From IMG/VR virus record IMGVR_UViG_3300042691_022461, positions 1 to 32,061 of that record: a stretch of 32,061 bases of DNA; one strand, given 5' to 3'. A model generated the notes under the pieces. It was not told the DNA's origin. It did not search any database and was given only the letters and a program-made list of their open reading frames with translations. How positions within the stretch are numbered: the first letter of the stretch is position 1; every line of letters begins with the position of its first letter. Origin of the DNA: a virus. A program made the position numbers and the translations under genes. This document shows positions 1-32,061 of this stretch, one piece after another.

Positions 1-172
1 CTTCATAGAAAGTTTCATTATCATCTTTGTATGTTCTTATGGCTTCCCAACTATAATCTTCATTTTCATAGTGAGCACTTAATGATGTATGTATTTTTAC
101 ATCAAGGAATTCAGGTTGTGGTTCAGTTTCTCTAACATACCAAACACCATCAATTTGTATTCTGTCTTTCAT
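1..172 (-). CDS. Small phage-type protein, C-terminus beyond the window
   Basis: The reading frame starts at the ATG at 172 (MKDRIQIDGVWYVRETEPQP...) and stays open to base 1, so the C-terminus is missing. The start overlaps the stop of the upstream gene in an ATGA arrangement, which supports translational coupling within one minus-strand operon. The visible 57 residues are acidic and rich in aromatic residues (DGVWYV, HYENEDYSW) and show no signal peptide or membrane segment. I do not recognise the family. Short acidic proteins in overlapping chains like this are typical of accessory regions of large phages. Confidence 0.6.
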   Translation of the reverse strand, partial: MKDRIQIDGVWYVRETEPQPEFLDVKIHTSLSAHYENEDYSWEAIRTYKDDNETFYE

Positions 173-423
173 ATCCCTTTTCTTTTTAATTCAGTAATTT
201 CTTTATTTAAGTTTTCAATTAGTGGGATTAGTGCATTTAATCCACGTTCATACGCTTCAGATATTTTATGTTCAATTTGTTCTGCTTGCCATTTAGCACC
301 TTCTATAAAAGAATCATAATCTCTTACATTGCTATTAAAATACCTTTCTTCAGTATCTATTACTCTATTTACAGGAATATTACTATATTTTTTTGCAGCT
401 TCTTCAAGTTTTTCGTTTTTCAT
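169..423 (-). CDS. Small hypothetical protein, helical, phage-type
   Basis: An 84-residue protein starting at the ATG at 423, which overlaps the TGA of the gene before it (ATGA). It also overlaps the next gene by ATGA at its own end. The middle part (DYDSFIEGAKWQAEQIE) resembles a stretch often seen in small Bacteroidota phage proteins. The rest is predicted helical and charged (LIENLNKEITELKRK), compatible with a short coiled coil. There is no signal peptide and no catalytic motif. The function is unknown. Gene order and coupling suggest co-expression with the neighbouring small genes. Confidence 0.65.
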   Translation of the reverse strand: MKNEKLEEAAKKYSNIPVNRVIDTEERYFNSNVRDYDSFIEGAKWQAEQIEHKISEAYERGLNALIPLIENLNKEITELKRKGI

Positions 424-1181
424 AATGGAAATTTATAATTAATTAAATACTCTAAAATTTCTTCTTTTGAATTATTTTTAAAAAAGTGTATCCATTCTTC
501 TCTATCGATGTTTTCTTCAACTTTTTTCAATGTTTCTTGTTTAGGTTCATTTGGCATTGCGTGGTAAGGTAAAACTTCAGTACTTGAAAATAAATGTCCT
601 CCTCCTTTTTCTTCTTCTCTAACTATGTGGGTCTGTTTGGCTACATCATACCCAATATAAGTTCCTTTTGACCAATTTGAAAATACTTTAATCCAAACTT
701 CTTCACCTTGTGTTGGATTCCATTCTTGTTTAGGTTCTTCTTGTGGAAAAACAATTTCATATCTTAAAACATTATCATAACCTCTACATCTAAAATTATT
801 ACAATCTTCTACACCACAATTTTCGCATATCCGTTGTTTTTCAACTTCAACCTCCTCACAACTTGGATTCTTTACATACCACTCCAAGAATGTTTCATCA
901 ATAGCTTGAACACCATCTTCAATAAGTTGAGGGTCTGTTGTTAGGATGATTTTTTTAAATACAGCGCCAACAATATTTTCAATACATTTATGTATTTTTT
1001 TTCCTTGATATAGTGTCCATTCTCCTGCTTTAGGTTTCTCATCATTGGTGATGTAGATGTTATAATCTATATGGTCAGAAATACCTCTATTATGGTCAGA
1101 AACTACATAATACTTAGTATTGGGTGATTTAGCTAAACTACCTGTTCCTTTGTCTGTTGGTAATACGTGTATGTTTTTCAT
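420..1181 (-). CDS. Hypothetical phage protein with a Cys cluster
   Basis: The start is placed at ATG 1181 (MKNIHVLPTDKG...), one base after the stop of the gene upstream. An in-frame ATG at 1205 would overlap that gene by 23 bp and is less likely. The 253-residue product has a domain with WTLYQGKKIHKC...KKIILTTDPQLI, a middle CENC-GVEDC-NNFRC cluster that could bind zinc, then EEVWIKVFSNWSKGTYIGYD, which looks like a small beta domain. The gene at 4268-4861 shares the scheme of a status/date-like N-terminus, IHKC, then KKIIA(T/N), so the two are probably distant paralogues. No enzyme motif is seen. Function unknown. Confidence 0.7.
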   Translation of the reverse strand: MKNIHVLPTDKGTGSLAKSPNTKYYVVSDHNRGISDHIDYNIYITNDEKPKAGEWTLYQGKKIHKCIENIVGAVFKKIILTTDPQLIEDGVQAIDETFLEWYVKNPSCEEVEVEKQRICENCGVEDCNNFRCRGYDNVLRYEIVFPQEEPKQEWNPTQGEEVWIKVFSNWSKGTYIGYDVAKQTHIVREEEKGGGHLFSSTEVLPYHAMPNEPKQETLKKVEENIDREEWIHFFKNNSKEEILEYLINYKFPL

Positions 1182-1182
1182 A

Positions 1183-1569
1183 TTATTTGTTTTTAACTTT
1201 ATCAATCAATATATTAATTAGAACATCTTCAGCCTCCTCATAAGTTCCATAATAATCATCATAAATTTTATCTTTGAATCCCTCCCATATACAATATGTG
1301 AATATGTTTGTCATATCAAAACCCCCTTCAATGAGTCCAATGATATTATATTTCTCTCTGAACCATCGTAGAACTTGTTGTTTGAGTGGAGCTAATAAGG
1401 AAAATTTATAACCAATATTTATTTCATCATCTAATCTATAAAATTCAGTTTTTTCAACAAATTTCCAATCTTTCCCATTTAATGTATAATAATACCCAAA
1501 ACAAGGTTCATTGAATCCAATTTCTTTAAGTTCTAATGCTTGTTCGTATGATACAAATAAGTCTTTCAT
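1183..1569 (-). CDS. Tandem paralogue 3 of a phage family (F-VSYEQAL-LKE)
   Basis: A 128-residue protein beginning MKDLFVSYEQALELKEIGF, with the conserved order VSYEqA-LKE-GF(D/N)EPC, then LKQQVLRWFREKY near residue 75, then YEEAEDVLINILID at the C-terminus. The two genes upstream (1569-1964 and 1966-2376) keep the same blocks, so the three arose by tandem duplication. The middle segments differ most. Stop and start overlap by one base with the gene upstream (TAATG). No catalytic residues stand out. The family occurs, in my experience, only as unannotated phage proteins. Function unknown. Confidence 0.75.
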   Translation of the reverse strand: MKDLFVSYEQALELKEIGFNEPCFGYYYTLNGKDWKFVEKTEFYRLDDEINIGYKFSLLAPLKQQVLRWFREKYNIIGLIEGGFDMTNIFTYCIWEGFKDKIYDDYYGTYEEAEDVLINILIDKVKNK

Positions 1570-1964
1570 TATGGTTTGTTTTTAATGATTTCAATTAACT
1601 TGGTTATACAAGCATCTTCAGCTTCTTCTAAATTATCAAATAATAATTTGTCATCACAATTTTTAATTTCATATGAGTATTTTGTGTCAGTTTCTTTTGG
1701 GTCACTTATACTCAGTATCCAACTATTCAATCCTTGTTTTTCCATAAACCATACATAAACTTGTTGTTTGAGTGGTATTTCAACAAACCTATCATCAAAC
1801 TTCTCTTTCATTATATCACCAACATCAACACCTTCAACATCAAGAACATCCATAAACTTCCACAAAATATGTCCGTTTGGATTACCAACTTTTAAACAAG
1901 GTTCATCAAATTCAAGTTCTTTAAGTTGGAGTGCTTGTTCATAAGATACAAATAAATCTTTCAT
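1569..1964 (-). CDS. Tandem paralogue 2 of the VSYEQAL family
   Basis: A 131-residue protein with MKDLFVSYEQALQLKELEFDEPC at the N-terminus, LKQQVYVWFMEKQG in the middle and LEEAEDACITKLIEIIKNKP at the C-terminus. These are the blocks shared with its two tandem neighbours. Its 3' end, encoding IIKNKP followed by TAA and then ATG, is nearly repeated at 2376-2417, where a fourth copy seems to have been lost. The start codon lies one base from the preceding stop. No signal peptide and no recognised enzyme motif. Function unknown. Confidence 0.75.
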   Translation of the reverse strand: MKDLFVSYEQALQLKELEFDEPCLKVGNPNGHILWKFMDVLDVEGVDVGDIMKEKFDDRFVEIPLKQQVYVWFMEKQGLNSWILSISDPKETDTKYSYEIKNCDDKLLFDNLEEAEDACITKLIEIIKNKP

Positions 1965-1965
1965 A

Positions 1966-2376
1966 TTATTTCTCTTTTATAACTTCAATTAATTTATTAA
2001 TACAAGCATCTTCAGCTTCTTCATAAGAATTATATCCTCTTTGTATAGGTTTATCAGCTCTTCCATCTTCAACAAAATAACTGATTAAAAAACCAAATGT
2101 CTTATTATCATCAACAAATATCTCACAATAATAATCATATTTCTCACGAAACCATTTGAAGACTTGTGATGATGTTGGTAATCCAATGTTCTCAACTTTG
2201 GATTTCCAAATTTGGGCACTCCATTCTTCGTGACTATTTGTAATTGGACTTCTTTGTTCTGAAAAACAATATCTGACATCTTCATCAGGCATATTATACC
2301 AAGCCCAGCAAAGTTCATCAAAACCTAGTTCTTTCAACTCAATAGCTTTTTCGTATGATACGAATTGATTTTCCAT
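1966..2376 (-). CDS. Tandem paralogue 1 of the VSYEQAL family
   Basis: A 136-residue protein (MENQFVSYEKAIELKELGFDE...) with SSQVFKWFREKYDYY in the middle and YNSYEEAEDACINKLIEVIKEK at the end, matching the other two tandem copies. The ATG at 2376 shares a base with the TAA that closes the vestigial fourth reading frame at 2376-2417. The product is acidic, soluble and lacks recognised motifs. The rapid divergence of the central part between copies suggests different partners or targets for each, but this is inference. Confidence 0.75.
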   Translation of the reverse strand: MENQFVSYEKAIELKELGFDELCWAWYNMPDEDVRYCFSEQRSPITNSHEEWSAQIWKSKVENIGLPTSSQVFKWFREKYDYYCEIFVDDNKTFGFLISYFVEDGRADKPIQRGYNSYEEAEDACINKLIEVIKEK

Positions 2377-2417
2377 TATGGTTTGTTTTTAACGATTTCA
2401 ATTACTTCATTATACAT
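2376..2417 (-). pseudogene. Fragment of a fourth VSYEQAL paralogue (C-terminal end only)
   Basis: Between two intact genes the minus strand reads NEVIEIVKNKP followed by TAA. This matches the last residues of the tandem paralogues (TKLIEIIKNKP and INKLIEVIKEK), and the DNA matches 1569-1605 closely. No upstream part of the family is present; the unrelated gene 2419-2652 follows directly. It looks like the scar of a deletion or of replacement of a fourth tandem copy by recombination. Confidence 0.5.
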
Positions 2418-2418
2418 T

Positions 2419-2652
2419 TTACCCCTCAGAAACCTTTGATTTTAAAAACTGCATTTTAATAAATGCAACCTCACCATTATCGGAAATCATTCTTAAAAGA
2501 TTCTCTGAATGTTTAACCATTTCTTCTTCAGAAAAATATTTTTCCATATACCAACGAAGTTCATCTTCTTTCTTCTGAAGAAGTTTTTTTACTTCAATGA
2601 AAATTAAATCTTCATTTGATTTGAGCTTTTTAATATCGTATATATTTTCCAT
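2419..2652 (-). CDS. Small hypothetical protein
   Basis: A 77-residue charged, helix-rich protein (MENIYDIKKLKSNEDLIFIEVKKLL...). It contains KKEDELRWYMEKYFSEEEMVKHSENLLRM, in which the RWYMEKYFSEEE stretch vaguely recalls the WFREKY block of the neighbouring VSYEQAL family. No signal peptide, membrane span or catalytic motif. It ends just before the fragment of the fourth family copy, so it may have replaced that copy's 5' part. The function is unknown. Confidence 0.6.
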   Translation of the reverse strand: MENIYDIKKLKSNEDLIFIEVKKLLQKKEDELRWYMEKYFSEEEMVKHSENLLRMISDNGEVAFIKMQFLKSKVSEG

Positions 2653-2687
2653 ATTATTGTTTTTTTTTGTTAGGACAAAGATATGAT

Positions 2688-2939
2688 TTAATCCTCAATT
2701 TCCAAAATGTAATTTGAGTTTTTGGTTGAAAATATTAATTTATTCCCATCTTTGGTGAATGAGGTAATTTCTGTGGTTAACCAAGTATAACTGAAATGAT
2801 GGGGATCAATCATAACTGACCTACCTTCAGCTGGTTCATCGTGTTTATTGGAAAATCTTCCATATTCATCCCATTCAATGAATTTCACTTGTTCACCTAT
2901 TATGGTTTTATTGTCTTTTTCTCTGGTTAATCTGTACAT
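2688..2939 (-). CDS. Small hypothetical phage protein
   Basis: An 83-residue protein starting at ATG 2939, which overlaps the previous stop by one base (TAATG). The sequence (YRLTREKDNKTIIGEQVKFIEW..., MIDPHHFSYTWLTTEITSF, NKLIFSTKNSNYILEIE) has alternating hydrophobic residues and is probably an all-beta small domain. No cysteine cluster or catalytic pattern. Part of the minus-strand chain of small genes. I do not recognise a named family. Confidence 0.65.
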   Translation of the reverse strand: MYRLTREKDNKTIIGEQVKFIEWDEYGRFSNKHDEPAEGRSVMIDPHHFSYTWLTTEITSFTKDGNKLIFSTKNSNYILEIED

Positions 2940-3079
2940 TATATTAATTTTTCTAAGTTTTCTTTAAGTTTTTTTATTTGTTGGGATAGTTTAATTCTAG
3001 TAAAAGTATCGGAGGAATTATCCCTTTTATCAGTTAACTTTTTAATTTCTAACTCAATTTTTTCTTTTTCAGTTTTCAT
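2939..3079 (-). CDS. Very small coiled-coil protein
   Basis: The start is placed at ATG 3079, giving a 46-residue, strongly charged, helical product (MKTEKEKIELEIKKLTDKRD..., ending LKENLEKLI) that fits a short coiled coil. The frame remains open upstream to 3193, but that part runs through the tRNA-like element at 3095-3240 and is not expected to be translated. The ATG lies 15 nt downstream of the predicted 3' end of that element, with an A-rich leader between. Function unknown. Confidence 0.5.
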   Translation of the reverse strand: MKTEKEKIELEIKKLTDKRDNSSDTFTRIKLSQQIKKLKENLEKLI

Positions 3080-3094
3080 TTTTATAATTTTTTG

Positions 3095-3240
3095 TAGTCC
3101 TGACAGGATTCGAACCTGTAATTGTGAAAGGCGAGTCTCTGAAATTTCATTAGGTTTTCCCATTACAGGAGTTAGGTTTATACCACTCGTCATTTACTCA
3201 CTTTGCTTTGGCATAGCGTATACCATTACGCAACAGGACT
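3095..3240 (-). tRNA. tRNA-like element 1, over-long centre
   Basis: On the minus strand the 5' AGTCCTG pairs with 3' CAGGACT over 7 bp. The D-arm (GCGT-AATGGTAT-ACGC) and T-arm (ACAGG-TTCGAAT-CCTGT) are canonical and the discriminator is A; CCA is not encoded. The element is 146 nt instead of about 75. After the D-arm, ATGCC pairs with GGTAT but encloses 25 nt instead of a 7-nt anticodon loop, and about 60 nt separate that stem from the T-arm. A CTTTCAC near the T-arm resembles a Glu anticodon loop but has no paired stem. It may be a degenerate tRNA, an intron-containing tRNA, or a processing element. Its 3' end is 15 nt before the ATG at 3079. Confidence 0.5.
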
Positions 3241-3255
3241 TTATAAGTAATAAAA

Positions 3256-3411
3256 TTAAACATCTTGAAGAAATACCAAATCATCCGAGTGATAAATCTT
3301 CCCATCTTCAACACCAAGCCAATGTCCTGCAGGTATTCCAAATTCAAAACTCTTTGTCATCTTTACATAAAAAGATTTATCATTGGGTTTCAATCTAACT
3401 AACTTTATCAT
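3256..3411 (-). CDS. Very small hypothetical protein (51 aa)
   Basis: Read directly from the minus strand: ATG at 3411, TAA at 3256. The product (MIKLVRLKPNDKSFYVKMTK..., ...GHWLGVEDGKIYHSDDLVFL) is probably a small beta protein. It lies between two tRNA-like elements, and its ATG is 20 nt downstream of the end of element 2 after an A-rich leader. The clear codon structure and the conserved-looking GIPAGHWLGVEDGKIYHSDD support a real gene. Function unknown. Confidence 0.5.
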   Translation of the reverse strand: MIKLVRLKPNDKSFYVKMTKSFEFGIPAGHWLGVEDGKIYHSDDLVFLQDV

Positions 3412-3431
3412 AATGTTTATTTTATTTTTTG

Positions 3432-3556
3432 TTGTCCTGACAGGATTCGAACCTGTATCTCAGATTAACCTGACACCCACTTTCAAAGTTAGCTACTCTT
3501 TGTAGTTAGGACTGAGAATCGTCTACTATTGCGTCTACCATTTCCGCCACAGGACT
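3432..3556 (-). tRNA. tRNA-like element 2, Leu-like D-arm, over-long centre
   Basis: The minus strand has AGTCCTG at the 5' end and CAGGACA at the 3' end (first pair mismatched), a Leu-type D region (TGGCGGAAATGGTAGACGC), and the same T-arm as element 1 (ACAGG-TTCGAAT-CCTGT). A TCAG-GTTAAT-CTGA hairpin before the T-arm resembles a class II variable arm. The whole is about 124 nt, 35-40 nt longer than a Leu tRNA. The only nearby stem after the D-arm, TAGT with ACTA, encloses about 18 nt, and an extra CAAAG-CTTTG hairpin follows. It may be an intron-bearing or degenerate tRNA-Leu, or a processing element. Confidence 0.5.
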
Positions 3557-3580
3557 ATTAAAGTTTCGCAAACATTTGTG

Positions 3581-3805
3581 TTAGCGAGAATATTTAGCCA
3601 ACAACTCCCATTCAACTTCTTTTCCAGTAGTTATCTTTATTAACTCAGCTACATCACCAAGTAACATATAAGGTGTACTTAAATGTGCATCACAATAGGT
3701 TTCTTGAACGTGCTTTACTGCTTTATCAAAAATACTCTCGCTAACATCGTCTATATTCAATTGAGGGGTTTCTCCTTCATTCAAGTTTTGTTCTTCTAAG
3801 CTCAT
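3581..3805 (-). CDS. Small hypothetical protein
   Basis: A 74-residue acidic protein (MSLEEQNLNEGETPQLNIDD...) with an acidic, disordered N-terminal third followed by a helical part (IFDKAVKHVQETYCDAHLST, then MLLGDVAELIKITTGKEVEWELLAKYS). There is a single Cys and no catalytic pattern. It lies between tRNA-like element 2 (downstream) and the gene at 3826-4131 (upstream, 20 bp apart). Function unknown. Confidence 0.6.
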   Translation of the reverse strand: MSLEEQNLNEGETPQLNIDDVSESIFDKAVKHVQETYCDAHLSTPYMLLGDVAELIKITTGKEVEWELLAKYSR

Positions 3806-3825
3806 TTTATCTTAATTTAAAGTTT

Positions 3826-4131
3826 TCAATTTTTATATTTTTCAACCCAATTATCGTAAGTTAATAAATTTTCGGATAACCACTTCTTAGCTTTTTCTTG
3901 TCTTTCCAATATTTTATCTTTGACACCTTTTTGCTCAAATGAACCATCCAACATCATATCTATAAACACTCTCTCGTGTGGATGCCAAAAACTATATCTT
4001 GTATCTCTATCTCGTTCTGAGATATAATTGCAATAATCTTGATAGTCCATTTTAACTGAACATAAATCAGAAAATTTATCGACAATACTTTTCATATAGT
4101 CTTCATATTCCTTTTGATATTCTTTTTCCAT
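3826..4131 (-). CDS. Small hypothetical protein, charged
   Basis: A 101-residue protein (MEKEYQKEYEDYMKSIVDKF...) rich in Tyr, Lys and acidic residues, with SERDRDTRYSFWHPHERVFIDMM in the middle and a helical C-terminus ending WVEKYKN. The ATG at 4131 lies 23 nt after the 3' end of tRNA-like element 3, with a leader of almost only A and T. No membrane segment or named domain recognised. Function unknown. Confidence 0.6.
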   Translation of the reverse strand: MEKEYQKEYEDYMKSIVDKFSDLCSVKMDYQDYCNYISERDRDTRYSFWHPHERVFIDMMLDGSFEQKGVKDKILERQEKAKKWLSENLLTYDNWVEKYKN

Positions 4132-4154
4132 AACTTTTATTTTTTAATTTTTTG

Positions 4155-4225
4155 TAGTCCTGACAGGATTCGAACCTGCACAATGATTTTTTTTCTCAAG
4201 CGTTTTCCAATTTCGCCACAGGACT
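4155..4225 (-). tRNA. tRNA-like element 3, normal length but poor anticodon arm
   Basis: About 71 nt on the minus strand. The acceptor AGTCCTG/CAGGACT and the T-arm (GCAGG-TTCGAAT-CCTGT) are the same as in element 1, and the D-arm is GCG-AAATTGGAAAA-CGC. The anticodon arm region consists of TTGAG, eight A residues, then TCATTGT. At best TGA pairs with TCA around a nine-base poly-A loop, so no decoding anticodon with U33 can be assigned. The terminal modules are kept while the decoding part is not. The element lies 23 nt before the ATG at 4131. Confidence 0.45.
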
Positions 4226-4267
4226 ATTGTGTCACAAAATTACAATTTGATTTTCTTATTTCAAAAT

Positions 4268-4861
4268 TTAATCAAAAATATATTTTCCCACCCATTGAGT
4301 AAGACCTTGTGAATTAGTAATAATTGAGTGTATCATATAGCAACCATCATTATCATTTAATCCTGTTATTTCGGGTAATGAATCTGCTATTTTATTAGTT
4401 TTTGGATTATACCAAACCATTTCACATTCAAACCCAATAGGATATTTTGGTTGTTGGAGGGATTGGATGATTTCATCTTCAGAGTATTTGTATTTTGGTT
4501 CTTTACCATCAAAAGCGTATGGATGTTTTTGAATACCCATCCTGATAGCCTTCCTCAAATCCTCCTCTGTGTATTGATATTCATCAAAACCTATTGGTTC
4601 AATTGATGGCAATAAATCTATACCTTCAAGTGTAGGTGCATTGTTGAGTGGTAGATTTGCTATGATTTTTTTACAATCAGATTTAGTAATTTCTACTGCA
4701 TCCCTACCTTCCCAGCTTTTATCAATTAAATTGTTTTCAAAAACAGCTGTACATTTATGGATAGTTCCTCTTGGGATAGATATAAACCAATCACCTTCCG
4801 TAATCTTACTATCATCTACAACAAGTAGATAGTTTTCTGTTTGAATTATTTTGTGTTTCAT
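4268..4861 (-). CDS. Hypothetical phage protein, distant paralogue of 420-1181
   Basis: A 197-residue protein (MKHKIIQTENYLLVVDDSKI...). The first 70 residues contain GDWFISIPRGTIHKCTAV and DCKKIIANLPLNNAPTLEGI, parallel to GEWTLYQGKKIHKC and KKIILTTDPQLIEDG in 420-1181. The middle has YQYTEEDLRKAIRMG, a helix seen in many small phage proteins, and the end (GLNDNDGCYMIHSIITN...) looks beta-rich. The first gene of this minus-strand block; no promoter box was recognised upstream. Function unknown. Confidence 0.7.
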   Translation of the reverse strand: MKHKIIQTENYLLVVDDSKITEGDWFISIPRGTIHKCTAVFENNLIDKSWEGRDAVEITKSDCKKIIANLPLNNAPTLEGIDLLPSIEPIGFDEYQYTEEDLRKAIRMGIQKHPYAFDGKEPKYKYSEDEIIQSLQQPKYPIGFECEMVWYNPKTNKIADSLPEITGLNDNDGCYMIHSIITNSQGLTQWVGKYIFD

Positions 4862-4957
4862 AGTCTATTAATTTTTTACAAAAATAGACACACCAATTGA
4901 CATTTCCAAACAATAATCAAAAAATATTTTGGGAATAGATGTTTTTGTTATTTTAAA

Positions 4958-4966
4958 ATATTTATA
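4958..4966 (+). promoter_or_regulatory. ATATTTATA box before the tagged gene at 4995
   Basis: An exact ATATTTATA ends 28 nt before the ATG at 4995, followed by an A-rich leader. The same 9-mer lies upstream of many genes in this window in the same orientation. A promoter role is inferred from position and recurrence. Confidence 0.4.
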
Positions 4967-4994
4967 TTTAAATAAAAACACAAAAAAAAAAACA

Positions 4995-5270
4995 ATGAAA
5001 AAGATAGTAAAACTAACTGAAACAGATTTAACTAAATTGGTTAAAAGAGTAATCAAAGAAGATGAAGATACTTTTATGGATTATGAAGATAGATTAAATA
5101 TTATAGAAGGTAATTTGGATGAAATTAAATACTTATTTAGCCGTATTGAGGATGAACTTCTTCAAATGGAAGAAGAAATAAATGATGATGATAATTTAGA
5201 CGATGATGAAAAAGAGGGTCTAATGATTTATGCCGGTGATTTATATCGTAGATGTACATCAAGGAAATAA
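4995..5270 (+). CDS. Tagged small acidic protein with N-terminal RVIKE module
   Basis: The start is set at ATG 4995 because the product then begins MKKIVKLTETDLTKL and reaches RVIKE at residue 22, nearly the same N-terminus as proteins at 27692, 29568 and 29983. An earlier in-frame ATG (4929) would place 22 unrelated residues before the module and lies upstream of the promoter-like box. The module is basic and amphipathic; what follows is acidic and helical (DYEDRLNIIEGNLDEIKYLF..., EEEINDDDNLDDDEKEG). 91 residues. The (I/L)xE end of the module fits a prohead-protease site, so a head-packaged protein is inferred. Molecular role unknown. Confidence 0.75.
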   Translation: MKKIVKLTETDLTKLVKRVIKEDEDTFMDYEDRLNIIEGNLDEIKYLFSRIEDELLQMEEEINDDDNLDDDEKEGLMIYAGDLYRRCTSRK

Positions 5271-5283
5271 CGTTAAATATCAA

Positions 5284-5310
5284 ATCCCCATCTCTAAGGT
5301 GGGGTTTTTT
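5284..5310 (+). terminator. Rho-independent terminator after 4995-5270
   Basis: CCCCA, a 9-nt middle part and TGGGG form a hairpin followed by six T residues. It lies between two convergent genes. On the minus strand the trailing T-run is weak, so it acts mainly on the plus-strand transcript. Confidence 0.75.
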
Positions 5311-5311
5311 A

Positions 5312-8140
5312 TTAGAACTTATGACTAACACCCAATGTTAAAGTCACACCAGGATTAACACTATTGAATACTTGTTTCTCAGCTTTATAGGAGTGATAAA
5401 AACTTTCAACTCTATCATTAAGAATATTTTGAACTCTAAAATCAATTGATGTATTCTTAATCTTTTGACTTACAGAAAGATTCAATGAATGGAATGATTC
5501 ATCATAAACATCAGGAGATAATCCAGTTCCAACAATGGATAATGTTTGTCCTTTTACATTATAAAACAACCCAACATTCAAACCAATTTTATCGTTCTTA
5601 TAAGATATTCCAGTATTGATTACAAATGGTGATTGTCCTGCCATAACTCTTGTGTTGTCTATGTTTTCATTTAACCTTTCATATTGTTTTCTTGCTTGAT
5701 ATTCTGTCTCTGTCATCGTTATTTGTGACTTAACGAGTGTGACATTGGTATTGAAATAAAAGTTCTTTAGAAACGATTTTCTTAACTCCAATTCCAATCC
5801 ATACACATCACCATTTCCAACATTCCTTGGTTGATATTCAGTTGATGTTTGTTGTTCAGGTATTCTAACAAGTTCAATTGGATTATTGAAATGTTTATAG
5901 AACCCAGATATTGAATAGAAATCATTTTTATTTGATAACTCCCATCTTAAATCCAAGTTATCAATATTTGTTGATTTCAAATTTCCATCCCAAGTTCCAT
6001 TATATGTGAATAAACCACCATTGAATATTCTATTTGTGATTGGATCCAATATTTGGGCATAAGATAATTCCTTGAATGATGGTCTTGCAATTGTTCTTGA
6101 ATATGATGTTCTTAGATTTTGTTTTGGCGTTATTGAATATATGATATTTGTTGATGGGAATAGATTTATCGTTTCCATAACTTTATCATTAACCAAATTG
6201 TTTCCATTCACATCACCATTCGCATATCTTATATCTCTTCCTGTATGTCTTTGAATAAAGTATTCAGTTCTTAAACCCAAATTAATCTTTAACTTGTTCT
6301 TAATGTTATAATCACCTGAAACATATGCTCCAAGATTATTAACATTTGATGAATATTGATTTGGATTTGGATTCACATTACCAGATTGAATATAAGTTCC
6401 ATTAACATCAGATGGATATAAGTTATCACTATTCATTACAAGATTGGGGTCTGGTGATGTCCAAGATTGTGGTTTTGAAAACATCAATTCAAATAACTTG
6501 ATTTCATAGTTTCTCAATTTATATACGTGAGATAAACCAAAGTTCAATTTTAAGTTTTCATATTCTTTATTTATATCAATCTTTGATTGGTTATTAAATT
6601 CACCCAAGTTTCTCCATATTCTTGATGGGTTTCCCGCTTCACCTGATGAGAATGAATATGAACCATCATAACTGAATGGTGTTTTTCTAATGTCAGGGTC
6701 AATTGATGATGAATAAGTTGGGGACAATTTCCAATCAATATTCCAATTGTTTATTTTATGTTTTCCACTTAATAGTAAATTGGTTAATCCTCTTTGATTG
6801 TATTCAAGATTATATGATGTTGCATCATAACCTGATTGTCCAACCGCTGATGAATTGTTTGATATGTTAAACTTACCAGCTCTATTCTCACCACTCTGTA
6901 AATGAATAAGGTTTAATTTATATTTACTCTTACCTTTAACAAAATTGAATCCAACTAATCCACCCAATAGATTATTAATTTCAGTTAATTGTCCTGATTG
7001 TTTTGTTGCATAAATCAAATCATATTGTGAGTTATCAGTTACCCTTTGGTATTCACCATACTTTACATCAGTATAAAATCTATAATCTGTTTTTTGATTT
7101 AGTGATACAACATAACCAAACTTTTTATTTGTTCTTCCGTAAGAAAATCCACCACCAAAATCCAAGAATGGCATACCATTAACACCACCCAATTCAGGAT
7201 TCAAACTTCTTAATGTATTAACAATATTCTGTTGATGTTGTGCTGAACTTATAGTTGATGGTTTATTATATGGGGTTGGGATATAACTACTTCTTAGTTC
7301 ATTTGGTAATCTTCTTACTCCACCATCAAACCCTAATATATCAGTCATACTTCCGTTCTCACTAAAGAAATTATTATTGAAGTGGGTTTGGTTATTAAAT
7401 CCTGTGGTTATTGAAAATGAACCTTGTGGTGTTTCAGGTATATCTTTTGTTTCAATATTTATTAATCCACCTGTAAAATCTGCTGGTAATTCAGCTGAGA
7501 AACTTTTTGATACAACAATATTATTTAATAAATTGGTGGGGAATATATCCATTTGGAGTGAGTTTCTATCAGGATCCAATCCAGGTATTTCAACTCCATT
7601 CATTATTGTCTTTGAATATCTATCACCCAATCCTCTAACATAAACATACTTTCCATTATCTATTGATACACCAGTTACTCGTTTACTTGCTTCAACGGCA
7701 TTACCATCACCAGTTGATTTCATTTTCTCAGAACTAATACCATCAACCATTGTGACTGATTTCATTTTCATATCAATCAGACCAATTTCATTTTTAACAA
7801 TTCTGTCTGCTGTAATAACAACTTCACCAGTTTCTAATACATCTTCTTTAAGAATAATATCAGGGATGGTTGTTAATTCACCAACCAATACAATATTTTC
7901 TTGGATTTCTTTTTTATATGAGACATATGAGAACTCTAATGTAACAGTGTCTTTGTCTGAATCTATTGTGAATATACCTTCAATGTCTGTTGTTGTTCCA
8001 ACTGAAGTTTCTTTGATTATAACTGTAACACCAATTAATGGTTCTTTTGTGTTTTCATCAACAACTTTACCAATGATTGTAAATTGTGAAAAGGATTTAA
8101 ATGATAATAAGAGTAATAGGACTAGAAAGATATTTTTCAT
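5312..8140 (-). CDS. TonB-dependent outer-membrane receptor
   Basis: A complete 942-residue receptor. Residues 1-19 form a Sec signal peptide (MKNIFLVLLLLLSFKSFSQ). About 20-105 form a carboxypeptidase-regulatory-like domain (GKVVDENTKEPLIGVTV, DIEGIFTI). About 110-240 are the plug, with VRGLGDRYSKTIMNG, GLDPDRNSLQMDIFP and SAELPADFTGGLINI. The rest is a beta barrel ending in the aromatic SHKF. This is the Bacteroidota type of energy-dependent importer that works with TonB-ExbBD in the outer membrane. The substrate cannot be told from the sequence. There is no SusD-like partner nearby; the surface lipoprotein at 23878-25140 could be a functional partner but is far away. In a phage this would be an unusual host-surface gene. 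Confidence 0.93.
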   Translation of the reverse strand: MKNIFLVLLLLLSFKSFSQFTIIGKVVDENTKEPLIGVTVIIKETSVGTTTDIEGIFTIDSDKDTVTLEFSYVSYKKEIQENIVLVGELTTIPDIILKEDVLETGEVVITADRIVKNEIGLIDMKMKSVTMVDGISSEKMKSTGDGNAVEASKRVTGVSIDNGKYVYVRGLGDRYSKTIMNGVEIPGLDPDRNSLQMDIFPTNLLNNIVVSKSFSAELPADFTGGLINIETKDIPETPQGSFSITTGFNNQTHFNNNFFSENGSMTDILGFDGGVRRLPNELRSSYIPTPYNKPSTISSAQHQQNIVNTLRSLNPELGGVNGMPFLDFGGGFSYGRTNKKFGYVVSLNQKTDYRFYTDVKYGEYQRVTDNSQYDLIYATKQSGQLTEINNLLGGLVGFNFVKGKSKYKLNLIHLQSGENRAGKFNISNNSSAVGQSGYDATSYNLEYNQRGLTNLLLSGKHKINNWNIDWKLSPTYSSSIDPDIRKTPFSYDGSYSFSSGEAGNPSRIWRNLGEFNNQSKIDINKEYENLKLNFGLSHVYKLRNYEIKLFELMFSKPQSWTSPDPNLVMNSDNLYPSDVNGTYIQSGNVNPNPNQYSSNVNNLGAYVSGDYNIKNKLKINLGLRTEYFIQRHTGRDIRYANGDVNGNNLVNDKVMETINLFPSTNIIYSITPKQNLRTSYSRTIARPSFKELSYAQILDPITNRIFNGGLFTYNGTWDGNLKSTNIDNLDLRWELSNKNDFYSISGFYKHFNNPIELVRIPEQQTSTEYQPRNVGNGDVYGLELELRKSFLKNFYFNTNVTLVKSQITMTETEYQARKQYERLNENIDNTRVMAGQSPFVINTGISYKNDKIGLNVGLFYNVKGQTLSIVGTGLSPDVYDESFHSLNLSVSQKIKNTSIDFRVQNILNDRVESFYHSYKAEKQVFNSVNPGVTLTLGVSHKF

Positions 8141-8219
8141 ACTTATGGTTTTGACAAATCATAAATAGGAAAAATAGTTGATATAGTAAAATGTTTTGTA
8201 TTAACTTATTGTTAAGTTA

Positions 8220-9074
8220 TTAAAATGCCATTACATCAAAATGGACTAGTTCTCCATTTATTTGTCCAATGTTTTCTCCGTGTAAATCTTTTGTTGCAAT
8301 ATCGTTAGCTTCCAACTTCAATAATAATTCTCTGTATTTTTCAATATAATCTATTAGTTCATCATAGGTAATATTTACACTCGAAACAGGTTTTTCTCTT
8401 TTTGGAATGTAATAATTACTCTCGTCTTCATCGTCAAACTCTTCATCATCAAACTCATCATCTTCTTCATTATTATAATAACCACTGATACCAATTGGTG
8501 GAAGTTCATCTTCAGGTTCAGGGCTTTCCAATCTATCAACCAAATTATCCAAATTACCTTCATCATAATCATCCCAAAAATCAGAGTCAGAGTAGTTTGC
8601 TCCTTCATAAAACATTGTTGTATATATATCTTTTTCTACTTTTGGGATTGTGTTGGCTTTATCCATTAAAATACCATAAATGTTATATTTGGGATAAAAT
8701 TCGTATCCATAATAATTAACAATACCTGGTATTTCTTTCCCTACTATTTTTTCAATCCCTTTTATTTCATCTTCGTCTTGGGTTAGTTTTAGTATCTTAT
8801 TATTATCAACTAAAAAAGCCATTCCATAATAACCTCTTCCAGCATATTTGATTTTTTTAATTCCAAACTTATTAGATAAATCCTTTACAATTTCTTTAAT
8901 ACTATTCCCTGATAATCCTGTTTTGATTTTGGTAATACCTCTTTCAGTACCTGAAGTAACATCTTTTCTCCAGTCTTTCTTTAATTTCTTAACATTTTTA
9001 ATATCACCATAATCATTGAATTGTTCTGTTAAAAACTCATTCAAGACTTTTTTTATAATGTTTCTATTTCCCAT
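8220..9074 (-). CDS. Tagged protein-kinase-like protein
   Basis: A 284-residue protein beginning MGNRNIIKKVLNEFLTEQ, with LNE at 11-13 and LTE at 15-17 matching the (I/L)xE tag end. The body has a glycine-rich loop GRGYYGMAF near 79-87, a candidate ATP-binding Lys at 96 (KILKL), a catalytic-loop-like KDLHGENIG at 262-270 (Asp263, Asn268) and a metal-binding Asp280 in HFDVMAF. This order is that of the protein-kinase fold. A very acidic, probably disordered insert (about 155-220) separates the lobes, and the protein ends just after the DFG-like site, so the usual C-lobe is missing or compact. Last gene of the tagged operon. Substrate unknown; activity inferred. Confidence 0.75.
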   Translation of the reverse strand: MGNRNIIKKVLNEFLTEQFNDYGDIKNVKKLKKDWRKDVTSGTERGITKIKTGLSGNSIKEIVKDLSNKFGIKKIKYAGRGYYGMAFLVDNNKILKLTQDEDEIKGIEKIVGKEIPGIVNYYGYEFYPKYNIYGILMDKANTIPKVEKDIYTTMFYEGANYSDSDFWDDYDEGNLDNLVDRLESPEPEDELPPIGISGYYNNEEDDEFDDEEFDDEDESNYYIPKREKPVSSVNITYDELIDYIEKYRELLLKLEANDIATKDLHGENIGQINGELVHFDVMAF

Positions 9075-9705
9075 ATTTTTCTTTGTGAGCTTTCAATATT
9101 GTCTGTATAACTTCCTCTTGATTTTTTGGTTTCATTTTGTGAATTGGTTTATTTTCTTCAAACCAAGTTCTTACAACATCTTCAAATGGAACTTTCTTTA
9201 ATTTTGCAAGTCTTTTGAATCCTTGAATTTGTGCTGGAATTTCGTGGGGTTGTTGATAATATTTTTTTGGTGTTTTGGGTTCTTCAACATCCAAATCAAA
9301 TTCATCATAATATTGTTGTAATCCATGTTCTAATTCGTGAGCAAGTAAAATGTTTAACTCACCAATTATATCATACATTTGTTTCTTCAAGTTATCAGGA
9401 TTAACTGTAAGGACTATTTCAACAACATCATCCTCAGTTGAATAAGCCCCATTAAGAAGAAATCTGTCCAAATTATCATCGTAAATAATTTTAAATTCTA
9501 TTGTAAATTCAACCTCATAATCATCGAATTGGTAAATATCCATTTCTTCTTCAGAAGAAATATCTTCAGGTAAATAAAATTCACCTTCTTCTTTTCTTTT
9601 AATTATATCCGTTAAATCTCTAACTACTTTTCTAACAACATTCCTTTCAATTCTTGACTCATTGATAATTGAACGAAGTTGATTTTCACTTATTATTATT
9701 TTCAT
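9064..9705 (-). CDS. Tagged HExxH metallopeptidase-like protein
   Basis: A 213-residue protein starting MKIIISENQLRSIINESR, with INE at 14-16 as the tag end. The catalytic region is LLAHELEHGLQQYY, with His123, Glu124 and His127 of a zinc HExxH motif, followed by HEIPAQIQGF, where Glu155 is a plausible third ligand. The acidic region about 35-100 (YLPEDISSEEEMDIYQF...) may be a pro-segment or substrate-binding part. It overlaps the next gene by 11 bp and the previous gene by 4 bp within the tagged operon. A zinc peptidase packed in the head and delivered to the cell is inferred; the substrate is unknown. Confidence 0.75.
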   Translation of the reverse strand: MKIIISENQLRSIINESRIERNVVRKVVRDLTDIIKRKEEGEFYLPEDISSEEEMDIYQFDDYEVEFTIEFKIIYDDNLDRFLLNGAYSTEDDVVEIVLTVNPDNLKKQMYDIIGELNILLAHELEHGLQQYYDEFDLDVEEPKTPKKYYQQPHEIPAQIQGFKRLAKLKKVPFEDVVRTWFEENKPIHKMKPKNQEEVIQTILKAHKEKYGK

Positions 9706-10352
9706 ATATATAATTCACCTTTTACTCCAAATTTATTTTTAATTTCATCTTCACTCATTCCACTGTTTTTTAATTCTTTTCCAAGGGGTGTATTAGTTAA
9801 CATCAAATCACCACCAACTGAAATTAAATTAGGTAATGATTCAATGTCTGTATTATCCAAACCTAAATCATATTCAACTTCTTTTAATTTAGGTAGGGAG
9901 GTGATTTTTGAATGAGCATAATATAAATCCCCAACTGACATTAAATTAGGTAGTGAGGTAATTTTACAACGATTTGTAATATATAATTGTTTATTAGTAC
10001 TAACCAAATCATCCAAATCACTATTTAATGTGAAAAAATTTATTGTTTTCAAATTTGGTAAATTGAATATTAAGTCAATTGTCGTTTTAGATAAGTTAAT
10101 ATCCACATCTAAATTAGTCTTTTTTATTATTTTTTTCAAATTTATTACTGATGGTTTATATTTAAAAAGTTTGAATAATTCTTCATAATGTTCCAATATT
10201 GTGCTCGGTTTTATCTTAAAACCTTTTGCAATTTCAAATGCCATATCAATATTTGTTTCATCAAATGCCTCAATTAAGTACATAATCTGTCCGAGATATT
10301 TTTCATTCTCCAATATTAGTTTATACTGACTTTCTGTTATTATTATTTTCAT
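9702..10352 (-). CDS. Tagged leucine-rich-repeat-like protein, copy 2
   Basis: A 216-residue protein with N-terminal MKIIITESQYKLILENEKYL; ILE at 13-15 is a candidate cleavage site. Residues about 20-95 are helical and shared with the next gene (DETNIDMAFEIAKGFKIKPS). From about 120 on there are irregular LRR-like repeats of about 20 residues: ITSLPNLMSVGDLYYAHSKI, SLPKLKEVEYDLGLDNTDI, SLPNLISVGGDLMLTNT. The end is LGKELKNSGMSEDEIKNKFG. LRR-like folds usually bind proteins. It is a close tandem paralogue of 10349-10942, with one repeat more. Binding partner unknown. Confidence 0.75.
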   Translation of the reverse strand: MKIIITESQYKLILENEKYLGQIMYLIEAFDETNIDMAFEIAKGFKIKPSTILEHYEELFKLFKYKPSVINLKKIIKKTNLDVDINLSKTTIDLIFNLPNLKTINFFTLNSDLDDLVSTNKQLYITNRCKITSLPNLMSVGDLYYAHSKITSLPKLKEVEYDLGLDNTDIESLPNLISVGGDLMLTNTPLGKELKNSGMSEDEIKNKFGVKGELYI

Positions 10353-10942
10353 ATAAATAACGTACCTTTTACTCCAAATTTATTTTTAATTTCATCTTTA
10401 CTCATTCCACTATCTTTTAATTCTTTTCCAAGTGGGGTTTTTTCTAAACCTAAAGTACGCCCAACTGAAATTAAATTAGGTAATGATTCAATTTTTGTAC
10501 CCTCTAACTCAAGAGTACCAACTTCTTTTAATTTAGGTAATGAGGTTATTTTACAGTTAGATGAAAAAAATAATTGTTTATTTGTACTTACTAACTCATC
10601 CAAATCACCATCATTTAATGTGTAAAATGTAATTATTTGTAATTTTGGTAATTTGAATATTAAGTCAATTGTTTTTTTGGATAAACTAATCTTAACATCT
10701 AAAATAGTCTTTTTTGTTATTTTTTTTAAATTTCCTATTATTGGTTTATAATTAAAAACCTCAAATAACTCTTTGTATTGTTCCAATATTGTGCTCGGTT
10801 TTATCTTCAAACCTTTTGCAATCTGGAATGCAATATCAATATTTGTTTCATCAAATGTTTCAATTAATTCCATAATCTGTCCGAGATATTCCTCATTCTC
10901 CAATATTACTTTATACTGACTTTCTGTTATTATTATTTTCAT
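10349..10942 (-). CDS. Tagged leucine-rich-repeat-like protein, copy 1
   Basis: A 197-residue tandem paralogue of 9702-10352 with the same tag (MKIIITESQYKVILENEEYL), the same helical domain (DETNIDIAFQIAKGLKIKPS) and the same C-terminal motif (SKDEIKNKFGVKG). It has fewer LRR-like units (SLPKLKEVGTLELEGTKI, SLPNLISVGRTLGLEKT). The stop overlaps the start of the next copy by 4 bp, and the gene upstream ends one base away. Retention of the tag in both copies suggests that the tag matters for function. Confidence 0.75.
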   Translation of the reverse strand: MKIIITESQYKVILENEEYLGQIMELIETFDETNIDIAFQIAKGLKIKPSTILEQYKELFEVFNYKPIIGNLKKITKKTILDVKISLSKKTIDLIFKLPKLQIITFYTLNDGDLDELVSTNKQLFFSSNCKITSLPKLKEVGTLELEGTKIESLPNLISVGRTLGLEKTPLGKELKDSGMSKDEIKNKFGVKGTLFI

Positions 10943-10943
10943 T

Positions 10944-12575
10944 TTATATTTCGTTTAGTCTATCAGCTAAATATTCATTATATGTACGTTTATCTATATT
11001 AGGATACCAATTGTCGTTGAATCTAGGTTCTGGTATATCAATATTTCCTTCACTTAATAATTCATTAAATACACATTTTGGGTCATCATAACAATTCTCA
11101 TAGTATTCATCAAGAGTGTCCTCATCAATATTATTAGTATAATCTTTCAAATCAATTTGTATCTTAATTGTCTCATCACTGAATTCAAATACACTACCAT
11201 ATTCTTCTAAAGCTGATTTTAAGGTGTCTCTTAAATAATCAACATATTCATTACCAGCAACATCGTTTTCAGCTCCACTCATTGCATTACGAATATCGTA
11301 GTTATCATCATATTGTTCTATTTTTTCCTCCAAAGACATATCTTCATCAACTTCATCACCACTCTTACTAATCCATTCGTTAATCATTGACTCAATTAAT
11401 TTTTCATTTTCAGGGTATACATAGTAATCAAGTGCTGATTTCCAATCACTTCCCCAATCCATATCCCAAATATCATCCCAAATTGAATCGGACATTATTT
11501 TTTCATACCAACTTTCTCTTCTAATTATCTCTTTACCCTCTCTATTTTTATATCTACGAGTTGAATAAGTATCACCCTCCAAATATGTTCCAAGCTCATT
11601 TGGTGATAGTTCCAAAACAAATCTTGTTTGGGTAGGTTCAACATCAATAATACCCATCTCACCCAACTTTCTTTTTAAACCTCTTGTATTAAATAATTCA
11701 GGTCTATCGTTATATATTTTTCTAATTGTTGCTTCAGGTAAATCAGATAATTTGAAATCTTGGTTAGAAGCATATTCAGTTCCAAAACCTTGGATTAAAT
11801 AATCTCCATCATCATATGTATCATAAAATAAAGGTTCAATATATTGGTGATATTCTTCTTTTGGTTTTGAGTTCTTAGGACCTTTTAATTGATATAATAT
11901 TCCATCAGTACTAATAGCAGCAGTTAAATGACTTCTATTTAACTTATATTTTCCACCAGGTAAAACTTTATCACTTCTTAATGAATAAAGATAACCATAA
12001 GAACTTCTTCCACAATGTCCCATTCTTTCGCATTCTTCAGGTGAGTTTTTAACATTTAGGTCAGCCCAATAATATCCTTCACCATTTTCATTTCTAAAAT
12101 CAATTAGGATTGGTGCGTTTTCAACATAATTTATCTTACCTTGACCAACATTTAGTTGGTCGTGCCATTGACTTGATAGTGAAGCAATTTGTACTATTGA
12201 TAAATCATCTAAACTACTTTTATTACCATTTAATCCCACTCGGATATAATCCATAATTCCTGGTAATACTCTTCTGAGTGTAGATGTGGTCATTGAATTT
12301 ATACGATGCTGTGCCCATTTTAACATATCTTTATGTGCAACACCAGGGTTTGACTTAGTTTTATTATCTTCATAATAATATTTTAGATATTTGTTAGCCA
12401 ACCATATTGCTAATTTTCCACAAACTTCATCGAATACTTCAGCTATATTTGGACTTAATCCCAACTTATCCATTAGGATTTCTTTTTTGGATTCATTCAA
12501 CAATCCAAAATTATCATTATATTCCTTTAATAAATTTAGGATTTTTTTGTGGTAATATTTTTCTTTTAATTTCAT
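10944..12575 (-). CDS. Tagged large protein with GHCGRSS motif, copy 2
   Basis: A 543-residue protein whose N-terminus has KKILNLLKEYNDNFGLLNES, with LKE at 16-18 and LNE at 26-28. A helical region (LANKYLKYYYED...) leads to a conserved core: ADLNVKNSPEECERMGHCGR, SSYGYLYSLRSD, LTAAISTDGILYQLKGPKNS. The GHC...YSLR...ILYQLKG order faintly resembles the PcfJ-like families of phages and plasmids, but I cannot confirm this. Several Asp/Glu-rich segments follow (for example DDIWDMDWGSDWKSALDYYV). Its paralogue 12572-14311 keeps the core and loses similarity in the C-terminal half. The conserved His-Cys suggests catalysis or metal binding, by inference. Confidence 0.75.
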   Translation of the reverse strand: MKLKEKYYHKKILNLLKEYNDNFGLLNESKKEILMDKLGLSPNIAEVFDEVCGKLAIWLANKYLKYYYEDNKTKSNPGVAHKDMLKWAQHRINSMTTSTLRRVLPGIMDYIRVGLNGNKSSLDDLSIVQIASLSSQWHDQLNVGQGKINYVENAPILIDFRNENGEGYYWADLNVKNSPEECERMGHCGRSSYGYLYSLRSDKVLPGGKYKLNRSHLTAAISTDGILYQLKGPKNSKPKEEYHQYIEPLFYDTYDDGDYLIQGFGTEYASNQDFKLSDLPEATIRKIYNDRPELFNTRGLKRKLGEMGIIDVEPTQTRFVLELSPNELGTYLEGDTYSTRRYKNREGKEIIRRESWYEKIMSDSIWDDIWDMDWGSDWKSALDYYVYPENEKLIESMINEWISKSGDEVDEDMSLEEKIEQYDDNYDIRNAMSGAENDVAGNEYVDYLRDTLKSALEEYGSVFEFSDETIKIQIDLKDYTNNIDEDTLDEYYENCYDDPKCVFNELLSEGNIDIPEPRFNDNWYPNIDKRTYNEYLADRLNEI

Positions 12576-14311
12576 AATTGGTATCTTTCAATATAATTTA
12601 AGCTGTCATTTAGTTCTTCATTAAATCGGTCATTATCAATATCAACTTCATCTATATCAGGTCTTCTCCACCAAGGTTTTGATATAATATTTCTATCAAT
12701 TAACTTTCTGAATACGTCTTCAGTTATTATTTCACCATAGTCTTCCTCCACTTCATCATATACTTCAATAACTTCTGGGTCATCAATATCAACAAGTTCT
12801 CCAATATCACCTTCTATTGAAATTCCATATTTTGTAACTCTAACACCACCATAACCTTCAAGTGTAGTTATTAAAGATTCTTTTAATACACCAATTGCCG
12901 AATCAGCTATACTATCACGATAACAATTGTGATAAACTTCGTAAATATAATTAATAATTAAATCTATGGTATCAATTTCTCTTATTAAATTAGCCAGTCT
13001 TGATATTTGTAAACTCCATTCTGTAATCTTTTCAACTTCTTCCAATTGTTTTAATTGTTCTTCAGTTGGTTTCATCATTTTTAATAATCTTATCATATGT
13101 GACCTTAATCCACCATAAACATTTTCTTTTAAAACTTTTTCTAATGATGGTTCTTTATAACTAGGTAATGAATATTCTTCACCAATCCATTCATATAATT
13201 CATCAATTTTGTTGGGGTCAAAAAGAGCTTGTGATAAGTATGTATTATTCACCACATACCTTGAACTATAAGGATTACTACTTTGGTTTTTTGTGGTGTA
13301 AATTACTTCATCATTATCAATATAATGATTTATATATTCAAACTCTATATCCACATAAAAATCAGTCGGTAATGGTTCGACTTCTATTTCAATTCCCAAT
13401 ACAGCCATTTTACTTTTTAACCCTCTTGATTTGAAAAGTTTTGGTCTTATTCCATACAAATCTTTGAGAGTTTGTATTGGTAAATCTTCTAGTTTGAAAT
13501 CTTGTTGTGAGGCATATTCAGTTCCAAATCCTTTGATGAAATAATCATCATCTTCATCTTGTAAATCAAATAAAGGTAAAATGAATTTATGATATTCTTC
13601 TTTTGGTTTTGAGTTTTTAGGACCTTTTAATTGATATAATATTCCATCATTACTTATTGATGCTGTTAAATGACTATCATTAACCTTATACTTTCCATCT
13701 GGTGTAAATCTATAGCTCCTTAATGAATATAATGACCCATAAGAACTTCTTCCACAATGTCCCATCCTTTCACACTCTTCAGTAGAATTATTCGTTTGTA
13801 GGTCTGCCCAGTAATATCCTATACCATTTTCATTTCTAAAATCAATTAGGATTGGATTGTTTTCAATATAATTTATTTTACTATCACCAACATTTAAACT
13901 ATCGTGCCATTCTTTGGATTTATTAAAAATATCAAAAATAGATAAATCATCTAAACTACTTTTATTACCATTTAGACCAACTTGAATATAGTCCATTATA
14001 GATGTTAATGTTCTCCTCATACTAGGTGCATTATGTTCTTGATTCAACATTCTCTTAGCGTAATCTAAAATAACTTTATTAGTTACATCAGGTTCTGCAT
14101 AACTCTTACCTAAGTCATAATAATATTTGAGATATTTGTTGGCTAACCATACAGATAATTTTTTTCCAACTTCATCAAACACTTGGGCTAATGATTCTTT
14201 TAATCCCAACTTATCCATTAGGATTTCTTTTTTGGATTCATTTAACAATCCAAAATTAGTATTATATTCTTTTAATAATTGTATTATTTTCTTTTGATTA
14301 ATTAATGACAT
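12572..14311 (-). CDS. Tagged large protein with GHCGRSS motif, copy 1
   Basis: The start is set at ATG 14311 (MSLINQKKIIQLLKEYNTNF), so the tag is at the N-terminus, with LKE at 13-15 and LNE at 23-25. Upstream in-frame codons to 14386 run through the ATATTTATA box and into the terminator. The 579-residue product shares the core of 10944-12575: YYWADLQTNNSTEECERMGH, CGRSSYGSLYSLRSY, LTASISNDGILYQLKGPKNS. The C-terminal half differs and is acidic. It is the first gene of the six-gene tagged operon and overlaps the next gene by 4 bp. Function unknown; catalytic role of the His-Cys pair is speculative. Confidence 0.75.
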   Translation of the reverse strand: MSLINQKKIIQLLKEYNTNFGLLNESKKEILMDKLGLKESLAQVFDEVGKKLSVWLANKYLKYYYDLGKSYAEPDVTNKVILDYAKRMLNQEHNAPSMRRTLTSIMDYIQVGLNGNKSSLDDLSIFDIFNKSKEWHDSLNVGDSKINYIENNPILIDFRNENGIGYYWADLQTNNSTEECERMGHCGRSSYGSLYSLRSYRFTPDGKYKVNDSHLTASISNDGILYQLKGPKNSKPKEEYHKFILPLFDLQDEDDDYFIKGFGTEYASQQDFKLEDLPIQTLKDLYGIRPKLFKSRGLKSKMAVLGIEIEVEPLPTDFYVDIEFEYINHYIDNDEVIYTTKNQSSNPYSSRYVVNNTYLSQALFDPNKIDELYEWIGEEYSLPSYKEPSLEKVLKENVYGGLRSHMIRLLKMMKPTEEQLKQLEEVEKITEWSLQISRLANLIREIDTIDLIINYIYEVYHNCYRDSIADSAIGVLKESLITTLEGYGGVRVTKYGISIEGDIGELVDIDDPEVIEVYDEVEEDYGEIITEDVFRKLIDRNIISKPWWRRPDIDEVDIDNDRFNEELNDSLNYIERYQL

Positions 14312-14329
14312 AATGTTTTTTATATAAAC

Positions 14330-14338
14330 TATAAATAT
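14330..14338 (-). promoter_or_regulatory. ATATTTATA box of the tagged operon
   Basis: An exact ATATTTATA on the minus strand ends 18 nt before the ATG at 14311 and is preceded by a terminator at 14376-14406. It is placed to drive transcription of the six tagged genes down to 8220. Inferred from recurrence of the box. Confidence 0.45.
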
Positions 14339-14375
14339 TAAAGATTCTGTCTTTATACCTATTAACCCACAAAAA

Positions 14376-14406
14376 TAAAACCCCACTTTTTATGGTGGGG
14401 TTTATT
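14376..14406 (-). terminator. Terminator after the ferritin-like gene
   Basis: CCCCAC and GGTGGGG flank a short loop, and on the minus strand the stem is followed by TTTTATTTTT. It closes the ferritin-like transcript and isolates the tagged operon. Confidence 0.75.
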
Positions 14407-14424
14407 ATTAATAATTAGATTGAA

Positions 14425-15015
14425 TTAGAAATAAGTATTCTCAAAATAAAGAACTTCAAACTTATTCTCTTTGTTAATTAAGTTTGATGCGTTGATTAAA
14501 TCATTAAACTCAATTACAGATTCTTTTTGAATTTCTCTATATTCTTGTAGGAAATCAAATGTGGTTAAATCTTCAGTTAAAACACTTGCAGAATCTTTAT
14601 TATAAGCTTTCATTAGATAAAGTTCAAATTCGTATGCTTTATAAATGATATCAATTAAGTTGTCAAATTTATGATTTTGTTCAACTTTAGTGAATGTTGG
14701 AAGTATATTGAAATCGGTCATATATTTCTCAATACCTTGGGCATGTTCCAATTCTTTTATGGCATCTGCATCAAAGAACACTGCAGCTTTCTTATAGTTC
14801 ATATCGTGACACCAATTTGCCGCAGCTCTGTATAGATAATGAGCATAATATTCATCCTTGATTCTTGCATTTAAGAATGTAACAACTTTATCACTTAACT
14901 TATATAACTTAGGTTCACCAGTTACTTTTTCAACATCTTCTTCACCATCTTGTTCAAGGAATAAACCTCTCTTCTTGGCTTCTTCCATTACTGTTTTTTT
15001 AATTTTATCTTCCAT
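14425..15015 (-). CDS. Ferritin-like diiron protein
   Basis: The start is set at ATG 15015 (MEDKIKKTVMEEAKKRG...); the frame open upstream to 15105 runs through the box and a terminator hairpin. The 196-residue product is a ferritin-like four-helix bundle with Glu55 (ARIKDEYYAHYLYRAAANW), the ExxH pair Glu88-His91 (IKELEHAQGIEKYM), then EFELYLMKAY and FLQEYREIQKE carrying the second set of Glu ligands. Known family roles are iron oxidation and storage or protection from peroxide. The basic N-terminal helix ends GLFLEQDGEE, which resembles the tags of the neighbouring operon but has Phe instead of Ile/Leu at the third position from Glu. Confidence 0.8.
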   Translation of the reverse strand: MEDKIKKTVMEEAKKRGLFLEQDGEEDVEKVTGEPKLYKLSDKVVTFLNARIKDEYYAHYLYRAAANWCHDMNYKKAAVFFDADAIKELEHAQGIEKYMTDFNILPTFTKVEQNHKFDNLIDIIYKAYEFELYLMKAYNKDSASVLTEDLTTFDFLQEYREIQKESVIEFNDLINASNLINKENKFEVLYFENTYF

Positions 15016-15027
15016 ATTTTTTTTATT

Positions 15028-15036
15028 TATAAATAT
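15028..15036 (-). promoter_or_regulatory. ATATTTATA box of the ferritin-like gene
   Basis: An exact ATATTTATA on the minus strand ends 12 nt before ATG 15015, with an A-rich leader. It lies just after a terminator hairpin, as expected of a separate transcription unit. Confidence 0.45.
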
Positions 15037-15046
15037 AACAATAAAA

Positions 15047-15076
15047 TAAAAAAAGGAGATAATAATATCTCCTTTT
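15047..15076 (-). terminator. Terminator after the small lipoprotein gene
   Basis: A perfect 10-bp stem, AAAAGGAGAT and ATCTCCTTTT, encloses AATAAT and is followed on the minus strand by a T-rich run. It could act on both strands, but only minus-strand genes flank it. Confidence 0.75.
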
Positions 15077-15127
15077 ATAGGACCGATAGAATCGGACTCC
15101 ACCACCTCATTTTTCTAAATAAGGAAA

Positions 15128-15259
15128 CTACTTCTTATGGCAAGAACTATCTTTCTCAACCTTGTGACAGGTTTTCTCAACTTTAGTGCAACAAGCTTTC
15201 TTTGCTGGGCAACAAGCTACCATAAGAACCACAAACATACCAAATAAAAACAATTTCAT
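15128..15259 (-). CDS. Tiny Cys-rich lipoprotein (43 aa)
   Basis: Read on the minus strand from ATG 15259 to TAG 15128. The product starts MKLFLFGMFVVLMVACCPAK, a hydrophobic signal with a lipobox-like LMVAC, so Cys16 would be the lipidated residue. The mature part holds CC, CC and two C-H or C-H-K pairs (KTCHKVEK, SSCHKK) in a Lys-rich context, which could bind metal. It lies directly upstream of the ferritin-like gene but is separated by a terminator. An envelope metal-handling role or an entry-exclusion role would fit; both are inference. Confidence 0.55.
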   Translation of the reverse strand: MKLFLFGMFVVLMVACCPAKKACCTKVEKTCHKVEKDSSCHKK

Positions 15260-15277
15260 ATCCAAGTAATTTAAAGT

Positions 15278-15553
15278 TTATTTTGTGACTAGAGCTTCAA
15301 TCTTTGATTTGACAATCTCTGTCATATCATAAGTATTTACATTGGTTGTAATTATTGAATCAACAAGTTTATCATAAGGAATATGTACCAAAAAGTCAAC
15401 TCCATTGAAAAATGTTAACGCATTTTTAAGTTCCAAGGATCCTTGTATCATTTTAAGAAACAACTTGAATTGAACATCGTTAATGAAATTCTCGTTAAGA
15501 ATTGTTCCAAATTTTTCATTAACAATCTTGATGTTATACATTGTCGTGTTCAT
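15278..15553 (-). CDS. Small hypothetical protein
   Basis: A 91-residue protein (MNTTMYNIKIVNEKFGTILN...) that overlaps the upstream gene. The ATG at 15541 (MYNIKIV) gives a shorter overlap and is an equally good start. The sequence alternates beta-like and helical parts (FINDVQFKLFLKMIQGSLEL) with no Cys and no catalytic motif. Such proteins occur in chains of Bacteroidota phage genes. Function unknown. Confidence 0.6.
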   Translation of the reverse strand: MNTTMYNIKIVNEKFGTILNENFINDVQFKLFLKMIQGSLELKNALTFFNGVDFLVHIPYDKLVDSIITTNVNTYDMTEIVKSKIEALVTK

Positions 15554-15815
15554 TTGTTTGAGTTATTTTATTGTAATTAAATTTACTTGCGAATTCCATA
15601 GCATCTTCTAAATTCTTCCAACACATTTCAGTCCATAAAGAGTTCCAATAAACATCATCTTTTTTTCTATGGGCTAAAATATACCAAGATAAACCATTTC
15701 TTGAAATTTGTATATAAAAATTATCTTTTCTACAATTCCAACTTATACTAAGGCTAAACTTACCCTCAACTTTTTGGGTGAATGTGGTTTTATTTACAAC
15801 TTTTTTAGTTACCAT
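15534..15815 (-). CDS. Small hypothetical protein, aromatic-rich
   Basis: A 93-residue protein (MVTKKVVNKTTFTQKVEGKF...) with SISWNCRKDNFYIQISRNGL and WNSLWTEMCWKNLEDAMEF, an unusually Trp-rich beta-type domain with a C-terminal helix. The ATG at 15815 overlaps the end of smpB by 7 bp, so it is probably co-translated with smpB. No recognised family. Confidence 0.6.
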   Translation of the reverse strand: MVTKKVVNKTTFTQKVEGKFSLSISWNCRKDNFYIQISRNGLSWYILAHRKKDDVYWNSLWTEMCWKNLEDAMEFASKFNYNKITQTNEHDNV

Positions 15816-16225
15816 TTTGATTTATTTTGAAGTTCTCTTTGAATATCTCTTTCTTTAATCAAATTTCTTTTATCGTGAATCTTCTTCCCTTGTGCCAAAA
15901 CTATTTCAACTTTAACCAATCCCCTATCATTAACATAAATTTTGGTTGGGACAATTGTTAAACCATTAATAAGTTTTGATTTCAATTTATTAAGCTCAGA
16001 TTTCTTTAATAACAACTTTCTTTCCCTCTTTGGTTCCCCATTTGGTAAAGATATTGAAATATTTTTAACAAACAATTCTTGGTCTTTGAAATAACAATAT
16101 GTGTCAGTTAAATTTGCATTTCCATTACGGATGGATTTAACTTCCATTCCTGTCAATACAATACCAGCTTGATAGGTTTCAAGGAATGTATATTCAAATT
16201 TGGTTTTTCTATTTTCAATATTCAT
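15809..16225 (-). CDS. smpB: SmpB, tmRNA-binding protein
   Basis: The start is placed at ATG 16225 (MNIENRKTKFEYTFLETYQA); ATG codons at 16231-16243 would only add Met-rich residues inside the upstream gene. The 138-residue product carries the SmpB hallmarks AGIVLTGMEVKSIRNGNANL, then YCYFKDQELFVKNISIS, and the C-terminal GKKIHDKRNLIKERDIQREL, which in the family inserts in the ribosomal A site. SmpB carries tmRNA to stalled ribosomes (trans-translation). No tmRNA gene was found here, so it would use the host tmRNA or one elsewhere in the genome. Length is slightly below the usual 150-160. Confidence 0.92.
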   Translation of the reverse strand: MNIENRKTKFEYTFLETYQAGIVLTGMEVKSIRNGNANLTDTYCYFKDQELFVKNISISLPNGEPKRERKLLLKKSELNKLKSKLINGLTIVPTKIYVNDRGLVKVEIVLAQGKKIHDKRNLIKERDIQRELQNKSKW

Positions 16226-16451
16226 CTTCATCGTCATCATCATATTCTAATTCCCAATTTGCTTCATTAACTTTGTTTTTGACATATTCCTCCAATTCTT
16301 TGGTAACTTCCAAGTATTTTTGTCTTAACTCGTGGAATTTTTCATCTTTTATTTCAGGGTACTTAGAGTAACTATTAAAACAATAATGAAACCCTTCTTC
16401 TTTCATTCTATAATGAACATTATTCCAGTTTTCTGCTTCTTCTGCTTTCAT
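16215..16451 (-). CDS. Small helical protein with acidic tail
   Basis: A 78-residue protein (MKAEEAENWNNVHYRMKEEG...) with FHYCFNSYSKYPEIKDEKFH and a helical EVTKELEEYVKNKVNEA, ending in a run of acidic residues (ELEYDDDDEDEY). Its 3' end overlaps smpB by 11 bp, which suggests coupled translation. Acidic tails can mimic DNA or interact with basic proteins, but no function can be assigned. Confidence 0.65.
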   Translation of the reverse strand: MKAEEAENWNNVHYRMKEEGFHYCFNSYSKYPEIKDEKFHELRQKYLEVTKELEEYVKNKVNEANWELEYDDDDEDEY

Positions 16452-16543
16452 AATAATATTTTACGGATTTTTGAGTAGTTTAGATAATTAAGTTTTTGTT
16501 CACAAATCTTTAAAGTTGTTTGTCCTTTCTCATTAATTTTCAA
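16448..16543 (-). CDS. Possible 31-aa reading frame or gene fragment
   Basis: A short frame with a TTG start (16543) ends in TGA overlapping the next ATG (ATGA). The product, KINEKGQTTLKICEQKLNYL and then NYSKIRKILL, looks protein-like, and the overlap is typical of real genes here. The lack of an ATG and the small size suggest a truncated gene. The remaining bases up to 16580 hold nothing else recognised. Confidence 0.25.
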   Translation of the reverse strand: MKINEKGQTTLKICEQKLNYLNYSKIRKILL

Positions 16544-16580
16544 TGGTTTGTGGGGGAGTAATTATATAATATAGTTATAG

Positions 16581-16760
16581 TTAATTTATCTTTATTTCTT
16601 TGTAATATTTCTTTTTACCTTTGTATATACAATCTTCAATATTAACATCATCACCATTTAATGATTTAGCTAAACTAACTATAACATCAGATATATTTAA
16701 TTTTTTATCCGTTGTTATTTTAACAATTGTACCATCTATTTCAAATTCGTATGTTTCCAT
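16581..16760 (-). CDS. Very small hypothetical protein (59 aa)
   Basis: Read directly: ATG 16760 to TAA 16581. The product METYEFEIDGTIVKITTDKK, then LNISDVIVSLAKSLNGDDV, ending KKYYKEIKIN, looks like a compact alpha-beta protein. Its 5' half overlaps one arm of the attC-like palindrome at 16679-16809. Function unknown. The A/T-only leader before the ATG fits the other genes. Confidence 0.45.
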   Translation of the reverse strand: METYEFEIDGTIVKITTDKKLNISDVIVSLAKSLNGDDVNIEDCIYKGKKKYYKEIKIN

Positions 16761-16809
16761 AATTTTTATCTTTTAAATTAAAAACTAAATATATCTGTAA
16801 CCGTTATAG
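16679..16809. repeat. attC-like imperfect palindrome A
   Basis: On the plus strand CTATAAC, 2 nt, CAGATATATTTA, about 85 nt, TAAATATATCTG, 5 nt, GTTATAG. The outer 7-bp and inner 12-bp arms are perfect complements, with a 2/5 nt asymmetric spacer. The arrangement (R''-L''...L'-R') and the terminal TAAC/GTTA boxes resemble integron attC sites. Palindrome B at 17135-17186 has the same design. In AT-rich DNA part of this may be chance. Confidence 0.35.
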
Positions 16810-16819
16810 GTAATAAAAA

Positions 16820-16999
16820 TTAACCGACCAACCCTACGTTATTCAAATTATTCCTATATACCTGATAATATTCGTTCCATTGTTCGTAAGTCCAATTGTG
16901 TTTTTCCATTTGATATTTCATTAGTTGCAAAGCATTTACTGCACAAATATGTGTATCATTTACGAACAATTTAACTACATTTTCTACTATTATTTCCAT
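16820..16999 (-). CDS. Very small hypothetical protein (59 aa) between two palindromes
   Basis: Read directly: ATG 16999 to TAA 16820. The product starts MEIIVENVVKLFVNDTHICA and continues VNALQLMKYQMEKHNWTYEQ, WNEYYQVYRNNLNNVGLVG. It looks like a small helical protein with one Cys. It is the only gene between attC-like palindromes A and B, as if on a small cassette, and its leader follows the long inverted repeat 17031-17140. Function unknown. Confidence 0.5.
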   Translation of the reverse strand: MEIIVENVVKLFVNDTHICAVNALQLMKYQMEKHNWTYEQWNEYYQVYRNNLNNVGLVG

Positions 17000-17030
17000 A
17001 ATGTTAATTTTTTACATACCTATAACAAAG

Positions 17031-17140
17031 TGTATAAGTAATGTTGGTGGTGTTTTCATTATGCACAATTATTTGTAGTGTAGAGACCCTACTTTGCTAC
17101 ATAAGAGGAGGTAACATTTCCACCAACACATACTTATAAC
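17031..17140. repeat. Long interrupted inverted repeat
   Basis: TATAAGTA-TGTTGGTGG near 17033-17050 pairs with CCACCAACA-TACTTATA near 17120-17138 (17 bp with a small bulge), enclosing about 70 nt with smaller GTAG/CTAC stems. On the minus strand it lies in the leader of the gene at 16820-16999, so it could be a structured leader, a small RNA or part of a recombination site. No known riboswitch was recognised. TATAACAAA repeats directly at 17021 and 17135. Confidence 0.4.
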
Positions 17141-17186
17141 AAATGATAAACAACATTAAAACGATTGTTTATCATCAGACGTTATA
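17135..17186. repeat. attC-like palindrome B
   Basis: Plus strand: TATAAC, 2 nt, ATGATAAACAA, 11 nt, TTGTTTATCAT, 5 nt, GTTATA. Both arms are perfect. The 2/5 spacer asymmetry is the same as in palindrome A. Its GTTATA end overlaps the stop codon of 17182-17430. Size and box order resemble a minimal integron attC; no integrase is in the window. Confidence 0.4.
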
Positions 17187-17430
17187 TGTTATTTATAGAA
17201 CCATATAATCCACTTAATTCCAATTTTACTGGTCTAAGTTTTTCTAATTCAACACATTTTTCATATTCTTCAATTTTTGAAAAATATTTAATTGTATCAT
17301 TAAGTACCAACAAATAACATTCATAGTCATCTTTACTTATTTCATCCTTCAATAATTGTACATAATATATTCTAAACAATTCATCAGTTATTTCTTCTGC
17401 TATTTTTCTTACTTTATTATTTATTATCAT
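17182..17430 (-). CDS. Small helical hypothetical protein
   Basis: An 82-residue protein (MIINNKVRKIAEEITDELFR...) made of amphipathic helices (VQLLKDEISKDDYECYLLVL, KYFSKIEEYEKCVELEKLRP). It resembles the small helical proteins common in phage accessory regions. The stop codon lies inside palindrome B. The gene upstream ends 8 bp away, so the two are co-transcribed. Function unknown. Confidence 0.6.
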   Translation of the reverse strand: MIINNKVRKIAEEITDELFRIYYVQLLKDEISKDDYECYLLVLNDTIKYFSKIEEYEKCVELEKLRPVKLELSGLYGSINNI

Positions 17431-17438
17431 ACTTTTAT

Positions 17439-17657
17439 TTAAAGTTTGGACAATTCAAACGTGTTTGAATCTATCGTAGTCTTAACAAATTGTGATTTAG
17501 CGTATATTGATTTACAATCACCGAGATGTAAATTATATAATGTATTACCATCAATATCGTTAAGAAAAAAATAAGTACCATACATTCTGTCAAATTTTTT
17601 TACCAATGCAGCACCATTTTCAATTTTTGAAACTATTTCTTGTTTTCTTAATTTCAT
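17439..17657 (-). CDS. Small hypothetical protein
   Basis: The start is set at ATG 17657 (MKLRKQEIVSKIENGAALVK); the frame open upstream to 17705 runs through the conserved leader repeat. The 72-residue product appears to be alpha-beta (KKFDRMYGTYFFLNDIDGNT, LYNLHLGDCKSIYAKSQF). It is preceded by repeat copy 1 (17680-17752), which probably carries its promoter. Function unknown. Confidence 0.55.
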   Translation of the reverse strand: MKLRKQEIVSKIENGAALVKKFDRMYGTYFFLNDIDGNTLYNLHLGDCKSIYAKSQFVKTTIDSNTFELSKL

Positions 17658-17679
17658 TGTGGTATGTTTTTTATTAAGT

Positions 17680-17752
17680 GATTCAATACTATTATAACCA
17701 ATCAAACAACCATAAAGTTCAAACCAAATAAAAAAACTCCAATAATTTTTTA
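17680..17752 (-). promoter_or_regulatory. Leader repeat copy 1 (candidate promoter)
   Basis: On the minus strand the core reads GAACTTTATGGTTGTTTG then ATTGGTTATAATAGTATTG. It carries a TATAAT-like -10 element and lies 23 nt before ATG 17657. Copies 2 and 3 lie upstream of the next two minus-strand genes. Its left part also matches the first arm of the terminator next to copy 3. Confidence 0.5.
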
Positions 17753-18169
17753 TTTACTTGAACAAGTAGGTCCCAAACCTCTTTCAATACTTTGACCATC
17801 AGTCAATACTCTCCCACAACGTAAACAACTACCAGTATGGGAAATTTCAACATTTTCATTCAATAAGTCAAATTTTCCCTCTTCAACTTTGGATAAAACC
17901 CAAGCAATCGCTGTGGCTGTAGGAATGTTAACCACATTTCCTTTATTGTATATTTTACCACTGAAATAAGTTCCAATGCGTTTGAAATTCATATATTCCA
18001 TCTCCACACTAATGTGAGTGTACCACTTACCATTGAAAAGGGATCTTGTGATTGTGTAAGTGTATTCCTTACCGGTTTTGAGTGATTTAATCACAAAAGA
18101 AGCACCATTATTGTTTTTCTCAGCTTTGATAACCGAAGTAAGACTTGTTGATGGAATTACGTGTTTCAT
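17750..18169 (-). CDS. DUF6011-like zinc-finger protein
   Basis: The start is set at ATG 18169 (MKHVIPSTSLTSVIKAEKNN); the upstream in-frame ATG (18208) lies in the leader repeat. The 139-residue product has a beta-rich N-terminus (SFVIKSLKTGKEYTYTITRS) and a C-terminal CLRCGRVLTDGQSIERGLGP then TC. That Cys-x2-Cys ... GxGPxC pattern is the signature of DUF6011, a small zinc-binding domain common in phages, with no established biochemical role. Its stop lies within leader repeat copy 1 of the next gene. Confidence 0.7.
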   Translation of the reverse strand: MKHVIPSTSLTSVIKAEKNNNGASFVIKSLKTGKEYTYTITRSLFNGKWYTHISVEMEYMNFKRIGTYFSGKIYNKGNVVNIPTATAIAWVLSKVEEGKFDLLNENVEISHTGSCLRCGRVLTDGQSIERGLGPTCSSK

Positions 18170-18190
18170 ATTTGATATTATTTGTGATGT

Positions 18191-18230
18191 TAATAATAGT
18201 ATAACCAATCAAACAACCATAAAGTTCCAA
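18191..18230 (-). promoter_or_regulatory. Leader repeat copy 2 (candidate promoter)
   Basis: The minus strand reads TTGGAACTTTATGGTTG, TTTGATTGG, TTATACTATTATT, the shared core of the three copies, 21 nt before ATG 18169. The bases up to 18302 are otherwise AT-rich and show no gene. Confidence 0.5.
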
Positions 18231-18302
18231 GTTTGATTATTTTTTTATTGGGGGTTTATCAATTCCACCGCATAATCAAAAATTGTGTATATATTCAATA
18301 TT

Positions 18303-18539
18303 TTAAAATTTAACACCGAACCCTAATAAATACATAAATTCGTTAGGGTAAAACATATCGAAAGAAACTGAAAAACGATAGTCTGCCCATTTATCAGATT
18401 TTACGATAAAAGAAATACCATTGAAATGTCTAAATGTATCATCTTCAATAGTGATTTCAGTGAAATCTTTATTTTCGTTTTTCAATCTTAATTTACACAA
18501 TTGTATGAAGTTTTCGTGTTTTAAGTTTTTCAGTTCCAT
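18303..18539 (-). CDS. Small hypothetical protein
   Basis: A 78-residue protein (MELKNLKHENFIQLCKLRLK...) with FTEITIEDDTFRHFNGISFI and ADYRFSVSFDMFYPNEFMYL, probably alpha-beta with an aromatic-rich C-terminus. Copy 3 of the leader repeat begins 21 nt upstream of the ATG. The domain suggests a soluble cytoplasmic protein; the function is unknown. Confidence 0.55.
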   Translation of the reverse strand: MELKNLKHENFIQLCKLRLKNENKDFTEITIEDDTFRHFNGISFIVKSDKWADYRFSVSFDMFYPNEFMYLLGFGVKF

Positions 18540-18560
18540 ATCTTTAAAATTTAATTAAGG

Positions 18561-18633
18561 TGATTCAATACTATTATAACCAACCCACCAATCATAAAGT
18601 TCCAACCAAATAAAAAAACTCCAATAATTTTTT
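18561..18633 (-). promoter_or_regulatory. Leader repeat copy 3 (candidate promoter)
   Basis: The minus strand reads TTGGAACTTTATGATTGG, TGGGTTGG, TTATAATAGTATTGAATCA, closely matching copies 1 and 2, upstream of ATG 18539. It overlaps one arm of the terminator at 18611-18649. Confidence 0.5.
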
Positions 18634-18649
18634 ACAATTATCGGAGTTC
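18611..18649 (-). terminator. Terminator after the Nudix gene
   Basis: ACTCC-A-ATAAT and ATTAT-C-GGAGT form a 10-bp stem with one internal mismatch, followed on the minus strand by TTTTTTTATTT. It ends the Nudix transcript. An ATATTTATA box on the minus strand lies just upstream at 18695-18703 with no adjacent start codon. Confidence 0.65.
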
Positions 18650-18713
18650 TATATATTGACCAACATAAGAAAGGGAAGTTGGGGATTTGTGAAATATAAA
18701 TATATCAAATTTT

Positions 18714-19100
18714 TCAAAAAATCTTATTTATTATAAAAAAAAGTTGATTTTCTACCTTTTTAGGTAAAGTTTTTTTGGTAAACCACCCACATTCATCGTG
18801 TTCACTACCATCAATTGCATCATCCAAATCAATATTTATCTTTTTATCAATCTCATATAAGAACAAATAGAACTTCATTCTTGACCCACCATTCAATGTT
18901 GCCACATAATCCAAGTTATCAACAATCTGATATCCAGTCTCTTCCCTAAACTCCCTTACAGCTCCATCTTGGATACTCTCACCTTTCTCCAAATGTCCTC
19001 CAGGAACTGACCAAATACCTGGTAAACTCCCTTTTTGACTTCTTTTACATAATAAACAATGATTTTTATATTTTAATAAAATACCTGCACAATTTCCCAT
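18714..19100 (-). CDS. Nudix hydrolase
   Basis: A 128-residue protein with a complete Nudix box, GHLEKGESIQDGAVREFREE followed by TGY, at residues 35-57. The N-terminal CAGILLKYKNHCLLCKRSQK and SLPGIWSVPGGHLE and the later DECGWFTKKTLP fit the MutT/NUDT-like group that hydrolyses nucleoside diphosphates linked to another group. The substrate (oxidised dNTP, cap-like or other) cannot be told. It is divergent from 19127-19474, with only 26 bp between the two start codons. Phages often carry Nudix enzymes. Confidence 0.9.
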   Translation of the reverse strand: MGNCAGILLKYKNHCLLCKRSQKGSLPGIWSVPGGHLEKGESIQDGAVREFREETGYQIVDNLDYVATLNGGSRMKFYLFLYEIDKKINIDLDDAIDGSEHDECGWFTKKTLPKKVENQLFFIINKIF

Positions 19101-19126
19101 AATGAATTATTATTATATTTATATAT
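19101..19126. promoter_or_regulatory. Shared 26-bp divergent promoter region
   Basis: Between the two divergent ATGs only A/T-rich DNA is present, including ATATTTATA (19115-19123, plus), which reads TATAAATAT on the other strand. On the plus strand the box ends 3 nt before the ATG, so a transcript from it would be leaderless or nearly so. Confidence 0.4.
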
Positions 19127-19474
19127 ATGAAGTTAAGTATAAATGACAACATTTTCAAGGTAAAAGTTCAAACATCTCCTGAAGAAACTCAAGAAGGTAT
19201 GATGAATAAAACCTTTGACAAAACATTCAATGGAATGTTATTTGTAATGAAAAACCAAGAACATGGTTTTTGGATGAAAAATTGTATAATCCCCCTAGAT
19301 ATAATCTTTATTGATAATGATGTAATAACCAAAATACATCACAATTGTCCTCCTTGTGAAACAAAAATATGTAAATCATACACTGGTGAAGGAAACTTTG
19401 TACTTGAAGTTAGAGGTGGAACTTGTAAGAAATTAGGTATAAAAAAGGGGGATGTTGTTTCATTCCCCCTTTAA
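19127..19474 (+). CDS. DUF192 family protein
   Basis: A 115-residue protein with the DUF192 pattern: TSPEETQEGMMNKTFDKTFN, GMLFVMKNQEHGFWMKNCII, PLDIIFIDNDVITKIHHNCP, and VLEVRGGTCKKLGIKKGDVV. The family is widespread in bacteria and phages, with a compact beta fold and no proven biochemical role. Most members have a signal peptide; this one lacks it, so a cytoplasmic place is likely. It converges on the DHH gene, with the stops 2 bp apart and no terminator seen between them. Confidence 0.88.
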   Translation: MKLSINDNIFKVKVQTSPEETQEGMMNKTFDKTFNGMLFVMKNQEHGFWMKNCIIPLDIIFIDNDVITKIHHNCPPCETKICKSYTGEGNFVLEVRGGTCKKLGIKKGDVVSFPL

Positions 19475-19476
19475 TC

Positions 19477-21147
19477 TTAACCTCTTATTACTTTATTTAT
19501 CAAATTCCTAAAATAGTTTTCATTAACATTTTCACTTTGTATCATTTGAATTAATCTAGCCTTAAATGATTCCGCAATTCGTTTAACAAATGCAACATAT
19601 GGTGTTTCATCTTTCTTAACACCAAACGGATTATATTTGGTTATTTTAACAACAATACCATCTTCAACTTTGACAACTCTTCTCATTGTATCAATATAGT
19701 ATAAACCATCATCCAAAGGTTGTTTTTTTCCTCGTTTCATTTTAAATAACGAAGCATTAAGTTCTATATTTTCAATAATTAAATCATTAATATCAACTTT
19801 AATAATCTTATCTTCATTATCAGTTTTTCTAGGAGCTTTTTGTTCCTTGTTTGCCGGTCTTTTAGACCTAACCAAATAATTTAAACCTGAAATATTGGTA
19901 ATACATCTATGTCCACCACTATTTCTAAGTACAATGTTCCAACCACTTATAAAAATATTATCTAATATTTCTTTTTCTTCGTCAGATAATTTATCAAAAT
20001 GTTGATTCATTATATTTTGTAATTCCTTTTCACTTACATCTTCATCTTGGATTACATAATCGTTACCATACAATGCTTTTAAATCTCTATATGTGAAACC
20101 AATTGATTCTTCAGTAAACCCTGGGTCACTTTCCGAAATCCATTTTAAAGATGATAGACTAACTTTAATATTTTTAAGTTCAGTTTCAAATTCACTCAAT
20201 ACTTCATCTTTAACTTCACCTAAATTAACACCTTTCAATGCTCTATCTGTCTTAAATGGATTACAAGATACTTGAACCATCCCCATTGGAAATGCTGTTA
20301 TTAAGAAATCACCCTCTGGATTGTTAATAAATGGGGTATACCTATCATAAGAACCTTTTCTCCCAATATAACCTAATCCATATTGAAAGATAATCTTATC
20401 TTCAACATCAATGTCTTTATCTGTTTTTCTATCTTCAATATAATCAATTTGATTTTGTAATAATTCTTCAGATTTTTCATCAAAACTACCACCAACTAAT
20501 TCTTTTATCTTCAAATAAAGATTTATTGCGGATGGGGTACATTCCAATACTAATGTTTCCAAAAATCTATCCTTACTTTTGAATGTTAATAACCATTTAT
20601 TAACAATAAACATAAGCATAAATCTATTCTTAGTACTAGAATTTCTAAAATTAAAGTTTAGAATATCCTGTGGTGTAATATTATATCTAATAAAATCCGC
20701 ACTATCAATTGTTGATATTGCTTGAATATCAGTTCCATAAAATAAATCATTTGGGGATATTACATCAGATACTGTTTTAACATTTGACCTTGAATGTGAA
20801 AATTGTTTTGATTTGGTGAATTCTGCCCCAGCTTGTGTATCGTGGTGATCCGTATGAATTAAAAACATAGGTTTACCATGCGCAAAATCTACCAATACTG
20901 GCATAATTTTACCACTAGCATCTGGTTTCTTAATCGCAAATTCTGATGTTCCATATTGTATAACTTCAGCATCTACTGTTTCAATCCCATATCTTTCCAA
21001 ATACTTTTTCATAGCTAAAGCCGTAGTAACTCCATCCAGTCAAAGGTCCTGATGAAAGTAGATCTTCGCTTTTTTGTAACGAAGTGCAAGAGAATTAATA
21101 TCTCTTATTCCACTTTCAATCAGGACCATTTTTTGTTTTTTAGTCAT
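19477..21147 (-). CDS. DHH/DHHA1 phosphoesterase interrupted by in-frame TGA
   Basis: From ATG 21147 the frame reads MTKKQKMVLIESGIRDINSL...KIYFHQDL, meets TGA (21040-21042), and continues in the same frame LDGVTTALAMKKYLERYGIE to 19477. Without the TGA and one Leu codon the junction reads HQDLDGVTTA, the first metal-binding motif of DHH enzymes. The uninterrupted part (ATG 21012, 511 aa) has TDHHD at 54-58, TIDSADF at 101-107 and the DHHA1 motif NSGGHR at 364-369. Alone it lacks the first motif and should be inactive. Family members cleave small nucleotides or single-stranded DNA ends. Readthrough, stop-codon hopping, a mutation or a sequence error are possible. Confidence 0.85.
21037..21051 (-). 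other. Candidate recoding site CTT-TGA-CTG
   Basis: On the minus strand GAC-CTT-TGA-CTG-GAT lies within the first catalytic motif. CTT and CTG are both Leu codons flanking the stop, the arrangement of known stop-codon hops such as CUU-UAG-CUA. CTTTGAC is also the prfB frameshift heptamer, but a +1 shift here meets TAG after eight codons and would not restore the protein. AGGA just upstream could act as a weak internal Shine-Dalgarno site. Confidence 0.45.
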
Positions 21148-21163
21148 GTTTTATTTTTTTATT

Positions 21164-21172
21164 AATAAATAT
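21164..21172 (-). promoter_or_regulatory. ATATTTATT box before the DHH gene
   Basis: A one-base variant of the ATATTTATA box on the minus strand ends 16 nt before ATG 21147. This supports 21147, not 21012, as the real start of the DHH gene. Confidence 0.35.
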
Positions 21173-21181
21173 CATATAAAA

Positions 21182-21207
21182 TAAAAAAAGGGTCATAACT
21201 GACCCTT
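21182..21207 (-). terminator. Terminator after the methyltransferase pair
   Basis: AAGGGTCA and TGACCCTT pair around TAAC and are followed on the minus strand by TTTTTTTATTTTA. The first arm overlaps the stop codon of 21206-22027. Confidence 0.75.
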
Positions 21208-22027
21208 ATTTGATATTTTTAAAAATATGTGTTATAACATCAATGGTCCACCCATTACCAAGTAATTTAAACCTTTCAGTATTTGAGATTCCCCTTGTAT
21301 AATTTAATGGTACTGTTTGTAATAGTTCACAATCTTGTGGGGTATATTTGTATATCTGACCCAATTCATTTTTACAAAAAGATGAAACCTGTCCTTTATA
21401 CATTGATGCCGTTAAACAAGATGCCTTATCTCTATAAGACTTAACAACATCCTTTCTTGTTCCCCTACCATAGAATGGTAAATCCAAATAGTTTGGATAT
21501 TTGTCCTTAAAGTCTGGAGTGATAACATCACAAATATTTAATCCCAAGTCTTTTGGTTGTGTTATATTTGGAATATTTGTCCAATACAACCTTGGTCTAT
21601 TCTGTGCTGAAACTAATCTACTATTAATCTTAATTGGTTTCACACCAAGATGTTCAGTGATTACATCTTGCCATTCTTCTCTCATTACAACATTCTCCAA
21701 TAAAAAATACTTTGGATTTGTTTCTTTTAATAGTCTAACATACTCAAAGAATAATTTACTCCTTGGGTCATTGAAATTCAATTGTTTTCCTACCTTTGAG
21801 AATCCTTGGCAAGGCGACCCACCTATTAATAAATCAATTTGTGGTAAATCACTTCCTTTAATTTCCGTTATATCCCCCAATTGAATTGTGTTGGGGTAAT
21901 TTTGTTGTGTAACCTTAATTGAACTTTTATCAATTTCTGACGCAAAATACTTATCATATTTTATTCCAATTCTATTTAGAGCAATTTGGCCACAACTAAT
22001 TCCGTCAAACAAACTTAATACATTCAT
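21206..22027 (-). CDS. C5 cytosine DNA methyltransferase, copy 2
   Basis: A 273-residue DNA (cytosine-5) methyltransferase with motif I LFDGISCGQIALNR, catalytic motif IV GGSPCQGFS, motif VI FLLENVVM, motif VIII SAQNRPRLYWTN and motif X LLGNGWTIDVITHIFKN. It is short for the family because the target-recognition part is small (about 175-225, including DLPFYGRGTRKDV). The start overlaps the stop of the upstream paralogue by 4 bp. No restriction enzyme gene is adjacent, so protection of phage DNA from host restriction is the likely role. Target sequence unknown. Confidence 0.93.
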   Translation of the reverse strand: MNVLSLFDGISCGQIALNRIGIKYDKYFASEIDKSSIKVTQQNYPNTIQLGDITEIKGSDLPQIDLLIGGSPCQGFSKVGKQLNFNDPRSKLFFEYVRLLKETNPKYFLLENVVMREEWQDVITEHLGVKPIKINSRLVSAQNRPRLYWTNIPNITQPKDLGLNICDVITPDFKDKYPNYLDLPFYGRGTRKDVVKSYRDKASCLTASMYKGQVSSFCKNELGQIYKYTPQDCELLQTVPLNYTRGISNTERFKLLGNGWTIDVITHIFKNIK

Positions 22028-22875
22028 AATTTAATATTTTTAAAAATATGTGCAATGACATCAACAGTCCATCCATTACCCAACATTGAATATCTATGGA
22101 TGTCACTTATCCCACAATTTGTGTAATTTACTGGTACATTCTGTAATCTCTCACATTCATTTGGTGTTAGTTTTCTTATTCTTCCACCCTGTAATAATCT
22201 AATTGAGTTATGATGAGGTAGAGTTAATGTTGGACATTTCCTATCTAACTTTACTTTTTTGTTATATACATCAATACAGGCAACATTTGGTGCGTTATCT
22301 ATATTAACTTTATTGAGTAATAATTCTGTGTTTCTTTCTTTTAACCAATATTTTTCATCAAATTCATCATCCAAAATATCCTCAATGAAAATATTTTTAT
22401 TTTTAGGTTGAGTTACATTTGGAATATTTGTCCAATATAGTCTTTGTCTATTTTGTGCTGACACTAAATTGCTATTAATTTTGATAGGTTCAACACCCAA
22501 CCCCTTTGATATTATATCCCTCCATTCTTTTTTCATCACAACATTTTCTAATAGAAAATATTTTGGTTGTACTTCATTCAAAATTCTAACAAATTCCCAA
22601 AATAAACCACTTTTACCATCAAAACCAGTTCCATTACCTGCTGATGAAAAACTTTGACAAGGACTGCCCGCAATTAACAATTCAATTGATGGTAAATCAC
22701 ATCCTTTAACATTCTTTACATCACCCAACTGAATAGTTTTTGGGTAGTTGTGTTGGGTTACTATTATCGTTTGAGCATCAATCTCAGAAGCATAATAGTT
22801 ATCATATTGAATATATGCTCGATTTAAGGCTAATTGTCCTCCGCTCATCCCATCGAACAAACTTAATACATTCAT
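22024..22875 (-). CDS. C5 cytosine DNA methyltransferase, copy 1
   Basis: A 283-residue tandem paralogue of 21206-22027, with motif I LFDGMSGGQLALNRA, motif IV AGSPCQSFSSAGNG, motif VI FLLENVVMKKEW, motif VIII SAQNRQRLYWTN and motif X MLGNGWTVDVIAH. The target-recognition part (KYWLKERNTELLLNKVNIDN...) differs from copy 2, so the two enzymes probably methylate different sites. It overlaps the HAD-like gene upstream by 4 bp. Multiple methyltransferases would protect against several host restriction systems. Confidence 0.93.
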   Translation of the reverse strand: MNVLSLFDGMSGGQLALNRAYIQYDNYYASEIDAQTIIVTQHNYPKTIQLGDVKNVKGCDLPSIELLIAGSPCQSFSSAGNGTGFDGKSGLFWEFVRILNEVQPKYFLLENVVMKKEWRDIISKGLGVEPIKINSNLVSAQNRQRLYWTNIPNVTQPKNKNIFIEDILDDEFDEKYWLKERNTELLLNKVNIDNAPNVACIDVYNKKVKLDRKCPTLTLPHHNSIRLLQGGRIRKLTPNECERLQNVPVNYTNCGISDIHRYSMLGNGWTVDVIAHIFKNIKL

Positions 22876-23234
22876 TTAAACACTTCTATTTTTGCTTCTG
22901 TTTTTATTAATTCACTCCAAGTTCCTTTGTATGTTGTTGCTTTGACTGGTCTATTATCAATCCAATGATATTCTTGACCATCCTTACATCTTGGTTTATC
23001 CATTATTAGTCCGTGGAATTTGAATCCTTTCAATCTTAACCAATCTTCCGTAATATGTCTATCTTTTGACTCTCTTGCGGTAAAAAAAGTTATAATGTTT
23101 CCTTCATCATACCATTTATTTAACATCAATCTACTTTCTTCAAAGTGTAATGCAAATGGAAATAAATGGGAATCTTCATTGTTAATGTCTTCACATATTG
23201 TTCCATCAATGTCAATCAAAAAAATCTTATTCAT
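22872..23234 (-). CDS. HAD-superfamily phosphatase-like protein
   Basis: A 120-residue HAD-type protein with motif I FLIDIDGTICED (Asp8, Asp10), motif II FFTARESK (Thr53 region) and a C-terminal WIDNRPVKATTYKG, where a conserved Asp may bind Mg. KPRCKDGQEYHW holds a candidate motif III Lys. The short length and absent cap domain suggest a nucleotide or polynucleotide phosphatase, as often found in phages. It begins with an ATGA overlap with the remnant third methyltransferase frame and is coupled to the methyltransferase genes. Confidence 0.8.
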   Translation of the reverse strand: MNKIFLIDIDGTICEDINNEDSHLFPFALHFEESRLMLNKWYDEGNIITFFTARESKDRHITEDWLRLKGFKFHGLIMDKPRCKDGQEYHWIDNRPVKATTYKGTWSELIKTEAKIEVFK

Positions 23235-23287
23235 AATTCTATGTTTTTAAATATATGTGTTATTACATCAACTGTCCAGCCATTACA
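23231..23287 (-). pseudogene. C-terminal remnant of a third cytosine methyltransferase
   Basis: The minus strand encodes CNGWTVDVITHIFKNIEL and a TGA that overlaps the next ATG. This matches motif X of both complete enzymes (GNGWTIDVITHIFKN). No other methyltransferase motif precedes it, and a TAG occurs in frame about 24 nt upstream. The bases 23288-23351 hold no gene; GGGAGG and CCCCC beyond the DUF3310 stop may form a weak terminator. Confidence 0.7.
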
Positions 23288-23351
23288 CAAATCTTCAACC
23301 TTTATGGGCTAAGGATAATTTGAAAAAGAAAAATAAGTTAAACGGGGGATT

Positions 23352-23609
23352 TTAACCTCCCTTTTGTTCTTCTATTATTTGTATTTTTCTGTTCAAATAG
23401 AATTGAGCCTTTTTCAAATCCTCCAATTCTTTTGTAGAGTCTTTTTTTCCAGCACGACTTATATATTTGAAACAATTCCCCAAATGGAAATCAAAATTAT
23501 ATACTTCAATAATTTTGATAACTTCATAGGTTTTATCATTACCAAATTGGTAATGACTGGGGTGATTAACCATTTCTTTATTTTCCCAAGTTTTCATTAA
23601 GGTCTCCAT
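23352..23609 (-). CDS. DUF3310 family protein
   Basis: An 85-residue protein with the DUF3310 signature: VNHPSHYQFGNDKTYEVIKI and FHLGNCFKYISRAGKKDSTK, followed by the helix ELEDLKKAQFYLNRKI. DUF3310 (SaV-like) is common in phages and is often labelled nucleotide kinase without biochemical proof. The start at 23609 overlaps the upstream gene; ATG 23597 is an alternative. The family supports the phage origin of the window. Confidence 0.88.
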   Translation of the reverse strand: METLMKTWENKEMVNHPSHYQFGNDKTYEVIKIIEVYNFDFHLGNCFKYISRAGKKDSTKELEDLKKAQFYLNRKIQIIEEQKGG

Positions 23610-23803
23610 TTTTGATAAGTCGTTTTATTTTCTTCTCTATTACTTTCAATATTCTTTTGGTCTTCAATTAATTTTTCCAAAGTTTTATCTAGTAAATTGT
23701 TTCCATTTTCTTTTTCCAAAAGATAATGTGATAATTGAATAATTTTGGTTTCTTTCCAACCTTTTCCATCGGTTAGAGTCATTCTTAGTTTAAGGTTTTC
23801 CAT
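23597..23803 (-). CDS. Small charged hypothetical protein
   Basis: A 68-residue protein (MENLKLRMTLTDGKGWKETK...) with a beta-like N-terminus and a long charged helix (YLLEKENGNNLLDKTLEKLI, EDQKNIESNREENKTTYQKW). It overlaps the DUF3310 gene and is probably co-translated. Function unknown; the helix could mediate dimerisation. Confidence 0.6.
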   Translation of the reverse strand: MENLKLRMTLTDGKGWKETKIIQLSHYLLEKENGNNLLDKTLEKLIEDQKNIESNREENKTTYQKWRP

Positions 23804-23824
23804 ATGATTATTAGATTTTAGTAA

Positions 23825-23858
23825 ATAAAAAAAGGTTCTAACTTTTGTCAGAACCTTT
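23825..23858 (-). terminator. Terminator after the surface lipoprotein... upstream side of 23803 gene
   Basis: AAAGGTTCT and AGAACCTTT pair around ACTTTTGTC-like bases, and the minus strand continues TTTTTTTATTTA. It lies 20 nt after the stop of 23878-25140 and ends that transcript, before the unit starting at 23803. Confidence 0.75.
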
Positions 23859-23877
23859 AAATAAGTTTGTGTTTAGA

Positions 23878-25140
23878 TTAAAACTCTAATAACTGATTTG
23901 CTTGTTCCGACCAAGTCCAATTGAATATTGTTTTGTTTGCACCAACACTTCTATTAGCCACACTGGTTGCATATGAACTTGTTCCATTTTTGAACACGTT
24001 ACTCAATAAGACATTTGTAGGAAGTATAGCTTGTAAATTTGAAAAAGTCAAAACTCCGTTAGTTAAATTATCTATAGAACATGTAGAATTTGTTGGATTT
24101 GATATTGATAAATCACCTCTTCCACTAATCGCTGGATCTGGAAAATCAAAGAAGAAAATATTTTCAAAACTTCCTCTTGGGCAAGCTCTAAAATCACCCA
24201 ATTCAGCTTCAATACTACCTTTAACTGAACCATTTTTAATTGTATTTGAAGCCAAATAAGTACCTTCAGGACCATCAATTTCCAATGCGTGGTCTGTTGC
24301 ATTTCCACATATTACAATGAAATTATTTAATGTTCCACCCCAAGATTGGTCAGTATCAATTGCATCATCACCTGAATACCAAACAATAAGATTATTAACA
24401 TTTACATTACCACCAAAGAATTCAATACCATCATCTTGGTTTCCAACAATTTCAATATTTTCAACTATTGTTGATGAACCAACACCACCCAATGTTAAAC
24501 CATTGATTTCATTTCCGTTTCCAATATTTGCACCTCCGTGTCTAATTGAAACATATTTTAATACACCAGAATTGTCATTTGGATTATTCCCACCATATAA
24601 GCCATTTAAGTCAGTTGTTGGTATTCCCTCAATTTGAACTTCAGATGCTGAGGCTGATATTGGAGCATAACCTAAAATAATCACACCACCCCATAAACCT
24701 TGTGAAGTTGGGTCTAAATTTGGACTTACAAAGTTACCATTTCTTACTTGTTCCAATGTGATTTCATCCGCAACAGATGTAAAGATGATTGGTAAGTTTG
24801 ATGTTCCTTCTGCGATTAATTTAGAACCTCTTGATACTAACAATGCAGTTGCATTTGAACCTGTACCAGCTTGTCCTTTAATAATTGTTCCTGGTTCAAT
24901 TGTGAGTGTTGCACCATTTGTGATGGTAATTCTTCCGGCCAATTCATAAATGTTGTCGGATGTCCAAGTTGTGTTTGTTGTAATATTGGTCGTGACTAAA
25001 ACATTTGTTGATATACCTTGACAAGTACCATCAACACAAATTTGTCCATTTGGACATATTGTATCAACACATTTATCTTTTTTTCCACAAGATGTTAAAA
25101 TTGTTGCTAATACAATAAATAAAAATAAAACTTTTTTCAT
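23878..25140 (-). CDS. Surface lipoprotein with beta-helix-like repeats
   Basis: A 420-residue protein with a lipoprotein signal MKKVLFLFIVLATILTSCGK (Cys18), a small Cys-rich segment CVDTICPNGQICVDGTCQG like an EGF module, then Gly/Asn/Ile-rich repeats typical of right-handed beta helices (ELAGRITITNGATLTIEPGT, KYVSIRHGGANIGNGNEING, TIVENIEIVGNQDDGIEFFG). It is placed on the outer membrane or cell surface. Such proteins occur in Flavobacteria-type genomes, often as surface or adhesion proteins. Together with the TonB receptor it is a second host-envelope type gene. It may be transferred host DNA or a surface-altering phage gene. Confidence 0.85.
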   Translation of the reverse strand: MKKVLFLFIVLATILTSCGKKDKCVDTICPNGQICVDGTCQGISTNVLVTTNITTNTTWTSDNIYELAGRITITNGATLTIEPGTIIKGQAGTGSNATALLVSRGSKLIAEGTSNLPIIFTSVADEITLEQVRNGNFVSPNLDPTSQGLWGGVIILGYAPISASASEVQIEGIPTTDLNGLYGGNNPNDNSGVLKYVSIRHGGANIGNGNEINGLTLGGVGSSTIVENIEIVGNQDDGIEFFGGNVNVNNLIVWYSGDDAIDTDQSWGGTLNNFIVICGNATDHALEIDGPEGTYLASNTIKNGSVKGSIEAELGDFRACPRGSFENIFFFDFPDPAISGRGDLSISNPTNSTCSIDNLTNGVLTFSNLQAILPTNVLLSNVFKNGTSSYATSVANRSVGANKTIFNWTWSEQANQLLEF

Positions 25141-25210
25141 AAAATAATTTTTTTGGTTTATTAACTGATTATATATAATCTTGGTTTGTTAATAAAACCA
25201 AATTTCAATA

Positions 25211-25912
25211 TTACCTTATTGCTAAGTTTTTTGTCTGTAATACATATGACATAACCTTTCTCTTGAATAATGGAATTAGAGTTTCTTCCATCGGTAATTC
25301 TTTAGCGCAATGAAGATAAAATGCTGGTAGTGTATTATCTGGTGAATGAATATGTTTTAACAAATTATCCTCAAGTTTTTCCTCAATATTGAAGGTGTTA
25401 CTACCCTTATACTTTCTAATATTGTACTCCCAAATCTTGATTATTTGGTTAGATTTGGTATAGAAATAACCTTTCTTGGAGGTTAAATTATCTTCATTAA
25501 AGATTGATACTATTTCAATTGAATCATATACAACTGTCCATAATGATTTGATAATATCAAAATAATCTTGGAGTTTGGATAAACTATATTGTAATATAGT
25601 TTTGAGTTCGTTTAATTCGGTGACTTTGAGTGGGGGTAAATCTTTTGTTTTTAAATCAATAAAAGTTAACTCATCATCATAATTGGTGAGTTTCTTATCT
25701 GTATATAATATTTTATTATTTTTGATGATGTTTTGGACATTTGCAAGATGTAGTGTTATTTCAGTAAACATAGGATAGACTTTCATCTCTTCCAATTGTT
25801 TATTCAATTTTTGGAAATAACCTAATAATACATATTGTTTCTGTTCTGCGTCTATGACTCCATCAAATATCCAATCTGTGTCCATCACAAACTTTAATTT
25901 ATTTTTTCTCAT
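25211..25912 (-). CDS. Hypothetical protein, helical
   Basis: A 233-residue protein (MRKNKLKFVMDTDWIFDGVI...) rich in helices (KQYVLLGYFQKLNKQLEEMK, LKTILQYSLSKLQDYFDIIK) and with FTEITLHLANVQNIIKNNKI. No signal peptide, metal site or nucleotide motif. Its position directly after a large tagged gene would fit a virion or assembly protein, but there is no direct evidence. Family not recognised. Confidence 0.65.
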   Translation of the reverse strand: MRKNKLKFVMDTDWIFDGVIDAEQKQYVLLGYFQKLNKQLEEMKVYPMFTEITLHLANVQNIIKNNKILYTDKKLTNYDDELTFIDLKTKDLPPLKVTELNELKTILQYSLSKLQDYFDIIKSLWTVVYDSIEIVSIFNEDNLTSKKGYFYTKSNQIIKIWEYNIRKYKGSNTFNIEEKLEDNLLKHIHSPDNTLPAFYLHCAKELPMEETLIPLFKRKVMSYVLQTKNLAIR

Positions 25913-25947
25913 ATCAAAAATATAATTAAAGTTTTTTAAAAAATAAA

Positions 25948-27348
25948 TTAATTGTTTCTTATAACAACAAAATTGTATCTAATACCATTAGGTCCTGTTA
26001 TATAAACATCATCATAACTTCCATCCCAACTTGATAATGTACCAATACCATCATGATCAACAATGTCTTCAGCGACTCCTCTCACATTAACATAATATTG
26101 GATTCTATCATCCTCATCCATACCTCTTAACCAACTAACTGGGTCATCCATAGCTCTTCTAACATAATAACTTACTTTTTCTTCAATCATTTCCTCTGTT
26201 GGTTCATCATCAGGTTCAATACTATCAAATTCATCTTGAGCCTTTTCAATATTCTCTTCAATTTGTTCAATTTCTTTTTCTAATTTACTTTTTTCATCCT
26301 CATCTTCGGTATCTTCCAATTCTTCTTCTTTTTCAGTTTTGAGGTCTTCCATTTCATTGATATAATTTTCCAACTCTTCTTTTCTTTCTTCTTGTTCGTC
26401 AGTTAATTCATAATCATCTTGTCTAAAATAACTTTCTGGACTATCTCTTATATCGTTATCATAGAACTCCTCAATATATTCCCTAATAGCATCTTCATCA
26501 AGATTACTCTCTATTATATATTGGTTTATACCATCCAATCCAATATCATCCAATAAATTTTCTGTATTTTCAATTGCAGCTTCATACATATCATCATAAG
26601 TTCCAACCATATATTCTTGATTTCTCAATCCAGTAACCTCAAAACTATATAATGTTCCATAAGGTTTATAATTTGTTGGAATTATATAATATACATCAGC
26701 ATAGTTCTCTTGTAATTCTTCTATTTCATCCTCTAAATCACTCATTTCATCATATATGTAGTCTTGTGAATCTTCTTCAGTTGGGTTATATGTACTTTTT
26801 AATTCTTCTAATTGTTGTATTTTTGTATTTAATAATTCTTTGGTTTCATTATCCATTTCATCTAGTTTACCCTCACTAACTAAATGGTTGAATAAAGCAT
26901 TTGCTGCCAATCCTTCTTCATCAATGTTTGGATTGGTCAAATCCCAATCACCATCTTCTCTTCTTGATTCAGCTTCAGCCAATTTTTTTAATTCTTCTCG
27001 TCTAATTCTTTTAGCTTCAACTGGTGAACCAGAATCCCAAATGTGTTTCTTAACTTGAACTCCCTCAACACTAGAAATATTTGTATTCCCTATATCCAAA
27101 CTCCCATCAATATAAGCAATATTACCCAATGTTTTAATTGGTTTACCCCTTAAATCCAAATCACCAGTCACATATAATTTTTTACCCTCAAAGAATTTTG
27201 GTTTTAGAACAGTACTTGAATAAGAGGCCAATTCCAATATATTCAATAATTCTTTTGGACTTATTTTATAATATTCACCCTCTTCTTGTTCTTTTATAAC
27301 TTTAATCAAGTGTTTAAACTGACCTTGACTTAATATAATTTTTCGCAT
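25948..27348 (-). CDS. Tagged large acidic coiled-coil protein
   Basis: A 466-residue protein starting MRKIILSQGQFKHLIKVIKE (IKE at 18-20, tag end). Residues about 55-100 hold LRR-like lines (LYVTGDLDLRGKPIKTLGNI, AYIDGSLDIGNTNISSVEGV). A long, very acidic coiled coil follows (about 180-215 and 315-380: ELENYINEMEDLKTEKEEEL...). The C-terminal part (YYVNVRGVAEDIVDHDGIGT, SSWDGSYDDVYITG) looks like a globular domain. Its pI must be very low; acidic internal head proteins that bind packaged DNA counter-ions or host factors are known in large phages, but this role is inference. Confidence 0.75.
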   Translation of the reverse strand: MRKIILSQGQFKHLIKVIKEQEEGEYYKISPKELLNILELASYSSTVLKPKFFEGKKLYVTGDLDLRGKPIKTLGNIAYIDGSLDIGNTNISSVEGVQVKKHIWDSGSPVEAKRIRREELKKLAEAESRREDGDWDLTNPNIDEEGLAANALFNHLVSEGKLDEMDNETKELLNTKIQQLEELKSTYNPTEEDSQDYIYDEMSDLEDEIEELQENYADVYYIIPTNYKPYGTLYSFEVTGLRNQEYMVGTYDDMYEAAIENTENLLDDIGLDGINQYIIESNLDEDAIREYIEEFYDNDIRDSPESYFRQDDYELTDEQEERKEELENYINEMEDLKTEKEEELEDTEDEDEKSKLEKEIEQIEENIEKAQDEFDSIEPDDEPTEEMIEEKVSYYVRRAMDDPVSWLRGMDEDDRIQYYVNVRGVAEDIVDHDGIGTLSSWDGSYDDVYITGPNGIRYNFVVIRNN

Positions 27349-27379
27349 ATTAATATATATTCAATTATTATTTACATAA

Positions 27380-27402
27380 TATAAATAGTTTAGATATTTA
27401 TT
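27380..27402. promoter_or_regulatory. Divergent promoter-like boxes
   Basis: A minus-strand CTATTTATA (27380-27388) faces the gene at 27348 and a plus-strand ATATTTATT (27394-27402) faces the gene at 27441. Both are one-base variants of the recurrent ATATTTATA box. The 92-bp divergent region otherwise holds only A/T-rich leader DNA. Confidence 0.35.
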
Positions 27403-27440
27403 AATGAATTATATTCATAAAAAAATAAAACTACTATGCA

Positions 27441-27584
27441 ATGGCTTGTGGATGCAAAAACAAACAACCTCAACAACCTGCCCCTTCAACTTCAACTCCT
27501 GTAACTCAGACTACTAATCAAACTAACAACAGTATTCAGGAGTCTATCAAAAAAGTTGTAGAAAAATACTACACAAAAAAGTAA
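27441..27584 (+). CDS. Tiny MACGC protein (47 aa)
   Basis: Read from the plus strand: ATG 27441, TAA 27582-27584. The product is MACGCKNKQPQQPAPSTSTP, a Thr/Asn/Gln-rich linker (VTQTTNQTNNSIQE), then a helix SIKKVVEKYYTKK. The N-terminal Cys-Gly-Cys could bind metal or form a disulfide; the middle is disordered. It has its own box and a strong terminator, so it is a monocistronic unit, suggesting high expression. Function unknown; a small virion decoration protein is conceivable. Confidence 0.55.
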   Translation: MACGCKNKQPQQPAPSTSTPVTQTTNQTNNSIQESIKKVVEKYYTKK

Positions 27585-27612
27585 AATTTTATTTGGGGAG
27601 ATTTAATTTAGA

Positions 27613-27638
27613 AGGGGACAATATGTCCCTTTTTTTTA
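27613..27638 (+). terminator. Terminator after the MACGC gene
   Basis: GGGAC and GTCCC pair around AATAT and are followed by eight T residues. A near copy ends the next plus-strand gene at 28229-28253. Confidence 0.8.
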
Positions 27639-27666
27639 TTAATAATTAACTTTTAATTAATTACAC

Positions 27667-27675
27667 ATATTTATA
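27667..27675 (+). promoter_or_regulatory. ATATTTATA box before the tagged gene at 27692
   Basis: An exact copy of the box ends 16 nt before ATG 27692, immediately after a terminator. Confidence 0.45.
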
Positions 27676-27691
27676 AAATAAAAAATTGACT

Positions 27692-28171
27692 ATGAAAAAA
27701 ATAATAAGATTAACTGAGACAGATTTAACTAAATTAATTAAAAGAGTCATTAATGAGCAGAGTGGTTTAGGTCAAGGAGGTGGGGGTAGTACGGGTAATG
27801 AAAAAACAATTGAATTTGAACGTTTTTGTTCTAGACTTTTTGTTGACATCTCTAAACAGAGGGTTAAATATGAAAGACCATCAGAGCCCGCTTTATTAAT
27901 ATTTAAACAGGCAACTACTGGAATGGGGTGGATGTCTCAATCAACCCTTGATAGGGTTATATCAACTATTAAATCTTTAAGTCCAATACAATTATGTACT
28001 ACCATTAAAGCTTATGGTGAACAACATCCAAAGAAATTAACTTTTTATGAAGAGATTTTTTCCTATCTTGATGCAAGATGGGCTGAAGATAAGGTATTCA
28101 ACACAATGCTTGATGTTATAAAGTCAAATAGAGACCTTTACAATTTAGTTATGACAGATAAGGGGAAATAA
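27692..28171 (+). CDS. Tagged protein with RVINE module and Gly-rich linker
   Basis: The start is at ATG 27692, so the product begins MKKIIRLTETDLTKLIK and reaches RVINE at 22; TTG 27686 in frame is not needed. A Gly-rich linker (GLGQGGGGSTGNEK) right after the tag suits removal of the module by a protease. The 159-residue product then has a helical domain with FCSRLFVDISKQRVKYERPS and AYGEQHPKKLTFYEEIFSYL. No catalytic motif recognised. It is monocistronic, between two similar terminators. A head-packaged role is inferred from the tag. Confidence 0.75.
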   Translation: MKKIIRLTETDLTKLIKRVINEQSGLGQGGGGSTGNEKTIEFERFCSRLFVDISKQRVKYERPSEPALLIFKQATTGMGWMSQSTLDRVISTIKSLSPIQLCTTIKAYGEQHPKKLTFYEEIFSYLDARWAEDKVFNTMLDVIKSNRDLYNLVMTDKGK

Positions 28172-28228
28172 ACTTGGGGGATTTTATTCATTATCTTAAT
28201 AATGGAACTAAAGTAAGTCATATTGACG

Positions 28229-28253
28229 AGAGAGACAATACGTCCCTTTTTTT
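28229..28253 (+). terminator. Terminator after 27692-28171
   Basis: GAGAGAC-AATAC-GTCCCT with one mispair is followed by seven T residues. It matches the terminator at 27613-27638 in all but a few bases, which suggests duplication of the gene-plus-terminator unit. Confidence 0.7.
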
Positions 28254-28305
28254 ATTTAACTATTTAATGTATGATTTTTTTTACATATAAATTGAATAAA
28301 AAATT

Positions 28306-29130
28306 ATGAAATACATTAACACATTATCAAAAGAAGGATTGGTTAATCTCTTTGCGGATTATATAATAAAAAACATTAATCCAATCCATAAATCACGTTT
28401 CCAAGTTATTGATTTTAAATCCTTTTTGGTTGTTTATGGTTCAACATCATCAGATGTTGTTATAGACTTAAATAAACTAAGAGATGAATTTATTGAAGAA
28501 AACAAAAAACTATTTGATTTTCTAAATCTAAAAAGTCTCAGTATCATTGACTTAATTGACTATAGAGAACCAATTAGTCCAAATCAACATTATTTCACAT
28601 ATTATAAAAGTGATAGACCTATATATCACAAAGAAGTCATTAAAGAAGTTAATAGACAAACAAGTGAATATAACAAAGAGTTCTTAAATAACATCAATTA
28701 TACAAACAAACTTGAACTTGAATTCTATTCTCCATTCTTACCTGAAAAGTTGAATATCTTTAATTCAACAAACTTTATGTCTGTCTCTTCATCATTCCCT
28801 TATGGTTATAGTCTAAATCTTGGTAGGAGAGAGTTTTATTATGGTGAGTATGTCTGTAATCATCTTTTTGATATTTTGGTCACAGATGAGATATTATTCA
28901 AATATACAACCGATGTGGTTGAAGATGATTTAAATATTGATATTATTTGTGATTCAATTTATTCAAATAAAGATATTAAATCATTGGTGTTGGATGTATT
29001 CGATTTTAATCTAAATAAATTCTCAAACGAATACTTAAATGAATTTAATATTGATAGTGATATAAAAAACCAACTAGATTCAAAACCTTGGTTGGTTAAA
29101 GATAGAATAAAAGATTTGATATTATTTTAA
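28306..29130 (+). CDS. Hypothetical protein, 274 aa
   Basis: A 274-residue protein (MKYINTLSKEGLVNLFADYI...) without the (I/L)xE module although its neighbours have it. It is Asn/Asp/Phe-rich and of mixed alpha-beta type (SFLVVYGSTSSDVVIDLNKL, TYYKSDRPIYHKEVIKEVNR). YGSTSSDVVIDLNKL resembles the GS...D pattern of nucleotidyltransferase or methionine adenosyltransferase-like proteins only loosely. The fragment ISPNQHYFTYYKSDRP reappears in no other gene here. Family not recognised. Confidence 0.65.
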   Translation: MKYINTLSKEGLVNLFADYIIKNINPIHKSRFQVIDFKSFLVVYGSTSSDVVIDLNKLRDEFIEENKKLFDFLNLKSLSIIDLIDYREPISPNQHYFTYYKSDRPIYHKEVIKEVNRQTSEYNKEFLNNINYTNKLELEFYSPFLPEKLNIFNSTNFMSVSSSFPYGYSLNLGRREFYYGEYVCNHLFDILVTDEILFKYTTDVVEDDLNIDIICDSIYSNKDIKSLVLDVFDFNLNKFSNEYLNEFNIDSDIKNQLDSKPWLVKDRIKDLILF

Positions 29131-29133
29131 ATG

Positions 29134-29170
29134 AAAAAACCCCACCTTTATTAGAGTGTGGGGTTTAATT
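29134..29170. terminator. Bidirectional terminator between convergent genes
   Basis: CCCCAC and GTGGGG form a hairpin with A residues before and T residues after. It serves both the plus-strand gene ending at 29130 and the minus-strand gene ending at 29188. Confidence 0.75.
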
Positions 29171-29187
29171 TATCTATTTTTGTTTTA

Positions 29188-29568
29188 TTAAACTATATAA
29201 ATTTCGATACCTTCACCACCAGTTTCGTCTTCAAGGAAGATTGTAGAACCATTATCAAAAGTTAATCTAATTTCGGTATGTTTAATTGAAGCATTTTTGA
29301 TACTTGTATTTTTGATTTCATCCAAATCATCACCATCAACAGTAATATCAGCACCACCAGCACAACCAAATTTGATTTGATGAGTTGGGGTTACTAAAAT
29401 AAACTCCCCACTTCTACTATTATATTTAGCCTTCTGTATTTCTTTTCCAACTTTTAGTAATGCTGACTTAGTTTTAATTTCTTTAAATCCTTCTTCCTTA
29501 GTTTCATTAATGACTCTTTTAACCAATCTAGTTAAATCACTTTCTGTTAATCTTACTATCTTTTTCAT
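29188..29568 (-). CDS. Tagged small protein with RVINE module
   Basis: A 126-residue protein with MKKIVRLTESDLTRLVK then RVINE at 18-22. After the tag comes TKEEGFKEIKTKSALLKVGK and a beta-rich domain (GEFILVTPTHQIKFGCAGGA, DITVDGDDLDEIKNTS, IRLTFDNGSTIFLEDETGGE). The domain could be a small binding fold; no active site is seen. It has its own box and terminator. Nearly the same tag as 29648-29983 although the bodies are unrelated, which is the best internal evidence that the tag is a separate module. Confidence 0.75.
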   Translation of the reverse strand: MKKIVRLTESDLTRLVKRVINETKEEGFKEIKTKSALLKVGKEIQKAKYNSRSGEFILVTPTHQIKFGCAGGADITVDGDDLDEIKNTSIKNASIKHTEIRLTFDNGSTIFLEDETGGEGIEIYIV

Positions 29569-29597
29569 TGTATTTTTTTTAAATTAATTTATTTCCA

Positions 29598-29606
29598 TAT
29601 AAATAT
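29598..29606 (-). promoter_or_regulatory. ATATTTATA box before 29188-29568
   Basis: An exact copy on the minus strand ends 29 nt before ATG 29568. It lies just beyond the terminator of the gene upstream. Confidence 0.45.
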
Positions 29607-29611
29607 CTATC

Positions 29612-29641
29612 AAAAAAAAAACCACCTTAAAGATGGGGGTT
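29612..29641 (-). terminator. Terminator after 29648-29983
   Basis: On the minus strand AACCCCCA and AGGTGGTT form a hairpin followed by nine T residues. Confidence 0.7.
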
Positions 29642-29647
29642 GTTATT

Positions 29648-29983
29648 TTAATCATTTGTATATTTTAAATGTAGTACTTTCTTACCACTATCATTATATA
29701 CACTTATAACATTATATTCTAATTTTTTATTTACATAATCAACAAGTTCTTCACTTATGTCACTAAGAGGTTCATCTGTTGGGTGTTTAACCTTAATAGT
29801 AAAACGTTTATCATCACTATTCCATCCACAAGTATATTCATCTTCACCAACAATTCTATCCATTTTTTTACAGAGTAACTCAACAATCTTATCTGTTGAT
29901 GGTTTCTTTCCTTTATCTTCATTAATTACTCTTTTAACCAATCTAATTAAATCACTTTCAGTTAATCTTACTATCTTTTTCAT
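29648..29983 (-). CDS. Tagged small protein with RVINE module
   Basis: A 111-residue protein with MKKIVRLTESDLIRLVK then RVINE at 18-22. The body (IVELLCKKMDRIVGEDEYTC, DDKRFTIKVKHPTDEPLSDI, KLEYNVISVYNDSGKKVLHL) is a compact alpha-beta domain without known motif. It begins 12 nt after an ATATTTATA box. Body unrelated to that of 29188-29568 while the first 22 residues differ at one position only. Head targeting is inferred; no function is known. Confidence 0.75.
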   Translation of the reverse strand: MKKIVRLTESDLIRLVKRVINEDKGKKPSTDKIVELLCKKMDRIVGEDEYTCGWNSDDKRFTIKVKHPTDEPLSDISEELVDYVNKKLEYNVISVYNDSGKKVLHLKYTND

Positions 29984-29994
29984 ATTTTTTTTAT

Positions 29995-30003
29995 TATAAA
30001 TAT
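29995..30003 (-). promoter_or_regulatory. ATATTTATA box before 29648-29983
   Basis: An exact copy on the minus strand ends 11 nt before ATG 29983, with an almost pure A leader. Confidence 0.45.
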
Positions 30004-30025
30004 ATCGTCAAAAAAAAAAATACTT

Positions 30026-30313
30026 TTACAAAATAAACTTTTTGATTATTTCCAATCCTTCATTCAATTCATTGAAATCAACCTCTGGTGCAAATAACAT
30101 TGGTATTGGTTCATCACTTTCACTTTCATCTACCAACATAAATGCTGGAACATAATCTTTTCCAGTTATTTCAACAAACATATCAAATTCATCCGAGTAT
30201 TCATTTATATCCCTATCATAGAATTCAATGTTATTTTCTTTTAACATATCTTTGAAGTCTGTACAATGGGGACATCCCTTCATCGTATATAATATGACTA
30301 ACTTATTATCCAT
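30026..30313 (-). CDS. Glutaredoxin-like protein
   Basis: The start is set at ATG 30313 (MDNKLVILYTMKGCPHCTDF), overlapping the thioredoxin stop by 8 bp; ATG 30322 would add three residues. The 95-residue product has a CPHC active site near residue 14-17, a cis-Pro region DYVPAFMLVD and the glutaredoxin-like order beta-alpha-beta. An acidic insert (ESESDEPIP) lies after the cis-Pro. Glutaredoxins reduce disulfides and serve ribonucleotide reductase. It is translationally coupled to the thioredoxin gene upstream. Confidence 0.85.
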   Translation of the reverse strand: MDNKLVILYTMKGCPHCTDFKDMLKENNIEFYDRDINEYSDEFDMFVEITGKDYVPAFMLVDESESDEPIPMLFAPEVDFNELNEGLEIIKKFIL

Positions 30314-30614
30314 TGATGACATTGTTGATTATCGATTTTAATTCATTCTCAGATAACATACCAGGTTTTGAAAACATTTCTACACCATTACTGAATAGTT
30401 TAGTTGTTGGTACAGCTCTAATACCCAATTGAACAGCATATTCACCATCTTCTTCAACATCCATTATATACATAGGTATATTAGCTGACTCAGATACTTT
30501 CCCAAAAGTGGGTTTATATATCTTACACGGGCCGCACCACGGGGCCGTCCAGGCGACCATAACAGTTTCCCCAGCTTCAATTTTTGATTTTAATTCTTGT
30601 CCTGTAATTTCCAT
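30306..30614 (-). CDS. Thioredoxin
   Basis: A 102-residue thioredoxin with the WCGPC active site (residues 26-30 in MVAWTAPWCGPCKIYKPTFG), the cis-Pro motif IRAVPTTKLF and a C-terminal helix. It reduces protein disulfides in the cytoplasm, for example of ribonucleotide reductase or as a DNA polymerase processivity factor in some phages. Codons 19-30, around the active site, use nearly only G and C in the third position (30525-30560, 27 of 36 bases G or C), unlike the rest of the gene and the window. A recent recombination or conversion tract is possible. Confidence 0.93.
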   Translation of the reverse strand: MEITGQELKSKIEAGETVMVAWTAPWCGPCKIYKPTFGKVSESANIPMYIMDVEEDGEYAVQLGIRAVPTTKLFSNGVEMFSKPGMLSENELKSIINNVING

Positions 30615-30626
30615 TTTTTTTAATTT

Positions 30627-31277
30627 TTAGTCTTTCCACCTTCTTCCTTGTTTAATACAATAAATTGTATTGATGTTTATAGTAGGAAATAATTTATGAA
30701 TATCAACAACTCTTTTTCCATCTTGTAGTAATTTTTTTATTTCATTTATTGCGTTGATGTCATATTTTGATTTTTGTCTTTTAGTATTTTTTATTTTTTC
30801 GCGAAGAATTATTTTTTGTTCTTCATTAAATGTTCTACCCCAACCTGCCATTTTTCTTTTTTCTCTCTCTTCTTGTGCTCTATCCCCATAAATTTCATCA
30901 TAAGTTTTTCCTTTATGAGACTTTCCATTTTTAACTGCTTCAGAGATTTTCACTCTAATTTCTGGTGAATGTTTATAACCTAAACAACCTTCACCACCAA
31001 GTGTAGAGTTTAATCCATTTTCAAATGAATTGTATTCTTTAATCAGTTCTACTTCCCTCTCATAAATTTTTTCCAAAGAACATTCATCAATCAATTCAAT
31101 AGTAAACTTCTCAACACCATACTTCCTAATACTATTACATAATTTAGTATTAATATTTGTTTTTAAACAACGATAACAATGTTCTTCAAATCTATGTTTT
31201 AGGGTGTTTATCGTGCAACCAATATACAAACTATTATTTTTGGTATTTGTTATCTTATAAATTTTTCCATTTTCCAT
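30627..31277 (-). CDS. Free-standing GIY-YIG homing endonuclease
   Basis: A 216-residue protein with an N-terminal GIY-YIG nuclease domain (GKIYKITNTKNNSLYIGCTI, catalytic Arg29 in TLKHRFEEHC, Glu in IYEREVELIKEYN, and GLNSTLGGEG). DNA-binding NUMOD-like modules follow (GYKHSPEIRVKISEAVKNGK, HKGKTYDEIYGD) and a C-terminal helix-turn-helix (NEIKKLLQDGKRVVDIHKLF). Such enzymes make site-specific breaks and spread by repair. It is not inside an intron here but inserted between other genes, with its own box upstream. This makes it a mobile, selfish gene. Confidence 0.92.
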   Translation of the reverse strand: MENGKIYKITNTKNNSLYIGCTINTLKHRFEEHCYRCLKTNINTKLCNSIRKYGVEKFTIELIDECSLEKIYEREVELIKEYNSFENGLNSTLGGEGCLGYKHSPEIRVKISEAVKNGKSHKGKTYDEIYGDRAQEEREKRKMAGWGRTFNEEQKIILREKIKNTKRQKSKYDINAINEIKKLLQDGKRVVDIHKLFPTININTIYCIKQGRRWKD

Positions 31278-31293
31278 ACGACATAGTGTTTAT

Positions 31294-31302
31294 TATAAAT
31301 AT
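31294..31302 (-). promoter_or_regulatory. ATATTTATA box before the GIY-YIG gene
   Basis: An exact copy on the minus strand ends 16 nt before ATG 31277. Confidence 0.4.
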
Positions 31303-31326
31303 CACCAAGTAGTATAAAAAACCATT

Positions 31327-31638
31327 TTATTTGTTAAGTTTTATTAAATTATGTAATGTAAACTCCGCAACATTCAATCTATCTGTTGTGGTAAAAATAA
31401 ATATATCAATACCTTCTTCTATGTAAATAAGAATTCCACTTGGGTCATATTCAACCAATTTTTCAAATTCAACTATTTTGTTATCAATAACTTTCTTATT
31501 GGTAAATATTAAATGAGATTTACTTAAAAATTTATCCAAATTTTCTTTGGATATTTTTTCATTTTTTATATATAAAGAAGATGGTATTTGTTTAAATCTT
31601 TCTTTAAAAATATCTTGTATTTTAGAATGGGTCTTCAT
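31327..31638 (-). CDS. Small hypothetical protein
   Basis: A 103-residue protein (MKTHSKIQDIFKERFKQIPS...) that overlaps the upstream gene by 17 bp. The sequence is alpha-beta (FLSKSHLIFTNKKVIDNKIV, PSGILIYIEEGIDIFIFTTT) without Cys or catalytic motif. Function unknown; probably co-translated with the gene upstream. Confidence 0.6.
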   Translation of the reverse strand: MKTHSKIQDIFKERFKQIPSSLYIKNEKISKENLDKFLSKSHLIFTNKKVIDNKIVEFEKLVEYDPSGILIYIEEGIDIFIFTTTDRLNVAEFTLHNLIKLNK

Positions 31639-32061
31639 TTGGTGCTAATGTTACTAATTTTACTCCATTAATATCATAAATTTCTCTATTAGAGAAATAT
31701 AAGGCTTTATTAATTGTTTTTATTCCCCTCTGTCCTGGTCTCATTGCATATTCAAGACTATCTCTAAACTCCAATTCACTATACAATGTTTTTTTACCAA
31801 AACTAACTTCAAAGGTGGGTAATTTAAAAATACCATTTATTAAACAATATTCAACTCTATTATCCAATACTTTTAATATTTCGTCCCAACTAACATCCAA
31901 AACTTTATTGAATCTACCTAGTGATTGAACTCTGATTAAATTAATATCATCGTTATCCCCAGTTATTCTATATTCAACTGATGCTCGTTCTTTATCTTCC
32001 ATTCTTATTATTGATATTATAATTGATTCTGGTCTACTTGCATAAGTTCTAACACAGTTTG
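31622..32061 (-). CDS. Hypothetical protein, 5' end beyond the window
   Basis: An ATG at 32002 gives 126 residues, but the same frame stays open to the window edge and reads NCVRTYASRPESIIISIIRM before it. That sequence looks protein-like, so the true start is probably outside. The visible part has DNDDINLIRVQSLGRFNKVL, VEYCLINGIFKLPTFEVSFG and SELEFRDSLEYAMRPGQRGI. No recognised family. Function unknown. Confidence 0.55.
   Translation of the reverse strand, partial: NCVRTYASRPESIIISIIRMEDKERASVEYRITGDNDDINLIRVQSLGRFNKVLDVSWDEILKVLDNRVEYCLINGIFKLPTFEVSFGKKTLYSELEFRDSLEYAMRPGQRGIKTINKALYFSNREIYDINGVKLVTLAPNEDPF

What the first reader, a model, noticed from the sequence alone, without database searches (positions are those of the whole stretch)
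21037..21147. In-frame TGA between two Leu codons in the first catalytic motif of a DHH phosphoesterase
Frame zero is open from ATG 21147 to 19477 apart from one TGA. Removing CTT-TGA or TGA-CTG restores HQDLDGVTTA, the first metal-binding motif. CTT-TGA-CTG has the form of a peptidyl-tRNA hop (same-family codons on both sides of a stop). CTTTGAC also equals the prfB +1 site, but a +1 shift leads to an early stop. An ATATTTATT box precedes ATG 21147, so the upstream 35 codons are probably expressed. Possible explanations: programmed bypass controlling an active nuclease, a six-base insertion that inactivated the gene, or an assembly error.
Basis: partly seen in the sequence, partly recalled or inferred. 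Interest (0 to 1): 0.8.

Follow-up and report, generated by a model that had tools for sequence, protein, structure and literature searches.

The report
Natural ribosome hop over a stop
In dozens of related large phages a conserved enzyme gene carries a stop codon plus a few extra bases inside its active-site motif, flanked by matching leucine codons, and the evidence says the ribosome hops over it; this looks like the first natural family of short "stop-hops", and it travels with a homing-endonuclease-like gene.

Summary
Confirmed, and much larger than one window. CTT-TGA-CTG (minus strand 21045-21037) interrupts DHH motif I (HQDL|DGV). The same site is interrupted in 52 other IMG/VR contigs (about 35 distinct alleles in all), with gaps of 6, 8, 9 or 11 nt. 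The layout is always CTN-stop-(0-5 nt)-CTN-GAY-GG, with TGA, TAA or TAG. A hop from the first to the second CTN restores HQDLDGV every time, even where the frame changes. Readthrough, +1 or -1 shifting cannot explain all cases. Downstream dN/dS is 0.04-0.19, so most alleles are not dead genes. Interrupted alleles carry signals that intact relatives mostly lack: a Shine-Dalgarno-like AGGA one base before take-off, frozen codons, and an upstream stem-loop. About half have an adjacent HNH-like gene (c7), never found next to an intact allele; matched empty sites exist. The gene's 5' end moves as a converted tract: window and L109 share 84 identical bp although the rest of their proteins is 45% identical. 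Best reading: programmed translational bypass in a homing-type cassette, working like T4 gene 60/mobA but with far shorter gaps. I found no earlier report; a 2016 review knew no natural in-frame stop-hop. Expression and endonuclease activity are inferred.

The parts
21037..21045 (-). stop-hop site: take-off CTT (21043-21045), stop TGA (21040-21042), landing CTG (21037-21039)
   Evidence: layout CTN-stop-(0-5 nt)-CTN conserved in all interrupted relatives
21047..21050 (-). Shine-Dalgarno-like AGGA, 1 nt before the take-off codon and 7 nt before the landing codon
   Evidence: predicted pairing with the anti-SD -4.0 kcal/mol in nearly all hop alleles versus -0.5 in most intact alleles; Gln codon CAG 12/12 in diverged hop alleles versus 3/22 in intact
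21046..21063 (-). frozen block ATCTACTTTCATCAGGAC directly before the take-off codon
   Evidence: codon table of 27 hop and 51 intact alleles
21064..21084 (-). predicted 5' stem-loop CTTCGTT-ACAAAAA-AGCGAAG (7 bp)
   Evidence: -6.5 kcal/mol fold; hop alleles fold more stably than synonymous controls, intact alleles do not
21046..21147 (-). 5' open reading frame of the DHH gene (MTKKQ...HQD, ending with the take-off Leu codon); horizontally exchanged tract
   Evidence: last 84 nt identical to L109 although bodies are 45% identical; tract bounds from L001 versus L003
19477..21036 (-). DHH gene downstream of the landing codon (DGVTTA...), including motifs VDFAHG, DHHD and SGGH
   Evidence: Pfam DHH on intact relatives; fold match to DHH enzymes

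Best explanation
The gene encodes a DHH-superfamily phosphoesterase of large phages whose first metal-binding motif is interrupted by a short coding gap. Ribosomes read to the Leu take-off codon (CTN) and meet a stop codon in the A site. The SD-like AGGA only 1 nt upstream pairs with 16S rRNA and strains the P-site codon-anticodon pair, and a stem-loop re-forms behind the ribosome. Peptidyl-tRNA-Leu lets go, the mRNA slides 6-11 nt, and the tRNA re-pairs with the second CTN codon, which for the +6 sites lies 7 nt from the AGGA, an ordinary SD spacing. Translation resumes at GAY-GG, giving HQDLDGV. The gap most likely exists because the converted 5' tract, with or without its adjacent HNH-like homing endonuclease gene (c7), makes the gene resistant to cleavage at motif I, and the bypass keeps the enzyme intact. 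Shown: recurrence, layout, gap lengths, selection, cis-signals, association with c7, empty and occupied sites, tract exchange. Inferred: that bypass occurs, its efficiency, the SD and stem-loop roles, endonuclease activity and the cut site.
For: Gaps of +6, +8, +9 and +11 with three different stops, always CTN to CTN, always restoring HQDLDGV. +8 and +11 need a frame change and +6 and +9 do not; only a hop serves all. dN/dS 0.04-0.19 downstream of the stop, like intact alleles; the 8 codons between landing and the first downstream Met are also constrained, pN/pS 0.16. Codon freeze ATC TAC TTT CAY CAG GAY CTN versus ATA TAT TTT CAC CAA GAT TTA in intact alleles. SD-like pairing stronger than in intact alleles, p 6e-5; 5' structure p 0.002 among diverged representatives, with changing complementary arms. 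c7 similarity upstream of 16/33 hop and 0/53 intact alleles; Fisher p 5e-8 for 15/33 versus 0/53. All 21 close c7 relatives fall on hop contigs. Empty and occupied sites; converted tract. At least 9-10 exchanges of state on the body tree.
Against: No proteomic, ribosome-profiling or reporter data. c7 has no Pfam hit and no solved-fold match; its HNH assignment rests on conserved H-x-D-H/N residues, a C-terminal PHROG match and one annotated homologue. Some distant c7 relatives sit upstream of intact DHH genes with no hop, so a gap is not needed for every such nuclease. Half of the hop alleles, the window included, have no nuclease nearby. The L004 clade has a second in-frame stop. The stem-loop is not predicted in every allele (L004, L114, L120). 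The likely host group keeps its anti-SD occluded (PMC8710568).
Confidence: 0.83

Rival explanations
1. Inactivating scar: cleavage at motif I by a homing endonuclease was repaired with a few extra bases, and the alleles are dead or expressed only from a downstream start.
For: Gap sizes vary at one spot; the L004 clade carries a second stop; L171 lost motif I by an in-frame deletion next to c7.
Against: dN/dS 0.04-0.19 across deeply diverged interrupted pairs with dS above 1; frames stay open and the catalytic motifs are mostly kept; every gap begins with a stop between two CTN codons; frozen codons, SD-like site and stem-loop are specific to interrupted alleles.
Confidence: 0.06
2. Stop-codon readthrough, or a reassigned stop codon, giving HQDL-X-LDGV with two extra residues.
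For: Works for +6 (and, with three residues, +9).
Against: Cannot work for the +8 and +11 alleles, which leave the frame; three different stops are used at one place; extra residues would split the D-x-D metal motif that is invariant in intact relatives.
Confidence: 0.03
3. prfB-type +1 frameshift at CTTTGAC, making a short regulatory product.
For: CTT TGA C is identical to the RF2 shift site, and an SD-like element lies upstream.
Against: The +1 frame ends after 3-23 codons and is not conserved; CTG TGA, CTC TGA, CTT TAG and CTT TAA variants do not fit re-pairing in +1 or RF2 control; SD spacing is 1 nt, not the 3 nt of prfB.
Confidence: 0.03
4. The hop is real but is kept as a regulatory switch (sensing release factor, tRNA or growth state) rather than as by-product or protection in a homing cassette.
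For: Many hop alleles, the window included, have no nuclease nearby and still keep the signals; some c7 relatives sit next to intact genes; hop-bearing phages encode tRNA-Leu(UAG).
Against: Sister alleles swap hop and intact states within nearly identical genomes, which argues against an important regulatory role; c7 occurs only with hop alleles.
Confidence: 0.2

Closest known systems
Phage T4 gene 60 translational bypass with the mobA homing endonuclease cassette
   Same: [quoted passage not shown] PMC11194080).
   Different: Gap 6-11 nt instead of 50; Leu CTN instead of Gly GGA; no supported take-off hairpin; different gene (DHH enzyme, not topoisomerase); many alleles with four gap lengths and three stops; the gap lies in a catalytic motif.
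Synthetic stop-hops in E. coli (nine nucleotides encoding one amino acid)
   Same: Stop flanked by matched codons; +6 in-frame hop (PMC5009743).
   Different: Those were constructs; the review states that no natural in-frame occurrences were known. Here they are natural, conserved and carry added cis-signals.
RF2 (prfB) +1 programmed frameshift
   Same: CUU UGA C core with an upstream SD-like element close to the P codon; used in 72% of Bacteroidia (PMC8710568).
   Different: SD spacing 1 nt rather than 3; stops TAA and TAG as well as TGA; CTG and CTC take-offs; the +1 frame is not conserved and the landing codon lies 6-11 nt away.
Mitochondrial bypass elements of Magnusiomyces capitatus
   Same: Short inserts skipped in translation, mobile-looking, many copies (PMC5009743).
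   Different: Those do not depend on mRNA context and are found in many mitochondrial genes; here one gene and one position, with conserved context, in phages.

Membership tests
[quoted passage not shown]
   CTN/CTN in all interrupted alleles; identical codons in most, CTT/CTG, CTG/CTT, CTC/CTT or CTT/CTA in others
T4 gene 60-type programmed translational bypass | stop codon directly 3' of take-off | tested here: met
   TGA, TAA or TAG in every allele by the search pattern; no non-stop variant turned up in the wider gap search
T4 gene 60-type programmed translational bypass | 5' stem-loop upstream of take-off | tested here: met
   synonymous-codon controls; p 0.002 among diverged representatives; absent in a few alleles
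T4 gene 60-type programmed translational bypass | take-off (A-site) stem-loop spanning the gap | tested here: not met
   mean z +0.45 against synonymous controls; only the +11 alleles form a clear gap hairpin
T4 gene 60-type programmed translational bypass | nascent-peptide signal | not testable with these tools
   needs translation assays
T4 gene 60-type programmed translational bypass | full-length product demonstrated | not testable with these tools
   only indirect evidence by selection
Free-standing homing endonuclease cassette (c7) | occupied and empty alleles at one site in related genomes | tested here: met
   (L119/L023, L108/L014, L087/L009)
Free-standing homing endonuclease cassette (c7) | recognised nuclease domain | tested here: inconclusive
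   no Pfam or PDB match; conserved H-x-D-H and N/K residues; C-terminal half matches phrog_5104, endonuclease VII weakly, and a protein annotated HNH endonuclease
Free-standing homing endonuclease cassette (c7) | flanking co-conversion tract | tested here: met
   tract from gene start to about 15-20 nt past take-off in L001/L003 and L082/L034; cross-phage block identity
DHH phosphoesterase superfamily | DHH motifs and fold | tested here: met
   PF01368 E 1e-4 but below the gathering score; best PDB fold hits PggH, PAP phosphatase, RecJ (model pLDDT 68)
prfB-type +1 frameshift | conserved +1 reading frame downstream | tested here: not met
Stop readthrough or alternative code | frame continuity across the stop in all members | tested here: not met
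   +8 and +11 alleles

The most novel reading that the evidence does not exclude
A widespread phage family of mobile homing cassettes whose target-site resistance mark is a minimal programmed ribosome hop (6-11 nt) over a stop inside a catalytic motif, driven by an overly close SD element that becomes well spaced after the hop; the first natural in-frame stop-hops and a ready-made natural mutant series (four gap lengths, three stops, several codon pairs).
Probability: 0.7. Interest if true: 0.92.

Novelty: new variant of a known kind. Interest (0 to 1): 0.88.

Why it matters
Very few natural cases of bacterial or phage translational bypass are known, and T4 gene 60 has been nearly the only usable model. 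A natural family with gaps of 6, 8, 9 and 11 nt, alternative stops and matched intact sister alleles gives a comparative series for testing what makes a ribosome let go, slide and land. It also suggests that bypass plus homing endonuclease is a recurring evolutionary solution, not a T4 oddity, and it warns that gene callers split or discard such enzyme genes in viral metagenomes.

Tried and rejected
Assembly error: rejected by recurrence. Readthrough, +1 and -1 shifting: rejected by gap lengths and by frame checks. A gap-spanning hairpin: not supported. Longer gaps, up to 61 nt: searched, none beyond +11 found. The hop in bacterial genomes: no match in genome contigs. c7 identity by Pfam, solved sequences and Foldseek gave nothing usable. 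The LAGLIDADG protein near +11 alleles turned out to be part of a SNF2 helicase and not adjacent. Ribosomal protein S21 was looked for as a modifier of anti-SD access: found in 4 of 15 records, both hop and intact, so not informative. Literature searches for natural stop-hops after 2016 found none in this library, which lacks many journals.

Full report
What is there. The window is a 32 kb virus record. On its minus strand a 557-codon frame runs from ATG 21147 to 19477 with a single in-frame TGA. The TGA stands between CTT and CTG inside HQDL|DGVTTA, the first metal motif of a DHH enzyme. Intact relatives match Pfam DHH (E 1.5e-4 and 4e-4, below the gathering score) and a model of one matches PggH, PAP phosphatase and RecJ. 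VDFAHG, HTDHHD and SGGH follow in the window protein.

Recurrence. Of the 80 nearest relatives, most have an uninterrupted motif, but L001, L004 and L006 carry the same interruption. Pattern scans raised this to 52 contigs besides the window, falling into 33 distinct body sequences including the window, plus two short ones. They come from many metagenomes and include contigs of 200-318 kb, so these are large phages.

The decisive comparison is gap length. Most alleles have CTT TGA CTT or CTT TGA CTG (+6); others CTT TAG CTT, CTT TAA CTT or CTG TGA CTT (+6); CTT TGACG CTA/CTG (+8); CTC TGAGGG CTT and CTC TAAGGG CTT (+9); CTT TGAGGGAA CTT and CTT TGACGGGT CTT (+11). In each one, moving from the first CTN to the second gives HQDLDGV. 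+8 and +11 change the reading frame, +6 and +9 do not. No single frameshift or readthrough event fits all; a hop between matched Leu codons does. The +1 frame ends within 3-23 codons.

Function is kept. Pairs of interrupted alleles have dN/dS of 0.04-0.19 downstream of the stop, with dS often above 1, like intact pairs with similar dS. The eight codons between the landing codon and the first downstream Met vary mostly synonymously (pN/pS 0.16), which is not expected if translation restarted at that Met. 32 of 33 distinct alleles have no other stop; the exception is the L004 clade.

Cis-signals. In 27 distinct interrupted alleles the codons before take-off are nearly frozen: ATC 26/27, TAC 25/27, TTT 24/27, CAG 24/24 of Gln, whereas 51 intact alleles use ATA, TAT, CAA and GAT. 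The change CAA to CAG makes AGGA one nucleotide before take-off. Its predicted pairing with the anti-SD is -4.0 kcal/mol in nearly all interrupted alleles and -0.5 in most intact ones (p 6e-5). Short SD-to-P-codon spacing is known to destabilise P-site pairing at prfB (Devaraj and Fredrick 2010, as cited in PMC8710568). After a +6 hop the AGGA lies 7 nt before the landing codon; in T4 gene 60 a minimal SD lies 6 nt before it (PMC5009743). Upstream, at about -48 to -19, interrupted alleles fold more stably than synonymous recodings while intact ones do not (mean z -2.2 versus 0.0; p 0.002 among diverged representatives over -51 to -13). The stems use different complementary arms: CTTCGTT/AGCGAAG in the window, TTGGCT/AGCCAA in L129, GCTAGAT/ATCTAGC in L108, CCGTT/AGCGG in L133. 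A hairpin across the gap itself is not supported. One caution: the frozen block could partly reflect recent spread of the tract, but it persists in the +8, +9 and +11 lineages, whose more upstream sequence differs.

A mobile cassette. Directly upstream of 15 of 33 distinct interrupted genes, and of no intact one among 53, lies a ~300-residue ORF, c7 (Fisher p 5e-8); a tblastn check finds similarity upstream of 16 of 33 and of L115 and L120, still 0 of 53. All 21 close c7 relatives in the collection are on hop contigs. c7 has four Cys-pair motifs and a conserved H-x-D-H...N...K region. Its C-terminal half resembles stand-alone ORFs of T4-like phages, one annotated HNH endonuclease, and relatives stand upstream of other conserved phage genes, as free-standing homing endonucleases do. 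Occupied and empty sites can be paired: L119 versus L023 and L108 versus L014 are homologous up to the gap before the DHH start, differ by the ~0.9-1 kb c7 insertion, and resume just inside the gene. Between L001 and L003, about 97-100% identical outside, only the stretch from the gene start to ~15-20 nt past take-off differs; the same holds for L082/L034, which lack c7. This is what repair of a break near motif I would leave. The tract travels far: the 84 nt before and including take-off are identical in the window and L109 though their bodies are 45% identical. On the body tree the interrupted state changes 14 times, at least 9-10 forced by well supported branches. L124, a +11 allele, has a different homing endonuclease next to it (phrog_3339, E 9e-136). 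The window itself now has C5-methyltransferase genes upstream, so its cassette has lost, or never had, the nuclease.

Comparison with what is known. It works like T4 gene 60: stop after take-off, matched codons, 5' stem-loop, SD near landing, HNH neighbour, cassette that protects from cutting (PMC5009743; PMC2988022; PMC11194080). It differs in gap size, codon, gene, absence of a take-off hairpin and in being a diversified family. The same review says natural in-frame stop-hops were unknown in 2016, and I found none later in the held library. I therefore call it a new variant of a known kind, not a member proven by experiment.

Limits. No expression data exist here. The SD mechanism is an inference and must work on ribosomes whose anti-SD may be occluded if the host is a Bacteroidota, as a SusC-like receptor gene in the window suggests (my reading of the sequence, not tested). 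c7's activity and cut site are inferred. Distant c7 relatives upstream of intact DHH genes show that nuclease and hop are not inseparable.

Noticed in passing
L004, L006, L089, L097, L105, L111 (about 83 codons after landing): A second in-frame stop: TCA to TAA at a conserved Ser (SHSR-S-NVKT). At most one base differs among these contigs, so it may be a recent nonsense mutation in one lineage, or another recoded stop.
   Followed up: partly
L171 12-900: A DHH gene next to a c7 fragment with an in-frame deletion removing motif I (DINS|TAIAM).
   Followed up: no
L174-L178, L199, L211, L222, L225: Distant c7-like ORFs (30-36% identity or C-terminal half only) directly upstream of uninterrupted DHH genes; some have an altered motif I (for example THQDSDGVFSG in L178).
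   Followed up: partly
L254, L255, L246: Hop-bearing huge phages encode tRNA-Leu(UAG), which can read all CUN codons, among many other tRNAs. These Leu tRNAs are only 75-77 nt long, short for a tRNA-Leu.
   Followed up: partly
L237 24-103: ARAGORN reports a tRNA with a four-base anticodon (actt) in the L093 contig.
   Followed up: no
window 21206-22875: Two adjacent related C5 DNA methyltransferase genes just upstream; L001 and L003 show the same tandem arrangement with mutual similarity, a hotspot for gene conversion.
   Followed up: no
window 4154-4225: Predicted tRNA-Phe with anticodon AAA, unusual for bacteria; Rfam also scores a tRNA-like match at 3432-3556.
   Followed up: no
window 5312-8140: A 942-residue SusC-like TonB-dependent receptor gene by its sequence, suggesting a Bacteroidota host.
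   Followed up: no
window 30627-31277: A GIY-YIG-type endonuclease by its sequence, a further likely homing endonuclease in the window.
   Followed up: no
intact DHH alleles, about +27 to +62 after the motif Leu: Folding more stable than synonymous controls in intact alleles (mean z about -1.7).
   Followed up: no
L125 5909-7837: SNF2-type helicase gene fused to or carrying a LAGLIDADG segment, probably an intein or its remnant.
   Followed up: no
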